A stretch of DNA of 64,000 nucleotides from Lactobacillus sp. W8174 (GTDB lineage: Bacteria; Bacillota; Bacilli; Lactobacillales; Lactobacillaceae). The position numbers and the translations under genes were made by a program. The stretch is from NCBI RefSeq assembly GCF_016100975.1, contig NZ_JACFRN010000002.1, forward strand, positions 210,656 through 274,655, in the 5' to 3' direction. A model generated the notes under the pieces. That model had not been told where the DNA came from and did no database searches. It was given only the letters and a program-made list of their open reading frames with translations. Positions 1-64,000 of this stretch are shown piece by piece. Numbering within the stretch: position 1 is the stretch's first letter; every line of letters begins with the position of its first letter.

Positions 1-1868
1 CTTGGTTTTATATTCTAAGTTTTGGTTCTTTCCTAATTGAATCTGATAACTTAAGAATTCAAATTAGTACTGCTTCTACAATTAATGCGATAGTTTATCT
101 TCTGGGCACCAAGTTTTTTGCCATGATTTTGACTACCATCTTCTTAGATGCGCTATTCTCTGTCTTTTACTTTGTAACCACTCGTTATTGGACTTCGAAC
201 ATTTTAGTCAGCATAATCGCGATTGGTTGGGCTGTTGCCAATAAGATTAAGCTCTTACTTCGTGGTGAACCAATTTATCCAACTGAAATCAGCGAAATTG
301 TCAATTGGAAAACCTTAATTCCAATGATCGGTAAGACTACTGTCATTGTAATTTTAATTGCACTTATTGTAGTTATTGCGCTTGATATTTTCTTAGAGTT
401 AAAATTCCCTGTTAAAAAGCGCGGATCATGGAAGAGACGTGGTATTTGGGCACTTTTAAGCTTATTATTATTTGTCACACCTTTGCGCTTTAACCATGAC
501 GGTGGTGTTATCTATCATATTAATCGCGGCTTTGATAATAAACAAAGGTTCCGTAATCCAGAGCGTGATATCCAGGTAAATGGTCCTGTACTTAATTTCT
601 TGAATTATATTGATTTGCAAATTATGGATCAGCCTGAAGGATATTCGGAAACAAGTATCAAGCAGTTAAACAATAAATATGAAAAAGTTGCTGCCAAGAT
701 AAATAAGAAGCGGAAGAATACTCTTAAAGATCAAACTATTGTCTTTAATTTGAGTGAAAGTTTTGTTGATCCAAGTACTTTCCCTACATTTAGGCTTGAC
801 CGTGATGTTCCAAATCCAGTTAAATTTATTCAATCAATGAAGTCCCGTTCGACATACGGCAACATGCTTAGTGCTGGTTATGGTGGTGGTACTGCCAACA
901 TGGAATGGGAAACTTTAACTGGATTAAACATGGGAATGTTTAAATCTACCTTGACGCCTTACGTTCAAGTGGTACCTAATTATGATTTCTATCCTACAAT
1001 AGGGATGAATTTTGATTATAAATCTGCAGTCCACCCGTTTATTGGAACGTATTACTCCAGACAAGAAGACTATCATAGATTCAAATTTGACAAGTTTATC
1101 TTTTTGGGTTCGAAATATAAAATTATTGACCAAAAGAAATTAGGAAAGAGTGGTTATAACTCAGACTTTACTACCTATGCTAATGGTCTAAAAGAAATCA
1201 ATTCCCGCGGTGGCGGACAGTTCATCAACTTGATTTCAATTCAAAATCACATGCCATATAATAATTGGTATCCAAATAACGAATATATGGGCAAGATTTC
1301 TGGAGAATTATTCAAATCTCCAGCAGTACGTGATCAAATGGCTACCTACGTAAAGGGTACGCAATATACTGATAAGGCAGTTAAGCAGTTTATCGAACAG
1401 ATTGATAAAATTAAAAAGCCAATTACTTTGGTCTTTTACGGCGATCACTATCCAAGCATCCTTTCTCAAAGTTATACTGCTAAATACCCGGTACAAATGC
1501 ACTCAACGCGCTACTTTATCTATTCAAATAAATACGCCCGTCAACATGGTGCTAAAAAGAGACTGCCACGTAAAGCTAATAATTTCGTCAGCTCAAGTGA
1601 CTTTATTGCAATGATGCTGGAACAGACAGATTCGAAAGTTACTCCTTACCAGGCTCTGTTGACTGAAGTTCATAAGAAATTACCGGCAATTACTATTAAC
1701 TTTAAAGGTGATAAAGGCTTCGAGTTAATTGGTCGGCAAGGGCAAGTAATAGATCCAAAATATTTGACTAAGAAGCAGCAACAGATTTTAGCCGATTATG
1801 AGGCTATTCAATATGACATGACAGCTGGGAAGGCCTATGGCTTAAAGATTAAAGGCTTTTATAAGTAA
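1..1868 (+). CDS. LTA synthase-like membrane sulfatase, 5'-truncated by window edge
   Basis: The reading frame is open from base 3, before the first Met at 123, so the true start lies left of the window. The visible N-terminal third is hydrophobic, with membrane segments around the codons after 123 and near 310-400 and 440-480. The rest is an extracellular alkaline-phosphatase/sulfatase domain. Its marks are NLSESF (likely metal site), GGGTANMEWE (the Thr is the expected nucleophile), ISIQNHMPY and VFYGDHYPS (metal-binding D and H). Family members transfer glycerol-phosphate or related groups to cell-surface polymers such as lipoteichoic acid. The sequence does not decide between true LtaS and the related surface-polysaccharide enzymes. 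A promoter for tyrS follows directly. Confidence 0.85.
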   Translation, partial: WFYILSFGSFLIESDNLRIQISTASTINAIVYLLGTKFFAMILTTIFLDALFSVFYFVTTRYWTSNILVSIIAIGWAVANKIKLLLRGEPIYPTEISEIVNWKTLIPMIGKTTVIVILIALIVVIALDIFLELKFPVKKRGSWKRRGIWALLSLLLFVTPLRFNHDGGVIYHINRGFDNKQRFRNPERDIQVNGPVLNFLNYIDLQIMDQPEGYSETSIKQLNNKYEKVAAKINKKRKNTLKDQTIVFNLSESFVDPSTFPTFRLDRDVPNPVKFIQSMKSRSTYGNMLSAGYGGGTANMEWETLTGLNMGMFKSTLTPYVQVVPNYDFYPTIGMNFDYKSAVHPFIGTYYSRQEDYHRFKFDKFIFLGSKYKIIDQKKLGKSGYNSDFTTYANGLKEINSRGGGQFINLISIQNHMPYNNWYPNNEYMGKISGELFKSPAVRDQMATYVKGTQYTDKAVKQFIEQIDKIKKPITLVFYGDHYPSILSQSYTAKYPVQMHSTRYFIYSNKYARQHGAKKRLPRKANNFVSSSDFIAMMLEQTDSKVTPYQALLTEVHKKLPAITINFKGDKGFELIGRQGQVIDPKYLTKKQQQILADYEAIQYDMTAGKAYGLKIKGFYK

Positions 1869-1878
1869 CAAAATTGTA

Positions 1879-1907
1879 TTGACTTATTAAGAAAAAATGA
1901 GTATTAT
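1879..1907 (+). promoter_or_regulatory. Promoter of the tyrS T-box leader
   Basis: TTGACT at 1879-1884 and TATTAT at 1902-1907, separated by 17 bases, lie just after the preceding stop codon and just before the T-box leader. Confidence 0.65.
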
Positions 1908-1925
1908 CATTTATAACAAATTTAA

Positions 1926-2125
1926 GTAGCAGCTTGATTCAGCGTTCAGAGAACTAGCGGTTAGTGTGAGCTAGACAGGTCAAGGGTAGCGAAATACAAG
2001 TTGGGTGGTTCCCGTAAAGACCGTCATTAAGGCACTTGTCGTTAAAGTGCGAACGTGGGTGGTACCACGGCTGAAAAAGTATTTAGTCGTCCCTAGATTC
2101 CTAAACGAATCTAGGGACTTTTTTA
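1926..2125 (+). promoter_or_regulatory. T-box leader (tyrosine) with terminator/antiterminator
   Basis: The leader has the parts of a tRNA-sensing T-box. There is a stem I region with an AG-rich bulge near 1943-1953 and a tyrosine codon TAC at 1995-1997 in the expected specifier loop. The T-box core lies at about 2055-2069 (GTGGGTGGTACCACG). A strong terminator has arms at 2089-2100 and 2107-2118 followed by Ts. Uncharged tRNA-Tyr is expected to pair with the specifier and core, stabilise the antiterminator and allow tyrS transcription. The tyrS gene directly downstream agrees with the specifier. Confidence 0.93.
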
Positions 2126-2139
2126 TTGGAGGAAGAAAG

Positions 2140-3405
2140 ATGGCAAATTTTGATATTTTAGCAGACTTAAAATGGCGTGGAGCGATTAACCAGCAGACTG
2201 ATGAAGCTGGACTGACCAAATATTTACAAGATCACGACAACTTAGCTCTTTATTGCGGCACTGATCCTACTGGTGATTCGCTACATATCGGGCATCTTAT
2301 TCCTTTCATGATTTTGAAAAGATTTCAACTGGCTGGATATCACCCTGTGATTGTTATTGGGGGTGGTACAGGAACAATTGGTGACCCGTCTGGACGTAAG
2401 TCAGAGAGAGTACTCCTTAGTGCAGAAAAATTGCATGAAAACGAAGTGGCTCTGACTAAGCAAATGGAAAAATTATTTGGAACTGATAACTTTCAAATTG
2501 TTAACAACGCAGAGTGGCTTGATAAATTGAGTTTAATCGAGTTCTTGCGTGAATACGGCAAGCACTTCCAAGTTAATAATATGATCAATAAAGACGTAGT
2601 TGCCAGCCGCTTGGAAAATGGTATTTCATTTACCGAGTTTTCTTACCAAATTTTGCAGGCCATTGATTTTTACCAATTAAATAAAAATTATGGTGTTCAA
2701 ATGCAAATTGGTGGTAGCGATCAATGGGGCAATATCACAGCAGGAATTGATTTAATCCATAAATTAATGGGGTCAGACAGACAGGCTTTTGGTTTGACTA
2801 TTCCATTAATGCTAAAAGCCGATGGTACTAAATTTGGTAAATCAGCTGGTGGTGCGGTTTGGCTTGACCCAGAAAAGACCAGTCCTTACGAATTTTACCA
2901 ATTCTGGATCAATCAGGATGATCGTGACGTTGTTAAGTACTTGAAGTACTTTACTTTCCTTAGTCATGAAGAAATTGATGATCTGGCGGAGCAAGTAAAA
3001 GCTGAACCGTGGAAGCGGACAGCGCAAAAGACATTAGCTAAAGAAGTAACAAAATTTGTTCATGGAGAAACAGGCTTAGCAGAAGCAGAAATGATTACAG
3101 ATGCTTTGTTTTCTGGAGATATTAAAAATCTTTCAGTTAAGCAGATTAAGCAGGGCTTAAAGAGTGCACCTGCAGCGGAATCAACATCTCAAATCAAGAA
3201 TATTGTGGACTTTTTGGTTGACACCAAAATTGAACCCTCTAAGCGCCAGGCACGAGAAGACGTTACAAATGGAGCAATTTATGTAAATGGTGACCGTGAG
3301 CAGTCAGTAGACTTTGAAGTTGATCCTTCTAAGGCTTTTGACGGCAAATATGTCATTGTTCGAAAAGGTAAAAGAAAATACACACTAGTTACAATTAAAG
3401 ATTAG
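2140..3405 (+). CDS. tyrS: Tyrosyl-tRNA synthetase
   Basis: This 421-residue class I synthetase charges tRNA-Tyr. It shows the HIGH-type motif in DSLHIGHLIPF, the tyrosine-binding stretch GGSDQWGN, the KMSKS equivalent KFGKS, and a C-terminal S4 RNA-binding domain (about the last 70 residues, including REDVTNGAIYVNG). The frame stays open upstream to 2005, but that part is T-box leader. The ATG at 2140 follows a GGAGG ribosome site and begins MANFDIL, as in other bacterial TyrRS. Expression is controlled by the tyrosine T-box, and a terminator follows the gene. Confidence 0.98.
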   Translation: MANFDILADLKWRGAINQQTDEAGLTKYLQDHDNLALYCGTDPTGDSLHIGHLIPFMILKRFQLAGYHPVIVIGGGTGTIGDPSGRKSERVLLSAEKLHENEVALTKQMEKLFGTDNFQIVNNAEWLDKLSLIEFLREYGKHFQVNNMINKDVVASRLENGISFTEFSYQILQAIDFYQLNKNYGVQMQIGGSDQWGNITAGIDLIHKLMGSDRQAFGLTIPLMLKADGTKFGKSAGGAVWLDPEKTSPYEFYQFWINQDDRDVVKYLKYFTFLSHEEIDDLAEQVKAEPWKRTAQKTLAKEVTKFVHGETGLAEAEMITDALFSGDIKNLSVKQIKQGLKSAPAAESTSQIKNIVDFLVDTKIEPSKRQAREDVTNGAIYVNGDREQSVDFEVDPSKAFDGKYVIVRKGKRKYTLVTIKD

Positions 3406-3414
3406 TTTAAAAGA

Positions 3415-3446
3415 GGCAGTTGCTATTTTCGCAACTGCCCTTTTTT
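3415..3446 (+). terminator. Terminator of tyrS
   Basis: Perfect 9-bp stem GGCAGTTGC/GCAACTGCC with a 7-base loop, followed by six Ts. Confidence 0.9.
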
Positions 3447-3504
3447 AACTCCAATTAAGAGAGTATAATAAGAAACACATCTTTTTTTAATTTAGGAGGG
3501 TAAA

Positions 3505-3900
3505 ATGCGTGCACGCGTAATACTTTATAATAAAGAAAATAAGGCTGTTTTATTGATTCACAGATTAAAAAATGGTCGTAACTACTGGGTAATACCAGGT
3601 GGTGGTGCAGAAAACAATGAAACTCCAGTAGATACTGCAATCAGGGAAATAACTGAAGAATTAAATATTCACCTAAAGTCAGCTGACCTGATACATTTTT
3701 TTAAATGCGAAGGAAAAGAGTATGAAGAATTCTTTTACACTGAGATTCCATATATAACTGCACCTAAAATCAGTGGTGAAGAAAAAGAGCGCTCGAGCAG
3801 CGATAATGTTTATCAACCAGAATGGGTAGTCATTAAAGAGCTGCCAAAGATTAATTTAATGCCGCCAGAAATTGCTGCTAAAATAGTAACTCTGATTTGA
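3505..3900 (+). CDS. NUDIX hydrolase
   Basis: This 131-residue protein hydrolyses a nucleoside-diphosphate-linked substrate that the sequence does not reveal. The Nudix box is clear: a Gly, five residues, Glu, seven residues, then REITEELNI, which fits G-x5-E-x7-REUxEExGU except for N in place of the last Gly. The start at 3505 follows a GGAGG site at about 3495. A possible -10 (TATAAT) lies near 3464. It stands alone between tyrS and a YbjQ-family gene, so context adds nothing about the substrate. Confidence 0.9.
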   Translation: MRARVILYNKENKAVLLIHRLKNGRNYWVIPGGGAENNETPVDTAIREITEELNIHLKSADLIHFFKCEGKEYEEFFYTEIPYITAPKISGEEKERSSSDNVYQPEWVVIKELPKINLMPPEIAAKIVTLI

Positions 3901-3927
3901 CAAAAAAATGTGGTAATTTCATACTAT
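3897..3927 (+). promoter_or_regulatory. Possible promoter of the YbjQ-family gene
   Basis: TTGACA at 3897-3902 overlaps the NUDIX stop codon. TACTAT at 3922-3927 is 19 bases downstream, a little longer than ideal. Confidence 0.4.
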
Positions 3928-3972
3928 CATGTTAGTAAAATATTTATCTGAGTGTTCAGATAGGAGAGTAAA

Positions 3973-4311
3973 ATGGCTCATAGAGAAATTTTAATAACTA
4001 CTACCGAAAATATTCCTGGTAGAAAATATGAAATTATTGGTGAAGTGTTTGGCTTAACAACTCAGTCCAAAAACTTTGTTAAAAATTTTGGTGCAGGATT
4101 AAAATCCGTAGTTGGTGGTGAAATTCGCAGTTACACCAAAATGCTGGAAGATTCTCGCAATCAAGCTTTAGAAAGACTGCGTCAAGCTGCAGAGGATAAG
4201 GGAGCAGACGCAATTGTAATGATGCGTTTTGACTCTAGTTCAATCAGTGGCGACATGCAGTCAGTGGTTGCTTACGGTACTGCTGTAAGATTTATTGCAG
4301 ACAACGAATAG
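3973..4311 (+). CDS. YbjQ/UPF0145 family protein
   Basis: This short 112-residue cytoplasmic protein belongs to the YbjQ family, sometimes labelled heavy-metal-binding domain although no metal function is proven. The family pattern is visible: N-terminal [11 protein letters not shown], then [10 protein letters not shown], a central helix with ARDQALERL-like spacing (SRNQALERL), [14 protein letters not shown], and a final YGTAVRF strand. A GGAGAG ribosome site precedes the ATG. It has its own promoter and terminator, so it is probably monocistronic. The physiological role is unknown. Confidence 0.85.
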
Positions 4312-4326
4312 ATATAGTATTATTTG

Positions 4327-4360
4327 AAGTATTCGCTTTATGAAAGTTGAATGCTTTTTT
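4327..4360 (+). terminator. Terminator after the YbjQ-family gene
   Basis: Arms AAGTATTC (4327-4334) and GAATGCTT (4349-4356) pair with one wobble and run into a T tract. Confidence 0.7.
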
Positions 4361-4374
4361 ATTATTGTTGATTT

Positions 4375-4447
4375 GCCACTTTAGCTCAGGAGGTAGAGCA
4401 CCGCCGTGGTAAGGAGGAGGTCCTCAGTTCAAATCTGGGAAGTGGCT
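4375..4447 (+). tRNA. tRNA-Thr (GGT)
   Basis: A 73-base cloverleaf. The acceptor arms GCCACTT (4375-4381) and AAGTGGC (4440-4446) pair perfectly. The D arm GCTC...GAGC and the T arm CTCAG/CTGGG with TTCAAAT are intact. The anticodon loop GTGGTAA gives anticodon GGT, reading ACC/ACU. The anticodon stem CCGCC/GGAGG has one G-A mismatch at its centre. CCA is not encoded. It stands alone between protein genes. Confidence 0.93.
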
Positions 4448-4571
4448 TTAATTAATTTGCTTTTTGATATTGCCTAAATTACTGGCTAATTATATAACTA
4501 ATAGTATAAGGCGTAAATTTTATAATAGGAAAATTATTAACATAGATTTTAAGTAAGGAAGTTTATTTGTT

Positions 4572-5405
4572 ATGAAGAAGATTAAATTATTTAAGAAGAT
4601 GTTAATTGCAGGAACGATGTTAACTATCGGTTTTGCTGCATTAGACGTAAGCGCCCAACCTATTTTGGCAAAATCTCTGCCAGTTGCTACGTCCAAGGAT
4701 TATAACAAGCTGCAGAAGCTTTCTAAAAAGTCTGGCGTCCATTACATTAAAAAGAGGAAATGGTATGCCAGCTTTGTCCCTGGCGACAATGTTCAAGCAT
4801 ATCGGCATTTAACGTCACATAAACTATTGGAAACTAGATCCGATCCTGGAGTTGATGATTGGGATATCTTTATCGGTGCCGGAACTATCAACGGCACACG
4901 CTACTTTATTAGTAATATTAAGGAAAAAGATGGCAAAAAGAAATATATAATACCAGCAGCATATTGTCAGGTGCCTTATGGCTACAAGTTTAAAAAAGGA
5001 CATGCTGTAGTTCACGATTACAATGGATCTTTGGCCAATGCTTATAATGGTTATAGTGAAACTGATCATCAATATGGTAAGACATTAACTAAAGAAAATA
5101 TTATTTATAGTAATAAGGAAGATGCCACATTTACTGTTTCTTTGAAGCAAGATGGCCAAGCCAAAGGAAAACATAAAGGCTTTTGGATTGGGCATACACC
5201 GATTAAATTCAGAGTTGATGGGACAAATACTTACGAAAATTATTATCCCCTTTATAACTATGTCGCAAATGGTGAATTGATTGTTAGTTATATTAAAACC
5301 AAAGATTTAAGTCAATTTAAACGTGCAACAGTGACTTATGATCACATCGGTACAATTACTAAGAGTCATAAATTCAAGCCCGCCCATAAAAAGCTAAATA
5401 TTTGA
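4572..5405 (+). CDS. Secreted protein of unknown function
   Basis: I do not recognise this 277-residue protein. A Sec signal peptide is clear: a KKIKLFKK basic start, a hydrophobic core (MLIAGTMLTIGFAAL) and a probable cut after the AKS/ILA region near residue 34. There is no lipobox, LPXTG motif, C-terminal membrane segment or SLAP repeat, so it is probably released or loosely held. The mature part is rich in Lys, Tyr and His, with beta-strand-like stretches (YASFVPGDNV, IFIGAGTING, YFISNIKEKDGKKKYII). An AAGGAAG ribosome site precedes the ATG, and a strong terminator follows at 5488. Confidence 0.7.
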   Translation: MKKIKLFKKMLIAGTMLTIGFAALDVSAQPILAKSLPVATSKDYNKLQKLSKKSGVHYIKKRKWYASFVPGDNVQAYRHLTSHKLLETRSDPGVDDWDIFIGAGTINGTRYFISNIKEKDGKKKYIIPAAYCQVPYGYKFKKGHAVVHDYNGSLANAYNGYSETDHQYGKTLTKENIIYSNKEDATFTVSLKQDGQAKGKHKGFWIGHTPIKFRVDGTNTYENYYPLYNYVANGELIVSYIKTKDLSQFKRATVTYDHIGTITKSHKFKPAHKKLNI

Positions 5406-5487
5406 TGACGAGTTAAAAGATAAGCGGGATGATTTAACGTCTTTGCTTGCTCGTTAGAAAATAAATTGGTTAAATTAATAAAATGAG

Positions 5488-5541
5488 ATAGACTGTTAGA
5501 TTAATAGTATGATTTACTATATTTAATGTCTATTTTTTTTT
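5488..5541 (+). terminator. Terminator downstream of the secreted-protein gene
   Basis: The outer stem ATAGAC/GTCTAT (5488-5493, 5528-5533) encloses an inner ATAGTA/TACTAT stem and is followed by about nine Ts. The remaining bases up to 5691 are AT-rich, with a small inverted repeat TAGAAG/CTTCTA at 5623-5640 and no gene. Confidence 0.7.
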
Positions 5542-5691
5542 AATATAAAAGAGTAATAACAATTTTCAAAGTAAGAAGTAATTAAGCATATTGGCGCCTA
5601 AAGGACTTTAAATTTATCTAAATAGAAGTAAAGCTTCTATGGAAATGATCAATTTTATAAAAAGTATTTTACAATTAGAAAGGAAATAAAC

Positions 5692-6345
5692 TTGGATATA
5701 ACTAAAGTAACTGATTTTGTTAAAGAGCAGCTGAAAAATGAAAAAACAGGGCATGATTTTTATCATGGAGAGCGAGTAGCTCATCTGGCCAGCAAAATGT
5801 ATTTACAAGATAATCCTGATGCACATGAAGATAGCCGCATGGTGGCTATTATTCAAACTGCGGGATATTTACACGATACTATTGATGAAAAAATCTGTGC
5901 TGATCCTGATCAGGTTCTTGCCAACATTAAAGAACTGCTCCCTAAGGTGGGTTTTACTTCCCTAGAAGTCAAAGATATTTTATTCACTATGCAACATATG
6001 TCTTTTTCTGCTAATATAGAGCATCATTATCAGTTGCCAGTATCAGGAGAGTATGTGCAAGATGCTGATCGCATTGAAAGCTTGGGTGCAATTGGCATCG
6101 CCCGTGCGTTTACCTATGGCGGTGCTCATGGCAATGTGATATACGACCCCAGAATCAAACCACAAAAGCTGGTAAGTCATGATCAGTATCGTGAGCATAA
6201 AGAAACAACAATTAACCATTTTTATGAAAAACTGTTTCACTTGACTGATCTAATGAATACTGCTGGAGGTAAAAAAGAAGCGCAAAAAAGAACGGAATTT
6301 ATGCGTAGTTATGTTAAAGAATTTATGGCTGAATGGAATGTTTAA
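5692..6345 (+). CDS. HD-domain phosphohydrolase
   Basis: This 217-residue cytoplasmic protein of the metal-dependent HD superfamily resembles the YpgQ/YedJ type. The expected ligands are visible: H in GHDFYHGERVAHLA, the HD pair in GYLHDTIDE, and a later Asp in QDADRIESLGAIG. Relatives cleave nucleotides or pyrophosphate bonds, but the substrate here is not evident. The start is a TTG preceded by AGAAAGGA. No in-frame ATG occurs before the conserved HD region begins, which supports the TTG. A terminator follows immediately. Confidence 0.88.
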   Translation: MDITKVTDFVKEQLKNEKTGHDFYHGERVAHLASKMYLQDNPDAHEDSRMVAIIQTAGYLHDTIDEKICADPDQVLANIKELLPKVGFTSLEVKDILFTMQHMSFSANIEHHYQLPVSGEYVQDADRIESLGAIGIARAFTYGGAHGNVIYDPRIKPQKLVSHDQYREHKETTINHFYEKLFHLTDLMNTAGGKKEAQKRTEFMRSYVKEFMAEWNV

Positions 6346-6374
6346 GCTGCATATAGCCTTATGCGGCTTTTTAT
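6345..6374. terminator. Terminator between convergent HD gene and ogt
   Basis: Stem AGCTGCATA/TATGCGGCT (6345-6353, 6360-6368) followed by Ts on the plus strand. It may also serve the facing gene. Confidence 0.75.
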
Positions 6375-6406
6375 TTTGCTCTTTTTAAAAACACGAACAT
6401 TAAAAA

Positions 6407-6946
6407 TCATAGCAAGTCTAGTTGCCTAGAAAATTTGATTTGGGGATTTTCCGTTTTTAACAATGCCTTTTTGCGTTCAAGGCCACCAGCATAACCAGTT
6501 AAAGACCCATCACTGCCAATGACACGGTGACAGGGAATAATTAAACTGATTGGGTTATGTTTGACTGCATTGCCAACAGCGCGCGCAGCGCGCGCCAAAT
6601 TTATCTTATTTTGTCCTTTTTGTACGCGATTAGATAATTCTTTATAACTGGTTACTTCACCATAAGGTACTTTTTGTAGTTCTTTGAGCACTTTTTGACT
6701 AAAAGTAGATACATTGGGTTTAATTGGTACAGCAAATGGATCAGGAGTTTGGCCAGCAAAATAGTCTGTCAGCCATTTTAGAGCTTGCCCAATAGGTCTA
6801 GTTACAGAAACTTCCACAGTATTCAAATCATAGCCGGCACCAAAATATTTTTGCCCGTTAAACCATAATCCTAATAAATTTTTTTCATCACTCAAAAGAG
6901 TCAATGTTCCTAATTTTGATTCGAAAAAATTTTGATATAGCTTCAT
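6407..6946 (-). CDS. ogt: Methylated-DNA-protein cysteine S-methyltransferase
   Basis: This 179-residue suicide repair enzyme moves the alkyl group from O6-alkylguanine to its own cysteine. The active-site motif IPCHRV is present, followed by GYAGGLERKKALL. The upstream helix-turn-helix region is VPYGEVTSYKELS. The N-terminal half is the short ribonuclease-H-like domain of Ogt-type proteins, with no AdaA fusion. The start has a GGAAG ribosome site. It faces the HD gene across a shared terminator and shows no operon partner. Confidence 0.95.
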   Translation of the reverse strand: MKLYQNFFESKLGTLTLLSDEKNLLGLWFNGQKYFGAGYDLNTVEVSVTRPIGQALKWLTDYFAGQTPDPFAVPIKPNVSTFSQKVLKELQKVPYGEVTSYKELSNRVQKGQNKINLARAARAVGNAVKHNPISLIIPCHRVIGSDGSLTGYAGGLERKKALLKTENPQIKFSRQLDLL

Positions 6947-7182
6947 TTTATTTCTTCCGTAACAAATTAACTTTTCTGTTTATTATACCTTGATTCATGA
7001 ACAATAGAAGTTTGCAATTTTAGCACTAAAACTGACCGAAGATTTAGCAGCTTAACCAGTTCTATACGAAAATTTCAACTTTTTTATTTGTGGTATACAA
7101 AACATTATGAGTAAAGCTTAGTTTCGTTTTCATGAAAAAACAGGAATGCTATCAGATCAATACTTTATCTTGTAGTGGATTT

Positions 7183-7210
7183 TTGACAATACTACCAGAT
7201 GTGGTATGTT
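7183..7210 (+). promoter_or_regulatory. Promoter of the first BMP lipoprotein gene
   Basis: A consensus TTGACA (7183-7188) and TATGTT (7205-7210) with a 16-base spacer lie 30 bases before the ATG. The rest of the 290-base gap from 6947 is AT-rich; I see no riboswitch in it. Confidence 0.75.
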
Positions 7211-7239
7211 AATTAATGTAAAAAATAGGAGGTCACAAA

Positions 7240-8331
7240 ATGAAGTCGAAATTTAGAAAATTCTTTTCCATTAGTGCAGTGGCAGTTGCTGCAGGATTAG
7301 CGCTTACAGCATGCTCAGGTAAAAAGCAGGGAGGTAGTAGTAATTCGAGCAGCAGTGCCAAGCACTCTATTGCGCTAATTACTGATACTGCTGGGGTTAA
7401 TGATAATTCTTTCAATCAGTCTGCATGGCAAGGATTTAAAGAATACGGTCAGGATCATAATCTTACCCGGGGACGTAATGGCTACCAGTATTTTCAATCT
7501 GGCAGTGCTGCAGATTTTGAACCCAATTTTGATCAAGCAAGCAAAGCTGGTTATCAAACAATTTTTGGTATTGGCTATAGCTTAAAAGATGCTGTCAAAG
7601 CTGCTGCTAAAAAGAATCCTAAAAAGAACTACGTTATTGTTGACGAAGTAATTAAGGGGCAGAAGAATGTGGCCTCCGCCAATTTCAAGAGTGAGCAAGC
7701 TTCTTACTTAGCAGGTGTTGTAGCAGCAACGGAAACAAAGACCAACGTCATTGGCTTTATTGGTGGCGCTCACGGCAATATTATAGACTTGTTTGATGCC
7801 GGTTTTACTAAAGGTGTTAATGATCAAGCCAAAAAATTGCATAAAAAGATCACGCTGTTAAATCAATATGTGGGCGATTTTAAGAGTTCCGACAAAGAAA
7901 AAGCTATTGCCCAGTCAATGTATGCTAAAAAGGCTGATATTATCTTCCATGCTTCCGGCTTAGCTGGCAATGGCTTGTTCCAAGAAGCCAAATCAATTAA
8001 CCAGACGAGAACAGGTGCTAAAAAGGTTTGGGCTATTGGTGTTGACTCTGATCAATCACATTTAGGCAACTATAAAACTAAAGATGGTAAAAAAGATAAC
8101 TTCGTTTTGACTTCTGTGATTACTGGTGTCAATGTGGCTACCCGAGATATTTCTAACCGTGCTTATGAAGGTAAATTCCCGGGTGGTCAACAATTGGTTT
8201 ATGGCCTAAAAACCAATGGTGTCTCAATCAAACGCGGACAAATAAGTGCTAAAGCTTGGCAATATTCACGTCAGGCACGTAATGAAATAATTAAGGGCAA
8301 TATTAAAGTGCCAATTCACCCAAGTAAATAG
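7240..8331 (+). CDS. BMP-family nucleoside-binding lipoprotein (first copy)
   Basis: This 363-residue substrate-binding lipoprotein belongs to the PnrA/BmpA (Med) class, whose members bind purine or pyrimidine nucleosides for ABC import. The lipoprotein signal ends in the lipobox LTAC at about residue 25, followed by a Ser/Gly/Lys-rich linker. The binding domain starts with HSIALITDTAGVNDNSFNQSAW, including the family signature DxGxxNDxSFNQ. It sits ahead of the matching ATPase and permeases and a nucleoside hydrolase, which supports nucleosides as cargo. A close second copy follows, with its own promoter. Confidence 0.93.
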   Translation: MKSKFRKFFSISAVAVAAGLALTACSGKKQGGSSNSSSSAKHSIALITDTAGVNDNSFNQSAWQGFKEYGQDHNLTRGRNGYQYFQSGSAADFEPNFDQASKAGYQTIFGIGYSLKDAVKAAAKKNPKKNYVIVDEVIKGQKNVASANFKSEQASYLAGVVAATETKTNVIGFIGGAHGNIIDLFDAGFTKGVNDQAKKLHKKITLLNQYVGDFKSSDKEKAIAQSMYAKKADIIFHASGLAGNGLFQEAKSINQTRTGAKKVWAIGVDSDQSHLGNYKTKDGKKDNFVLTSVITGVNVATRDISNRAYEGKFPGGQQLVYGLKTNGVSIKRGQISAKAWQYSRQARNEIIKGNIKVPIHPSK

Positions 8332-8383
8332 TTCGCAGTTAAGCTAATTTTCTTATCTAAATCCCACTAAAAAAATAATAGGC

Positions 8384-8410
8384 TTGAAATAATACGTATT
8401 TTATTATAAT
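8384..8410 (+). promoter_or_regulatory. Probable promoter of the second BMP lipoprotein gene
   Basis: TTGAAA (8384-8389) and a consensus TATAAT (8405-8410) with a short 15-base spacer lie 40 bases before the next ATG. Confidence 0.5.
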
Positions 8411-8450
8411 ATTATTGATGAAAAGTTCGTATTTTGTGGAGGGTAACATA

Positions 8451-9521
8451 ATGGGTAAGAAATTTACGAAATTTTTGTCATTAGGATTTTTAATGGCTTC
8501 ATTTACTTTGGTTTTGAATGCTTGCTCGGGAAAAAAGCAGGGAACAGGCAGCCAAAACAAGAAGGACAGTATTGCATTAATCACGGACAGCAACGGTATT
8601 AACGATCAGTCATTCAATCAGAATGCTTGGGCTGGTTTTAAAGACTATGGTAAAGAACATAACTTTAAACAAGGAAAAGGCTACCAGTATTTTCAATCAA
8701 GCAGTGCTGCTGATTATACGCCTAACTTTAATCAGGCTGCCAAGTCTGGCTATCAAACAATTTTTGGTATCGGTTATATGCTAAAAGATTCAGTTAAGGC
8801 TGCCGCTAAGAAAAATCCAAAGAGAAATTTTGTAATTGTTGATGATGTAGTAACTGGTGAAAAGAATGTAGCTTCTGTTACTTTTAAGAGTAACGAATCA
8901 TCATATTTGGGTGGCGTAGCTGCAGCTTATTCAACTAAAACTAATAAAGTTGGTTTTATTGGCGGAGCCAAGTCTGCTGTCATTGATACTTTTGAGGCTG
9001 GTTTCAAGCAAGGTGTGAAAGACGCTGCTAAAGCCCAGCATAAAAAGATTACTGTCAGCATCCAATATATCGGCAACTTTACTTCAACTGATAAAGCAAA
9101 ATCGATTGCACAATCAATGTACGCTGACAACTGTGATGTAATATTCCAAGCTGCAGGAAATGCTGGTAACGGTGTTTTCCAAGAAGCTAAAGTACTCAAT
9201 CAAACTAAGCCGGAAAGCAAGAAAGTTTGGGTAATTGGTGCTGATGTTGACCAGACAAAATTAGGCAACTACAAAGCTAAAGATGGCAAAAAGGCCAACT
9301 TTACTTTAACTTCTGTTTTAAAGGGTCTAAATGTAGTGACTAAATCCTTAGCTGATGATGCAGCCAAAGGTAAGTTCCCCGGAGGAAAACACCTAGTTTA
9401 TTCATTAAAGGATAACGGTGTTTCCATTATGAAGGGTAATCTTACGTCAAAGGCATGGCTTGCAGTAAAGAAAGCTAAACAGCAAGTAGTTTCCGGGAAA
9501 ATAACAGTAGCGGAAAAATAA
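8451..9521 (+). CDS. BMP-family nucleoside-binding lipoprotein (second copy)
   Basis: This 356-residue paralogue of the preceding gene keeps the same framework: the lipobox LNAC, the CSGKKQG linker, IALITDSNGINDQSFNQNAW, and the shared blocks GYQYFQS and YQTIFGIGY. An upstream in-frame TTG at 8415 and ATG at 8418 exist, but the ATG at 8451 has a GGAGGG site and gives a normal lipoprotein signal (MGKKFTKF). Coexistence of two receptors beside one transporter suggests different nucleoside preferences. A terminator separates it from the ATPase gene, so some transcripts should stop after the receptor. Confidence 0.93.
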   Translation: MGKKFTKFLSLGFLMASFTLVLNACSGKKQGTGSQNKKDSIALITDSNGINDQSFNQNAWAGFKDYGKEHNFKQGKGYQYFQSSSAADYTPNFNQAAKSGYQTIFGIGYMLKDSVKAAAKKNPKRNFVIVDDVVTGEKNVASVTFKSNESSYLGGVAAAYSTKTNKVGFIGGAKSAVIDTFEAGFKQGVKDAAKAQHKKITVSIQYIGNFTSTDKAKSIAQSMYADNCDVIFQAAGNAGNGVFQEAKVLNQTKPESKKVWVIGADVDQTKLGNYKAKDGKKANFTLTSVLKGLNVVTKSLADDAAKGKFPGGKHLVYSLKDNGVSIMKGNLTSKAWLAVKKAKQQVVSGKITVAEK

Positions 9522-9540
9522 AGTAAATAAATGATTAAAG

Positions 9541-9573
9541 CTCTTTGTGTAAGCTTATGCAAAGAGTTTTTTT
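9541..9573 (+). terminator. Terminator between BMP lipoprotein and ABC ATPase genes
   Basis: Stem CTCTTTG/CAAAGAG extended by wobble pairs and a TAA/TTA inner stem, followed by seven Ts. It probably acts as a partial stop that makes the receptor more abundant than the transporter. Confidence 0.8.
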
Positions 9574-9595
9574 AGAAAAAGGAAAATTACATAAA

Positions 9596-11131
9596 ATGAA
9601 AGATATGACGAACGTAATAGAGATGCGCCATATTGTGAAGGATTTTAATGGCTTTAAAGCCAATAATGATATTAATTTGACTTTAAGGAAAGGAGAAATA
9701 TTAGCTCTTTTAGGAGAAAATGGTGCAGGTAAATCAACTTTAATGAGTATTTTATCTGGCTTAATTACCCCTACTGCAGGTTCAATTTTGGTTCGGGGGA
9801 AAAAGGTTAATATTAAAAATCCAACTGTCGCAAAAGATTTGGGTATAGGCATGGTGCACCAGCATTTTATGTTGATGGAGTCCTTTACTGTTTTAGAAAA
9901 TATCATTTTGGGTCATGAAACTACCAAGGGCCCCAAATTGGATTTTAAAAAAGCAGAAAAGCAAATAATGGCTTTGTCTGAGCGTTATAACTTAAATGTT
10001 GACCCACTGAAAAAGGTCAGTGAGATTACGGTTGCTCAACAGCAAAGGGTAGAAATTTTGAAAGTTCTCTATCGCGGAGCAGACATTATGATTTTCGATG
10101 AACCCACTGCTGTTTTGACCCCCCAGGAGATTACAGAATTTATTCAAATACTGCATGAACTGGCAAAAGAGGGCAAATCAATCATTTTAATTACACATAA
10201 ACTGGAAGAAATCGAACGGGCAGCTGATCGTGTAACTGTGATTCGTGCTGGTAAAAGCGTGGGCACATTTAATGTTGCTAATGTTGATAATAACCGTCTG
10301 GCAGAATTGATGGTAGGTCGCCATGTTAACATGCAGGTTAATAAGCCGACAGAAAAAATTGGACGCACAATGTTGCAAGTTGAAGACTTACATGTTAAAA
10401 GCAAGCAAAATGTTGCGGTAATTAAAGGTTTGTCTTTTGAATTACATGCTGGCGAAATTTTGGGAGTCGCTGGTATTGACGGCAACGGTCAGGATGAACT
10501 TGTCAGGGCCTTAACCGGCTTGCAACATATTGACTCCGGCAAAATCACAATTGATGGCGAAGATATGACTAATCGCAAGGTACGGCAAATAACCGAAAAG
10601 GGCGTGTCATATATCCCTGCTGACCGGCAAAAATATGGTTTGATTCTGCCTTTTTCAGTTTCTGATAATTTGGCTTTACAAACTTATTATAAAGAACCAT
10701 TTTCTCGCCATAACGTGATGCATTATGATGTAATTCATGAACATGCCAAGAAATTAATTAAGCAATTTGATATCAGAACTACTAGTGAAAGAATGCCTGT
10801 AAGTGATTTATCTGGAGGTAACCAGCAAAAAGTCATTATTGCGCGTGAATTAAGTCGCGACAGTAATTTAATTATTGCTTTTCAGCCGACTCGTGGTCTT
10901 GATGTTGGTGCCATTGAATATATTCATAATCAGCTTTTAAATGAGAGAGCTCAGGGCAAAGCAATTTTGTTAATATCTTATGAGCTTGATGAAATTATGC
11001 AATTGTCAGACAGAATTATTGTGCTTCACGATGGTAAAATTTCTGGTGAAGTCAAGCCAGAAAATACTAGTGATGAAGAATTAGGTTTATTAATGACCGG
11101 CGTTAAGAAAGAAGGTAATGCACTTGCTTAA
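9596..11131 (+). CDS. nupA: Nucleoside ABC transporter ATP-binding protein (two ABC domains)
   Basis: This 511-residue ATPase carries two fused nucleotide-binding domains, the type that powers YufO/NupA nucleoside and RbsA-like sugar importers. Domain 1 has Walker A GENGAGKST and Walker B IMIFDEPTA, but a divergent signature (VAQQQRVEI). Domain 2 has the divergent Walker A GIDGNGQDE, the signature LSGGNQQKV and LIIAFQPTRGLD in place of Walker B. This split of good and degenerate motifs is normal for the class. The frame is open back to 9545, inside a terminator; the ATG at 9596 after AAAAGGA is the better start. The next gene overlaps its end. Confidence 0.93.
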   Translation: MKDMTNVIEMRHIVKDFNGFKANNDINLTLRKGEILALLGENGAGKSTLMSILSGLITPTAGSILVRGKKVNIKNPTVAKDLGIGMVHQHFMLMESFTVLENIILGHETTKGPKLDFKKAEKQIMALSERYNLNVDPLKKVSEITVAQQQRVEILKVLYRGADIMIFDEPTAVLTPQEITEFIQILHELAKEGKSIILITHKLEEIERAADRVTVIRAGKSVGTFNVANVDNNRLAELMVGRHVNMQVNKPTEKIGRTMLQVEDLHVKSKQNVAVIKGLSFELHAGEILGVAGIDGNGQDELVRALTGLQHIDSGKITIDGEDMTNRKVRQITEKGVSYIPADRQKYGLILPFSVSDNLALQTYYKEPFSRHNVMHYDVIHEHAKKLIKQFDIRTTSERMPVSDLSGGNQQKVIIARELSRDSNLIIAFQPTRGLDVGAIEYIHNQLLNERAQGKAILLISYELDEIMQLSDRIIVLHDGKISGEVKPENTSDEELGLLMTGVKKEGNALA

Positions 11132-12272
11132 AGTTACACTAAAAACCAAGAAAATCTTAGTGCCAATCATTTCTATTTTGGCAGGCTTTTTAGTCGGAGC
11201 AATCATCATGCTGGTTTGGAGTTACAATCCGTTTCAAGCATATGCTTCAATGTTTTCCAGTGCGTTAGGAAACATGAACGGCATAGGTGAAACGATCCGT
11301 GAAGCTACCCCGCTGATTTTTACCGCTATTGGTTTTGCTATAGCTTCTACTGCCGGCTTTTTCAATATTGGCTTGCCTGGTCAGGCTCAAGCTGGCTGGT
11401 TATCTTCTATCTGGGTGGTTTTGGCTAATCCTAATATGCCTAAGGCAATTTTGCTGCCTTTGGCAGTAATAACAGGCATTCTGGCTGGCGCACTTGTTGC
11501 TGGTATTGCTGGTTGGCTGCGTGCACAATTTGGAACCAATGAAGTCATAACAACAATAATGATCAATTATATTGTGCTTTATTCCTGTCAATATTTAATG
11601 CAACAAGTTATGTCATCTAAATTGCGTATTGATACTGATACTACTAAAACAATTGCTGCTAACGGCAGCTTGAAGATTGATTGGCTGAGTTCAATGTTTG
11701 GCGATTCGCGGATTAATGCGGGAATTTTTATTGCTTTGGTTGCGGTCTTTTTATATTGGTATTTAATGAAAAAGACTACTACTGGCTTTGAAATACGTTC
11801 AGTTGGTACCAATGCGGCGGCGAGTCGTTATGCAGGAATGTCAGCCAAAAAGAATATCATGCTTTCTATGTTATTATCTGGTGGTTTTGCCGGTTTAGGC
11901 GGTGTTGTTCAAGGTCTTGGCACATATCAAAACTATTTCACCCAAACGACCAGCTTAGATATCGGCTGGGATGGTCTGTCCGTTGCTCTTCTTGGTGGTG
12001 GGACAGCCGTTGGCATTTTACTGGCTTCACTATTATTTTCAATTTTAAAAATTGGCGGTCTAGGAATGCAAACCATTGCCGGTATTCCTTATGAAATTGT
12101 TTCAATAGTAATTGCTGCTATCATTTTCTTTGTTGCTATTCAATATGTAATTGGATTATTGTTTAAAACCAAAAGGGCTAAAGAAACCCAAAAAGACACA
12201 GTGACTGAAGAAACTGAAACCAATAACGTTACAGTGAGTTCCACAAAGACTCAAGGAGGACAAAATTCATGA
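11118..12272 (+). CDS. nupB: Nucleoside ABC transporter permease (first subunit)
   Basis: A 384-residue integral membrane permease of the YufP/NupB type (branched-chain/ribose-like BPD family). It has about eight hydrophobic segments and the coupling-loop region GFEIRSVGTNAAASRYAGM, where the ATPase docks. Its start overlaps the ATPase end by 14 bases and its own end overlaps the next permease by 4 (ATGA), indicating translational coupling. The last 30 or so residues are a charged cytoplasmic tail rich in Thr and Glu, beyond the usual family core. Confidence 0.93.
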   Translation: MHLLKVTLKTKKILVPIISILAGFLVGAIIMLVWSYNPFQAYASMFSSALGNMNGIGETIREATPLIFTAIGFAIASTAGFFNIGLPGQAQAGWLSSIWVVLANPNMPKAILLPLAVITGILAGALVAGIAGWLRAQFGTNEVITTIMINYIVLYSCQYLMQQVMSSKLRIDTDTTKTIAANGSLKIDWLSSMFGDSRINAGIFIALVAVFLYWYLMKKTTTGFEIRSVGTNAAASRYAGMSAKKNIMLSMLLSGGFAGLGGVVQGLGTYQNYFTQTTSLDIGWDGLSVALLGGGTAVGILLASLLFSILKIGGLGMQTIAGIPYEIVSIVIAAIIFFVAIQYVIGLLFKTKRAKETQKDTVTEETETNNVTVSSTKTQGGQNS

Positions 12273-13225
12273 ATTTAGTTACGATTTTAGCGTTAATTGT
12301 GTCATCGACTTTTGTCTATTCAGCACCATTAATTTTTACCGCTTTAGGCGGTGTTTATAGTGAAAATTCAGGTATTACCAACATTGGTCTTGAAGGAATA
12401 ATGACAATGGGTGCTTTTTCCGCTATTGTGTTTAACCTGACTTTTGCTTCTACCTTTGGTAAAGCAACTCCTTGGATTGGTCTTCTTGTTGGGGGAGTTG
12501 TAGGTTTGCTATTTTCACTGCTCCATGCTGTAGCGACCATTAATTTTCACGCCGATCACATCATCAGTGGAACTGTCCTCAATCTTATGGCTCCACCATT
12601 AGGAGTGTTTTTAGTCAAAGCTATATATGACAAAGGTCAAACTGAAAACATTACGCAGAGCTTTGGTTATTTTAGTTTTCCTGGCCTTGCTAATATTCCT
12701 TTTATTGGGCCTGTTTTCTTTCAAAACACTTCTGCACCTGCCTGGCTGGCAATAATTGTATCAATCTTATTATGGTGGGTTTTGTATAAAACTCGTTTTG
12801 GCTTACGTCTGCGTTCATGTGGTGAAAATCCGCAAGCAGCAGATACTTTGGGGATCAATGTTTATGGTATGCGTTACGCTGGCGTGCTCATATCCGGCTT
12901 TTTAGGCGGAATTGGCGGAGCAGTTTTTGCGGAGGCAATTTCAGGCAATTTTTCAGTTTCTACTATTGTTGGACAAGGTTTTATGGCGCTGGCAGCCATG
13001 ATCTTTGGTAAATGGAACCCATTAGGTGCAATGCTAGCTTCGCTTTTCTTTGGCTTTGCTCAAAGTATCAGTATTATTGGCAATCAACTACCATTCTTTA
13101 GTCACATTCCTGCTGTTTATATGCAGATTGCTCCTTACGTAATTACCATTTTAGTTTTAGTTTTGTTCTTTGGAAAATCCGTTGCTCCAGCAGCAGATGG
13201 CCAGAACTATATTAAGTCAAAGTAG
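12269..13225 (+). CDS. nupC: Nucleoside ABC transporter permease (second subunit)
   Basis: A 318-residue membrane permease of the YufQ/NupC type that pairs with the upstream permease. It has about eight hydrophobic segments, an early family motif in FTALGGVYSENSGITNIGLEG, and the coupling loop FGLRLRSCGENPQAADTLGI. The ATG overlaps the previous stop, and a GGAGG site lies inside the upstream gene. A nucleoside hydrolase starts nine bases after its stop, so import and cleavage are made together. Confidence 0.93.
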   Translation: MNLVTILALIVSSTFVYSAPLIFTALGGVYSENSGITNIGLEGIMTMGAFSAIVFNLTFASTFGKATPWIGLLVGGVVGLLFSLLHAVATINFHADHIISGTVLNLMAPPLGVFLVKAIYDKGQTENITQSFGYFSFPGLANIPFIGPVFFQNTSAPAWLAIIVSILLWWVLYKTRFGLRLRSCGENPQAADTLGINVYGMRYAGVLISGFLGGIGGAVFAEAISGNFSVSTIVGQGFMALAAMIFGKWNPLGAMLASLFFGFAQSISIIGNQLPFFSHIPAVYMQIAPYVITILVLVLFFGKSVAPAADGQNYIKSK

Positions 13226-13234
13226 GGGAAAATA

Positions 13235-14173
13235 ATGAAAGAAATTTATTTTAATCATGACGGTAATATTGATGATTTAGTGTCATATTTATTACTTTTA
13301 TTGGCTCCAGATATTAAATTAATTGGGGTCAGTGCAATTGATGCGGATGGTTACGTTGACCCGGCTGTTGAGGTGTGTCGAAAGATGACAGACCGGTTTA
13401 ACTTAAGAGGCGATCAATTAGAAATTGCCAAATCAGATTCAAGAGCTGTCAATCAGTTTCCCGAAGCCTGGCGTAAAGCGGCATATTCATTTAATTATTT
13501 GCCGTTATTAAACGAATCTGGGAAAATGATTACTAAAATGGCAGAAAAACCGGCTCATTTAGACATGGCTAAAAAAATTTTGGCAGCAAAGCAACCTGTC
13601 ACGTTAGTTATGACGGGACCTTTAACCGACTTGGCTCGTGCGCTGGATACTAATCCCAAAATTGCGGATAAAATTGAGCAGCTATACTGGATGGGCGGTT
13701 CTCTTGATGGTCATGGTAATGTTGTTCAGGTTAATGTTGATGGTACGCAAGAATGGAATGCCTTTTGGGATCCGTTTGCTGTTGATAGGGTTCTGAAATC
13801 AAATATTCCTATGCAAATTATCGGCCTTGAAAGTAGTGAAGAATTACCATTAACTGATGAATTAAGAATGCATTGGGCCAGTTTGCGTGAACATCCAGCT
13901 GTAGACTTGGTTGCGCAAGGCTATTGTTTGCTGGTTAATCCCCCAATTCCAAGCTCGCAACTTTATTTTTGGGATGTATTAACGACAATTAGTGCTCTTT
14001 ATCCGGAAGTCGTTTTGGCCTCTGAAAAGCACAAGGTAAAGGTGGTTACACAGGGATTGGCTGCAGGACGAATGGAAGATGATCCTAATGGACGTGAAAT
14101 TACTTTGGTAACTAAAGCAAATAAAGATTTATTCTTTAAAAAATTTGATGAATTATTACTACGAAGTAAATAA
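13235..14173 (+). CDS. Nucleoside hydrolase family protein
   Basis: This 312-residue enzyme of the inosine-uridine-preferring hydrolase family cleaves imported nucleosides to base and ribose. The calcium-site motif, usually DTDPGxDD, reads NHDGNIDD: the first Asp is Asn and the other three acidic residues are kept. Later family blocks are visible: VTLVMTGPLTDLARAL, YWMGGS, and EWNAFWDPFA. The stretch that normally carries a fourth metal ligand (LDVT) reads GLESSEELPLT. Position at the end of the bmp-nup operon supports the role. The altered site leaves the exact substrate, or even activity, uncertain. Confidence 0.88.
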   Translation: MKEIYFNHDGNIDDLVSYLLLLLAPDIKLIGVSAIDADGYVDPAVEVCRKMTDRFNLRGDQLEIAKSDSRAVNQFPEAWRKAAYSFNYLPLLNESGKMITKMAEKPAHLDMAKKILAAKQPVTLVMTGPLTDLARALDTNPKIADKIEQLYWMGGSLDGHGNVVQVNVDGTQEWNAFWDPFAVDRVLKSNIPMQIIGLESSEELPLTDELRMHWASLREHPAVDLVAQGYCLLVNPPIPSSQLYFWDVLTTISALYPEVVLASEKHKVKVVTQGLAAGRMEDDPNGREITLVTKANKDLFFKKFDELLLRSK

Positions 14174-14193
14174 TTAATATTTGTAACAAAAAA

Positions 14194-14226
14194 GACGAAA
14201 TTCGTTTTTGAATTTCGTCTTTTTCT
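14194..14226. terminator. Bidirectional terminator between nucleoside operon and pepE
   Basis: A perfect 10-bp stem GACGAAATTC/GAATTTCGTC with As upstream and Ts downstream can stop both converging transcripts. Confidence 0.9.
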
Positions 14227-14243
14227 ATTAGTTATAAATTAAC

Positions 14244-15560
14244 TTAAGCTAGTGAATCCCAAGCTGGTAAGTCTGTAATTGGACCCTCAGCAATAGCTAC
14301 TTGTTCTGGTGTCAAGTACTTTTTGTGGACAACAACTTCATAAACATAGTCATTGAACCAGTCATTGTTCATAACAAAGAAACCCTTGTCGCCGTTCTTT
14401 TCGCCCCAGGAATTTTCAACTTTCCATTGACGCACATGGCCACCATCTTCATCAACACCAACAAAAGCCATAGCGTGAGTTGAAGCGCCGGCACCGGTAC
14501 GTAAGCGGTCAGCTTTGGACATCTTGAGGTCAACACCAAAGAGATCACTTAGTTGATATAAGTCGCTGTCAAGATACCCCTTTTTACGATCGCTTTGTTC
14601 ACCAACATCATTACCAAACCAAACAGCTTCACCATCTTTTAATTGGTTTACAGCTGCAGTTTCCAAGTATTCCATTGGGACATTCAAGAATTTGATGCGA
14701 TAAGAGCCTTCAACGTTATCCTCAAATGGCAGACCATATAGCTTATCATATTCATGATCTGGTGCATTAGACAATACAACGTAATCATTGAAGTCAACAT
14801 CGCCCATGTATTTATGCAAAAATTCTAGTGGAGTTAAATCTTTGTCCAAATGATATTTCTTATCATCATCACGGTATTCCAAGTCAAATTTCTTAGGTGG
14901 TTCTCCAACTGCAATTGCTGTTATTTGGTAAATTTCACTTAAGAACTTCTTACGGGCTTTTTCTATTTCATCATCTTTACCGTCTTGCTTTAATTTGCGT
15001 AAAACCAGAGCGTCTTTTTTCAGTTTATCGCCCAAAGCTTTACCTAAACCGGCAGTGTTATTGGTATTAAAACTTTCAGGCATTGCATAGGAAGGCACAA
15101 CACCATATTTTTCAATTAAAGCAGCACCCATGTGGAATTGCCCCCCGTCTCCGCCGGCACTGTCTAAATATGCTTTTACGGTACGGGAATCAAGCGGTTC
15201 ATCGGCAGTAGCTAAAATATTGTCATAAAAAATATTTGCCCGTTCAATTTTATCCCAGAAAAAGTTGTAACTTTGTGAGAAAGTAAAATTCTTGCAGTGA
15301 TATTTTTTGCCAAAATAATGCCGTAAAATATTTAAGGTGGCAAATTCCCAGCAACGACCTGATTGGCGCTGGTTAGTAACATTTTCAGTATCCAGCTCTG
15401 TTGAAAATACGCGGGTCAATTCGCCTTGAACACGTTCATTGTAAGATGCTGTTAAAACACCGCTTTTTTGAGCAGCCCGTGCCACAACTTGATTTTGCGG
15501 TTTTTCATTAAAGTTTTTCGCAAACTCTTCTAGTTCTTGAACAGTTAGTTTGTGAGCCAT
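14244..15560 (-). CDS. pepE: C1B-family cysteine peptidase (PepC/PepE/PepG type)
   Basis: A 438-residue cytoplasmic bleomycin-hydrolase-like cysteine peptidase that trims casein-derived or other peptides. The catalytic Cys lies in QRQSGRCWEFATLN, the His in STHAMAFVGVDED and the Asn in KVENSWGEKNGD. The C-terminus ends PAWDSLA. The length matches lactobacillus PepE/PepG rather than the slightly longer PepC, so I assign PepE tentatively. PepE acts as an endopeptidase and PepC as an aminopeptidase, and residues alone do not prove which applies here. GGAGAA precedes the start. It is probably monocistronic. Confidence 0.9.
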   Translation of the reverse strand: MAHKLTVQELEEFAKNFNEKPQNQVVARAAQKSGVLTASYNERVQGELTRVFSTELDTENVTNQRQSGRCWEFATLNILRHYFGKKYHCKNFTFSQSYNFFWDKIERANIFYDNILATADEPLDSRTVKAYLDSAGGDGGQFHMGAALIEKYGVVPSYAMPESFNTNNTAGLGKALGDKLKKDALVLRKLKQDGKDDEIEKARKKFLSEIYQITAIAVGEPPKKFDLEYRDDDKKYHLDKDLTPLEFLHKYMGDVDFNDYVVLSNAPDHEYDKLYGLPFEDNVEGSYRIKFLNVPMEYLETAAVNQLKDGEAVWFGNDVGEQSDRKKGYLDSDLYQLSDLFGVDLKMSKADRLRTGAGASTHAMAFVGVDEDGGHVRQWKVENSWGEKNGDKGFFVMNNDWFNDYVYEVVVHKKYLTPEQVAIAEGPITDLPAWDSLA

Positions 15561-15652
15561 AATATATATTCTCCTTTTTTAATCTATTTTTAAATTACCT
15601 TATATTTTAATCTAAAAGAAAAACGAGTTCAATAGCTGACCACGCTTTAGCT

Positions 15653-15912
15653 TTATAATTCTAAAACTTGTTTTTTCTTAGCCGAAAATTCTTCTTCAGT
15701 CATTATTTCCTCATCAACTAACTATTTAATTGCTTTAATTCTACAATCATATCTTGAGTATTTTCTGTTGTATTTTATGCTGGAATATTTTGAACACTTT
15801 GTTGATAATTCTGCGACATGCTTTTAATAGCATCTGCTAAAATTGGTGCCGCGGTTTTATCTAAATCGTTAAGAAAAATACTTGTTGCGCCATTGGTTAT
15901 TTGAATTTAGTA
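15653..15912 (-). pseudogene. Remnant of a SHOCT-domain protein gene
   Basis: On the minus strand, about 45 codons (starting ITNGATSIF, ending QNIPA) run to an in-frame TAA at 15777-15775. The same frame continues with TENTQDMIVELKQLN. A one-base shift then gives LVDEEIMTEEEFSAKKKQ and a stop at 15655-15653. That last part is a classic SHOCT C-terminal motif (LL-D-G-I-T-EEEF-KK). A further open stretch to about 16010 (with PFNLFHPQDY) ends in a stop and may be the 5' part. Two stops and a frameshift mark it as dead. The original function is unknown. Confidence 0.65.
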
Positions 15913-16110
15913 GCTAATAATCTTGAGGATGAAAAAGATTAAAAGGTGAGGTGGTCTTTGCTCTAGTAGACTGGGTATTTTGTAATGACCAAGCAGCAAG
16001 AACAGCTATATTAAAATTATTATTAGACTAAAACTATTTAAAAAAGAGATCAATTGTCTCTGAGAACTTTAATACTATTTTTGCGTGATCAAAAACCCTT
16101 AAACAAGTTA

Positions 16111-16163
16111 GAAACAAAATAAACCAACCAGACTGTGATCTGGTTGGTTTATTTTATTGTTTC
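16111..16163. terminator. Long hairpin, probable terminator for hsp20
   Basis: Arms 16111-16132 and 16139-16163 pair over 22 bases, with a 3-base bulge and a 6-base loop. It lies downstream of hsp20 on the minus strand. The bases from 15913 to 16110 hold no gene beyond possible remnants of the SHOCT gene. Confidence 0.7.
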
Positions 16164-16255
16164 TGAAAAGTTTTATTTTAAAAACAGTTCAGACAAATTT
16201 AAATAGACTTTCTATTATTTCAGTGAGTTAATATACTTTGATAATTTGAAGACAA

Positions 16256-16678
16256 TTAGTCAATTTGGATTGAGTTATCGCTTGCGCCAGCTTGTTGCTT
16301 TGGCAGGGTAATTGTCAATACACCGTTATCGTATTTGGCATGAATGTCACTTGCAACTACGTTTGGTAATCTGAAGCTGCGTGAAATGTGGCCTTCACTT
16401 CTTTCACGGTGAATAATGCTGTTGTCCTTAGACATATCCTTAAATGACTTTCTTGAACCGGATACGCTCAAAATACCATTATTGTAATTTAGGTGTATTT
16501 TATCCTTATCCATTCCGGGCATGTCAACTTTGATTACATATTCTTTGTCGTTTTCAACAACATCTGATTGCATTAATTTTGCTACTTCGTTATCATCGAA
16601 AAATTTTCTTGGAAGATCAAACCAATCGTTCATCGCATCGAATAAATCATTGTGCCGATTCATCATATCATTTGCCAT
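16256..16678 (-). CDS. hsp20: Small heat shock protein (Hsp20/alpha-crystallin)
   Basis: A 140-residue ATP-independent chaperone that holds unfolding proteins. After an N-terminal arm (DLFDAMNDWFDLPRKFF) comes the alpha-crystallin domain, from about residue 40 to 130. It includes EYVIKVDMPGMDKDKI, the GILSVSG loop, and the C-terminal AKYDNGVLTITLPK. The usual I-x-I oligomerisation tail is represented only weakly by the final SIQID. A TATAAT on the minus strand (about 16753-16748) and a CIRCE operator just upstream indicate control by the repressor HrcA. It diverges from greA. Confidence 0.96.
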   Translation of the reverse strand: MANDMMNRHNDLFDAMNDWFDLPRKFFDDNEVAKLMQSDVVENDKEYVIKVDMPGMDKDKIHLNYNNGILSVSGSRKSFKDMSKDNSIIHRERSEGHISRSFRLPNVVASDIHAKYDNGVLTITLPKQQAGASDNSIQID

Positions 16679-16780
16679 AGTAAAAAACTTCCTTTCGAAA
16701 TTTATATATTTGTATCAGAAGACTTCCATTTCTTCCTTGCAATTATTATTATAGTATGCAGATTCATAAAAGGGAAATAA

Positions 16781-16807
16781 TTAGCACTATTATTTTTGGA
16801 GTGCTAA
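16781..16807. promoter_or_regulatory. CIRCE element (HrcA operator)
   Basis: The 9-9-9 inverted repeat TTAGCACTA - 9 bases - GAGTGCTAA differs from the CIRCE consensus only at the ninth base (A for C). It sits just upstream of the hsp20 promoter on the minus strand and about 80 bases before greA, so HrcA could affect both. Confidence 0.9.
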
Positions 16808-16886
16808 TTTATAAAAGCTAAAGCCTATATAACAGTAATTATAGCTTGTGGATAATATTGAAAATAAAAAATTAGGAGAAAATATT

Positions 16887-17348
16887 TTGGTTTATTATCA
16901 GAAAATGACGCCGCAGGGCTATCAAAAAATTAAAGATGAAATTGCTGATTTGAAAAAGGACCGACCTCGAAGAATTAAAATTTTGCAGGAAGCACGCTCT
17001 TTGGGTGACTTGTCTGAAAATACCGAATATACAGAGGCAAAACGTGATCTAGGTCACCTGCAGAGTCGTTTGCGCTACTTAGAAAAACAGTTGAAATATG
17101 CAGAAATTATTGAAAAAACAGCTGATGGCAAAGTAGATTTGGGTAAAACTGTTACTTTAAAATTTGCTGATGATCCAGAAACTGAAACCTATCAAGTTGT
17201 TGGTCGTATGGAAGCTGATATTGGAGCCGGTAAAATTGCTTTTGATTCACCGTTAGGGCAGGCAATCATGAAAAAAGAAGTTGGTGAAACCGTGAAAGTA
17301 GTGGCACCAGCTGGAGAGTATCGGGTAACGATTAAAGCGATTAAATAA
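16887..17348 (+). CDS. greA: Transcription elongation factor GreA
   Basis: This 153-residue factor enters the RNA polymerase secondary channel and rescues backtracked complexes by transcript cleavage. The N-terminal coiled coil (MTPQGYQKIKDEIADL through ARSLGDLSENTEYTEAK) carries the acidic tip GDLSENTEY. The C-terminal FKBP-like domain ends with VTIKAIK. The frame extends to a GTG at 16848, but the TTG at 16887 has an AGGAGA site seven bases upstream and gives a normal GreA length. It diverges from hsp20 across a CIRCE element. Confidence 0.93.
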   Translation: MVYYQKMTPQGYQKIKDEIADLKKDRPRRIKILQEARSLGDLSENTEYTEAKRDLGHLQSRLRYLEKQLKYAEIIEKTADGKVDLGKTVTLKFADDPETETYQVVGRMEADIGAGKIAFDSPLGQAIMKKEVGETVKVVAPAGEYRVTIKAIK

Positions 17349-17356
17349 TTTTTTGC

Positions 17357-17408
17357 TTGATTATTCGAACTTGTGTTTGTATAATTTATTTTAGCGAACA
17401 TAAGTTTG
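17357..17408 (+). promoter_or_regulatory. LexA-type SOS promoter with two operators
   Basis: -35 TTGATT (17357-17362) and -10 TATAAT (17380-17385) with a 17-base spacer. CGAACTTGTGTTTG (17366-17379) fills the spacer, and CGAACATAAGTTTG (17395-17408) lies over the likely start of transcription. Both fit the Gram-positive LexA box CGAAC-N4-GTTYG. Damage-inducible expression of the downstream polymerase is the natural reading. Confidence 0.88.
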
Positions 17409-17426
17409 CAATAGGAAGTGAGAGTA

Positions 17427-18740
17427 ATGTATGATTATCGTTATGAACCTCATCGTTTAATTTTTATGATTGATAACAAATCATTCTTTGCTAGTTGTGA
17501 GGCATTGCAATTAGGACTAAACCCGATGAAAGCTGTATTAGCGGTTGTTTCGCATCAGCCACATACAAATTACGGTTCGGGGCTAATTATGGCGGCTTCA
17601 CCTTTAGCGAAGAAAAAATATGGCTTAACCAATGTCATGCGGGTGCGCGATTTACCTGCAAAAAAAGATGCACCGGATCTCATTTTGGCAGAACCACATA
17701 TGAATTTATATATCAAACGTAGTATGCAGGTACTGGAGATTTTTCAGAAGTATGCAGCCGATGAAGATATCCATGTTTATTCAATTGATGAGAGCATGAT
17801 TGATATGACTAAATCATGGCGTTTGTTTGGGGATGATCCTTATCTGGTTGCACGCAAAATACAAGTTGAAATTAAAAATAAGATTGGTCTTTATACTACT
17901 TGCGGGATTGGAGAGAATCCCTTGCTGGCAAAACTGGCAATGGACATATCGGCCAAGCACCGCCGCTCAATGATTGATTACTGGCATTATATCGATGTAC
18001 CGGATACTATTTGGCAAATTAAAGATATGGAAGAAGTTTGGGGAATTGGCAAAAGAATAGCTGCCCGTTTGCGCCGTTTGCATATTAATAATATGTATGA
18101 ACTGGCACACACCGATCCAGCAATTTTAAAAAATGAGTTTGGCGTGATTGGCGAACAGTTATTTGCGATTAGCTGGGGAGTTGATCGCAGCATTATCAGT
18201 GAAGAATATTTTCCCATAATGAAAAATTACGGTAATTCTCAGATCTTAAACCGTGATTATACAAATCAGCGAGAAATTGAAATAGTTTTACGTGAAATTG
18301 GCGAGCAGGTAGGTGCCAGAATAAGGGCACATAGATTGCAAGCAGGCTGTATTAGCTTGTTTGTTGGCTTTTCTAAGTATGAACAAGATGGCAGTCGCAA
18401 AGGCTTTAACGTGCAGCAAAAAATTTGTCCCACTAACGATAATGATTTGTTGGTTGAAGAAATACTGGCACTTTTTCGTAAAAACTGGCGTGGAGAAACG
18501 GTCCGAGCCTTAGGAGTTAATTGTAGCCGCTTGACACCAGATAATTGTCAGCAACTAACCTTTTTTGTTCCCGCGACGCAGCAAATTAAAAAGCACACAA
18601 TAAATATAACTGTTGACAAAATTAGGAAAAAATATGGTTTTACCAGTTTAGTAAAAGCCTCAAGTCTGTCTAAGGGTGCAACGGCGATAAGGCGTAGCAG
18701 CCTAGTTGGTGGACACAATGGCGGAAATGCATATGAATGA
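17427..18740 (+). CDS. Y-family DNA polymerase (UvrX/UmuC-like)
   Basis: A 437-residue translesion polymerase. The palm has the first metal Asp in FMIDNKSFFASCE and the catalytic SIDESMIDMT. The little-finger/HhH part includes EEVWGIGKRIAARLRRL. Length and the missing C-terminal clamp motif fit the UvrX/YqjW branch rather than DinB. A GTG at 17418 is possible, but the ATG at 17427 after GGAAGTGAG is preferred. A YolD-like gene overlaps the end, as in other Gram-positive uvrX operons. Two LexA boxes lie in the promoter, so this is the SOS mutagenesis polymerase. Confidence 0.92.
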   Translation: MYDYRYEPHRLIFMIDNKSFFASCEALQLGLNPMKAVLAVVSHQPHTNYGSGLIMAASPLAKKKYGLTNVMRVRDLPAKKDAPDLILAEPHMNLYIKRSMQVLEIFQKYAADEDIHVYSIDESMIDMTKSWRLFGDDPYLVARKIQVEIKNKIGLYTTCGIGENPLLAKLAMDISAKHRRSMIDYWHYIDVPDTIWQIKDMEEVWGIGKRIAARLRRLHINNMYELAHTDPAILKNEFGVIGEQLFAISWGVDRSIISEEYFPIMKNYGNSQILNRDYTNQREIEIVLREIGEQVGARIRAHRLQAGCISLFVGFSKYEQDGSRKGFNVQQKICPTNDNDLLVEEILALFRKNWRGETVRALGVNCSRLTPDNCQQLTFFVPATQQIKKHTINITVDKIRKKYGFTSLVKASSLSKGATAIRRSSLVGGHNGGNAYE

Positions 18741-19089
18741 TTTTGATAAAGTAGTTCAAGATTTTTTTAAAAACTACCAAGATCGCAAAATGAAAAAGTG
18801 GCAGGGTTTCTTTTTGAGCGATCATACTATGGCAATTAATAAAGATAAGCAAAAGCGCAGCGTAAAGCACCCTGCTAAAGATACTATGAGTATAGAAGAC
18901 ATAAGCTTGCTGCTGCTTAAAGCATATGGCAATCACCGCATGGTCCATCTGCAGGTTAAAGTTATGAACAGTGATAATCAATTACCAGCTGATATCTGCG
19001 GCTTTGTCAATGGTTATAGTGAAGACGGCATTATTGTTGACGGTCAAAAAATTGCTTTAGAAGATATAAATAATGTTAGTGTAGATTAA
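18718..19089 (+). CDS. YolD-like family protein
   Basis: A 123-residue protein of the YolD family, whose genes commonly follow uvrX-type polymerases and may modulate them. The C-terminal half has the family pattern: VHLQVKVMNSD, ADICGFVNGYSEDGIIVDG and ALEDINNVSV. Candidate starts at 18706, 18718 and 18727 all overlap the polymerase gene. I choose 18718 because GGTGG lies just upstream. It should be co-transcribed with the polymerase from the LexA-type promoter. Confidence 0.85.
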   Translation: MAEMHMNDFDKVVQDFFKNYQDRKMKKWQGFFLSDHTMAINKDKQKRSVKHPAKDTMSIEDISLLLLKAYGNHRMVHLQVKVMNSDNQLPADICGFVNGYSEDGIIVDGQKIALEDINNVSVD

Positions 19090-19177
19090 GAAAAATTACC
19101 TTGATATTTTATATAGGTATCTTTTTTTGCTATAATATGGAACTTGTAAGGTACATAATAGTATAGAGGTAATTTTT

Positions 19178-19840
19178 GTGAATACACCAGCATCAAGGCA
19201 AGGCAACATCATACGCTATCTTATTTATTTCATTAGCTATTTGATGGTTGTCGGGGTGATTAAGTTAGTTACTGCTAATTCACCAATTCATATTTGGGAT
19301 CTAATCTTATTTGCAACTATCTCGTTAATGGTCTCACTGTTTTTTATTTATCGTTTTAATAGGGAACAACGCTTTTTTGACCGTAGTTTTGCGGGAACTT
19401 GGCTTAGCAACTTTGGCTTAATCGTTAGTTTGACTGCTGTGGTAACAGCATTGCGTATCAGTGTTTCCTGGTTGCAATCCTATGGCAGACTTAAATTATA
19501 TAATTTTCAAATTGCATATTTGCATCATGAAGGAGTAGCGACCTACTGGTTTTTAGTAGTTGCAATTGGCATCGTTTTACCAATACTGCAAGAATTTTTA
19601 ATTACCGGCTTTTTATTCAATTATGCTTTTAGGAGCAATACTGTTTCAGCTGCAATTCTAGGAATACTAACTTCAGGGCTTCTGTTTAGTTTACTTAATT
19701 GGCAAAGCTCACTGCCATTATTACTAATTAATATAATTTTTGGAGCCCTTTTTGCCTGGTCATACCTTTATACGCAAACCTTATGGATGCCGATTTATTT
19801 AGCAATTTTAAATGGGGTCCTCCTAATGATTATGACTTAA
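19178..19840 (+). CDS. CPBP-family membrane protein with lost catalytic motifs
   Basis: A 220-residue membrane protein with about six hydrophobic segments in the arrangement of the CPBP (Abi/CAAX-like) intramembrane proteases. The active-site motifs are altered. EExxxR reads QEFLIT, so the first Glu and the Arg are gone. FxxxH reads FSLLN, with His changed to Asn. The last motif HxxxN reads LAILN. I infer a non-proteolytic homologue, perhaps a binding or scaffolding protein. The start is a GTG after GAGG. It has its own short promoter region and a terminator. Confidence 0.75.
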   Translation: MNTPASRQGNIIRYLIYFISYLMVVGVIKLVTANSPIHIWDLILFATISLMVSLFFIYRFNREQRFFDRSFAGTWLSNFGLIVSLTAVVTALRISVSWLQSYGRLKLYNFQIAYLHHEGVATYWFLVVAIGIVLPILQEFLITGFLFNYAFRSNTVSAAILGILTSGLLFSLLNWQSSLPLLLINIIFGALFAWSYLYTQTLWMPIYLAILNGVLLMIMT

Positions 19841-19859
19841 AGTATTGAAATTAAAAAAA

Positions 19860-19895
19860 GAGTCAGAAAAAATTTCCTGACTCTTATTTTTTTAC
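19860..19895. terminator. Terminator between CPBP gene and surface-protein gene
   Basis: Stem GAGTCAG/CTGACTC (19860-19866, 19877-19883) with T-rich DNA on the right and A-rich DNA on the left, usable in both directions. Confidence 0.8.
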
Positions 19896-19907
19896 TTGTA
19901 ATATTTA

Positions 19908-21974
19908 TTAAAAGTTACTCATTTTGACGTATTGTTTTTTTCCTACGATATAATATAACTTCTGCTGGATCTTAACGGCTGCGCCATAAGTTCTAACTTT
20001 TTGCCCTTTCTTTAAGGCTTTACGCTGCAACTTTTTAGCTGCTTTACTGTAAACGTAGCTGTTGCGCCTGAGCTTGCGCTTAACACCTGAGACGTTAGTA
20101 GCCTTAATATAGTTATTTTGACCTAATTCGTAATACTTCTTGCCCTGAATAACTTTAGTACCATAAGTCCAAATAGTCTTGCCCGTAAAGTATTCGCCAG
20201 TTTTACGGCTACCATTTTGGTCGTACAGGTAGGAATTATGAAAAACTGTTCTCCTTACTGCAGTCCGGTTTGTGACGTTTTGCGAGTAAATATAGGTGAC
20301 ACTTTGCGGCCTATCAGTATAGAAACCAGTGGCATTATTTGGTCTTTGGGTCAAATTATAGCCAGTCAATTTTACTTCTTGCGTAAGATAACCATCTCCG
20401 ACGTTACCGGTTAGAACCCGATCAGGAGCAAGCTGCTGGCCATTTTCATCTTGGTAATGAACTGTAACGACTCCTTCTCCAATATAGTGGGAGCCGGTTT
20501 GTTTCGGTTTCTTAGCATAAATATAAGTAACCTCTTGAATTTGGTCAGAAAAAGTTCCTTTGGTGTTTGCCGGACTAGTTTTTAAAATATAGCCATTAAT
20601 GTCTTTGGCACTACTGGAATATGGATCACCACTGTTTCCAGTTAAAGCATTATCCGGAGCTATGCTTTTTCCTGATTCATCCAGAAAGTGCTCTATAACT
20701 GCAGAATTTGTTCTAACATAAGTATCATGATCTTGTGCACCTGTATATTTGGACATTAATTCCTTGGATGTCCAATGTTTACTGCCTTCAGGATGCTCCA
20801 TAGTGCCGCTGCCAACATTTAGCCAAAAGCCAGGTCTATCTAGTGCAGTATTTTTAAGAGAACAATTTGGCCCTAAAATTAAAGTATTCAAATTAGAAGC
20901 TCCGGCTAGCATGTAACTTTTCTTTGCAGAAAGCGTATTGAAATTACTGATATCCAAAGTTTTTAAGTTAATACAATTGCTAAACATAGCTGACATTTCA
21001 AGCACTTTAGCAGTATCAAAATTCTTAAGATCTAGGCTGGAAAGACTAGTACAATAGCCAAACATGTTAAACATACTGTTAACTTGAGAAGTATTAAAGC
21101 TGCTAAGATCTAAACTGGATAGATTGGTGCAATTATTAAACATGTTAGTCATTTCATTAACTTTGGTCGTATCAAAATTTTTAAGGGATAAGCTGGTAAG
21201 ACTTTTACAATTTTGAAACATTGCGTACATATTCCTAACGTTTCTGGTGTCAAAACTGCTTAAATCAAGTTGTTTTAACTTCTCACATCCACTAAACATT
21301 TGACTCATACTAGTAACTTGAGATGTATCAATATTTTCTAAACCTTCAATTTTAGTAGTGTAAGCAAGGTCAGAAAATATCCCGTTTGCTTTACCAATAA
21401 TTTTCAACGGACCATCAAACTTTAATGTTTCAGCGAGTCCGAATGTATTGGGAATATAGGGAATAAGTTGATCAGGATCAGTAATAGTCCCTCCTGAAAT
21501 AGTGCATACACGTGCATCAACATCAAGTGTTACTTTTAATCCGTCCCACTCACCAGTCATTACTGATTCAGGATCCTCTTCCTTAGCTAACATAGTTCCT
21601 GTTGAGGATTTTTGCGCATCTTTTATGTTTTGAACACTTGATGGCTGAAGTTGGTCTGCAGTATTAAGAGTAGGACTAGAATTTGTGCTAGTGGTGGCAC
21701 TGCTTTTTAATGGGTTAACATCTGTATTATTAGCAACATAAATATTAGTATTATTGCCTATATTCTTGTTTTTTAAGCTATTAGTATTTTGATAAAACTC
21801 TTTGTACTTATTTTTATGCTTATTAATTACTTCTCTTTTTGTAGTCAAGGGTTTAGTTACTGCAGTATCAGCTTTAATGACAGCAGGATTCATAGCAATT
21901 AAACCTAGAACTGCTGTAGCGACACTAGTTAATATTAATTTTTCTCTGCCGTGTAAATTAAATTTTGAATTCAT
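19908..21974 (-). CDS. Surface protein: BspA-type leucine-rich repeats, MucBP-like domains, SLAP anchor
   Basis: A 688-residue secreted protein. A Sec signal (LILTSVATAVLGLIAMNPAV, cut near AVIKADT) leads into a Ser/Asn/Thr-rich region. BspA/DUF285-type leucine-rich repeats follow at about residues 190-350 (LDLSSFDTRNVRNMYAMFQ and relatives, unit near 24). Two MucBP-like modules follow (residues about 426-490 and 504-562). Each has HYQDENG-like and VTYIY edges. The last 110 residues are SLAP-type repeats (NSYLYDQNGSR, NSYVYSKAAKK) that hold proteins to the wall without covalent linkage. There is no LPXTG. The architecture suggests adhesion to host mucus or other surfaces. Confidence 0.9.
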   Translation of the reverse strand: MNSKFNLHGREKLILTSVATAVLGLIAMNPAVIKADTAVTKPLTTKREVINKHKNKYKEFYQNTNSLKNKNIGNNTNIYVANNTDVNPLKSSATTSTNSSPTLNTADQLQPSSVQNIKDAQKSSTGTMLAKEEDPESVMTGEWDGLKVTLDVDARVCTISGGTITDPDQLIPYIPNTFGLAETLKFDGPLKIIGKANGIFSDLAYTTKIEGLENIDTSQVTSMSQMFSGCEKLKQLDLSSFDTRNVRNMYAMFQNCKSLTSLSLKNFDTTKVNEMTNMFNNCTNLSSLDLSSFNTSQVNSMFNMFGYCTSLSSLDLKNFDTAKVLEMSAMFSNCINLKTLDISNFNTLSAKKSYMLAGASNLNTLILGPNCSLKNTALDRPGFWLNVGSGTMEHPEGSKHWTSKELMSKYTGAQDHDTYVRTNSAVIEHFLDESGKSIAPDNALTGNSGDPYSSSAKDINGYILKTSPANTKGTFSDQIQEVTYIYAKKPKQTGSHYIGEGVVTVHYQDENGQQLAPDRVLTGNVGDGYLTQEVKLTGYNLTQRPNNATGFYTDRPQSVTYIYSQNVTNRTAVRRTVFHNSYLYDQNGSRKTGEYFTGKTIWTYGTKVIQGKKYYELGQNNYIKATNVSGVKRKLRRNSYVYSKAAKKLQRKALKKGQKVRTYGAAVKIQQKLYYIVGKKQYVKMSNF
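20930..21330 (-). repeat. Tandem leucine-rich-repeat coding units
   Basis: About five degenerate units of 72 bases encode the pattern L-x-x-L-(D/S)-L-x-x-F-(D/N)-T-x-x-V-x-x-M-x-x-M-F. They lie inside the surface-protein gene. Confidence 0.8.
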
Positions 21975-22173
21975 TATTATACCTTTTGATCTTACAAAAT
22001 TAAAACCAGAACCAAACTGACATTAATTTTAAAAATAATACCTAAATTTATATTAACACTAAATGATTGATAATTATACCAAAATAAATTAATATATATT
22101 TATAGTATATTTAAATATTATATAAACAAAACAGATATAATAGCCTTACATTAATAATTTGATAAACAAAAAA

Positions 22174-22200
22174 AGCAATAGCTAGTAAAGCCATTGCTTT
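22174..22200 (-). terminator. Terminator of tRNA-Gly
   Basis: Stem AGCAATGGC/GCTATTGCT read on the minus strand, with one wobble and a run of Ts. It lies directly downstream of the tRNA. Confidence 0.8.
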
Positions 22201-22207
22201 TTATTTA

Positions 22208-22278
22208 AGCGGATAGCGTGAATCGAACCCGCATCTTCAGCTTGGGAAGCTAACATTTTACCATTAAACTATACCCGC
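22208..22278 (-). tRNA. tRNA-Gly (CCC)
   Basis: A 71-base cloverleaf on the minus strand. The acceptor GCGGGTA/TATCCGC pairs with one wobble. The anticodon loop TTCCCAA on stem TTAGC/GCTGA gives anticodon CCC, reading GGG. The T arm has TTCGATT, but its stem GCGGG/CACGC holds one G-A mismatch. CCA is not encoded. Confidence 0.93.
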
Positions 22279-22464
22279 ATTACTCAAACAGTTTACCATG
22301 TTTCGTTTTCGAAACCAAGTTTTGTTTTTTAAAATTTTACAAGTAAGCTGCTAAGAGAAGAAAAATGTCCTAAAGTAATGTCATTTTTTAAGAGCTCTAG
22401 TCTCAATTTGCATAATAATAAATAGGAGCGAGAAGCTGTTTGAATTAATTTGGAGATATTGTTA

Positions 22465-23070
22465 TTACTTTTTAGGTGGTAACTTAACAGAATCAAGACT
22501 TAACTGGCTGCGATCAACTAAGGATGAAAAGTTCTGAAATAGCCATTGGCGCAGTTCAGCAGCCTGGAGAACTAAAGGCATCCGGTTATGAATTTCAGCG
22601 TAAGTCTTATTTGGCTGAGTAGTAACCATTGAAAAATGATCCTTTTGATAAATTCCGGCAATTAGTGTTAATGCACCCTTTGTATTCTTGAAACTGAAGC
22701 GTTCATGGTATGTATGACCATTTGCGGCAGAATAAGTATTATGTCCTGATTCAAAAAATTGGCTGGCAACAATAATACAACGAGATTTGGCAAAAGAAGA
22801 ATCCCACATTGACCGTTTTTCTTCAAAAAAGCGTTCAATTCGCGCATTAAATACAACTTTTTTGTGATCAAATGGACTAGGATAACCCCAAGATTTAGGC
22901 AACAATTGCAATTGATTATCTGTGTAGACTAGTACCGGGGCAATTCCCTTAGGAAAAATGCCCTGATTTTGAGGCAAATTGCTTGCCGGCTCTACTAGAG
23001 GCAAATTTAAGTCATTTACTAAGTATTTTTTAATTTCTGCTAAACTTGGCAGTTGAAATTGATTGCACAT
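22465..23070 (-). CDS. SRAP-family (HMCES/YedK-like) abasic-site protein
   Basis: A 201-residue SRAP protein, which shields abasic sites in single-stranded DNA by crosslinking through its Cys2. The start at 23070 gives Met-Cys (MCNQF), putting the reactive Cys at position 2 after Met removal. The upstream ATG at 23082 forms part of the GGAGG ribosome site and would bury that Cys. Other expected residues are present: Asn in FNARIE, Glu in QFFES and His in IHNRMP. It stands alone, divergent from trpS, with no LexA box visible upstream. Confidence 0.92.
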   Translation of the reverse strand: MCNQFQLPSLAEIKKYLVNDLNLPLVEPASNLPQNQGIFPKGIAPVLVYTDNQLQLLPKSWGYPSPFDHKKVVFNARIERFFEEKRSMWDSSFAKSRCIIVASQFFESGHNTYSAANGHTYHERFSFKNTKGALTLIAGIYQKDHFSMVTTQPNKTYAEIHNRMPLVLQAAELRQWLFQNFSSLVDRSQLSLDSVKLPPKK

Positions 23071-23163
23071 TTTTTCCTCCATGTTTAATCATTGCACGAT
23101 TTTTGGTAGAATTAATATAATTATCACATTAAAAAGATTTTAATTATTTAAGGAAGGTAAAGT

Positions 23164-24186
23164 ATGATGAAAAAGAAAGTTATCCTTACAGGTGACCGCC
23201 CAACAGGGAAATTGCATGTGGGACACTATATTGGCTCGTTAAAAAACAGGGTTAAATTGCAAAACTCAGGCGAATATCATCCATTTATCATGATAGCTGA
23301 TACACAAGCATTAACTGATAATGCGCGTAATCCTGAAAAAATCCAAAAAAGTTTAATTCAAGTAGCGCTGGACTATTTAGCAGTTGGCATCGATCCTGAA
23401 ATTTCTACAGTTTTTATTCAATCACAAATACCTGCCTTGTTTGAATTAACGGCCTATTATATGGATTTAGTTACAGTTAGCCGTTTGGAACGTAATCCGA
23501 CTGTTAAAGCTGAAATCAAGCAAAAGGGTTTTAATGATTCCATTCCCGTTGGCTTTTTAAATTATCCAGTGTCACAAGCAGCAGATATCACAGCCTTTAA
23601 AGCAACTTTGGTGCCGGTTGGTGATGATCAGGAGCCAATGCTAGAGCAGGCGCGTGAAATAGTGCGTACTTTTAACCGCGTTTATAACTGCAATGTATTA
23701 GTAGAACCAAAAGGTTACTTTCCAGAAAAGGGCGAAGGGCGCTTACCCGGATTAGATGGTAATGCCAAAATGTCTAAATCCTTAAATAATGCTATTTATC
23801 TTTCTGACGATGCCAAGACCGTTGAACAAAAGGTAATGTCAATGTATACTGATCCCCAGCACATTCATGTTGAAGATCCAGGCAAAGTTGAGGGTAACAC
23901 TGTCTTTACCTACCTTGATATTTTTGATCCTGACAAGGATAAGGTAGCGCAATTAAAAGAAGATTACCAAAAAGGCGGCTTGGGTGATGTCAAAATTAAG
24001 CGTTATTTAAATACAGTATTGGAAAAAGAACTGACTCCAATACGTGAACGGCGCGCTAAGTACGAACAGAATACATCTGCTGTCTATGATATGTTAATTG
24101 AGGGCTCTAAAAAAGCAAACGAAGTCGCAAACCAGACCTTACAGGAGGTAAGGGATGCAATCGGTTTGAATTATTTTAAGAGGTAA
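23164..24186 (+). CDS. trpS: Tryptophanyl-tRNA synthetase
   Basis: A 340-residue class I synthetase that charges tRNA-Trp. It shows the HIGH-type motif [11 protein letters not shown] and the KMSKS signature in [13 protein letters not shown]. Other family blocks include [11 protein letters not shown] and [17 protein letters not shown] precedes the ATG; a second ATG follows at once at 23167. Unlike tyrS, the short upstream region holds no T-box. The next gene begins four bases after its stop. Confidence 0.97.
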
Positions 24187-24190
24187 AAAA

Positions 24191-24670
24191 ATGCGTAAGC
24201 GAATTCCCTGGAAGCAGTACTTTATGATGCAGGCCCTAGTAATTGCTCAGCGCTCGACATGTGATCGGGCATTAGTGGGTAGTGTTTTAGTGAAAAAGAA
24301 TCGGATCATTGGCACAGGCTATAACGGTTCTGTTACGGGACAGCCTCATTGCGATGATGTTGGTCACCAACTGGTTGACGGGCACTGTGTGCGCACCATT
24401 CATTCTGAAATGAATTCACTGATCCAATGTGCACGTAACGGCGTTTCAACTGATGACACAGAAATTTATGTTACACACTTTCCCTGTTATAATTGTGCTA
24501 AAGCGTTAGTGCAGGCTGGAGTTAAAAAAATCAATTATTATTTTGATTACAATGACAGCCCACTTGCGATTAAACTTTTTAAAGATTGCGGGGTTCCTTA
24601 TGAACAAATTAAGATCGATCGGCAATATGTGGAGCAATTGGCCCATAAACTGGAAGACGCTGAAAACTAA
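24191..24670 (+). CDS. comEB: ComEB/dCMP-deaminase-family protein
   Basis: A 159-residue zinc-dependent deaminase of the cytidine/deoxycytidylate family. The zinc and proton-transfer residues are HSEMNSL (H and E) and HFPCYNCAKALV (two Cys). The N-terminal WKQYFMMQALVIAQRSTCDRA region is typical of dCMP deaminase, which makes dUMP for thymidylate synthesis. The gene name comes from competence loci, but no comEA or comEC lies nearby. It is co-directional with trpS and overlaps the next gene. Confidence 0.9.
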   Translation: MRKRIPWKQYFMMQALVIAQRSTCDRALVGSVLVKKNRIIGTGYNGSVTGQPHCDDVGHQLVDGHCVRTIHSEMNSLIQCARNGVSTDDTEIYVTHFPCYNCAKALVQAGVKKINYYFDYNDSPLAIKLFKDCGVPYEQIKIDRQYVEQLAHKLEDAEN

Positions 24671-25262
24671 ACTAGCATTATTTACTGCTTTAATTGGTAT
24701 TTTTCTAACAATGACCGGTTTTGCAAGTCCTAATATTAAAGATAACAGCAATCTGCTTGAGCGGGAAACCAGTAAATTAATTTTAGCGAAAAATGATCGT
24801 TATTTTCAGACTAGTGAGCAGCCACAAATTATTGTTAAAACGGTGAATCGGATTGATCACTTAACACCGGCAAAGTTAAATAAGTATAAGCGGACGGTTT
24901 TTATTGTTGTTGGCACTAAAAATAAAAAGCGCAATGTGCAAATTTACTCCAGTAAAGACCTGCACAGCGCATTTTCAGCCGATGTGCGCGGCAATATCAT
25001 TCGTTCACAATCCGATAAATTGCGCAGCACTAATAAAAAGAAATTTAATGAAGGATTGCGTTTTGTATTTAGAGCATGTGCCACTACTATTGATCAACGT
25101 TACCAATATTCACTGGATAAGTATGATTTGTCCAGTGATGAGCGAGCACAGCTTTCTCACCCTCACAGGTTGGCCCTGCCTATAGCCTTGGCGCTTGCTT
25201 TATTAATTGGCGGTTTGATTTATTTCTTCAAAAACAATTTGAACCTAAAAAAAGATAAATAA
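24600..25262 (+). CDS. Exported membrane protein with TPM-like domain
   Basis: About 220 residues: an N-terminal hydrophobic signal (LALFTALIGIFLTMTGFA), a soluble domain, and a C-terminal membrane anchor (LALPIALALALLIGGLIYFF) with a Lys/Asn-rich tail. The middle part (PQIIVKTVNRI, RTVFIVVGTKN, VQIYSSKDL, KKFNEGLRFVFRAC) resembles the TPM domain of unknown catalytic role. The start is uncertain: ATG 24600 (GGGG nearby) or ATG 24627, both within comEB, which implies translational coupling. I infer an extracytoplasmic domain tethered to the membrane. Confidence 0.65.
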   Translation: MNKLRSIGNMWSNWPINWKTLKTKLALFTALIGIFLTMTGFASPNIKDNSNLLERETSKLILAKNDRYFQTSEQPQIIVKTVNRIDHLTPAKLNKYKRTVFIVVGTKNKKRNVQIYSSKDLHSAFSADVRGNIIRSQSDKLRSTNKKKFNEGLRFVFRACATTIDQRYQYSLDKYDLSSDERAQLSHPHRLALPIALALALLIGGLIYFFKNNLNLKKDK

Positions 25263-25337
25263 AAAAAGATAAAAATGTTGACTTTATCATGTGTTATGTA
25301 TTACACTCACAATGCAAATTAAATAAACAACAAATAA

Positions 25338-25546
25338 ACTGTTAGGTGAGACTCCTACGTGAACAAATGCTATCGCCCGGAAACATCCAGAGATGCCAAC
25401 GGGTCAAATAGTTTTCGTCGATATAAGGCGAAAACCAGATAGCTAGCTGTAAGACTTACGTCACGTAGTGTTAAAACTGAACGATGAGTATAATAATACC
25501 TGTTGAAAAGGGACGCCAAGCGGTTAGCAAAGGCGGCCCTTTTTTA
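25338..25546 (+). promoter_or_regulatory. M-box (ykoK) Mg2+ riboswitch with terminator
   Basis: The leader carries M-box sequence marks: CTGTTAGGTGAGACTCCTAC at 25338-25357, GCTATCGCCCGGAAACATCC near 25369, GATGCCAACGGGT near 25393, and a late GTAAGACTTACGTCACGTAG block. A terminator follows (GGGACGCC at 25510-25517, GGCGGCCC at 25532-25539, then Ts). A -35 (TTGACT, 25278-25283) lies upstream. High Mg2+ should favour termination, so the Mg2+ ATPase downstream is made when Mg2+ is scarce. Confidence 0.93.
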
Positions 25547-25583
25547 GTTTGTTTGAATAATTCTGTGATGAGGAGTGGGGATA

Positions 25584-28274
25584 ATGCTGAAAAAACCAAA
25601 TGGCACAACTAGCAACAAGGATTTGGCTTTGGTAAAGGCAATTGCCAAGGAAAGCAGATCAGAAACTTTGGCGAGGCTACATGCGAGCAGTAACGGGTTA
25701 ACCAGCAAGCAAGCCGAAGAAAATAGGGAGGAATACGGTTCTAATACTATTGCTTCAAATAAACATAATTCTAAGTTGCGTTTTTTAGCTGAAGCTTTTA
25801 TTACTCCTTTTACATTAGTATTGCTAGTTCTAGCAACTTTGTCTTTGTTTACTGATTATATTTTTGTGCCAGCAGGTGAAAAAGATCTGACAACCGTTGC
25901 AATTATGCTAACGATGGTTTTAATTTCTGGTATTACCAGTTTTGTCCAAAACGTTAGGTCTTCAAATGCGGTAGATTCACTATTGAAAATGGTTTCTGTC
26001 ACAACAGATATTATTCGTGATGGCAAAGACCAGGAAATTGATACTAGTGAAGTAGTTGTTGGTGATGTAATTCGCCTGGCTGCTGGTGACATGGTACCGG
26101 CAGACATGCGTCTTTTGACTAGTAAGGACCTCTTTTGTTCATCCAGTTCATTAAATGGTGAATCAAATCCGGTAGAAAAGATTGCTACAGAAAAACCTAA
26201 GCTTGGTGCTGATCGCGACTATCTTGATTACCCCAACATTCTCTACGAGGGCACGACAATCGTATCCGGTTCGGGGTTGGGCATTGTCTTTGCTACTGGT
26301 GAAAGAACCATGTTCGGCAAATTGGCTCATGATATTTCACATAATGATGTTAAGAATACTACCTTTGACATTGGTATCAAAAATGTTTCTAAATTATTGA
26401 TTATCATGACTGCCATCATTGCTCCTTTGGTCTTCATCATTAATGGCATTACCAAAGGTGACTGGGTCAATGCTTTGATTTTCTCAATTGCTACAGCTGT
26501 TGGCTTAACCCCTGAGATGCTGCCAGTCATTGTGACCACCAATCTGGTCAAGGGGTCAATTGAGATGTCAAAAAAGGGCACCATTGTTAAAAAGATGAAT
26601 TCAATACAGAACTTCGGCTCTGCTGATATCTTGTGTACGGATAAGACGGGAACATTAACGCAGGATAAAGTAGTTTTGGAACGCCATTATGATCTCAACT
26701 TAAGAGAAAATCCGCGTATTTTGGAGTTAGGCTACCTTAATTCTAACTACCAAACAGGGATGAAAAATCTGATTGATAAAGCAATTATTGAAGCTGCCGG
26801 CGATGAATTGGATATTAATGAAATTCAGCGTGATTACAATAAAATCGATGAAATCCCCTTTGATTTTTCCAGAAGGCGCATGAGTGTCGTGGTGGAAAAC
26901 TCTGATGAGCAACATGGTGAGCACCTGTTAGTAACAAAGGGTGCTTCAGAAGAAATGATGGCTGTTGCTACCAAGCTTGAAGTTGACGGTCAGATTCTGC
27001 CTTTAACCCCTGAACGTAAGCAAAAGGTAATGGCTAAAGTAAATGACATGAATGATGACGGCTTGCGCGTGATCATGCTGGGATACAAGCGTAATCCTGC
27101 TCCTGTTGGGGAATTTTCGGTTAAAGATGAAAATGACCTTATTTTATGTGGCTATCTGGCCTTTCTTGATCCGCCTAAAGAAAGTGCTAAAGATGCTTTG
27201 GCACGTCTAAGATATGATGGTATCAACGTTAAAATTTTAACAGGTGACAATGAGGCAGTTACCAGAACTGTGGGTCTGCAGGTGGGTTTAAATGTTGATA
27301 CAGTTTATTCAGGTGCAGATTTAGAGGGTAAGAAACCAGAAGAATTAGCTAAAATGGTGGAAGAGTGCAACATTTTTGTCAAATTATCACCAGAAGATAA
27401 AACCAAAATCATTAACCTGCTAAAGAAAAACGGTCATACAGTAGGCTACATGGGTGATGGCATCAATGACGCGCCAGCGATGAAAGCAGCCGATGTTTCA
27501 ATTTCAGTTGATACAGCTGTCGATATCGCCAAGGAATCAGCTGATATTATTTTGCTGCATAAGGATTTGAATGTACTAGAAGAAGGCGTAAGAATTGGGC
27601 GCAAAGTATTTGGCAATACTATGAAGTATATTAAGATTACTCTTTCTTCCAATTTTGGGAATATCTTGTCAATTATGGTGGCTTCTTCATTCTTGCCTTT
27701 CCTGCCAATGCTGCCATTGCAACTGTTAGTTCTCGATTTACTTTATGGAACTAGTTGTCTAGCACTGCCATTTGATGATATGTCTGATAAGTTTTTAAAG
27801 GAACCACGAACATGGTCAACTAAGAAGCTACCTAAATTTATGTTTTATTTCGGTCCAACTTCATCTGTTTTTGACATTTTGACATTTGCCCTATTATTCT
27901 TTGTAATTTGCCCCCAATTAGTCGGTGGCAATTATAGCGCACTTGGAGCAACACAAAAAGTAGCATTTGTGGCTCTTTTCCACACTGGTTGGTTTATTGA
28001 ATCACTTTGGACTCAAGAAATGGTTATTCACGCACTGCGTGATCCGCGTTTGCCGTTTATTAAACAGCACGCAGCACCAGCAGTTACATTGGCTACATTT
28101 GGTGCAGGAGTAATTGGAACTTTAATTCCATTTTCATTCCTAGCAACAAAGCTGGGTTTTGGCAAGATGCCAATTGAATTCATGTGGGTAGTATTTGCTA
28201 TACTTGTTCTATATATTTTACTGACTACAGTTATCAAGCATTTTTATTTAAAAGGTGAAAAGTTTTTAATCTAA
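25584..28274 (+). CDS. mgtA: Mg2+-importing P-type ATPase
   Basis: An 896-residue P3B-type ATPase that imports Mg2+. Marks: the actuator motif SLNGES (TGES equivalent), the phosphorylation site CTDKTGTLT, the nucleotide-binding KGASEEMM and the hinge MGDGINDAPAM. About ten membrane segments are present, including GLTPEMLPVIV before the phosphorylation domain and LLVLDLLYGTSCLALPFDD near the end. The GTG at 25575 is part of the ribosome-site region; the ATG at 25584 after AGGAGTGGGG is preferred. The upstream M-box riboswitch agrees with the substrate. Confidence 0.96.
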   Translation: MLKKPNGTTSNKDLALVKAIAKESRSETLARLHASSNGLTSKQAEENREEYGSNTIASNKHNSKLRFLAEAFITPFTLVLLVLATLSLFTDYIFVPAGEKDLTTVAIMLTMVLISGITSFVQNVRSSNAVDSLLKMVSVTTDIIRDGKDQEIDTSEVVVGDVIRLAAGDMVPADMRLLTSKDLFCSSSSLNGESNPVEKIATEKPKLGADRDYLDYPNILYEGTTIVSGSGLGIVFATGERTMFGKLAHDISHNDVKNTTFDIGIKNVSKLLIIMTAIIAPLVFIINGITKGDWVNALIFSIATAVGLTPEMLPVIVTTNLVKGSIEMSKKGTIVKKMNSIQNFGSADILCTDKTGTLTQDKVVLERHYDLNLRENPRILELGYLNSNYQTGMKNLIDKAIIEAAGDELDINEIQRDYNKIDEIPFDFSRRRMSVVVENSDEQHGEHLLVTKGASEEMMAVATKLEVDGQILPLTPERKQKVMAKVNDMNDDGLRVIMLGYKRNPAPVGEFSVKDENDLILCGYLAFLDPPKESAKDALARLRYDGINVKILTGDNEAVTRTVGLQVGLNVDTVYSGADLEGKKPEELAKMVEECNIFVKLSPEDKTKIINLLKKNGHTVGYMGDGINDAPAMKAADVSISVDTAVDIAKESADIILLHKDLNVLEEGVRIGRKVFGNTMKYIKITLSSNFGNILSIMVASSFLPFLPMLPLQLLVLDLLYGTSCLALPFDDMSDKFLKEPRTWSTKKLPKFMFYFGPTSSVFDILTFALLFFVICPQLVGGNYSALGATQKVAFVALFHTGWFIESLWTQEMVIHALRDPRLPFIKQHAAPAVTLATFGAGVIGTLIPFSFLATKLGFGKMPIEFMWVVFAILVLYILLTTVIKHFYLKGEKFLI

Positions 28275-28301
28275 AAATAAGCACAAAATGCTAAATATCT
28301 A

Positions 28302-28336
28302 CTAAAAAAGAGAACTCCGTAAGGAATTCGCTTTTT
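28302..28336 (+). terminator. Probable terminator of mgtA
   Basis: GAACTCC/GGAATTC stem with one mismatch and a GTAA loop, followed by GC and six Ts. Confidence 0.55.
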
Positions 28337-28366
28337 TGTTGGTGTAGTATAATATAATATAATTAA

Positions 28367-30366
<2,000 letters not shown>

Positions 30367-30367
<1 letters not shown>

Positions 30368-31134
30368 TGGAGTTAATTGATAACCATACCCATTTACAAG
30401 ATGAGCCCTTTCGCGGTAAAGAAGAGTTTTATCTTGACCGGGCACAAAAACTGGGTGTGACCAAAATAATTTGTGCAGGGCAGGATCCTGATTTTAACAA
30501 GCGCGCGATTGATTTAAGTCAGCGTTTTACTCAAGTTTATGCGATGGTTGGCTATTGCCCTGATGTTGCTAAAGATTATGACCAAAAAGCAGAAGATTTA
30601 TTGATCGAGCAGTTACAACTGCCTGGTGTGGTTGCCTTAGGTGAAGTAGGCCTTGATTATTATTGGGATGAATCTCCTCGTGACAAACAAAGAGAAGTTT
30701 TTGCCAGGCAGGTTGAACTGGCCCATGAATTAAAAAAGCCAGTTGATATTCACACTAGGGATGCTTTTAGCGATTGCTACGAAATACTAAAAAGCAGCAA
30801 TTTAGAATATGGTGCAATTTTGCACAGCTTTAATGGCGATATTTCATGGCTGACGAAGTTCTTAGATTTGAATGTGTATTTTTCTTATTCAGGGGTTGTT
30901 TCTTTTACTAAAGCGGTGGAAGTGCATGAAGCGGCTCAAAAAACTCCTTTGGAGCGTTTATTAGTTGAAACGGACGCACCTTATCTCACTCCTAAGCCGT
31001 ATCGAGGCAAGCAAAATGAACCTGCAAATGTTTATTATGTGGCCCGGGCAATTGCTGAATTAAAAGGTCTTCCGCTAGAAGAAGTTGCTCAGGCAACATA
31101 TGCAAATACGATGAGGGTCTATGGACTTAATTAA
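30367..31134 (+). CDS. tatD: TatD-family metal-dependent hydrolase
   Basis: A 255-residue TIM-barrel nuclease-like hydrolase. Metal ligands are visible as HTH in LIDNHTHLQDE, Glu in GEVGLDYYWD, His in DIHTRDAF and in ILHSFNGD, and Asp in VETDAPYLTP. Relatives act as 3'-5' DNases in DNA turnover or repair. The ATG shares one base with the metG stop, and the next gene overlaps its end by 14 bases, so translation is coupled. Confidence 0.93.
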
Positions 31135-31687
31135 AAAACATTTTAATGCTGTTGTAGTTGTTGAGGGAAAAGACGATACTATTCGGCTTAAGCAGTTTTT
31201 TCCGGGCATTGAAACAATTGAAACTAACGGCTCCGATGTGCCTGAAACAGTGCTGATACAGTTGCAGAAATTAGCTCACAAAAGAGATATTATCGTCTTG
31301 ACTGATCCTGACTTAAATGGTGAACGGATAAGGCGCATAGTGACTCAGGCAGTACCAACAGCTAAACAGGCTTTTATTACTCGAAAAGAGGGAGAGCCGC
31401 ATAAAAAAGGTTCCCTTGGCGTTGAACATGCATCAAAAGAGGCTTTAACAAAAGCCCTGAGTGATTTACATGAAAAAAAACAGCCGGTAAGTGATCTTAC
31501 GAAAGCAAAATATCAAAAACTAGGCCTAGCAAGTGGCTCTAATTCTCGTAAATTGCGTGAATTAGTTGGCAATAAACTCCGTATTGGCTATGGCAATGGC
31601 AAGCAGTTTTATCACCGTTTACAAACTTTTGGTATTTCACTTGCTGAACTTAAGCAAGCTGTTGAGGAGGTTCAAGATGAACACTGA
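31121..31687 (+). CDS. rnmV: Ribonuclease M5
   Basis: A 188-residue Toprim-domain endonuclease that trims 5S rRNA precursor. The Toprim residues are visible: VVVEGKDDT near the start, [14 protein letters not shown] (DxD), and [16 protein letters not shown], characteristic of M5. The start overlaps tatD and follows GAGGG. The gene overlaps the next one (rsmA) by 11 bases, the common Firmicute arrangement of rRNA maturation genes. Confidence 0.95.
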
Positions 31688-32570
31688 GATTCCTATTGGT
31701 TCTCCTGTTAGAACTCAGGCAATTATTAATCGCTATTTTATGAAAGCTAAAAAAAGTTTGGGTCAGAATTTTTTAGTAGACTTGGATGCTCTTCAAGGTA
31801 TTGTGCAAGCTGCTGACATTAAAAAAGATGACCAGGTAATCGAAATTGGCCCTGGAATTGGGTCTTTAACCGAACAATTGCTGAAGGCAGGAGCGAAGGT
31901 TTTTGCTTATGAGATAGATGAAAAACTTCCTGAAATATTGCACAACGAACTACCGACAAAAATTGCTGGAGCACCACTGAGTGTCCGGTTTAAGCTTAAA
32001 ATGAAAGACATCTTAAAAGCTGATTTTAAGCAGGATTTGGGTGATTTCTTTGATCTAAGCAAGCCAATCAAAGTTGTGGCTAACCTTCCTTATTACATTA
32101 CCACGCCGATAATTTTCTTCCTTAATAATTCTGAATTAAAATTTGCCAGCTTGACGCTGATGATGCAAAAAGAAGTAGCAGATCGTTTGAGTGCTCATTC
32201 AGGGACAAAAGAATATGGCCCTTTAACAATCGCTGTTCAAACAGAAATGTCTGTTCAGTCATTTATGACTGTAAAAAGTTCTTCTTTTATTCCCAGACCA
32301 AAAGTTGACTCCAGTGTCGTGGTTTTAAAGCCTTTACCTGCGGAAAATAAAATTGATATAGCTGATCCTCAGCACTTTAATTGGGTAGTTAAGATGTGCT
32401 TTGCACAAAGGCGGAAAACATTAAATAACAATTTGAAAGTACTCATACCAAACAATGATGATCGAATACATTTAATTAAGTCATTAGGAGTCGATTCTCA
32501 AATTCGCCCAGAACAGCTAACTCTTAAGCAATTTGTCCAAATTGCTGCAAGTGTGCCAGTTAAAAATTGA
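31677..32570 (+). CDS. rsmA: 16S rRNA (adenine-N6,N6) dimethyltransferase
   Basis: A 297-residue SAM-dependent enzyme that dimethylates the two adjacent adenines near the 3' end of 16S rRNA (KsgA). The SAM motif is [16 protein letters not shown], the catalytic NLPYYITTP is intact, and [10 protein letters not shown] and the RRKTLNNNL block complete the family pattern. The frame is open from 31566, but the ATG at 31677 after GAGGAGG, inside rnmV, is the real start and gives the expected length. Confidence 0.96.
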
Positions 32571-32602
32571 CGAAAATATTCTGTGGTACTTTTTAAAAAG
32601 AA

Positions 32603-32631
32603 TTGAAAAAATAATAATAAAGTGGTATAAT
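32603..32631 (+). promoter_or_regulatory. Promoter of veg
   Basis: TTGAAA (32603-32608), a 17-base spacer and a consensus TATAAT (32626-32631). The ribosome site AGGAG starts only ten bases downstream. This fits the strong vegetative promoter known for veg. Confidence 0.75.
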
Positions 32632-32654
32632 TCAACCCAAAGGAGTTGTTTTCA

Positions 32655-32900
32655 TTGCCAACATCTATTATGACCATTAAGAGTAAGCTGGATTCACATT
32701 TGGGTGATTCGTTGACTGTAGTTGCAAGAGCCGGACGTAAGAAAGTTACAAAAAGACGTGGAATTTTAAAGAATACTTTTCCCGCAGTTTTTGTAGTTGA
32801 TTTGGATCAAGATTCAAATAATTTTGAACATGTTTCTTATAGTTATACGGATTTGTTAACCAAAAATATCACATTAAAATTTGATGACGCTGTGCAGTAA
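32655..32900 (+). CDS. veg: Veg family protein
   Basis: A small 81-residue basic protein conserved in Firmicutes and linked in Bacillus to biofilm matrix gene control. Family blocks: SKLDSHLGDSLTVVARAGRKK, RRGILKNTFPAVFVVDLDQD, FEHVSYSYTDLLT. I place the start at the TTG 32655, nine bases from AGGAG; this aligns with the Bacillus N-terminus. The upstream frame start at 32646 would overlap the ribosome site. Position between rsmA and purR matches other lactobacilli. Confidence 0.92.
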   Translation: MPTSIMTIKSKLDSHLGDSLTVVARAGRKKVTKRRGILKNTFPAVFVVDLDQDSNNFEHVSYSYTDLLTKNITLKFDDAVQ

Positions 32901-33023
32901 GACTAAAGCGATTATCTAGAAATTACTTTTTGGCATTAACATTTGGTAAAATGTTAGTGCCTTTTTTTATGGTTGAGTGTATAGTAGTAACTGGCAAAAG
33001 ACAAACAATAGGAGGGTAATTCT

Positions 33024-33854
33024 ATGAAACGTTCAGAGAGATTAGTTGATATGACTAAATATTTGATGGAACGACCACATGACTTAATTCCGCTGCCATT
33101 TTTTGCAAAAAGATATGGTGCAGCAAAGTCTTCGATCTCGGAAGATCTTGCGATTTTGAAACATACTTTAGCAAATAATCAAGATGGTATCTTAGAAACC
33201 GTCGCTGGCGCAGCTGGGGGAGTGCGCTATATTCCTTTTTGGGGTAAAAAGCATGCTCAGAAATATTTAAATGAATTGGCAAATCGCATTGAGGATCCTG
33301 ACCGTATTTTAGCGGGAGGATTTGTTTATCTGTCCGATATCATTGGCAATCCACAAGACTTGGATAAGATTGGCAAGTTAATTGCTACCAGGTATGCATA
33401 TTCTGACATTAATGTTGTAATGACTATTGAAACTAAGGGTATTGCTTTAGCACAGGCAGTTGCCCGCTATTTAAATGTGCCTTTTATCATTGCACGTAAG
33501 CGTTCAAAAGTCACAGAAGGTGCGACAGTTTCAGTAAACTATATTTCTTCTTCACTTGATCGTGTTTCTAAAATGGAATTGCCAACTAGAGTGTTAAAAG
33601 AAAATTCTAATGTTTTGCTGATAGATGACTATATGATGGCAGGCGGCACTTTAACAGGAATGCAGCAATTAGTTAGAGAATTTAATGGTAACATTGCTGG
33701 TGTTTGCGTTTTATGTGAAGCAGATTTTGATGATGTTAAATTAATTGAAGGTCATCTTTCTTTAGTAAAAATTAAAAGAATTGACGACAAAAAGAAAGTC
33801 ATTGTGGCAGAGCCAGGTTCGTTAATTGCGCACACAGATTTTGACCGCTTTTAG
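33024..33854 (+). CDS. purR: Pur operon repressor
   Basis: A 276-residue regulator with an N-terminal winged helix (residues about 1-72, RSERLVDMTKYLMERP and KSSISEDLAILK) and a C-terminal phosphoribosyltransferase-fold domain that senses PRPP (VLLIDDYMMAGGTLTGM). Such proteins repress purine synthesis and salvage genes when PRPP is low. GGAGGG precedes the ATG. It lies between veg and glmU, as is common in Firmicutes. Its targets may include the nucleoside importer in this window, but I see no convincing PurBox pair there. Confidence 0.96.
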   Translation: MKRSERLVDMTKYLMERPHDLIPLPFFAKRYGAAKSSISEDLAILKHTLANNQDGILETVAGAAGGVRYIPFWGKKHAQKYLNELANRIEDPDRILAGGFVYLSDIIGNPQDLDKIGKLIATRYAYSDINVVMTIETKGIALAQAVARYLNVPFIIARKRSKVTEGATVSVNYISSSLDRVSKMELPTRVLKENSNVLLIDDYMMAGGTLTGMQQLVREFNGNIAGVCVLCEADFDDVKLIEGHLSLVKIKRIDDKKKVIVAEPGSLIAHTDFDRF

Positions 33855-33915
33855 TTTATAAAATGATATACTAAAATATAATAATAATCTAGGAAAATAA
33901 AAGAGGCTAAAATTA

Positions 33916-35301
33916 ATGAAAAAGTTTGTAATTGTTCTGGCAGCGGGCAAGGGGACCCGTATGAAATCAAAATTGTACAAGGTCTTACATCAAGTATGTG
34001 GCAAGTCAATGGTTGAATACGTTGTTGAAGCAGCGCAAGCAATAAAGCCAGACAAAATAGTTACAATTGTGGGTAATGGTGCAGAAGAAGTTAAAAAAGT
34101 TCTTGCCGATAAGTCTGAGTTTGTTTTACAAAAAAAGCAACTTGGTACAGGTGATGCCGTTTTAACTGCTGCAGATGAGCTAGCAGCAGAAAAGGGCGCT
34201 ACTTTAGTAATTACAGGTGATACGCCATTATTTACAAGCCAAACTTTTCAAAAATTATTTGATTACCACCAAAGCAAAGGCAATGCGGCTACTGTTTTGA
34301 CAGCCCAAGCTCCAAATCCTTATGGTTATGGTCGCATTATTCGAGACGATCAAGATAATGTTTTAAGAATTGTTGAACAAAAAGACGGCACACCAAGTGA
34401 ATTAAAAATCGACGAAATCAACACCGGTGTTTTTTGTTTTGACAATCAGTTGTTATTTAGTGCATTAAAAAAGGTTGATAATCACAATGCGCAAGGAGAA
34501 TATTATTTAACTGACGTTCTGGAAATTTTGCGTAACGAAGGGCAAAGAATTGGTGCATATAAAATGCCGGACTTCAGCGAAAGCTTGGGGGTTAACGACC
34601 GCTCTGCTTTGGCTCAGGCCACCAAAATTATGCAAAAAAGGATCAATAAAAAGCATATGGCAAATGGTGTAACTTTCATTGATCCCGATACAGCTTATGT
34701 TGATGCGGATGTTAAAATTGGCTGTGATACCCTGATTGAAGGCAATGTCGTGATTAAAGGCAATACTGAAATTGGGAGCGACTGTGTAATAACTTCTGGC
34801 TCCAGGATTATTGATTCCCAAGTTGGTAACAATGTTACTGTAACTTCTTCAACAGTTGAACAAGCTGAGATGGATGATTTTTCAGACGTTGGTCCTAATT
34901 CCCATTTACGTCCAAAAGCAATCATTAGAAAAGGCGCCCATATTGGTAACTTCGTAGAAATTAAAAATGCTGAAATTGGCGAGAATTCTAAAGTAGGTCA
35001 TTTGACTTACGTTGGGGATGCTACTTTGGGTAAAGATGTCAATGTTGGTTGCGGTACTATTTTTGCTAATTATGATGGTGTCAAAAAAGATCATAGCAAT
35101 GTAGGTGATCGTGCTTTTATTGGCTCCGGTGCTACTTTAGTTGCACCCGTTAATATTGCTGATCATGCCTTTGTGGCAGCAGATTCAACAATTACCAAAG
35201 ATGTGGCCAAATATGAAATGGCGATTGCTCGTGGTCGTCAGGTAAATAAGCCCGATTATTGGCATAAATTGCCTCTGTCTGATAATCCGAACTGGAAATA
35301 A
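33916..35301 (+). CDS. glmU: Bifunctional UDP-N-acetylglucosamine pyrophosphorylase / glucosamine-1-phosphate acetyltransferase
   Basis: A 461-residue enzyme that acetylates GlcN-1-P and couples it to UTP, giving UDP-GlcNAc for peptidoglycan and wall polymers. The N-terminal Rossmann domain has [18 protein letters not shown]. From about residue 250 a left-handed beta-helix of hexapeptide repeats follows ([21 protein letters not shown]), with the acetyltransferase His in [23 protein letters not shown] precedes the ATG. The gene ends the conserved block and is followed by a terminator. Confidence 0.97.
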
Positions 35302-35307
35302 GATTAA

Positions 35308-35340
35308 AATAAGCTGGAAGATGATTCCAGCTTATTTTGT
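35308..35340 (+). terminator. Terminator of glmU
   Basis: A perfect 12-bp stem AATAAGCTGGAA/TTCCAGCTTATT with a short loop, then Ts. Confidence 0.9.
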
Positions 35341-35357
35341 TTACAGCATAATCAAAA

Positions 35358-35392
35358 AATAGCTCCAGAGTTTCAGACTTCTGGAGCTATTT
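35358..35392 (-). terminator. Terminator of the giant surface-protein gene
   Basis: Long stem AATAGCTCCAGA paired with TCTGGAGCTATT. On the minus strand it ends in a run of Ts. Confidence 0.85.
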
Positions 35393-35409
35393 AGTTAAAC
35401 TAAACTTAA

Positions 35410-38400
35410 TTATTTAAAATTAGCTTTTTTAACAAACTTATTTTTAGCAATAATATAATATTTCTTGTTGTTTATTTTGACAGGATCGCCATAAGTTTTA
35501 ACTGCTTTTCGTTTCTTTAAAACTTTTTTACCAATCCGATTGCCATGCTGACTATAGATATAAGCGTTATGCTTTAATTTGATCTTTTTGGAATCGATAT
35601 TAGCAGCAGCGATGAATAGACCATCTTCCAGTTCATAAAATGACCTACCATTAATCAATTTCTTGTTAACAGTATTTATACTTGAACCAGCAAGAATGAC
35701 TAACTTATTGGCACGCTTTCCTTGTTCATCATACAAATATGAATTATGCATAATAGCTTTTTCGACCACCGGTTGTGGCTTTTCAGTCACTGGCTCGTTG
35801 ATCGGGGCTGCGGTAACAGCTGCAACAGCAGCTTTTTGGACTACAATATTTGCAGCTTTAACAAAACGGTTTTGAGCAATAATAAAGTACTTCTTGCCCC
35901 GAATGGTTACTGCATCACCATAAGTATTAATGTTGTTGCCTTTTCTTAACACACCTGCTTTCTTAACACGTTTGCCATGCTTATTGTAAACGTAGGCATT
36001 ATGCTTTAATTTCTGACTGGTTGAAACGACATTGCCAATAGCGACATAGTAAACTTTGTTCTTATTACCTTTGTCAACTAGAACGTAATAATTTTTGCCG
36101 TTAATTTCTTTTGTACCGTATGAAGTAATGATTGAGCCAGCGCCTAATACAATCCTGTTTGCACGCTTGCCACTTTCGTCATATAAGTAAGCATTATGCA
36201 TTAACGCTAATTCTTCGCTGTGATTTAAATCAAGTTTTGACTCCTCTTTGTCGCCAGTATTAACAGGGTTAGGAGTAACTTGAGCAGAGGTAGAACCGCC
36301 ACCAGTATTAATGTCATTGCCATGGTTGTTATCATTGCCATGATTATTGTCATTATCATGGTTGTTGTCATTGCCATGATTATTGTCATTATCTTGACTG
36401 TTGTCATTGTCATGAAGAATATGATCAATCATTTCAGGATCAGTGGCATCGAGATAAAGCTGATTAATAGCATCATCACGCAATTTGGTAATTGTCTTAC
36501 TGTCATTAACCTTAGGCTGATTGATAGCATCTTTTGCTTTTGTCATATCAATAGAAATTTGTTTAATAACAGTCTCTTTTTCCTGCTCAGTATATTTGTC
36601 TGAGGACTGAATTTCACTTGTTGCAGCGTTTTGAGCCTCTGTCAGTGCTCCAGCAGCTATTTCTTTTTCACCTGCTAATTCTGTTGCGGCAAGTTTATCC
36701 GCGTTGGCAGGATCACTGAGGGCATCTTTAGCATTTTCGTATGCTTTATCAATGCTGGTAGTGTTTGCTTTATCCTTAAACCTGTCTTTAAGAGCTTTAA
36801 CAGCGGAATCATAGGCGGCTTTTAGTCTTTCTTCTTGTACTTTTCTATTGTTGTTTAAAACATCATCAAGTTCTTTACTATCGGCTACAATTATACTGCT
36901 TATCTTGTCAACTGCATCTTTTCTGGCAGTTTCTACCGCATTTGAGTCTTGAGCTTGATCGATTGTGCCGGTTTTATCAGTATTAGCTTTAGCTACTTCC
37001 TGATCAATGCGATCTTTTATTACTTGTTTTTCAGTATCAGTATAATTGCTGCCATCTTGATGCTTTAATTTATCAACTTGATTCTTAGCGTTGGTAGCAG
37101 TATCAGTTACTGAACCCTTGGCTATTTCTTTTTCAGCTGCTATCTTATCTGCTGCGATATCTTCAGGTGAATTACCATTGACACGTGAATGTTCTTTGTA
37201 GGCTTTATCAACGCTGCTGGTATCGGCATTTTCACCAAATTTGTCTTTTAGTTCATCGACTGCTTTTTGGTGTTTATCTGCTAATTCATTATTTGCCTCT
37301 TCTTTAAGCGAATTGTTGGATTCATCCTTAGCGGCATTACCAGCGCTGTTAATATCATCTTTAGCGGTTTCTGTGATTTTATCAATCTGCTCCTTCTTGC
37401 CAGATGTATCACCTTTAGGAGCATTGATTGCATCAATTTTATCCTTGGCTTTTTGGCTATCATCTTTGATTTGCTCTTTTAGTCTGTCTTTTGATTCAGT
37501 AGATAGTTTATCATTCCCATCAATTTCCTTATTAACTTTATCAGCTTCTTCATCAATGTCAGCTTTAGCATTTTCCTTGTTGATGATAGTCATTGCTTCA
37601 TCATAAGCTGCACTAGCAGTTGGAATATCAGTAGCATCGTTAATGGCTTTTATTTGCTTGTCAATACGATCTATCAATTCCTGAGACAGTTTATCTTTCA
37701 GTCTGTCTTTTAATTTGCCGTATGCTTTGTTAAGGCCATCTACGCCTTCAGCACCTTCAAGGGCATTCTTTTGTTCATGATCAAACCATTCTGGTTCAGT
37801 ACCAGTTTCAGGTTTAGTTAAAAGACGATCAATATTTTGACCAATATTTGCTTCATCTGGGATGTCGCTAATCGCTGTAGCCTTTTCTATATCCCGGAAA
37901 CTCTGTTGATAAGCATCATCAATTGCAGCTTTAGCTGCCTTCTTCTGCTCGGCAGTTAATTGAGATTGATCAATTACGGTATGAGCCTTAGTTTGTTTAT
38001 CCTTTAGAATACCTTCAGCTTTTGTCTTTTTACCAGCTAGGGCTGCTTGATCTTTAATAGCATTGATATCGGAAATAGCTTGCTCTTTACTGTTATTTAT
38101 CTTTTCTTCAGCATTTTCTTCAGATTGTGAAATGGAGTTAATATCAGTTCTCGCTTGGTCAACAATAGTTTTAATTTGCTTTTTCTGCTTTTGTTGATCC
38201 TCTGGCGATAAACCTGATTTGTCTATTGCATCATTAGCTTCTTTTTGTTTTTGTTCTACCTGAGAGATTGCATCTTGTTTAGCCTTAACTATGTCTGCAC
38301 TTTCCTGCGCAACTTGGAAGATACGGTCGACTTCTGTTTCACCGAAATCATCTGTGGCAGTTCCTTTCTCGGCATGTTGAGCTTGTGCTAGTGCATCTTC

Positions 38401-41400
38401 GTAATTATTTTCAAGTTTAACACCTGCAATTTTATCAATGGTTCTCTTGATGGCTTCGTCAAGTTGCTTTTGAAGTGCATCAATTTGATTTTGCTCTAGG
38501 TTGGTTGCAACATCTTCAATTTTTCCTTTACTGTTAACATAGTCCTTAAACTTGTTAATCAACTTATTCTTTTCTGCAGTTAATTGACTAGGCAACTTGG
38601 CCTGGTCGATATTAGCTTTGGCTTCTTGTTCTAACTGCGACAGCTTATCACTTGTACCGCCATAAATTGAACTAATGCCATCATTTAATGCCTGATCGAT
38701 ATCTTTATAACCAGTAGCGACATCACTGCCTGCTAAGCCTAAACCATCAATCTCATTCTTGGCATTTGTGGCATATTCTTTCAAACCCTTAACGATTTGA
38801 TTTTTCTTATCAAAGTCTTCACCCAATTTGTTAATTGTGGCAATGCCATCATTTGCAGCTGTTTGAATTTGCGTAATAGTGTTTTGCTTATTATTTCTAG
38901 CGGCATTAATCTTTGCAGCAGCTTTCTTTTGCTCTTGATCTATTTGCGTTTTCATTTGGTTAGCAGCATCGCTGTCTTCAGCTTCATCAGCTTTGGCCTT
39001 GGCGTTAGTGGCAGCAGTTTGCAGATCATTTAGAGCTTTGGTTAAGGCTTCTTCTTTATCAATGTCACTGCTAATGTTGTTAAGAGCAGACTCACCTTTA
39101 CTCCTAGCAGCATTGATTTTATCTTGATCAGTAGCAGCAGAAATATTTGTTTTAGCTGAGCCTAAAGCTGCGCTAATAGCATTGCTTAACTCATCAACCT
39201 GATTTTGATCAAGTTTATTGTGCAACAGGTCATCGTTTAAGCGCTGGTTCAGTTTCTTAGCTTGCTCAACCAGTGCATTGTATGCGGCATTTTGTTCCTG
39301 CAATAAAGTAGCATTATCTTTAGCATTTTGCACAATGCCTTTAATCGCATCTTCGCCAGCCTGTTTGGCTTGTTCTACATCAGCTGGAGTTTGCGCCTTG
39401 TTGATATTTTTGCTAGCTGTATCTTTATTTGAATTAATTAAATCGATCTGTTTCGCTTTTTCTTCATCACTTAAAGCTGATTGGTCTATTTTATTGATTT
39501 CATCTGCAGCTGTTTTAGCAATATCATCTAGGTATTTATTAGCATTATTTTTAGCGGCTTGCAATTGAGCATCGCTCAAAGCTTTATCAATGTTAATTAT
39601 TCCAGTTATTGTAGCAGATTCTATGTCGGTAACCTTTTGCTGACCGTTAACCTGGTTAACAGCTTCTTTCCATGCGTTTGTTGCCTGACTCTGATACTTG
39701 TCCTTTTCTTCCTTGCTTAAACCTTTGATTTGATCAATTTGATTTAAAATTCCGGGGGCATCAGGATCAAGGGAACCATCTGCTTTATGCTTACCGTTAA
39801 GTTCATCGGTAAGTGCATTGATAGCTTCTTCTTTAGCTTTTTTAATTTTGTCAGCATCATTGGATTCTGCTGTTGCCTTAATAGCCCTTATTTGTTTAAT
39901 AGTAGTATCCCGAATACCCAAAACTGTGCCACTATCTTGGGCGGCATTAATTGCTGTATTAGCAGTCCCAACGATTGAGTCAACACTTTCTTGATCTGCC
40001 TTATCTTTTAGACTGCTCTTGACTTCGCTTGCGACATCCTTAATAGCTTTTCTTGCTTGGGCTTTGGTAATTGCCAAGTTGCCACTAGCTTCAGCTTTAT
40101 TGATTGCAGTAATAGCATCGGTAGTGATTTTATTGACATCCTCTTTGGTTTTGACGTTTTGTAATTTGCTGATGGCACTATTAGCAGCCTGATTAATGTC
40201 CGTAATTGCCTTATCATATTGTGATTTAGCGTCTGCTTTTTCTTCAGCGCTCAGAGAATTATAGGAGGAATTTAGCCTGTTAATTGCTTCTTGAGCAGCG
40301 CTGTTGATAGTATCTTCGCTGTTATTTTTGGCATCTTCCAAATCGGCAGTAGTTGCATCTGCTACGACTTGATCAATAGCATCTCTACCATCTTTTTTAG
40401 CCTTGTCAACTGCCTCATTAGTCTTTTGTGACTCAATATTCTGTTTAGCTTTATCTCTTTCATTATTGATTTTTGAGATAGTCTCTGTCTTGTCAGCATC
40501 CGACATTGAAGACTGATTAATTTCATCAATTGCTTGCTTAGCATGATTATCGATATCTTCTTTGGCAATATTAATATTGGTATCAAGGCTTTGGGCATCC
40601 CTGATTACCTTACGCATATTATCGATGCCTTCTTGTTTCTCAGTATCAACTTGATCAATGGCAGCGTTCTTTACTTTGGCAACTGCATCATCATAGTAAT
40701 TGGTTAACTGTTTAATTAGGCCTTCTTTAGTCGTACTGTTGACATTCTGTAAGCCGGAAATTTTATCGTTGACTTCGTTATAAACACCCAGTAATTCTTT
40801 CAGAGCGGCGTTTCTGTTAGACTGTAATGCTGCTTTATCGCGAATCTTATTTAGTGCTTCTCGACCAGCATTAGCTGCAGAATCAATTTCTTCTTTAGTA
40901 TCAGCATTTTGAATATTAGTTTTTGCTGTTGTTAAGGCATTATCAATTTCGTCATAGTAGCCATTCTTTTCTTTTCCAGAGAGGTTAGGATCCTTTTCGA
41001 TAGCTGCACGAATTTTTTCTGCCAGGGCATTAAGTCCAGTATCTTCGTTAGTTAAAGCATCATCTTTTTGTTGTTCTAAGAACTTTGCTTGTTCGTCGGC
41101 AATACTTCCAGCAACACTGGCCATAGCATCGATACCGTCATCTCTATCTTTGACTACCTGTTCGGTGGTGAAGTCGTTATAGACTTTGCCTACGGCTGTT
41201 TCATAGAAACCATTAATCTTATTAGTTAGAGCATCTTTTTGGTCGCCATCAATTTTGTTGTCTTCAAAAGCTTGGTTGATAATACCTAAGTCTTTTTCTC
41301 TTTCAGCTTGCAAAGCCTTATTTGCCTGAGATTTTGCAACTATCAATTGTGCAGCAGCCAAATCCTTGTTAATACTGTCTTTAGCAGCTTGCTTGGCGGA

Positions 41401-44400
41401 ATTAACACCGTCGATGTCTTTAGCGGCATTAATTAAAGCTTTGGCATTATTAAAGTCTTTATCAATAGCTTCTTTATAATGTTGTTTAGCTTCTGGACTT
41501 AAATCAGTATCGTCAAAGCTATCAATTTTATTTTTAGCTGCTTTAGCTGCATTTTCAATTTCTGTAATTGCTGCTTGGCGTTGTTGGTCTAAATTGTTTG
41601 TACCAGCATTAGCAGCATTCTCCAGATAGTCTGTGATATTACTAATAGCATTGTTTTTATCAGTTTCAATTGCAGTTTCATTATCATCTTGAGTAACATT
41701 AGCAATACCAGTATCAGCGGCAGCATTAATTAAATCTTGATACTTGGTCTTGTCTTCAGCACTCAGATTATTATCATTTGTAATCGTGGAGATGGCTTTG
41801 TCTTTAGCATTCTGAATATCTGTTATAGCCTGATTGCGTTGACCCTTGAGATTCTGTTCATTAAGTAAATCGTTTAATGCAGCAGTACCTTCTTTAGTAG
41901 ATTCATCAACATCTGCTAGAATTTCTCCCTTATCAATGCGGCCATTATAGCCCTGATCTCCAGTAAGCAAGTCATTAGCTTTGTTTACAGCTTCATCTTT
42001 ATTTTTAGCCGTTAAATTAGGGTTCTTTTGAATTTTATCAACAACGGCTTTTTTGGCTGCTTCCAGTTGATTCTTAGCAGCAGATTTATACGCGTCTAAA
42101 ACATTCTTTTTACCGTCAATAATGTCTTGCTTGATGTCAGTAGCGGAACTGTGACTATCAATCGTTTTACCAGCATTGGTGACTGCGCTATCAATGTTAG
42201 TTTCTTTGGCAACTCCTAAATTACCTTTAGCCGTATCTGCATCAGCCTTAACTTGAGCTTTAGCGCCTTCTTTAAATGCATTTAAAATATTATCCTTTGC
42301 CGTTTTTACAGTTTGAGTAATATTCTGGCTGCTATCAGCATTATCTTCAATTCTATCAATTGCAGTTAATGCATCTTTCATAGCTGTCTCGGCCTTTTCT
42401 ACTTTGCCTAAGATATTTTCATAGCCTTTGGTATAACCAACAATTTCAGACTTAGCAGCAGCTTTATTGATTAAACTCTCAGCAGCAGATTTTCTCTTAT
42501 TGATAATTTCATCGTCATCAGTGCCGTATATAGATTTACCGGTATCACCAGTGGTAGCTGTCGCATCAGCAACCACTTGCTTTACTTCATCAAGGTATGG
42601 CTGTTGCTCATTTTCAGATAAACCAGAGTTTTTAATCCGCTCTATCGCTTTAGCAGCAGCTTCACTAATATCATTTGCTGCCTTTTCTCTTTCCTTGTTG
42701 GCATGTGTACCATTAATATTGTCAAGGCCCTTGTTAACGTCATCTTTAGGGTTACTGCTGTTAATAATATCTTTGATAGCTTGATTTAAAGCACCTTGGA
42801 TGTCCTCTTTATCATCTGCATGTTGAGCTATTTGCTTTTTAGCAGCTTCTTCTAAAGCTTTGATAGCATCAACAGTATCTTGTACACCTTGAATTGCATC
42901 CTTTGCTTCTTTTTGGTGGTTATCAATGGCTTTTTCATTATCGTCTTGATCAAGATCACCATCAGTGGCGACAATTTCTTTTGGTCTTTTTAATCTGTCT
43001 TTTAAGCCGGTAATTAATTCGTCAACAGGCGATTTGACATTTTCGTCTTTAGCGACTTCATCAATTGCCTTTTCGGCTTTTGTAATAGATTGATTAATAT
43101 CGGTTTTAACATTATCACGATAATCTTTGCCCGCCTGGTTAATAGCAGTAATACCATCATTGACAACTTGTTCAATATTAGTGTTATTTGTTTCAGGTGC
43201 TTGTACATTGCTTATGGCTTGATCTTTTGCATTAATTATTGTTTGTGCTTGTGAAGGAAACTTAGAAATTTGATCATTGGCCTGTTGAGTTAACTTCGTA
43301 ATTGCATCAGATTTTGCTTTTTCAAAGTCTGCTTGACCTTTAGCTGCTTGTACAGCCTTTGCCACTATGTCTAAAGCCGTCTTTTTCCTGGTATTTACTT
43401 CACTGATCGCAGTTTTGGAAGATTGTACTCCGTAAACTGATTTATCAGACTCATAATTGTCATCCCGAATATTGGCAGCATACTTGGCAGCCTCATTCAT
43501 TGCATCTGTAAATGCTTTTTCCTGATCTTCAGTTAAACTTTTTGGCTTATTGGCTTTAGCTGTGCTAATTGCATCTTTAATTGCCTGAGCAGCCTCTTGT
43601 TGTATTTCACTAAAAGGCTTGATCCCCAGACTAACTATAGTAGGGCGAATACCATCAGCAATGTCTAATGGACTATAATCAATAAAGTTCGCATGAGGAG
43701 TTAGCTGAATGGTAGCGTCTTTAGCCATCTTGGTGGTAATTTCAGGAGGAAGTGTAATGGTAAAAGTGCCATCTGCAGCAACTTGAGCGGCAAATTTAGT
43801 CGGTAAAAGTGCCAAGTCATTTGCTTCGCCGCGGTATGTGTCAATAGTGTCTGCATAAGGGTTAGGTATTGCTGAATCAATAATAGCCTGACCATTTTTG
43901 TAAACGCCACTATCCTTGAAACTGGCTAAAACATAGGCCTCAGTACCACCTGGTAATACACTTTGGAAAAAGCCGTCACTAGCTGGACCGTCATTTGAAG
44001 GAACATAGTTTAATACCTGCCCCTTGATGATTTTCGAACCATCTTCTTGATCAGTTACTGTAACGTTTGCCGGGTCTATGTCTAAGAAACCACTTGGGTT
44101 AGCCGGTATAAATCTGATGTTATTGTAGCCCGGATTATCCTTATTGGAAAAAGCCGCTTCAATGACAGCATCAAAGAGCTCATCATAAGTTTTATGATTG
44201 TTATCTGCAAGGAGTTTACTAATTTTTTGTAGCTTATTAAGGATTTCACCAAGTTTAGGGTTGTCCTTTTTAACTTGTTCAAGGTCAAATTGTCTCATGC
44301 CATTTAATAATTCCAGTTTATTAACAGCGATTGTTTTATTAGCCTTTTCAACCTGTAGAACGTGAAAAGGGGGTAACACTAAATTGTTCTGACTTCCATT

Positions 44401-46242
44401 TGTTTGACCTAAAATATCATTAAGGTTTAATAACTGTCGCACATTGGTGACTGTGATTTTGTTATCACCTATAACGCTGGTTGCGTCGTTTGTATTCAAA
44501 TGAGCGTCCAAAACCAGAGAAGTAGGGTTATTAACAATTAGTTGACCAGTTTTTGCAACATCAACCAGTTTAATTGCTCCAGTACCCGCATCACCAACCA
44601 GTTGAATTTCAAAGCCACCGTTTTGGACATTGGCTTTACCGTCAATCTGTACTAACGTACCTGAGTAATTCCCCATGTTTTCACCGGTAATTTTTAAGGC
44701 GCCGCCTGAATGAATGGTAAAATCACCACCTACATAAATTAAGTGCTGGCCATTTTTAGTAGAAATATTGCCGTTTGTGTTGACGTTAATAGTGCCGCCT
44801 CTACCAATGTTAACTTTTGATGTTTTAGATTCTAGGTAAATTGCTCTTGCCTGACCAGCATTTTGTACACCATCATACTTAAGTCCGCTACTTTCACCAA
44901 TGCGAATGTTTACTGTGCCGTTAACATTTACCTGGCTGTCGCCTTCAATATAGATTGCATTGATTGGTCTTGTGTATTGACCATTATTGGCACCATTTTT
45001 CCCGTTATATGTCTTAAGTGGAATAAGGGTAACATCGGCTCCATCTTCAACATTAAGCACATTGTTTTTCCCTTTCATTTCAATTAGGGTACCGCCAAAT
45101 GTTGCACCGGTGAACTTACAGCCAGCTTTAAAAGTAATGCTGTTATTATCCTTAGTAAATTCTAGCAACTGCTGCTTACTGCCATCATTTACTCCGCCTG
45201 TTTCCATGGGCATTTCAACGGTTTCTGCATTGATGGTGCCTTCGAAAATAATGTCGGTGTTACTATCAGTATATAATAATTGTGAGCCTTTAAAATCAAT
45301 ATTCCTAAAAGTTACTCTTGCTGACTTTCCCCCATGAGTATTAACTACACCAAAGTAATCAGCACTCATGAGTGTTAAATTTTCATAGGTAATATCACCA
45401 ATGGTATTATTCTTAATTTTGGGATGGATACTTCTAAAATCTATAGTATATTTAGCATCTCCAGCAGACTTAATTAATAATTTCCTTCCTGGAAAGTTTA
45501 AAGGGTCACGTCCATTACCCTTATTGGAGCGAATGTCAGCTGTAATATCAATCTCGCTTACATTGATATTCTGATAGGCTGTAACAAAATCTTCCCAAGT
45601 ACTTACACTTCTGGTTGGACTGGAGTCTTCCTGCGCCATAGTATTAATTGGAGTAGTATCAATGTCTTGATCTGCATCAGTCTGATCTTCATTTGTTATA
45701 TCAGCTGTATTTGGACTGTCTGTTGTGTCACCAGGTTTTTGGTCAGTAGGTTGATCTTGTTGACTGTGGTTGCTATTTTGCTCAGTATTAGTGGCAGGAT
45801 CTGGCTGATCATTTTTGTCAGCTTTGTCAGTGGAATTTTCCGTTTTGTCTGATTTAGCAGAGTCACCTTGCTTGTTATCACTATTAGTAGCTCTTAAAAA
45901 CGAACTCAAGCCAGAAAATGTGGCCAAATTTGGTCCGTCTTCTGGCTTGTTGGTTTTTTCTGCTTTAACAGCAGTAGTTGAATTTTGAGCATCACTAATA
46001 CTACCAGGAGGAGTGGTAGTATCTTGAGGTGAAATATTCTCTTGAGTTTTGGTATTTTCTTCAGTTTGTTGAGTTGGAATAACAGTATCAGCCTTAACTG
46101 TCTTGCTATTTAAACCAAAAAAGGTAAAGCCAAGCAATACAGAAGCGGCACCAATACTCAACTTGCGAATTGAGAAATGGTCTTGCTTATCTTGCATTGC
46201 CATTTTTTTCACCCGTTCATTGTTATTATTCTTTCCTAGCAT
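35410..46242 (-). CDS. Giant SLAP-anchored surface adhesin (3610 residues)
   Basis: A huge secreted protein. Residues 20-52 are a YSIRK-type signal (HFSIRKLSIGAASVLLGF) with a likely cut at KADT. Residues about 53-210 are Asp/Gln/Thr-rich and disordered. About 215-660 look like a right-handed beta-helix (pectate-lyase-like adhesive domain; repeated N-I/V-G-G-T strands). About 660-875 are beta-rich. About 877-3265 are alpha-helical repeats near 75 residues (DUF1542-like), forming a stalk. About 3275-3310 are His/Asp/Asn repeats. From about 3345 to the end are two pairs of SLAP repeats (HNAYLYDESGKR, KKYFIIAQNRFVKAANI). There is no LPXTG or membrane anchor. AAAGGA precedes the ATG. Confidence 0.9.
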   Translation of the reverse strand: MLGKNNNNERVKKMAMQDKQDHFSIRKLSIGAASVLLGFTFFGLNSKTVKADTVIPTQQTEENTKTQENISPQDTTTPPGSISDAQNSTTAVKAEKTNKPEDGPNLATFSGLSSFLRATNSDNKQGDSAKSDKTENSTDKADKNDQPDPATNTEQNSNHSQQDQPTDQKPGDTTDSPNTADITNEDQTDADQDIDTTPINTMAQEDSSPTRSVSTWEDFVTAYQNINVSEIDITADIRSNKGNGRDPLNFPGRKLLIKSAGDAKYTIDFRSIHPKIKNNTIGDITYENLTLMSADYFGVVNTHGGKSARVTFRNIDFKGSQLLYTDSNTDIIFEGTINAETVEMPMETGGVNDGSKQQLLEFTKDNNSITFKAGCKFTGATFGGTLIEMKGKNNVLNVEDGADVTLIPLKTYNGKNGANNGQYTRPINAIYIEGDSQVNVNGTVNIRIGESSGLKYDGVQNAGQARAIYLESKTSKVNIGRGGTINVNTNGNISTKNGQHLIYVGGDFTIHSGGALKITGENMGNYSGTLVQIDGKANVQNGGFEIQLVGDAGTGAIKLVDVAKTGQLIVNNPTSLVLDAHLNTNDATSVIGDNKITVTNVRQLLNLNDILGQTNGSQNNLVLPPFHVLQVEKANKTIAVNKLELLNGMRQFDLEQVKKDNPKLGEILNKLQKISKLLADNNHKTYDELFDAVIEAAFSNKDNPGYNNIRFIPANPSGFLDIDPANVTVTDQEDGSKIIKGQVLNYVPSNDGPASDGFFQSVLPGGTEAYVLASFKDSGVYKNGQAIIDSAIPNPYADTIDTYRGEANDLALLPTKFAAQVAADGTFTITLPPEITTKMAKDATIQLTPHANFIDYSPLDIADGIRPTIVSLGIKPFSEIQQEAAQAIKDAISTAKANKPKSLTEDQEKAFTDAMNEAAKYAANIRDDNYESDKSVYGVQSSKTAISEVNTRKKTALDIVAKAVQAAKGQADFEKAKSDAITKLTQQANDQISKFPSQAQTIINAKDQAISNVQAPETNNTNIEQVVNDGITAINQAGKDYRDNVKTDINQSITKAEKAIDEVAKDENVKSPVDELITGLKDRLKRPKEIVATDGDLDQDDNEKAIDNHQKEAKDAIQGVQDTVDAIKALEEAAKKQIAQHADDKEDIQGALNQAIKDIINSSNPKDDVNKGLDNINGTHANKEREKAANDISEAAAKAIERIKNSGLSENEQQPYLDEVKQVVADATATTGDTGKSIYGTDDDEIINKRKSAAESLINKAAAKSEIVGYTKGYENILGKVEKAETAMKDALTAIDRIEDNADSSQNITQTVKTAKDNILNAFKEGAKAQVKADADTAKGNLGVAKETNIDSAVTNAGKTIDSHSSATDIKQDIIDGKKNVLDAYKSAAKNQLEAAKKAVVDKIQKNPNLTAKNKDEAVNKANDLLTGDQGYNGRIDKGEILADVDESTKEGTAALNDLLNEQNLKGQRNQAITDIQNAKDKAISTITNDNNLSAEDKTKYQDLINAAADTGIANVTQDDNETAIETDKNNAISNITDYLENAANAGTNNLDQQRQAAITEIENAAKAAKNKIDSFDDTDLSPEAKQHYKEAIDKDFNNAKALINAAKDIDGVNSAKQAAKDSINKDLAAAQLIVAKSQANKALQAEREKDLGIINQAFEDNKIDGDQKDALTNKINGFYETAVGKVYNDFTTEQVVKDRDDGIDAMASVAGSIADEQAKFLEQQKDDALTNEDTGLNALAEKIRAAIEKDPNLSGKEKNGYYDEIDNALTTAKTNIQNADTKEEIDSAANAGREALNKIRDKAALQSNRNAALKELLGVYNEVNDKISGLQNVNSTTKEGLIKQLTNYYDDAVAKVKNAAIDQVDTEKQEGIDNMRKVIRDAQSLDTNINIAKEDIDNHAKQAIDEINQSSMSDADKTETISKINNERDKAKQNIESQKTNEAVDKAKKDGRDAIDQVVADATTADLEDAKNNSEDTINSAAQEAINRLNSSYNSLSAEEKADAKSQYDKAITDINQAANSAISKLQNVKTKEDVNKITTDAITAINKAEASGNLAITKAQARKAIKDVASEVKSSLKDKADQESVDSIVGTANTAINAAQDSGTVLGIRDTTIKQIRAIKATAESNDADKIKKAKEEAINALTDELNGKHKADGSLDPDAPGILNQIDQIKGLSKEEKDKYQSQATNAWKEAVNQVNGQQKVTDIESATITGIINIDKALSDAQLQAAKNNANKYLDDIAKTAADEINKIDQSALSDEEKAKQIDLINSNKDTASKNINKAQTPADVEQAKQAGEDAIKGIVQNAKDNATLLQEQNAAYNALVEQAKKLNQRLNDDLLHNKLDQNQVDELSNAISAALGSAKTNISAATDQDKINAARSKGESALNNISSDIDKEEALTKALNDLQTAATNAKAKADEAEDSDAANQMKTQIDQEQKKAAAKINAARNNKQNTITQIQTAANDGIATINKLGEDFDKKNQIVKGLKEYATNAKNEIDGLGLAGSDVATGYKDIDQALNDGISSIYGGTSDKLSQLEQEAKANIDQAKLPSQLTAEKNKLINKFKDYVNSKGKIEDVATNLEQNQIDALQKQLDEAIKRTIDKIAGVKLENNYEDALAQAQHAEKGTATDDFGETEVDRIFQVAQESADIVKAKQDAISQVEQKQKEANDAIDKSGLSPEDQQKQKKQIKTIVDQARTDINSISQSEENAEEKINNSKEQAISDINAIKDQAALAGKKTKAEGILKDKQTKAHTVIDQSQLTAEQKKAAKAAIDDAYQQSFRDIEKATAISDIPDEANIGQNIDRLLTKPETGTEPEWFDHEQKNALEGAEGVDGLNKAYGKLKDRLKDKLSQELIDRIDKQIKAINDATDIPTASAAYDEAMTIINKENAKADIDEEADKVNKEIDGNDKLSTESKDRLKEQIKDDSQKAKDKIDAINAPKGDTSGKKEQIDKITETAKDDINSAGNAAKDESNNSLKEEANNELADKHQKAVDELKDKFGENADTSSVDKAYKEHSRVNGNSPEDIAADKIAAEKEIAKGSVTDTATNAKNQVDKLKHQDGSNYTDTEKQVIKDRIDQEVAKANTDKTGTIDQAQDSNAVETARKDAVDKISSIIVADSKELDDVLNNNRKVQEERLKAAYDSAVKALKDRFKDKANTTSIDKAYENAKDALSDPANADKLAATELAGEKEIAAGALTEAQNAATSEIQSSDKYTEQEKETVIKQISIDMTKAKDAINQPKVNDSKTITKLRDDAINQLYLDATDPEMIDHILHDNDNSQDNDNNHGNDNNHDNDNNHGNDNNHGNDINTGGGSTSAQVTPNPVNTGDKEESKLDLNHSEELALMHNAYLYDESGKRANRIVLGAGSIITSYGTKEINGKNYYVLVDKGNKNKVYYVAIGNVVSTSQKLKHNAYVYNKHGKRVKKAGVLRKGNNINTYGDAVTIRGKKYFIIAQNRFVKAANIVVQKAAVAAVTAAPINEPVTEKPQPVVEKAIMHNSYLYDEQGKRANKLVILAGSSINTVNKKLINGRSFYELEDGLFIAAANIDSKKIKLKHNAYIYSQHGNRIGKKVLKKRKAVKTYGDPVKINNKKYYIIAKNKFVKKANFK
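36315..36404 (-). repeat. 18-base tandem repeat inside the giant gene
   Basis: Five near-identical 18-base units of the type CATTGCCATGATTATTGT encode six-residue blocks of Asn, His, Gly and Asp (NHGNDN, NHDNDN). Because 18 is a multiple of three, copy-number change keeps the frame and would alter only the linker before the SLAP anchor. Confidence 0.92.
36460..43615 (-). repeat. DUF1542-like helical repeat array (about 7.2 kb)
   Basis: Degenerate units of roughly 70-78 codons repeat the pattern AI-x-x-I-x-x-A-x-x-A-I-x-x-I-x-x-S-x-L-(S/T)-x-E-E-K. Each looks like a three-helix bundle. Length divided by unit size suggests about thirty copies; I did not count them exactly. The DNA copies are diverged, so recombination between them is probably limited. 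Confidence 0.8.
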
Positions 46243-46269
46243 ATTTGTATGTCCTTTCTTATTTTAAAT

Positions 46270-46312
46270 ACTATACAACTATAAATTTACTTGACAATTT
46301 ATCAAATGTCAA
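46270..46312 (-). promoter_or_regulatory. Promoter and possible operator of the giant gene
   Basis: On the minus strand, -35 TTGTCA (46297-46292) and -10 TATAGT (46275-46270) are separated by 16 bases. An inverted repeat TTGACA - 10 bases - TGTCAA (46291-46312) overlaps the -35 and could bind a regulator. Confidence 0.55.
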
Positions 46313-46693
46313 TATTTGAATTTTATTTTGTATTATTTTATAAATAACAAAATTTACAAAATAAACTATAAAAAATTAATAAAATATAGAATAAAACAAA
46401 TTGAAGCAATAATGGCAAGAAAAAAATTAATATAACAAAGAGTACCTTAATATTAATATTTTTAGTAAAAATAACAAAAAACATTTTTCAAAAATGGGAT
46501 AACTATTATAAAAGTATTTTAGTATAGTATTTATGAATATATAATAAGTAGTTGCGCTTAATGGCTTAAATTTATATTTAAATTAGGTAGTAAACAAAAA
46601 TTGTGAGTTAATTAAAAATTGCAACTTGTAAAATAAGTGAAATAAATTTTGCGGTTATTTTACATTTATGCAAGAGTATTAAGAAAAAGTAAG

Positions 46694-46744
46694 CAATGTT
46701 TTACATTGTTTATGTCAATCATTTTTTAGTATACAATGTTGTAT
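46694..46744 (+). promoter_or_regulatory. Paired palindromes upstream of the 519-residue SLAP protein gene
   Basis: CAATGT-TTT-ACATTG (46694-46708) and ATACAA-TG-TTGTAT (46731-46744) are two inverted repeats in the promoter area, with a possible -10 within TATACAAT at 46730. The rest of the 540-base divergent region (46313-46693) is very AT-rich and contains no gene I can support. Confidence 0.45.
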
Positions 46745-46784
46745 ATTGATACAATTTTTATAAATAACGAGGTAGAGAAGTAAA

Positions 46785-48344
46785 ATGAAATTTAGTCATA
46801 AATTTATGATGATATCGGCTGCTGCGTTAATTGGTGTTAGCCCTGTAATAGGAGCAGGTCAATTTACTGTTGTTCAAGCTGCTGACAGGGTTGCTACGAA
46901 GAAAAACAACAATTCAAAGCAAAATACGATTAAGTTGAGTCATAATGCTTATGTTTATGACAAAAATGGCAAGAGATTGAAGACCTATATGGGTAGTGCT
47001 AAGAATACTAAAATTGGTAAAGGCATCACTTTAACGTATAATGGCAAAGTTACAATCAAAAATAAGGAATATTATAATTTGGGTGGCAATGCCTACGTTA
47101 AGGCAGCCAACGTTGGCTATGTTAATGGTAAGAAGGTTGTAAAACCTGCCGCTACAACGAAAGCTAATATAAAGCATAATGCCTACATTTATGATGCAAA
47201 AGGTAAAACCGAGAAAAAGAAGATAAAAAAGGGCCAAACAGTTACGGTTGACCAACTTATTTATATCGGTAAAAAGTTGTTTTACAGAATCGGTGGTCAA
47301 AGCAACCAGTTTATTAAGGCAGCTAACGTGGGAAAAACTACAGGCGCTAAGTTAAAACCAGTTAATAAAAAGCCAAATAAGGATGATAATTCACCAAGTG
47401 ACAACCAGAATGATCCTACAGTAATCACATTAAGTCATAATGCCTATATCTATGATGGTAATGGTCACTCGACTAAAACTTTAATTAGAAAAGATAAAAA
47501 AATCACAGTTGATCAACTCAAGTATATTGGCAAAAAACTGTTTTATCGTATTAAAGACGATAACTTCCCTGGTGAAGATCAATGGGTTAAGAAAAATAAC
47601 GTTGGTATAGTTTCTGGTAAACAATTGCAGCCGGCAAATTCTAAGCCAGAAGATGATACGGATATCACAACAATTACTTTAGCTCGTACTACTAATGTGT
47701 ATAACGGCAAGGGTGTGGTACAACCAACCAAAACTTTTGCGAAAGGCCACAGAGCACGGGTTACCGAATTAAGATACATTTGGGTAAAGGATGATAATAA
47801 GGCCGAATTGTTCTACAAATTACAAAGTGACAAGAACGGTTATATTAAGCAAGACGATATTAGTAAAGTTAGTGGTGTTAAATTAAAGCCAGTCAATACA
47901 CCGGATACAGCTAAAGGTGAGACTGTTACTGCTACTTCAACTGATAAAAAAGCTTTACAAGACTTGTTAACTCAAGACGCAGCAGTTAAAGCAAGTGATT
48001 CATATAAACTTTCTGCAAAAGCTCTGCGTAATGCCTATGATTCAGCCATTTCAAGTGGCAGTCAAGTTAATACAGCTATTGCAACAGTAGCCCAAGTTAG
48101 TGATATAGTAAACCAAATAAATAATGCGAAAGCAGCCTTGAATGGCAAAAAGGTAGTAGTTAATGATTTGAAAAATTTGACTATCAATGAATCTAATCAA
48201 ATAGTTGATTTGGTTGCCATTGTCAACGGCGTTGATAAAAGTGCCGTTCAGTTTAGTAACAATAATACAGTATTGACTGTTACGAGTGCTAATGGTTTCC
48301 AGCAAACTCTAAATATTTCAGACTATGCTACAGCAAATAAGTAG
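46785..48344 (+). CDS. SLAP-repeat surface protein
   Basis: A 519-residue exported protein. The signal peptide (FMMISAAALIGVSPVIGAGQF) ends near VVQAADR. Four tandem SLAP-type repeats follow, at about residues 48-118, 123-188, 213-285 and 295-370. Each starts with LSHNAYVYD, KHNAYIYD or a variant, and ends with a KAANVG-like strand. The C-terminal 140 residues form a different domain: a helical part (KALQDLLTQDAAVKAS) and a beta part (VQFSNNNTVLTVTSANG). Unlike the neighbour, its SLAP repeats are N-terminal, leaving the C-terminal domain exposed. GAGG precedes the ATG. It diverges from the giant adhesin gene. Confidence 0.88.
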   Translation: MKFSHKFMMISAAALIGVSPVIGAGQFTVVQAADRVATKKNNNSKQNTIKLSHNAYVYDKNGKRLKTYMGSAKNTKIGKGITLTYNGKVTIKNKEYYNLGGNAYVKAANVGYVNGKKVVKPAATTKANIKHNAYIYDAKGKTEKKKIKKGQTVTVDQLIYIGKKLFYRIGGQSNQFIKAANVGKTTGAKLKPVNKKPNKDDNSPSDNQNDPTVITLSHNAYIYDGNGHSTKTLIRKDKKITVDQLKYIGKKLFYRIKDDNFPGEDQWVKKNNVGIVSGKQLQPANSKPEDDTDITTITLARTTNVYNGKGVVQPTKTFAKGHRARVTELRYIWVKDDNKAELFYKLQSDKNGYIKQDDISKVSGVKLKPVNTPDTAKGETVTATSTDKKALQDLLTQDAAVKASDSYKLSAKALRNAYDSAISSGSQVNTAIATVAQVSDIVNQINNAKAALNGKKVVVNDLKNLTINESNQIVDLVAIVNGVDKSAVQFSNNNTVLTVTSANGFQQTLNISDYATANK

Positions 48345-48366
48345 TGCACTTACATATCAAAATAAG

Positions 48367-48394
48367 ACGACATCTTTTGCAGATGTCGTTTTTT
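48367..48394 (+). terminator. Terminator of the SLAP protein gene
   Basis: A perfect 9-bp stem ACGACATCT/AGATGTCGT with a 5-base loop, then Ts. Confidence 0.9.
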
Positions 48395-48424
48395 ATATGG
48401 TTTTGCAGTGAATTAGTTAAGTAC

Positions 48425-48471
48425 TTTACTTAATAAAGTCATTTTTATATAATATTATTGAAACGTTTCAA
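48425..48471 (+). promoter_or_regulatory. Promoter with LacI-type operator (O1)
   Basis: -35 TTTACT (48425-48430), a 17-base spacer and -10 TATAAT (48448-48453). The perfect palindrome TTGAAACGTTTCAA (48458-48471) covers the likely start of transcription. The same palindrome recurs at the PTS promoter at 53.1 kb. The LacI-type regulator encoded between them is the likely binder. Confidence 0.8.
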
Positions 48472-48493
48472 AGAGATGAAATGAGGTTAGGAA

Positions 48494-49870
48494 ATGGTAA
48501 AAAAGGTTTTCCCGAAAAACTTTCTGTGGGGCAACTCTACATCTAGTATGCAAACTGAAGGAGCTGTCAAAGAAGGAGGCAAGGGTAGGTCAGTTTATGA
48601 TACTTATAGAGCACAAGATGGCAGTTCAATTTGGGATACAGCAATCGATGAATATCACCGCTATCCAGAAGATCTGGATTTATATGCTAATCTAGGGATC
48701 AATTGCTACCGTTTTCAAATCTCTTGGAGTAGAGTTAATCCGCTAGGAGACGGTGATTTTAATCCTGAAGGAATTAAATTTTATTCAGACTTAATTGACA
48801 GCTTGCTTGCAAGAAATATCGAACCTATGATTTGTCTTTACCACTTTGATATGCCATTGAATTTGGCACAAAAATATAATGGCTTTAGTAGCAGACATGT
48901 AGTTGATGCATTTGTTCGTTATGGTAAAAAAATGATTGATATTTTTGGTGAAAGGGTAAAATACTGGCTAACATTTAATGAACAAAATCTTTATTTTATG
49001 CCTGGAGCAGCAAAAATTGCCGGCAAAATAAAAGGTGATGAAACAATCGATGATTTGTATATTATTAGTCACAATTTGATGCTGGCTCACGCGCAAGTTG
49101 CTAATTACTTACATGAAAAAACGAATGATAAAATTGGTGGTATGTTGGCATATAGTGAAGTTTATCCCGTCTCATCAATGCCTAAAGATATTTTATATGC
49201 TCGTCAAATAGACGAATTTCTTAACAAAAACTTGCTTGATGCTTTTGTTTTAGGACATTATTCAAATGAAGTAGTTAATTTTGTCCAAAAAAATAATATC
49301 CATACTGGCGTCACACCCGGTGATCTTTCAGAAATCAGTAAAATGAAGAGTGATTTTATAGCATTCAGTTATTATCAAAGCTCGACAATTAGCAGCACTC
49401 TTGTTCCCGAAAAAATCGCGCCTAATTATTACTTTAAATTTGGTGGGAAAGAGAATCCATTTTTGCCTGTAAATGAGTGGGGCTGGTCGATTGATCCTGA
49501 TGGTTTTAGGGATGTTCTGACTAAAACCTATAACCAGTATCATGTGCCTATGTTTCCAATCGAAAACGGTATTGGAATAAGGGAAAAATATGATGGCAAA
49601 GAAATTCAGGATGATCAGAGAATTGAATACCACAAAGAACATTTACGTGCTTTAAAAAAAGCAATAAATAATGATGGTGTCAAGGTTCTAGGCTATTTAG
49701 TCTGGGGGTTAATTGATATTCCCAGTTCTGCTGGTGATATGGATAAGCGTTATGGTATGGTTTATGTTAATCGCACTAATTCCGAACCATTGGACCTCAA
49801 GCGTATTCCTAAGAAGAGCTATTGGTGGTTTAAAAAGGTAATAGCAGGTAATGGCGCAAGCCTGAATTAA
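48494..49870 (+). CDS. GH1 6-phospho-beta-glycosidase
   Basis: A 458-residue TIM-barrel glycosidase that cleaves PTS-phosphorylated beta-glycosides. The acid/base Glu is in WLTFNEQN and the nucleophile Glu in FPIENGIG. The C-terminal phosphate-binding pattern known from LacG-type enzymes (Ser, seven residues before Lys, then Tyr two further) is met by SSAGDMDKRYG, so a 6-phospho substrate is likely. There is no signal peptide. It is first in a run with a ROK kinase, a LacI regulator and a fucosidase, and has an operator at its promoter. The sugar specificity is not readable. Confidence 0.93.
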   Translation: MVKKVFPKNFLWGNSTSSMQTEGAVKEGGKGRSVYDTYRAQDGSSIWDTAIDEYHRYPEDLDLYANLGINCYRFQISWSRVNPLGDGDFNPEGIKFYSDLIDSLLARNIEPMICLYHFDMPLNLAQKYNGFSSRHVVDAFVRYGKKMIDIFGERVKYWLTFNEQNLYFMPGAAKIAGKIKGDETIDDLYIISHNLMLAHAQVANYLHEKTNDKIGGMLAYSEVYPVSSMPKDILYARQIDEFLNKNLLDAFVLGHYSNEVVNFVQKNNIHTGVTPGDLSEISKMKSDFIAFSYYQSSTISSTLVPEKIAPNYYFKFGGKENPFLPVNEWGWSIDPDGFRDVLTKTYNQYHVPMFPIENGIGIREKYDGKEIQDDQRIEYHKEHLRALKKAINNDGVKVLGYLVWGLIDIPSSAGDMDKRYGMVYVNRTNSEPLDLKRIPKKSYWWFKKVIAGNGASLN

Positions 49871-49886
49871 AAAAGAGGGCACAAAT

Positions 49887-50768
49887 ATGAAATTAGCAGT
49901 TTTTGATATTGGTGGAACTAATATAAAGTGTGGTAGTTTTTATGACAATAAAATAGCTGATACGAAGAAGTTTGCTACACCCAAGACTTTTGCAGGTTTG
50001 AAATTGCAAATGCACCGCTTCCTTGATCAGCATGCTTTTGATGGGATAGCTATTAGTGCACCAGGTGCTGTGGATAAACCGAACGGAATTATTAAAGGTA
50101 TCAGTGCAGTGCCCTATATTCATGATAGACCCATATTTAAAGAATTACAGCAGGAATTCTCGTTACCTGTCGCAATTGAAAATGATGCTAATTGTGCTGG
50201 TATTTGTGAAATTAATATAGGTGCCGGAAAAGATTTTACGAATGTAGCTTTCATTGTAATTGGCACAGGTATCGGCGGAGCAATTTTCATTAATAGAAAA
50301 TTGTATAAAGGCAATCATTTATTTGGGGGAGAATTTGGCCTTATGCAAACCAGTGATGGAGGAACTCTCAGCACACGGGCAACAATTGTTAAAGCCGCAT
50401 CTGAATATGAAAAACAAACCCATGTTGATAATATCGATGGTGAAAAATTATTTCTGTTAGCAGATCAAGGAGATAAATTAGCGCAAGACCTGATTGATAA
50501 AGTTTACAGTTTTTTGGCTGTTGGCTTATACAATATTGAAGTCGCTTTTGATTTCGATGCTTTAATAATTGGAGGTGGTATTTCAGCTCATAAAGGTTTT
50601 AGTTCTGAATTATCTAAACGTTTATATGCACAATTGGTAAAAAATAAAGTAAGCCAAATAATGCCTGAAGTCAAAGAATGCCAGTACCACAATAATGCGA
50701 ATTTATATGGTGCCGCATATAACTTTATCTCAGATTATGCTATAGAGGTGAAAAATGGCAACAATTAA
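49887..50768 (+). CDS. ROK-family sugar kinase
   Basis: A 293-residue kinase of the ROK family. The ATP site is FDIGGTNIKCG and the later IGTGIGGAIF; the catalytic Asp lies in IENDANCAG. The usual ROK zinc motif (CxCGxxGCxE) is absent: the region reads GEFGLMQTSDGGTLSTR. A DNA-binding domain is also absent, so it is an enzyme rather than a regulator. Related zinc-less members phosphorylate glucose or beta-glucosides. Here it may rephosphorylate the sugar freed by the GH1 or GH29 enzyme. The next gene overlaps its end by 14 bases. Confidence 0.9.
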   Translation: MKLAVFDIGGTNIKCGSFYDNKIADTKKFATPKTFAGLKLQMHRFLDQHAFDGIAISAPGAVDKPNGIIKGISAVPYIHDRPIFKELQQEFSLPVAIENDANCAGICEINIGAGKDFTNVAFIVIGTGIGGAIFINRKLYKGNHLFGGEFGLMQTSDGGTLSTRATIVKAASEYEKQTHVDNIDGEKLFLLADQGDKLAQDLIDKVYSFLAVGLYNIEVAFDFDALIIGGGISAHKGFSSELSKRLYAQLVKNKVSQIMPEVKECQYHNNANLYGAAYNFISDYAIEVKNGNN

Positions 50769-51738
50769 AGATATTGCTAATAAGTCAGGTGTATCCGTAG
50801 GGTCTATCTCTCGCTATTTAAATGGTGTTCATTTAAAAAAAGAAAATGAAGAAAAAATAAAGCAGGCTATCAAGGAATTACACTATATACCAAATCAAAC
50901 CGCTAAATCTCTTAAGATGAACAAGTCTTTTTCAATTGGGATATTGGTAGATAACATGGATAACTTTTACAGTTCTCAATTAATAGCAGCTTTAGAGCAA
51001 TTGTTCGATCATGCCGGGTACTTTTTACTTTTAACCAGTCATCGTAATAATGAAAAAACTTTTGAATTTAAACTAGCAAAATTAATTGAGCGGTCTGTTG
51101 ATGCTTTAATCGTTTTGAAAGCAGAAAGTAAGTGGCAATCATTTCAAAAAGTGGGGCAATTGCCATTACCCGTTGTTTCAGTTGAAGCTTCATTGCCAGA
51201 TAAAAAAGTGCCAGAAATTATGAGTGCTGATATGATGGCTTCGCAAAAGGTTGTCACTAAAATACTGCAAAAAAGAAATAAACCTGCTTTTTTGATTCCA
51301 ACTGAAAGTGACTATGTGCTGCAACAACGGCTAGCTGGTATCAACGTCGCATGCAAATCAATGGGAGTAACACTCACTCCTGATCAAGTAATTTATGTTG
51401 ACTACGGTACGACTGAAGCTTACGAAGCAGTTGCAGGATTGAATAAAAAAGGTTTTGACTCAATTTTTGTCACTAATTATACTAATGCTATTCAAGTCGT
51501 TCAAGGAGTTCGTGATTGTGGTAAAAAGGTAGGAACAGATATTGCTGTGGCTGGATTTGGCTATTCCCATTTATTACAAAATATGAAATTACCAGTTACT
51601 TTAATAAAGCAACCAGTTGAGAAAGTAGCGGAAAAAGTGGCAGAAACAGTATTAAAGCTGCTTGATCATCAAAAAGTAGAAAAGCAAGTTTTTATTCAAG
51701 ACAAGATATTTTGGCAAAAGGAGTTGCAAGATGAATGA
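50755..51738 (+). CDS. LacI-family transcriptional regulator
   Basis: A 327-residue regulator. The N-terminal helix-turn-helix is TIKDIANKSGVSVGSISRYLNG, with the hinge helix QTAKSLKMNKS, followed by a periplasmic-binding-like effector domain. LacI hinge helices insert at a central CpG, which matches the CG centre of the three TTGAAACGTTTC-type sites at 48458, 53105 and 53141. I infer that it represses both this run and the PTS gene, with release by a sugar or sugar phosphate. It overlaps both neighbours, so it is part of the operon it likely controls. Confidence 0.93.
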   Translation: MATIKDIANKSGVSVGSISRYLNGVHLKKENEEKIKQAIKELHYIPNQTAKSLKMNKSFSIGILVDNMDNFYSSQLIAALEQLFDHAGYFLLLTSHRNNEKTFEFKLAKLIERSVDALIVLKAESKWQSFQKVGQLPLPVVSVEASLPDKKVPEIMSADMMASQKVVTKILQKRNKPAFLIPTESDYVLQQRLAGINVACKSMGVTLTPDQVIYVDYGTTEAYEAVAGLNKKGFDSIFVTNYTNAIQVVQGVRDCGKKVGTDIAVAGFGYSHLLQNMKLPVTLIKQPVEKVAEKVAETVLKLLDHQKVEKQVFIQDKIFWQKELQDE

Positions 51739-53056
51739 AAAGAATAAGAAGAGACAAGATATAGTTCAGAATAAGAAAACGCAGCAGGAAAGCTATCAAG
51801 ATTTACCGCAAGCAATTCAAAATAAATTAGAATGGTTTCAAAACCAAAAACTGGGTATTATTTTTCATTGGGGCCTATATGCGCAAGCAGGTATTGTTGA
51901 ATCATGGCAATTATCAAAAGAGGATGATTGGGCTCGTAAGCATGGTGCCTTTCGCAAGGACTTAAAAGAATTAAGACATGATTATTGGGCATTAAATCAA
52001 GAGTTTAATCCAGTAAATTTTGATCCAGAAAGTTGGGCAAAAGCAGCAAAATACGCTGGCTTTAAGTATATGATTTTTACCACAAAGCACCATGATGGGT
52101 TCAACATGTACGATACCAAATATAGTGACTATAAGATTACCAGTAAAGATTCTGCTTTTCATAATAATCCATTAGCTGACATCTTAAAATATGTTAATGA
52201 GGCTTTTCGCAAAGAGGGAATTGCTACCGGCGCTTATTATTCAAAGGCTGACTGGCATTGTCCTTTTTATTGGGAACCAGGCTCTGATCCTCGAGGAAGA
52301 TATGCAAGCTATGATCCTGCCCAAAAGCCTGAGTTATGGCAAAAATTCCAAAAGTTTGTTGAAAATCAGTTAGTTGAAATTTGCCAAAATTATGGACCGA
52401 TTGACATATTATGGCTTGATGCTGGCTGGGTTAATGGAGGTCACCATGAATTCTTGCCTATGGAGCAAATTGCCAGAAAAATCTGGCAAATTAAAGCTGA
52501 TACCCTGATTGTTGACCGCACAATCGGCGGAAAGTACGAAAATTATGTTACGCCAGAGCAACAAATACCTATCATACCCCCACAAAAGGTTTGGGAGTCT
52601 AACTTAACTTTGGCTAAAAACTGGGGATATGTACCTAATGATCAGTATAAAAGTTTTAGTGAAATACTAAATAATATTATCAAAATTATCTCACTAGGCG
52701 GCAACGTCATTTTAGGAGTTGGTCCTAAACCAGACGGTACATTACCACAACCAGCCCTTAAATTAATGAAAAAGCTAGGGGATTGGTTAAAAGTTTTTGG
52801 TGAAGCCGTCTATGATACACGTGGCTGTCCAGAATATGTCAATAAAAATATTTTTATGACGAAGAAGAACTCAGATTATTATTTATTTTACAACAGTAAT
52901 GAAGCTGATTATAAAATTTCACTGAATGATTTACCAGTAAAATCTAATGCGGCTTTAAGTTTAGAAACGGGGAAGCCAGTTTCTGTTTCCAATAATACTA
53001 TTAGCTTGCCAAAAACTGCTTTTCCATATGGTGTAATAAAAATTAAGAAGTTATAA
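51731..53056 (+). CDS. GH29 alpha-L-fucosidase (intracellular)
   Basis: A 441-residue glycosidase. GH29 marks include IFHWGLYAQAGIVESW near the start, FTTKHHDGFNMYDTKYSDY, and DILWLDAGW, which carries the expected nucleophile Asp. A C-terminal beta-domain follows from about residue 340. There is no signal peptide, so it acts on imported fucosides. Its start overlaps the regulator stop after GGAG. With a phospho-beta-glycosidase and a PTS permease in the same regulon, the likely diet is a fucosylated or fucose-containing short glycoside. No fucose catabolic genes are in the window. Confidence 0.92.
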   Translation: MNEKNKKRQDIVQNKKTQQESYQDLPQAIQNKLEWFQNQKLGIIFHWGLYAQAGIVESWQLSKEDDWARKHGAFRKDLKELRHDYWALNQEFNPVNFDPESWAKAAKYAGFKYMIFTTKHHDGFNMYDTKYSDYKITSKDSAFHNNPLADILKYVNEAFRKEGIATGAYYSKADWHCPFYWEPGSDPRGRYASYDPAQKPELWQKFQKFVENQLVEICQNYGPIDILWLDAGWVNGGHHEFLPMEQIARKIWQIKADTLIVDRTIGGKYENYVTPEQQIPIIPPQKVWESNLTLAKNWGYVPNDQYKSFSEILNNIIKIISLGGNVILGVGPKPDGTLPQPALKLMKKLGDWLKVFGEAVYDTRGCPEYVNKNIFMTKKNSDYYLFYNSNEADYKISLNDLPVKSNAALSLETGKPVSVSNNTISLPKTAFPYGVIKIKKL

Positions 53057-53083
53057 ATAGCCTCTCAAAATATTCAATTTTTA

Positions 53084-53154
53084 TGAAATCACTTACATTT
53101 TTAGTTGAAACGTTTCCAATATAGAGTTATAATAATATTGTTGAAACGTTTCAA
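53084..53154 (+). promoter_or_regulatory. PTS promoter with two LacI-type operators (O2, O3) and a cre-like site
   Basis: -35 TTGAAA (53105-53110) and -10 TATAAT (53128-53133) with a 17-base spacer. TTGAAACGTTTCCAA (53105-53119) overlaps the -35, and the perfect TTGAAACGTTTCAA (53141-53154) covers the start. Upstream, TGAAATCACTTACA (53084-53097) fits the CcpA cre consensus in all but one central base. Repression by the local LacI protein plus carbon catabolite control is the likely scheme. Confidence 0.8.
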
Positions 53155-53192
53155 AAGTTAATACTTTAAGGTAAAATGTTGAAGGGGAGAAA

Positions 53193-54524
53193 ATGAGTAT
53201 TTCTGACAAAATTAGCAAAATGATTTTACCATTAGCTACTAAGATTGGTAACCAACGTCATTTGGTAGCTATACGTGATGCCTTTGTCGACATTACACCT
53301 ATTATAATGGTAAACTCATTGTTTATATTATTAAATTCCTTGGTTTTAAATCAGCCTGCTGTTTTAAAAGTGTTTCCGTATGCTGCAAATTTGACCCAAA
53401 TGGGAACTATGGTAAATAACGGTACCATGGGTTTTATGACTATTTTTGTGACTTTTATTATAGGTTACAGGTTACTAAATTCTTATATTGCAGATGGTAG
53501 AATTAGTAATAATGACATTAGTCCTATTCATGCTGGAATATTAAGTGTAGCTACAGCTTTGATAATGTTTCCTTTAAATAATCGAGCTGTTGTGTCTGGC
53601 TCAATGAAAAATGTGACGGTAACTGGGGTCTATACACAAGCACTAACTTCATCTGGGGGTATGTTTGTGGGCTTGATTGCTGCGGTTTTGAGTACTGAAC
53701 TATTATTATTTTTTTATAAATCTAAAAAATTAAGAATAAAAATGCCAGATGGAGTACCACCAGCAGTGGCTCAATCATTTAATTCTTTGATTCCTGAATC
53801 TCTTGTAGTAATTGTTTTTGCAGTTTTTAGTTTTGCCTATGTTCAAATATTCCATCAAGGAGTTACTGACTTGGTTCAAACCATTATTTCTAAACCTCTT
53901 CAAGCTGCTATGGAATCTTGGATTGGTTGCTTTGTCATTCAGTTTGTTACTCAATTCTTATGGTTCTTTGGTTTACACGGACAAAATATTGTAGCTTCAG
54001 TTACTTCTCCTCCTATGCTAGCTGCAATCCAGCAAAATATGGCTGCATTTGCAGCTCACAAAGCAGTGCCTAACATTGTTACTAATCCATGGCTTGGAAT
54101 GTATACTTTGTTCGGTGGTACTGGAGCAATACTACCTTTCTTAATAGCGATTTTTGTTGTTTCTAAACGAAAAGATTACCGAGATGTTGCTAAATTAGGT
54201 TTGCTGCCAAGCTTCTTTAATGTTTCAGAACCAATCATGTTTGGTCTTCCTGTAGTTATGAATCCATATTTTGTAATTCCATTCATTTTTGTACCATTAA
54301 TTAATTTGGCAATAGCTTATCCTTTGACTATGATGGGCTTAGTGGCTAAAAGTGTTGTAATACCAGCTTGGACTATCCCTCCTATTTTAACTACCTGGGT
54401 TACTACTGCTGGAGATATTCCTGCAACAATTTTGTCTTTACTGCTTTTCATTTTAGATATATTCCTTTACATGCCATTTGTTATTGCAAGTAATAAAGGA
54501 ATTAAAGTAAAGCCTGAAAAGTAA
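53193..54524 (+). CDS. PTS permease, cellobiose-class EIIC (first)
   Basis: A 443-residue membrane permease of the CelB/lactose-cellobiose family with about ten hydrophobic segments. The N-terminus ILPLATKIGNQRHLVAIRDAF and the block WFFGLHGQNIVASVT are typical, as is NVSEPIMFGLPVVMNP near the sugar site. No EIIA or EIIB domain is fused or encoded nearby, so it must use subunits from elsewhere. Its promoter carries two copies of the operator found before the GH1 gene, tying it to that run. GGGGAG precedes the ATG. Confidence 0.95.
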   Translation: MSISDKISKMILPLATKIGNQRHLVAIRDAFVDITPIIMVNSLFILLNSLVLNQPAVLKVFPYAANLTQMGTMVNNGTMGFMTIFVTFIIGYRLLNSYIADGRISNNDISPIHAGILSVATALIMFPLNNRAVVSGSMKNVTVTGVYTQALTSSGGMFVGLIAAVLSTELLLFFYKSKKLRIKMPDGVPPAVAQSFNSLIPESLVVIVFAVFSFAYVQIFHQGVTDLVQTIISKPLQAAMESWIGCFVIQFVTQFLWFFGLHGQNIVASVTSPPMLAAIQQNMAAFAAHKAVPNIVTNPWLGMYTLFGGTGAILPFLIAIFVVSKRKDYRDVAKLGLLPSFFNVSEPIMFGLPVVMNPYFVIPFIFVPLINLAIAYPLTMMGLVAKSVVIPAWTIPPILTTWVTTAGDIPATILSLLLFILDIFLYMPFVIASNKGIKVKPEK

Positions 54525-54559
54525 AACATTAGTATAGCAAAATTAAATTTAGTCAAAAG

Positions 54560-54592
54560 TAACTAGCTTATTTGTTAAGTTAGTTATTTTTT
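54560..54592 (+). terminator. Terminator of the first EIIC gene
   Basis: TAACTAGCTTA paired with TTAAGTTAGTTA (one wobble), followed by Ts. Confidence 0.75.
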
Positions 54593-54692
54593 ATTGCTTT
54601 GATATGTATCTTAATTGATAATTAATTATAAAAAGTGGTTATTTTAGACTTAATATTAGCATCTTTTGCTTATAAATTAGGAGATAAATATT

Positions 54693-55091
54693 ATGTTATC
54701 AAATTCCAGTCAAACTATAGAAAACAAACAAATTATCAGAGATTATTTTAACTCTTGGCTTAAAAAAGATTTTTCTAATCTTGATAGTTGGTTTAGCCAA
54801 GATGTCTATTACCGTGAATGTTATGGTGCTACTTATGAAGGATTAGATGAGTTAAAAGCCTATATTAATTCGAAGTCTAAGGAGCAGACAGTTTTAAAAT
54901 GGGATATTTATAAAATTGATCAAACTGATACTGGTAAATTTGTGGTTACTTGGTATTTTGATGCTGCAGAAAAAGAAGAATATTGCTTCGATGGCGTTTC
55001 TTTAATAGAGTTCTCCGGCAATAAAATGAAAAAAGTGGTGGAATATTCAACTAAGCATGAAACCTTCCGTCCGTTTAAAGATAAAATATAA
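54693..55091 (+). CDS. SnoaL-like (NTF2-fold) protein
   Basis: A 132-residue protein with the NTF2-like layout: an N-terminal helix (QIIRDYFNSWLKKDFSNLDSWF), then YYRECYGATYEGLDELKAYI, and three long strands (VLKWDIYKID, KFVVTWYFDA, VSLIEFSGNKMKKVVEY). The fold is used for small ligand-binding proteins and enzymes; no catalytic set can be named here. It stands alone between two PTS genes with its own AGGAG site, and its link to them is unclear. Confidence 0.75.
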   Translation: MLSNSSQTIENKQIIRDYFNSWLKKDFSNLDSWFSQDVYYRECYGATYEGLDELKAYINSKSKEQTVLKWDIYKIDQTDTGKFVVTWYFDAAEKEEYCFDGVSLIEFSGNKMKKVVEYSTKHETFRPFKDKI

Positions 55092-55294
55092 ATCTAAGTC
55101 TTTATCATTGAGGATGGCAAACAATGAAGGTCTACTTTATTAAATAATACTTAAAAAAGTGTAGTTTATTAGTAAAAAAATATGGTATATACCATTTTGA
55201 CTGTCTAATTAAAATCAGTTAGAGAATATTGAACTATTTTGGTGTAGACCAAAGCCAACAAACATACAGCCACAACAATTTTCAACTGTAAAAC

Positions 55295-55324
55295 GGTAAA
55301 CGTTTCCATTTGCTATGGTATAAT
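55295..55324 (+). promoter_or_regulatory. cre-like site and extended -10 promoter of the second EIIC gene
   Basis: GGTAAACGTTTCCA (55295-55308) matches the CcpA cre consensus at 12 of 14 positions and sits over the -35 area. TGGTATAAT (55316-55324) is an extended -10. The gap 55092-55294 otherwise shows only AT-rich DNA. Confidence 0.65.
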
Positions 55325-55359
55325 GCAAGTGTAGTGAAATATTAGTAGGAGGAATTATT

Positions 55360-56730
55360 ATGAATGCTATAATTAACTGGCTAAACAAGCATCTCGTTCC
55401 TGTTGCGGCTAAGATCGGCTCTGTTCGCTGGCTTGTTGCACTGCGTGATGCCTTTATCTCTATTATGCCTATTATGCTGGCTGGTTCAGTAGCTAGTGTA
55501 TTAAATGCTATTTTTAGGGATGTTCCCACTAACCTAGGATGGACAGGCGTTGTTAATTCAATGCAATGGCTTATCAATATCAATGCGTTGGTGTGGACAG
55601 GCTCAACTGCAATTTTAGGATTGCTGTTTGCCTTTACATTTGGCTATCACATGTGTGTCCAATATAAAGTTGAACCGATCGCAGGGGGCCTGCTGACATT
55701 AGGTACCTTTATTATGAGCTTGCCTCAAAGCTTTTCAGTTGATTTGAAAAATGCTCTTACTCTTACCAAGGGCGATCTAAAAACATTAACTGCTGCCAAT
55801 GTAGCTGTTACTGGCAAAAATATCAGTTCTTGGGGCTGGTTTAACTTTAACAAGTACTTTGGAGCTTACGGCTTCTTCACCATAATGATTATGGGTGCTA
55901 TTTCTGTAGCAGTTTATATTGCTTTAGTAAAGAAACATATTACTATTAAAATGCCTGACAGTGTTCCACCCGCAGTTTCCAATGCTTTTACAGGTATTAT
56001 TCCCGCAACCGCTGGTTTGTTCGTTGTTGGTATTATTAACTATCTATTCAGTCTTAAAAACACGACAGTGATTGACTTAATTGCCAAGACAATTCAAGAG
56101 CCGTTAATGAAGATGGGTCAAGGTTATGGCTCGTTGCTACTGATAGTATTTCTAGTTCAACTATTTTGGTTCTTTGGTATTCATGGCACCAATGTTTTGG
56201 CTCCGGTTACAGAAAGTATTTGGACTACAGCACTGATTGCCAATACTAATGCCCATAAAATGCAAAAGGCATTACCTTACATGTGGACTCGAAGTGACTT
56301 TGATCTTTATGTTTGGATCGGTGGTGCTGGCTCAACACTGTTACTTATCTTAGCCGTTCTTGCCTTTTCAAAGCGTGAAGATGAACGTGCCGTTGCTAAG
56401 ATTTCACTTGTACCTGGGATCTTCAACATTAATGAACCTATGATGTTTGGTATGCCAATTGTTTTAAACCCAATTTATATTATTCCATTTGTTCTTGCTC
56501 CATTAGTTATGGTATCAATTGCCTATGGTGCTTTAAGTCTTGGCTTGGTTAATCGAGTTGCCGTACAGACAACCTGGGCGATGCCACCGTTCCTTAATGC
56601 TATCATTGCTACAATTGACTGGCGTTCAGTTATTTTACAAATTGTTAATATGGTCGTTGGTTTCTTGATTTATGTACCATTTGTAATTGCTTCTAATAAC
56701 GTCGATCCTGAAAAAGTTAATAAAGTTTAA
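55360..56730 (+). CDS. PTS permease, cellobiose-class EIIC (second)
   Basis: A 456-residue membrane permease of the CelB family: LNKHLVPVAAKIGSVRWLVALRDAF, WFFGIHGTNVLAPVT, and NINEPMMFGMPIVLNP. It lacks EIIA/EIIB partners in the window. It is 14 bases ahead of a MupG-family gene with no terminator between, so the two are likely one operon. I infer that its cargo is the substrate of that enzyme, perhaps a MurNAc-containing or other amino-sugar disaccharide. GGAGG precedes the ATG. Confidence 0.94.
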   Translation: MNAIINWLNKHLVPVAAKIGSVRWLVALRDAFISIMPIMLAGSVASVLNAIFRDVPTNLGWTGVVNSMQWLININALVWTGSTAILGLLFAFTFGYHMCVQYKVEPIAGGLLTLGTFIMSLPQSFSVDLKNALTLTKGDLKTLTAANVAVTGKNISSWGWFNFNKYFGAYGFFTIMIMGAISVAVYIALVKKHITIKMPDSVPPAVSNAFTGIIPATAGLFVVGIINYLFSLKNTTVIDLIAKTIQEPLMKMGQGYGSLLLIVFLVQLFWFFGIHGTNVLAPVTESIWTTALIANTNAHKMQKALPYMWTRSDFDLYVWIGGAGSTLLLILAVLAFSKREDERAVAKISLVPGIFNINEPMMFGMPIVLNPIYIIPFVLAPLVMVSIAYGALSLGLVNRVAVQTTWAMPPFLNAIIATIDWRSVILQIVNMVVGFLIYVPFVIASNNVDPEKVNKV

Positions 56731-56744
56731 GGAGCAATAATTTT

Positions 56745-57842
56745 ATGAAACAGTTGGGTATTTCACTTTATCCCGAGCAAAGTACATTTGAGCGCGATAA
56801 AGAATATATGTATTTAGCTCATAAATATGGCTACAGGAGAATTTTTACCTCACTTTTGCAGTTAAAAAGTGCAAGTGGTGAAGATATACTTGCCAAGTTA
56901 AAAAAAGATGTTGCTTATGCAAACAATTTGGGTTTTAAAACTGTAGTCGATATTAATCCCGTTTTGTTTAAAGAACTAAAAATTGATTATAATGATCTTG
57001 CTTTTTTCCATAACTTAGGCGTCTGGGGCTTGCGGTTAGATGAGGGCTTTAGCGGCATGGAAGAAGCTGCCATGACTCGTAATCAATATGGACTCAAGAT
57101 TGAACTAAATATGAGTCGGGGTACAAATTATCTTGACAGTATTATGGCTTATGATCCGGAGAATGATAACCTAATTGGTTGTCATAACTTTTATCCACAA
57201 GAATATACGGGCTTAAGTGAAAGGATTTTTAATGAATATTCACAAAAGTATCGTGATTATGGATTGCATACTGCTGCGTTTATTTCATCTAAAAACGCTA
57301 AATTCGGTCCTTGGCCTGTTCATGAGGGTTTACCGACACTTGAAAGCGATCGTCACCGAAATATTTTTAGTCAGGTTACTCACTTACGCTTGAGCAAAAT
57401 GATTGATGACATTATTATTGGCAATGCTTTTGCCAGTGAAAATGAGTTGGCTGCTGCAGCAAATGCTTTTAACAGTGCATATCCTACTTTGAAAATTGTG
57501 TTTGAAGATGATGTCTTACCAATTGAGCAAACGATTTGCTTAAAAGAGCCTCATTTGTACCGCGGTGATGCATCTGCATTTCTGTTACGCGACACCCAAC
57601 CTCGTGTTGTTTATGCCAAAGAAAAAATTCCAGCTCATAATAATGACAAAGCCTCTTTTGCGAGAGGAGATATAGTTGTTGTTAATGATCAATATCCTCG
57701 GTATAAAGGAGAACTGCAAGTTGTTTTAACGCCGTTTGCTAATGATGGCAGACGTAATCTTGTAGGACACTTACATCCCGATGACTTAGACTTGTTAAAA
57801 TCTATTGAACCTTGGAGTACGTTTATAATGAAGCAAAGCTAA
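56745..57842 (+). CDS. MupG-family (DUF871) 6-phospho-glycosidase, first copy
   Basis: A 365-residue protein of the DUF871 family: a TIM barrel followed by a small cyclophilin-like C-terminal domain. The start KQLGISLYPEQSTFERDKEYM is close to the family consensus, as are FTSLLQL, LRLDEGFSG, CHNFYPQEYTGL and GLPTLESDRHR. The C-terminal domain holds ARGDIVVVNDQYPRYKGELQ. The characterised member, S. aureus MupG, splits MurNAc-6-phosphate-GlcNAc. It follows an EIIC gene and precedes a second copy across a terminator. Confidence 0.9.
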   Translation: MKQLGISLYPEQSTFERDKEYMYLAHKYGYRRIFTSLLQLKSASGEDILAKLKKDVAYANNLGFKTVVDINPVLFKELKIDYNDLAFFHNLGVWGLRLDEGFSGMEEAAMTRNQYGLKIELNMSRGTNYLDSIMAYDPENDNLIGCHNFYPQEYTGLSERIFNEYSQKYRDYGLHTAAFISSKNAKFGPWPVHEGLPTLESDRHRNIFSQVTHLRLSKMIDDIIIGNAFASENELAAAANAFNSAYPTLKIVFEDDVLPIEQTICLKEPHLYRGDASAFLLRDTQPRVVYAKEKIPAHNNDKASFARGDIVVVNDQYPRYKGELQVVLTPFANDGRRNLVGHLHPDDLDLLKSIEPWSTFIMKQS

Positions 57843-57862
57843 TTCATTTAGCTTAAATATTT

Positions 57863-57893
57863 AAGCCGTGAGCAAATTAACTCACGGCTTTTT
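57863..57893 (+). terminator. Terminator between the two MupG-family genes
   Basis: A perfect 10-bp stem AAGCCGTGAG/CTCACGGCTT with an 8-base loop, then Ts. Confidence 0.9.
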
Positions 57894-57925
57894 GTTTGTG
57901 TACATGTTTTAACAAAATAAAATAG

Positions 57926-57951
57926 TATAATGGTCCATGTAAGTGATTTCA
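57926..57951 (+). promoter_or_regulatory. Promoter and cre-like site of the second mupG operon
   Basis: -10 TATAAT (57926-57931) is followed by TGTAAGTGATTTCA (57938-57951) over the likely start. The site equals the reverse complement of the one at 53084-53097 and differs from the cre consensus only in a central C-to-T change. Confidence 0.6.
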
Positions 57952-57973
57952 CACTAAGGGAGAAATAGAATAA

Positions 57974-59026
57974 ATGCTGGGTTTTTCGATTTATCTAAAC
58001 CGTGATCTAACGGCTGATGATTATAATTATATACTTGCGATGCGCAATGCGGGATTAACAACTATTTTTACTTCATTACATATTCCTGAAGATGATCCCA
58101 AAGTAATATTAAACAGATTAGCAGAGCTGACTAAATGGTGTAAGAACTTAGAAACTTCTGTCATTGCTGACGTTTCTGAAAGTGGTATGGCAAGGCTAGG
58201 ACTTGCACTTGAAAATGAAGAGCAGATTGCCAGCTTGGGCTTGACTGGCCTGAGAATAGACGATGGTGTTTCACCAGCTACTATAGCAAAGCTTTCACAG
58301 AAAATGCCAATTGCTCTGAACGCCAGTACTATCAATGAAGATGACGTCACAGCTTTACGAGAGCATGGTGCCAACTTCGAAAATTTGCAAGCTTGGCATA
58401 ATTTTTATCCGCGACCAGAAACCGGTTTAGATTCAAATTGGTTAAAAGCGAAAAATGATTGGTTACATCACATGAATTTAGAAACAATGGCATTTGTGGC
58501 AGGTGATGCTGTTTTACGTGGTCCAATTCATGCAGGATTGCCAACTCTTGAAAAGCAAAGAGGAGAGAATCCTTTAGCTGCAATGTTGGAATTAAGACGC
58601 TTAGCCTGTGACCATGTTTTTATTGGGGATGCCTCTTTATCACCGCAAATGATTGATAGTTTTAAAAATTATATTAAACAGCAGATTATTACACTTCGCA
58701 TTGATAAAAACTTGCCTGAATTATTTAATTCTGAATGGCATAATCGTCCAGATGTAGCGCGTGATGTAGTGAGGTTAACGGAGGGGCGTAGCCGTCAGCT
58801 TTTTGATGTTGCACCCCAGGGAAATCCTGAAGCTCGATCAAAAGGAACAATTACATGTGATAATAAATTATATTTGCGTTATCAAGGTGAATTACAAATA
58901 ACTAAGCGTGATTTACCTGCTGATGAAAAAATTAATGTTTTAGGACACGTGGTAGCTGAAGATTTACCACTTTTGAACCAAATAGGTGCAGGGCAAAGCA
59001 TCATTTTCATTGCTGCAGGTGAATAA
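57974..59026 (+). CDS. mupG: MupG-family (DUF871) 6-phospho-glycosidase, second copy
   Basis: A 350-residue protein of the same family as the preceding gene but clearly diverged. It keeps LGFSIYLNRDLTADDYNYIL, FTSLHIPEDD, LRIDDGVSP, AWHNFYPRPETGLD, GLPTLEKQRGENP and the C-terminal RYQGELQI. Distance to murP/murQ makes this copy the better candidate for the true MupG, cutting MurNAc-6-P-GlcNAc after PTS uptake. The ATG lies about 14 bases from GGGAG, a long spacing. A separate promoter with a cre-like site suggests catabolite control. Confidence 0.88.
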   Translation: MLGFSIYLNRDLTADDYNYILAMRNAGLTTIFTSLHIPEDDPKVILNRLAELTKWCKNLETSVIADVSESGMARLGLALENEEQIASLGLTGLRIDDGVSPATIAKLSQKMPIALNASTINEDDVTALREHGANFENLQAWHNFYPRPETGLDSNWLKAKNDWLHHMNLETMAFVAGDAVLRGPIHAGLPTLEKQRGENPLAAMLELRRLACDHVFIGDASLSPQMIDSFKNYIKQQIITLRIDKNLPELFNSEWHNRPDVARDVVRLTEGRSRQLFDVAPQGNPEARSKGTITCDNKLYLRYQGELQITKRDLPADEKINVLGHVVAEDLPLLNQIGAGQSIIFIAAGE

Positions 59027-59068
59027 AATTTACTTAGTGTTTGAAATAAGCTACTATCTTTATTGAAT

Positions 59069-59077
59069 TGGTATAAT
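59069..59077 (+). promoter_or_regulatory. Extended -10 promoter before the PTS EIIBCA gene
   Basis: TGGTATAAT (59069-59077) lies about 95 bases ahead of the gene. No good -35 is seen. It could give murP-murQ expression independent of the mupG promoter. Confidence 0.4.
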
Positions 59078-59172
59078 CCATTAAAACATGATTTTTAATA
59101 ATTAATTATCATAATTTGCAAATTGGTCTAATAAATAATATACTTATTTTGTCTTTAAAAAAGGAGGAAAAA

Positions 59173-61137
59173 ATGAGTACAGATAAATATTCCAAAATAG
59201 GCCAAGAAATCTATGATCATATTGGTGGTATCGCAAACGTTAAATCTTTATACCATTGTATGACCAGAGTGAGAATTACGGTCAGGGATAAATCTAAAGT
59301 GGATTTAGCTGGTTTAAAACAAGTTAAAGACATTTTGGGAGTAGTTGATGGTGAAACGCTGGAAGTGGTTTTAGGTCCTGGTGTAAATGCCAAAGTTGCT
59401 CAAAGTATGGTTAATGCAGCTGGTGTAAATGAAAATGATCCTTTTCCAGATGTAACAGCTAAGGAAAGTTCTTATCAAAAAGACAAGAGCGAAGTTATGG
59501 AGAAAGCTGAAGAAGTCCACGCAGCCCATAAAGCCAGCTTAAAGCAAACTTGGTGGCGTATTGTCTTGCAACATATTTCGGCTATCTTTATACCTTTAAT
59601 TCCAGCATTTGTTGGTGCCGGTTTAATTTCTGGTGTATCAGGTATTTTAAGAAATATGTTGACAGCCAAAATGCTGCCGGCAAGCTGGAACTTAGGCATC
59701 ACCGTTTTAGGTGTCATTGCTAATGGGCTATTTGCCTACTTAAATATTTATGTTGGTATTAATGCTGCTAAAGAATTTAATGCCACACCTGGACTTGGTG
59801 GTATCATCGGCGGTGTGGTAATGCTGCCTGGTGTGGTAGCTCCTATGGTAATACCAAATATTTTTAATGGTCAGCCGTTAGCTGCCGGACAGGGTGGTAT
59901 CATCGGAGTTTTGCTTGCAGTATGGCTATTGTCATATGTTGAAAAATTCTTCCACAAATACATGGCTGATTCAGTTGATATTATTTTCACACCATTTTTA
60001 ACTTTATTAGTAATGGGCCTAATTACCATTTTTATCATTATGCCTTTTGCTGGTTGGGTTTCAAACTCACTCATTGGCGGAATTAACTGGGTCTTAAAGG
60101 TTGGTGGACCTATTGCCGGTTTTATTTTAGGTGCAGTGTTCCTACCAATGGTTATGTTTGGCCTGCATCAAATTTTAACGCCAATTCATTTGCAAATGAT
60201 TCAAAAGATGGGTTATACGCCGTTATTGCCTATTTTAGCAATGGCTGGTGCTGGACAAGTAGGTACTGCAATTGCTTTATGGGTTAAATGTCGTAAGAAC
60301 AAAGAATTAACTAAACTAATTAAGGGAGCTTTACCCGTCGGAATTTTAGGAGTAGGCGAGCCACTAATTTATGGTGTTTCTCTTCCTTTAGGCCGTCCCT
60401 TCATTACTGCATGTTTAGGTGGTGGTATTGGTGGTGCCGTTTTAGGAGCCTTCGGCAATGTCGGCTCAATTGCTATTGGTACATCTGGTATTGCCTTAAT
60501 TCCGTTAATTGCCCACAATAAAGCATTAAATTATTGTATTGGTCTATTAGCAGCTTATATTGGCGGTTTTATTCTAACTTATTTCTTTGGTGTACCTAAA
60601 AGCGCTGTAGTTGCTAAAAATGAAGATGGCTCTTTCGTTAATCCCGAGGATAATAAAACAAGTCACGAAAGTGTGGCAGTTAATTTAGCCAGTCCTGTGA
60701 ATGGTGAATTGGAAGAATTATCTGCTGTAAAAGATGATGTTTTTGCTCAAAAAATGCTGGGAGACGGCTTTGCTGTAATTCCTGATAATGATGGTAAAAT
60801 TGTTGCTCCAGTTGATGGACGTATTTTAACAATTATGGATACGAAACACGCAGTTACAATGGAATCAGATCAAGGTCCATTGGAATTAGTCTTGCATTTT
60901 GGAATTGACACTGTGGAATTAAAGGGTGCTCCATTTGAAATAAAAGTAAAAAGTGGACAGTATGTTAAACGTGGTGACGTTATTGCTCAAATGGATGTTC
61001 CAGCTATTAAAGCTGCGGGCAAGCCAACAGACGTGATGGTAATGATTAACAATATGGAGGATGTAGCAAGTATTTCTCCTGTTGCTACAGGCAAGGTAAC
61101 TGCAAATCAGATTGTTGCAACTGTAAAAACAAATTAA
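59173..61137 (+). CDS. murP: PTS EIIBCA, probable N-acetylmuramic acid permease
   Basis: A 654-residue fused PTS permease of the glucose/sucrose superfamily. The EIIB domain (about residues 1-90) has the phospho-Cys in YHCMTRVRITV (Cys29). The EIIC membrane domain runs from about 120 to 480 and includes the GVGEPLIYGVSLP motif. The EIIA domain (about 510-654) has the His in LVLHFGIDTVELKG. The frame is open from 59116, but the ATG at 59173 follows GGAGG. MurNAc as substrate is inferred from murQ directly behind and mupG in front. Known MurP proteins lack EIIA, so the fusion makes this one self-sufficient. Confidence 0.85.
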   Translation: MSTDKYSKIGQEIYDHIGGIANVKSLYHCMTRVRITVRDKSKVDLAGLKQVKDILGVVDGETLEVVLGPGVNAKVAQSMVNAAGVNENDPFPDVTAKESSYQKDKSEVMEKAEEVHAAHKASLKQTWWRIVLQHISAIFIPLIPAFVGAGLISGVSGILRNMLTAKMLPASWNLGITVLGVIANGLFAYLNIYVGINAAKEFNATPGLGGIIGGVVMLPGVVAPMVIPNIFNGQPLAAGQGGIIGVLLAVWLLSYVEKFFHKYMADSVDIIFTPFLTLLVMGLITIFIIMPFAGWVSNSLIGGINWVLKVGGPIAGFILGAVFLPMVMFGLHQILTPIHLQMIQKMGYTPLLPILAMAGAGQVGTAIALWVKCRKNKELTKLIKGALPVGILGVGEPLIYGVSLPLGRPFITACLGGGIGGAVLGAFGNVGSIAIGTSGIALIPLIAHNKALNYCIGLLAAYIGGFILTYFFGVPKSAVVAKNEDGSFVNPEDNKTSHESVAVNLASPVNGELEELSAVKDDVFAQKMLGDGFAVIPDNDGKIVAPVDGRILTIMDTKHAVTMESDQGPLELVLHFGIDTVELKGAPFEIKVKSGQYVKRGDVIAQMDVPAIKAAGKPTDVMVMINNMEDVASISPVATGKVTANQIVATVKTN

Positions 61138-61151
61138 TTTACGGATAAAAT

Positions 61152-62051
61152 ATGGAAATTAAAAACTTAGAAACCGAAGCACGAAATCCCGCAACAGCGC
61201 ACATTGATACGATGTCTACATTGGAAATGGTCAAAACAATTAATGCTGAAGATCAAAAAGTAGCTCTTGCTGTAGCAGGAGAGAGCGATCAAATTGCTAA
61301 AGCAATTGATCAAGCTTCCACAAGATACTCTGCTGGAGGACGCTTAATCTATATTGGTGCTGGAACTAGTGGACGATTAGGCGTGCTTGATGCAGCTGAA
61401 CTAGTTCCGACTTACGGTATTAAGCCGGAAAGAGCAATTGGCTTAATTGCAGGTGGCAAAAAAGCTATGTTTGCTGCTGTAGAGGGTGCAGAAGATTCAG
61501 CATCACTGGGAGAAGCCGACCTAAAAAATCTTAAATTAACGGCAAATGACATTGTTATTGGCTTAGCTGCCAGTGGCCGAACTCCTTATGTTATTGGCGG
61601 GTTAAAACATGCCGCTAAAGTCCAAGCTCTAACTATAGCTGTAGCTTGTGTGCCAAATTCAGTGATAGGTCAAATCGCCGAAATTGCGATTAATGCTGTG
61701 GTTGGTCCTGAAGTGATAACCGGCTCAACCCGTATGAAAGCCGGTACTGCTCAAAAAATGATTTTAAATATGATCTCAACTGGTGTAATGATCAGACAAG
61801 GCAAAGTTTATCAAAATGTGATGGTTGATGTGCAACCAACCAATGATAAGCTAGTTGATCGTGCTTGCCGTATTATTAGTGAAACGGCAGCAATTCCGAC
61901 TGCTAAAGCTCTAAGCTTTTTAAAAAAAGCAGACAATGATGTTGCTCTTGCAATAGTGATGGCTAAAACGGGTAAAAGTAAGCACGAAGCTGCACAATTG
62001 TTAACTGAACATCATGGTATTGTAAGTGACGTTTTAAATAGTTTGAATTAA
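61152..62051 (+). CDS. murQ: N-acetylmuramic acid 6-phosphate etherase
   Basis: A 299-residue lyase that removes D-lactate from MurNAc-6-P to give GlcNAc-6-P. The SIS-fold sugar-phosphate site is YIGAGTSGRLGVLDAAEL. The catalytic Glu region is AAVEGAEDS, and GPEVITGSTRMKAGTAQKM is the most conserved block. The length is normal. It starts 14 bases after the PTS gene with a weak ribosome site and ends the operon before a terminator. The deacetylase NagA, needed for the next step, is not in the window. Confidence 0.97.
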   Translation: MEIKNLETEARNPATAHIDTMSTLEMVKTINAEDQKVALAVAGESDQIAKAIDQASTRYSAGGRLIYIGAGTSGRLGVLDAAELVPTYGIKPERAIGLIAGGKKAMFAAVEGAEDSASLGEADLKNLKLTANDIVIGLAASGRTPYVIGGLKHAAKVQALTIAVACVPNSVIGQIAEIAINAVVGPEVITGSTRMKAGTAQKMILNMISTGVMIRQGKVYQNVMVDVQPTNDKLVDRACRIISETAAIPTAKALSFLKKADNDVALAIVMAKTGKSKHEAAQLLTEHHGIVSDVLNSLN

Positions 62052-62063
62052 AAATTTCAGTTA

Positions 62064-62111
62064 AGTGTTCCTTAATAGCTAAAGCTATAATTATAAGGAA
62101 CACTTTTTTTA
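62064..62111 (+). terminator. Terminator of the murP-murQ operon
   Basis: AGTGTTCCTTA paired with TAAGGAACACT, plus an inner ATAGCT/AGCTAT stem, followed by seven Ts. Confidence 0.9.
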
Positions 62112-62178
62112 ATTCCAAATAATATATAAAAGAAAATTTCTAATGTTAACTATAAGGAGAGAAAGTTTTCAAATAAAA

Positions 62179-62214
62179 AGAACTAATTTCGCTTGCATAT
62201 TGGAAATTAGTTCT
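62179..62214 (-). terminator. Terminator of the minus-strand PTS gene
   Basis: A perfect 12-bp stem AGAACTAATTTC/GAAATTAGTTCT. The T-rich run on the minus strand points to the EIIC gene at 62268. Confidence 0.85.
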
Positions 62215-62267
62215 CAATAGAATTTAATTTTTTTAATTGAATAAGAAATTTAATTAAAGCTCTGTTA

Positions 62268-63554
62268 CTAACTGTTTTCTTCTTTTAATAAGCTTCTTTC
62301 GTAAATTTTCATAAATGGGTAATACATTAAGCCATCAATTACAATCAATAATATTACTAATATCGGAGCCCGCCAATCCATAGTTGATAAAAATGCTCCA
62401 ATTGGCGCTGGCATTTGCCATGAAAATAGTGCAAATGTCTTTTTCACAAGTCCAAATGACATTGAAAGGTAACTTAAGATAGCGTTAACCGTGGAAGTAA
62501 AAATAAAGGGAATGAAAAAGATGGGGTTTAGCATTAACGGGGTACCAAATATCATAGGCTCAGAAATTCCAAATAGTGCTGGAATTAAACCTACTCTGCC
62601 CACTGTTTTTAGTTGCTTAGATTTCGAAAATGACATTATAATCGCTAAAGCTAAGACAGAACCGCAGCCACCGATAATAACAAAGTAAACCCAAAAAGGA
62701 GTAGTGAAAATTCTCGGTAGTGCTTTGCCTGCTAACTTAGCGCTAGCATTGATAGAGAGATTACCATCACGAATTGGTCCCAGAATACCAGCGAGTGCAG
62801 CATCGTGAATACCAAAAAACCAAAAGAGCTGTACTAAAATAGTTAAAAAGATTGTTGCTGGCAAGCTGTCTGCAACCTTAAAACTTGGTGATAAGAAGCT
62901 GTAAATGGCTTTAACTGCTGTAGTATGGTTTGCTTGACAAATTATAAAAATAATTGCATCTACTGCTAAAATAACTAGTGCTGGAACAAATGAAGCAAAA
63001 CTTTCTGATAAAGCTGATGGCACTCCTTTAGGCATCTTAATACGACCAAAATCGTGTTTACGCATTGCGTGGTACGCTTCCGTTGTTAGAATAGCAATCA
63101 AAATGGCAATTATAATTCCACGGCCATCCCAATAACTAATGTCTGCAAAATTTCCAGTGAAGCCGAGTTTTTTAGGATCAAAAACTAACATAAAAAATCC
63201 TGCTAAAGAAAACATAATAGGCGATAGAGGATTTTCTTTGTAATGCTGGCATAAAAAGTAGGTAATACCAACGCAAATAAAAACAGACATTGCGCTCATC
63301 GAAACGGAACTTAGCCAAGAAAGTGTTAAAGCATTCTTTTGAGCAAAGTGAGCCCAAGCTATTAGTAAGCCATTACTATGTTTGGTAACAGGTGGCGCAG
63401 CACCGATTATGACAAAAATTGAACCAAACAATGTGATTGGCAGAAGTGTCATAAAAGTATCTCTAATTGCTGCAAGATGACGTTGATTGGCCATTTTATT
63501 AGCAAATGGTGTAATGTGTTTATCCATCCAAGAAGTAATTTTTGTAGTTTCCAT
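62268..63554 (-). CDS. PTS permease, cellobiose-class EIIC (third)
   Basis: A 428-residue CelB-family membrane permease: MDKHITPFANKMANQRHLAAIRDTF, WFFGIHDAALAGIL, and GISEPMIFGTPLMLNP. No EIIA or EIIB lies nearby within the window. The ATG at 63554 has an AGGAG site eight bases upstream; a TTG at 63560 lies too close to it. It follows a GH1 phospho-beta-glycosidase gene by about 15 bases on the same strand, so uptake and hydrolysis of one beta-glycoside are coupled. It converges on murQ. Confidence 0.94.
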   Translation of the reverse strand: METTKITSWMDKHITPFANKMANQRHLAAIRDTFMTLLPITLFGSIFVIIGAAPPVTKHSNGLLIAWAHFAQKNALTLSWLSSVSMSAMSVFICVGITYFLCQHYKENPLSPIMFSLAGFFMLVFDPKKLGFTGNFADISYWDGRGIIIAILIAILTTEAYHAMRKHDFGRIKMPKGVPSALSESFASFVPALVILAVDAIIFIICQANHTTAVKAIYSFLSPSFKVADSLPATIFLTILVQLFWFFGIHDAALAGILGPIRDGNLSINASAKLAGKALPRIFTTPFWVYFVIIGGCGSVLALAIIMSFSKSKQLKTVGRVGLIPALFGISEPMIFGTPLMLNPIFFIPFIFTSTVNAILSYLSMSFGLVKKTFALFSWQMPAPIGAFLSTMDWRAPILVILLIVIDGLMYYPFMKIYERSLLKEENS

Positions 63555-63569
63555 GTTCAATCTCCTACT

Positions 63570-64000
63570 TTAGTATTCCCTACGTTCAATCAATTTACCA
63601 TTTGAATTAATAATTTTTTTGTACCAAAAGTAGGAAGCTTTTGGCTTACGCTTTAATGTTGAAAAATCGACAGCCACTAAGCCATAACGTTTTTCGACCC
63701 CGTTCATCCATGAATACAGATCAAATGGGGACCAGGTAAAGTAACCTCTGACATCAGCTCCTTTGTCTTGTGCATTCATCAAAGCATTTATATGATCATT
63801 CATAAAAGAAATGCGGTAGTCATCCTTGACTTCACTTACATTAATATTTTCATGAAAACCAACACCATTTTCTGTAACAAAGATAGGCAAATGATATTTT
63901 TGGTATGCACGAATTAAGCCATCCTCTAACCCTTTCGGATATATTTCAGTGTCCCATTCAGTGTATTCACTATTTGGATCCATTACCTGTTCAAACCAGT
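63570..64000 (-). CDS. GH1 6-phospho-beta-glycosidase, C-terminal part (cut by window edge)
   Basis: The last 142 or so codons of a GH1 enzyme; the frame continues past base 64000 (WFEQV before the first Met at 63983). The nucleophile Glu is in FVTENGVGFHE. The phosphate-binding pattern SWMNGVEKRYG has the Ser, Lys and Tyr in the spacing known from LacG-type 6-phospho-beta-glycosidases. The end WYKKIINSNGK fits the family. The EIIC gene follows immediately, so this pair forms a PTS beta-glycoside module distinct from the one at 48.5 kb. Confidence 0.93.
   Translation of the reverse strand, partial: WFEQVMDPNSEYTEWDTEIYPKGLEDGLIRAYQKYHLPIFVTENGVGFHENINVSEVKDDYRISFMNDHINALMNAQDKGADVRGYFTWSPFDLYSWMNGVEKRYGLVAVDFSTLKRKPKASYFWYKKIINSNGKLIERREY

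Follow-up and report, generated by a model that had tools for sequence, protein, structure and literature searches.

The window, by which we mean the entire stretch of 64,000 nucleotides that was analysed, harbors two genes of glycoside hydrolase family GH170 in tandem, each next to its own type of phosphotransferase (PTS) permease. ORF and domain scans confirmed the gene order given in the earlier note, in which the two enzymes were called DUF871 proteins: a cellobiose-class EIIC, GH170 copy 1, a terminator, GH170 copy 2, an EIIBCA and MurQ. The features are listed below, with mismatches counted against what we take to be the cre consensus.

48494..54524, plus strand: neighbouring unit of GH1, ROK kinase, LacI regulator, alpha-L-fucosidase and a second cellobiose-class EIIC (profile scans)
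55295..55308, no strand assigned: cre-like or LacI-type operator candidate GGTAAACGTTTCCA, 5' of the EIIC-copy 1 unit; 2 mismatches
55360..56730, plus strand: EIIC of the lactose/cellobiose family, ChbC-type permease; 456 aa, TIGR00410 over cut-off
56745..57842, plus strand: GH170 copy 1, ChbE-type, proposed 6-phospho-N-acetylglucosaminidase; 365 aa, MupG_N 6e-94 and MupG_C 1e-32
57863..57890, plus strand: intrinsic terminator separating the units; T tract after a perfect 10-bp stem with 6 GC pairs
57938..57951, no strand assigned: cre-like operator candidate TGTAAGTGATTTCA, 5' of GH170 copy 2; 1 mismatch
57974..59026, plus strand: GH170 copy 2, MupG-type, proposed 6-phospho-N-acetylmuramidase; 350 aa, MupG_N 2e-73 and MupG_C 5e-26
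59173..61137, plus strand: EIIBCA, MurP-type PTS protein with fused EIIA; 654 aa when started at the ATG behind AAAGGAGG (the program-called ORF is longer, with TTG 59116 as its start)
61152..62051, plus strand: MurQ, MurNAc-6-phosphate etherase; TIGR00274 at 375.7 bits vs. a cut-off of 302
62063..62105, plus strand: likely terminator of the mupG-murP-murQ unit; inverted repeat with 12-bp perfect arms, then a T run

In the stretch of 146 bp that separates copy 2 from the start of EIIBCA, the only listed ORF of at least 80 aa was the TTG extension of EIIBCA. Both GH170 copies are full length with both family domains (PF19200 and PF05913) over curated cut-offs, and they are the only MupG_C matches in the whole genome. 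They share 28% identity, and a branch with 99% support separates them in a tree of 193 GH170 proteins, in line with the earlier view of two diverged MupG-family genes. This tree comprised 193 of 252 ORFs (320-420 aa) from 241 loci, namely the window, 160 stretches chosen among the matches listed and the best 80 of 468 resembling copy 1; 59 rows at least 90% identical to a retained row were removed before counting (locus L095 was left out as near-identical), and five long-branch rows were excluded in one re-analysis only. It is a quick tree with SH-aLRT support only and a warning of long branches meeting. S. aureus MupG and L. paracasei BL23 ChbE are represented in the tree by genomes that share their published gene order; these two proteins themselves are absent from it, as are B. 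coagulans celX and the two PDB proteins given below as matches of the copies.

The split in the tree follows the neighbouring transporter, with MurP-type EIIBC and MurQ on the copy-2 side and lactose/cellobiose-family PTS genes on the copy-1 side, as judged from neighbour families named by clustering with one Pfam-scanned representative per cluster. The nearest same-strand transporter was MurP-type in 43, lac-type in 5 and absent in 26 of the 74 copy-2-side proteins; on the copy-1 side, it was lac-type in 81 of 119, MurP-type in one and absent in 37 (Fisher's p 1.4e-27, a value that ignores shared ancestry). On the tree itself, the transporter-context label changes 6 times vs. 29-41 times in 200 label shuffles. 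Of the five copy-2-side proteins next to a lac-type PTS, three belong to tandem bee loci and the other two are L108 and L154. On the copy-1 side, the sole neighbour classed as MurP-type, in L315, is an EIIA fragment of 165 aa. The two copies of the window thus sit in separate clades with matching EIIC types, as the tree proposed in the earlier note had been meant to reveal. The two sides also differ in a short motif, RGP in 47 of 49 pattern-matched copy-2-side proteins (25 of 74 unmatched) and GPW in 103 of 107 pattern-matched copy-1-side proteins (12 of 119 unmatched); copy 2 carries RGP and copy 1 carries GPW. In AlphaFold models (mean pLDDT 92.8 and 93.9), the RGP/GPW loop comes after barrel strand 7, and there is a differing D/N after strand 8.

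One may ask whether adjacent genes of the same family, with cre-like sites 5' of both units, simply encode redundant enzymes that split the same 6-phospho disaccharide, but the low identity between the copies, their position across a split with 99-100% support, the motif differences at the active-site end of the barrel and the different transporter partners make redundancy highly improbable. The tree, the transporter split and the identity instead support, by inference, the earlier claim that the locus handles two different phosphorylated disaccharides. We surmise that the locus probably comprises two neighbouring but separable modules for two GlcNAc-containing disaccharides, with EIIC and copy 1 serving diacetylchitobiose, and copy 2, EIIBCA and MurQ serving MurNAc-GlcNAc.

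For the second module, copy 2 (PDB match 2p0o, 5e-77) lies on the same side of the split as the GH170-MurQ-EIIBC-RpiR loci L094, L096, L097 and L093, with support rising to 100 after removal of the five long rows, L093 included; it is only 31-34% identical to GH170s in the S. aureus gene order, and copy 1 is outside this grouping. NCBIfam scores for EIIBCA are split between the beta-glucoside type (TIGR01995, 421 bits, all domains) and the MurNAc IIBC model (303, BC only), both under cut-off, and we therefore relied on identity to MurQ-adjacent EIIBCs. By this measure, identity of the BC part is 52-60% with the MurQ-adjacent EIIBC of S. aureus-order loci and of many further loci from other genera, 38-47% with the remaining MurQ-adjacent EIIBCs, and 25-33% with the 8 own-genome paralogues, out of 11, that aligned. 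This places it closer to MurQ-linked permeases than to other glucose-family EIIs. The earlier distinction between two PTS types, a lac/cellobiose-class EIIC and a MurP-type EIIBCA, is supported. The earlier note had also considered the fused EIIA unusual for MurP; this agrees with the MurPs described in PMC5061867, which are EII-BC proteins, but PTS_EIIA_1 is fused in 29 of 67 MurQ-adjacent EIIBC genes here and in 24 of 33 in Lactobacillus (redundant loci included). We have thus dropped the idea that an EIIA-bearing MurP is new; in Lactobacillus the fusion is common. With MurQ over its TIGR00274 cut-off, copy 2, EIIBCA and MurQ most likely match the known MupG/MurP/MurQ route for MurNAc-GlcNAc.

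The first module resembles a different system. In L. paracasei, the chbC/chbE pair is required for growth on N,N'-diacetylchitobiose (PMC12791066, 2026), a role of ChbE that is based there on mutants and not on purified enzyme. EIIC and copy 1 are each 66-68% identical to casei-group chbC/chbE pairs, copy 1 (PDB match 1x7f, 4e-89) is 68% identical to the ChbE-type protein P0001, and EIIC and copy 1 are co-orthologous with that pair. Compared with the EIIC of the window, the permeases of 12 chb-type clusters (EIIC, DUF3284, GH170) from Lactobacillaceae are 63-69% identical, those of five such loci outside this family 33-47%, and the EIICs compared beside other copy-1-type GH170s 31-35%. In G147 (L057/L131, Lactobacillaceae), the layout is chbR-C-D-E with divergent chbB-A, as published for L. 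paracasei (PMC12791066); the EIIC and the GH170 of this genome each share 67.6% identity with their counterparts in the window. The GH170 of G147 shares 87.6% identity with the Lacticaseibacillus zeae enzyme and has 27%/44% identity/positives with one S. aureus-order GH170 (ranges for five such proteins, 24-27% and 40-45%); the published values for ChbE vs. S. aureus MupG are 26%/43% (PMC12791066). In addition, acidipiscis, sharpeae and pantheris, species in the Fig. 8 legend of PMC12791066, were among the copy 1 matches found here. We did not accept 3qnq, the only PDB match of the EIIC, as proof of chitobiose specificity, as 3qnq is also the only match of the upstream EIIC.

There is no DUF3284 gene (chbD) in the window or the genome and no local IIA/IIB (chbA/chbB) beside EIIC and copy 1, so that the locus amounts to a chbC-chbE pair and not a full chb cluster; the published survey does include chb clusters devoid of some PTS or regulator genes (PMC12791066). 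Close copy-1-type enzymes pair with other permeases as well, since GH170s 56-61% identical to copy 1 in Companilactobacillus (L282) and Pediococcus (L275) adjoin an EIIC only 31-32% identical. Because EIIC and copy 1 match a pair required for diacetylchitobiose growth, the most likely function of copy 1 is that of a 6-phospho-N-acetylglucosaminidase acting on this sugar, and not that of an enzyme with a wholly new substrate, a possibility raised in the earlier note; the likely substrate has already been tied by mutants to GH170 and a cellobiose-class PTS (PMC12791066). For the same reason, reading the whole locus as peptidoglycan salvage overstated the case.

There is nevertheless a way to assign both modules to peptidoglycan. 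Copy 2 would take MurNAc-GlcNAc, the product of a glucosaminidase, while EIIC and copy 1 would take GlcNAc-MurNAc or GlcNAc-anhydroMurNAc, the product of a muramidase or lytic transglycosylase, yielding GlcNAc-6P and MurNAc, with a kinase forming MurNAc-6P for MurQ. Copy 1 directly precedes mupG-murP-murQ in the window and in related bee lactobacilli, and the genome has one BadF-type kinase over cut-off. Copy-1-side loci elsewhere contain AnmK (9), a BadF-type kinase (22) or MurQ without a MurP-type EIIBC (9), all of them with lac-type PTS genes, and no copy-2-side locus has an AnmK match. L315, in which MurQ and a BadF-type kinase are likewise present, is outside the count of 9 MurQ loci because of its EIIA fragment. 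However, copy 1 and EIIC of the window belong with the chbC/chbE pair, outside this AnmK/MurQ-associated group, from which the EIICs compared (L117, L118, L314) are only 32-33% identical; no AnmK was found among the window genes scanned; and copy 2, EIIBCA and MurQ are missing beside an intact EIIC-copy 1 pair in L. kimbladii and L. huangpiensis. We therefore consider peptidoglycan as the source for both modules unlikely. For other genera, the copy-1-type enzymes beside AnmK, MurQ and cellobiose-class PTS genes suggest a PTS route for GlcNAc-(anhydro)MurNAc, which we did not find in the literature searched.

A third possibility stems from the unit directly upstream (GH1, ROK, LacI, alpha-L-fucosidase and EIIC; a gene order shared with L. 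laiwuensis L253 and L. kullabergensis L256), whereby EIIC and copy 1 would act on the N-glycan core, with import and defucosylation of fucosylated diacetylchitobiose preceding its cleavage by copy 1. An alpha-L-fucosidase is found within four genes in seven copy-1-side rows vs. one copy-2-side row, five of the seven with lac-type PTS genes and without a MurP-type gene, and L. paracasei without the AlfR2 repressor is reported to use fucosyl-diacetylchitobiose via a different permease, AlfH (PMC12791066). On the other hand, a SnoaL-like gene separates the two units, their EIICs are only 32% identical, and the fucosidase is nearer to the solved 6gn6 (1e-53) than to AlfC (4e-23), leaving the N-glycan core as a possible but rather doubtful source. 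This proposal overlaps with the two-module reading, the diacetylchitobiose step being common to both. It is also possible that the upstream unit provides the kinase and regulator partners of EIIC and copy 1. The terms fucosid, muramic, chitobiose, N-acetyl and cellobiose were absent from two papers on honey-bee Lactobacillus.

Returning to two modules for two disaccharides, we postulate the following scheme, with all substrates and reactions taken from characterised relatives. The cellobiose-class EIIC, with IIA and IIB encoded elsewhere in the genome (three lac-type IIA and also lac-type IIB are present), would import N,N'-diacetylchitobiose (GlcNAc-GlcNAc) with phosphorylation at C6 of the non-reducing sugar, and copy 1 would cleave the product to GlcNAc-6P and GlcNAc. 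Phosphorylation of the free GlcNAc would fall to a kinase in the cytoplasm; possible candidates are the ROK kinase encoded 6 kb upstream, which is over no NCBIfam cut-off, and the BadF-type kinase encoded elsewhere in the genome. EIIBCA, as a MurP with its own EIIA, would take in MurNAc-GlcNAc from wall turnover as MurNAc-6P-GlcNAc for cleavage by copy 2 (MupG), and MurQ would remove lactate from MurNAc-6P to give GlcNAc-6P, where both routes would meet and proceed to fructose-6P via NagA and NagB. The genome carries nagA and a nagB-like gene (model score 228.9, under the cut-off of 236.9). No GH18 chitinase was found in the genome, and diacetylchitobiose would therefore be of outside origin.

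As for regulation, the earlier note had proposed that cre-like sites take the place of MurR. The window does have cre-like sites and no RpiR-type gene (5 RpiR-type HTH matches lie elsewhere in the genome), but cre sites are reported at the murQ promoters of B. subtilis and S. aureus, both of which also have MurR (PMC5061867), and it is just as conceivable that the local LacI-type regulator uses those in the window as its operators. With up to 2 mismatches allowed, the window has 94 cre-like matches, a count attained in 3 of 100 shuffles (expectation 72.6), and hence a single match means little. The site at 55295 recurs with its position (-65) unchanged in L. kullabergensis L256 (= L150) and L. 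huangpiensis L255, has a one-base variant in L253 and L254, and was not found in the remaining bee-type loci checked. The site at 57938 is identical, at -36 to -39 from copy 2, in L253, L256, L257, L258 and L259, has 2 mismatches in L261 (= L153) and is different in L307 (= L144) and L262. Loss of RpiR as a rule in this lineage was rejected, given that the related Lactobacillus L261 has an RpiR gene between copy 2 and EIIBCA.

Both kinds of module are already known separately in other bacteria, and the remaining interest lies in the transporter-to-clade rule with its clade-specific motifs. MupG is the only biochemically characterised GH170 enzyme according to PMC12791066, and genomes have up to six GH170 paralogues per species (PMC6262408); the rule predicts which paralogues act on wall MurNAc-GlcNAc vs. 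GlcNAc-ended disaccharides. More tentatively, and with rather less than even confidence, we speculate that GH170 consists of two functional halves told apart by transporter type and one motif, RGP for MurNAc-6P at the cleaved end and GPW for GlcNAc-6P, that GPW operons combining AnmK, MurQ and a BadF-type kinase with a cellobiose-class PTS carry out PTS-based GlcNAc-(anhydro)MurNAc recycling, and that the bee-gut locus unites both halves. With one GH170 of each kind, and in a bee symbiont whose relatives include named, cultured species, the locus lends itself well to testing the transporter-to-clade rule.

Compared with known systems, the window resembles S. aureus mupG-murQ-murP-murR (PMC6262408, PMC5061867) in having a GH170 enzyme, a MurP-type EIIBC and MurQ in one unit, and the S. 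aureus-order loci L094-L097 likewise have a cre-like site just 5' of mupG; it differs in gene order, in the EIIA fused to MurP and in a unit without RpiR-type MurR. With L. paracasei BL23 chbRCDE-chbBA (PMC12791066), it shares a cellobiose-class EIIC followed by GH170, but unlike that cluster it has no DUF3284 gene, local IIA/IIB or adjacent chbR-like gene (that of G147 is GntR-type), and its pair adjoins a mupG-murP-murQ unit. B. coagulans CELO2 likewise has a GH170-family gene (celX, a DUF871 protein) in a cellobiose-class PTS operon, which its authors linked to cellobiose uptake (PMC6271610).

The genome under study (2.05 Mb) carries the window on contig C8. All elements listed in the earlier note, namely an EIIC, two GH170 (MupG-family, DUF871) genes, a terminator, an EIIBCA and MurQ, were found, the genes with open frames:

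55360-56730, EIIC
56745-57842, GH170 copy 1
57863-57890, terminator between copy 1 and copy 2
57974-59026, GH170 copy 2
59173-61137, EIIBCA
61152-62051, MurQ

MupG_C has no match in the genome besides these two copies. Among the best 80 of 468 matches, a set that may lack the window's own record, loci with 82-95% identity to copy 1 come from L. kimbladii, L. laiwuensis, L. kullabergensis, L. huangpiensis, L. melliventris, L. helsingborgensis, L. bombicola and L. apis, which are, partly judging by paper titles, bee and bumblebee lactobacilli. Directly upstream (48494-54524) lies a GH1 - ROK kinase - LacI - alpha-L-fucosidase - cellobiose-class EIIC unit, its order kept in the compared loci L253 and L256, with this upstream EIIC broken into two ORFs in L. 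kullabergensis (L256:4461-5785, the same locus as L150); a SnoaL-like small protein of 132 aa (54693-55091) sits between the two EIIC units.

To place the two copies, 241 neighbourhoods were sampled, comprising the window, 160 stretches chosen among the matches listed and the best 80 of 468 copy-1-like loci; these yielded 252 GH170 ORFs of 320-420 aa, of which 193 entered the tree after removal of rows at least 90% identical. A single branch (SH-aLRT 99) divides the tree into a copy-2 side of 74 proteins and a copy-1 side of 119, and the same split recurs with a support of 100 (70 vs. 118) when five long rows are taken out; several branches within the copy-2 side are weakly supported. The copy-2 side holds L094, L096 and L097, which have the published S. 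aureus order GH170-MurQ-EIIBC-RpiR, and L093, without RpiR; L095, also of this order, was left out as a near-identical row. The nearest PDB entries are 1x7f (4e-89) for copy 1 and 2p0o (5e-77) for copy 2, from B. cereus and E. faecalis, respectively, according to PMC6262408.

Transporter type goes with the GH170 clade. Taking the nearest same-strand transporter within 4 genes of each tree row, the copy-2 side (n = 74) has 43 MurP-type EIIBC, 5 lactose/cellobiose-family (lac-type) and 26 without any, vs. 81 lac-type, 1 MurP-type and 37 without any on the copy-1 side (n = 119); 3 of the 5 lac-type cases on the copy-2 side arise because, in tandem bee loci, copy 1's EIIC happens to be nearest. 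The association has a Fisher p of 1.4e-27, a figure that ignores shared ancestry, and the transporter-context label changes 6 times on a 188-row tree vs. 29-41 times in 200 shuffles. Other neighbours within 4 genes also differ between the copy-2 and copy-1 sides: MurQ (50/74 vs. 8/119), RpiR-type (42/74 vs. 15/119), DUF3284 (0/74 vs. 18/119) and BadF-type kinase (0/74 vs. 21/119). Genuine exceptions to the clade rule are L108:5983-7053 and L154:16679-17719, each a copy-2-side GH170 nearest to a lactose/cellobiose-family transporter; in addition, 22 of the 74 copy-2-side rows have neither MurP-type EIIBC plus MurQ nor a lac-type PTS within 4 genes (within the genus, L199, L204, L205, L206, L211, L212 and others). 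The DUF871 tree proposed earlier as a check thus puts the two copies in separate clades with matching transporter types, and the central inference of the earlier note, that the locus handles two different disaccharides, is well supported by the 28% identity between the copies, their opposite clades and their different transporter types.

The two sides also carry distinct sequence marks. Ahead of a shared G-x-x-T-x-E, copy-2-side proteins read RGP followed by three residues (47 of the 49 that the pattern matched, 25/74 escaping it) and copy-1-side proteins GPW followed by a longer segment (103 of the 107 that it matched, 12/119 escaping it); one position is N on the copy-1 side (95%) and D on the copy-2 side (100%). 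In AlphaFold models (mean pLDDT 93.9 for copy 1 and 92.8 for copy 2), these positions come after barrel strands 7 and 8, at the barrel end that carries the active site in TIM barrels. We surmise that the RGP arginine may hold the lactyl carboxylate of MurNAc.

Judged by sequence, copy 2, EIIBCA and MurQ probably form a MupG/MurP/MurQ unit. Over its BC part, EIIBCA shares 52-60% identity with the MurQ-adjacent EIIBC of S. aureus-order loci and of numerous loci from other genera, and 38-47% with other MurQ-adjacent EIIBC; of the 11 paralogues in its own genome, 8 are 25-33% identical and the remaining 3 (incomplete loci) gave no match. The EIIA domain, which the earlier note set against known MurP proteins, is fused in 29 of 67 MurQ-adjacent EIIBC genes (redundant loci included); because this comprises 24/33 in Lactobacillus vs. 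5/34 outside, we regard the fusion as a lineage trait rather than a mark of new function. The two modules are separable: in L. kimbladii L254 and L. huangpiensis L255, EIIC and copy 1 are intact and copy 2, EIIBCA and MurQ are absent from the 17 kb examined, with a deletion scar of mupG-murP-murQ (L254:9090-9400, L255:9090-9400) that left the copy-2 operator behind, followed by sequence resembling, by eye, the window's EIIC gene 3' of MurQ. In L. helsingborgensis L259 and MAG L258, the MurQ-adjacent MurP in the corresponding place is another EIIBC, 39% identical and without EIIA.

As for regulation, no RpiR-type gene was found in the copy 2-EIIBCA-MurQ unit, in agreement with the earlier note; the related Lactobacillus MAG L261 (= L153) carries such a gene between copy 2 and EIIBCA. 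The site TGTAAGTGATTTCA 5' of copy 2 is the same in L253, L256, L257, L258 and L259, has 2 mismatches in L261, and is different in L262 and L307. A 14-mer at 53084, 5' of the upstream EIIC, TGAAATCACTTACA, shares one half with the copy-2 site and is its reverse complement, which gives the region two occurrences of the same site. It is one of three palindrome-like operator candidates at 53084-53155, the others being TTGAAACGTTTCCA and TTGAAACGTTTCAA, the last a perfect palindrome by eye. Both CcpA and the LacI-type regulator (50755-51738) are candidates for these sites. Of the proposal that cre-like sites stand in for MurR, the presence of the sites holds up and the replacement is not supported: cre sites at murQ promoters were published before for B. 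subtilis and S. aureus, which also have MurR (PMC5061867), and the LacI-type regulator is also a candidate.

AnmK (anhydro-MurNAc kinase) occurs in 9 copy-1-side loci, 5 of them also with MurQ, and had no match in any copy-2-side locus. MurQ without MurP-type EIIBC occurs in 9 copy-1-side loci, with lac-type PTS genes in 9/9 and a BadF-type kinase in 8/9. The combination of MurQ, AnmK, BadF-type kinase and cellobiose-class PTS with a copy-1-type GH170 is seen in L117:3-8011, L123:2980-11961, L125:3930-10758, L223:3270-10560 and L225:3-7968, which makes them candidates for PTS-based use of GlcNAc-(anhydro)MurNAc. The AnmK and MurQ gene sets described here would suit a route in which a cellobiose-class PTS imports the disaccharide, GH170 cleaves it to GlcNAc-6P and (anhydro)MurNAc, and kinase and MurQ steps complete it; none of the papers listed in the literature searches dealt with such a route. 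This role is not the most likely one for the window's own copy 1.

By sequence comparison, copy 1 and the EIIC before it correspond to a chbC/chbE pair. In L. paracasei, growth on N,N'-diacetylchitobiose is reported, from mutants, to depend on this pair (PMC12791066). G147, a genome of the same family as the host, has GntR-EIIC-DUF3284-GH170 with divergent IIB-IIA, and its EIIC and GH170 are each 67.6% identical to the window's; the Lacticaseibacillus zeae and L. chiayiensis pairs reach 67% (EIIC) and 66% (GH170), and 12 Lactobacillaceae chb-type clusters 63-69% and 58-72% (split frames in 2/12). EIIC identity to the window's is 33-47% in five DUF3284 loci outside Lactobacillaceae, where EIIC is present, and 31-35% beside other compared copy-1-type GH170s. 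No strict rule pairs a copy-1-like enzyme with a chbC-like EIIC, as L282 (Companilactobacillus) and L275 (Pediococcus) encode GH170s with 56-61% identity to copy 1, yet an EIIC of the divergent kind. Elsewhere the genome encodes three lac-type IIA as well as IIB, and it has nagA along with a nagB-like gene scoring slightly below the model's cut-off; searches of the genome for DUF3284 and GH18 found none. In Lactobacillus loci L163 and L165, L166, L167 and L168 (also L162 and L164), IIB, EIIC, copy-1-type GH170 and IIA adjoin an alpha-L-fucosidase, which suggests core-fucosylated N-glycan disaccharides as substrate there.

What merits further work is the clade rule, together with the AnmK-linked branch. 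Each half of the locus matches an already described system, one of which, the chb pair, was published in 2026 (PMC12791066). The G147 layout is the one published for L. paracasei BL23 chbRCDE-chbBA, and the window differs from the BL23 cluster in having neither chbD nor local IIA/IIB.
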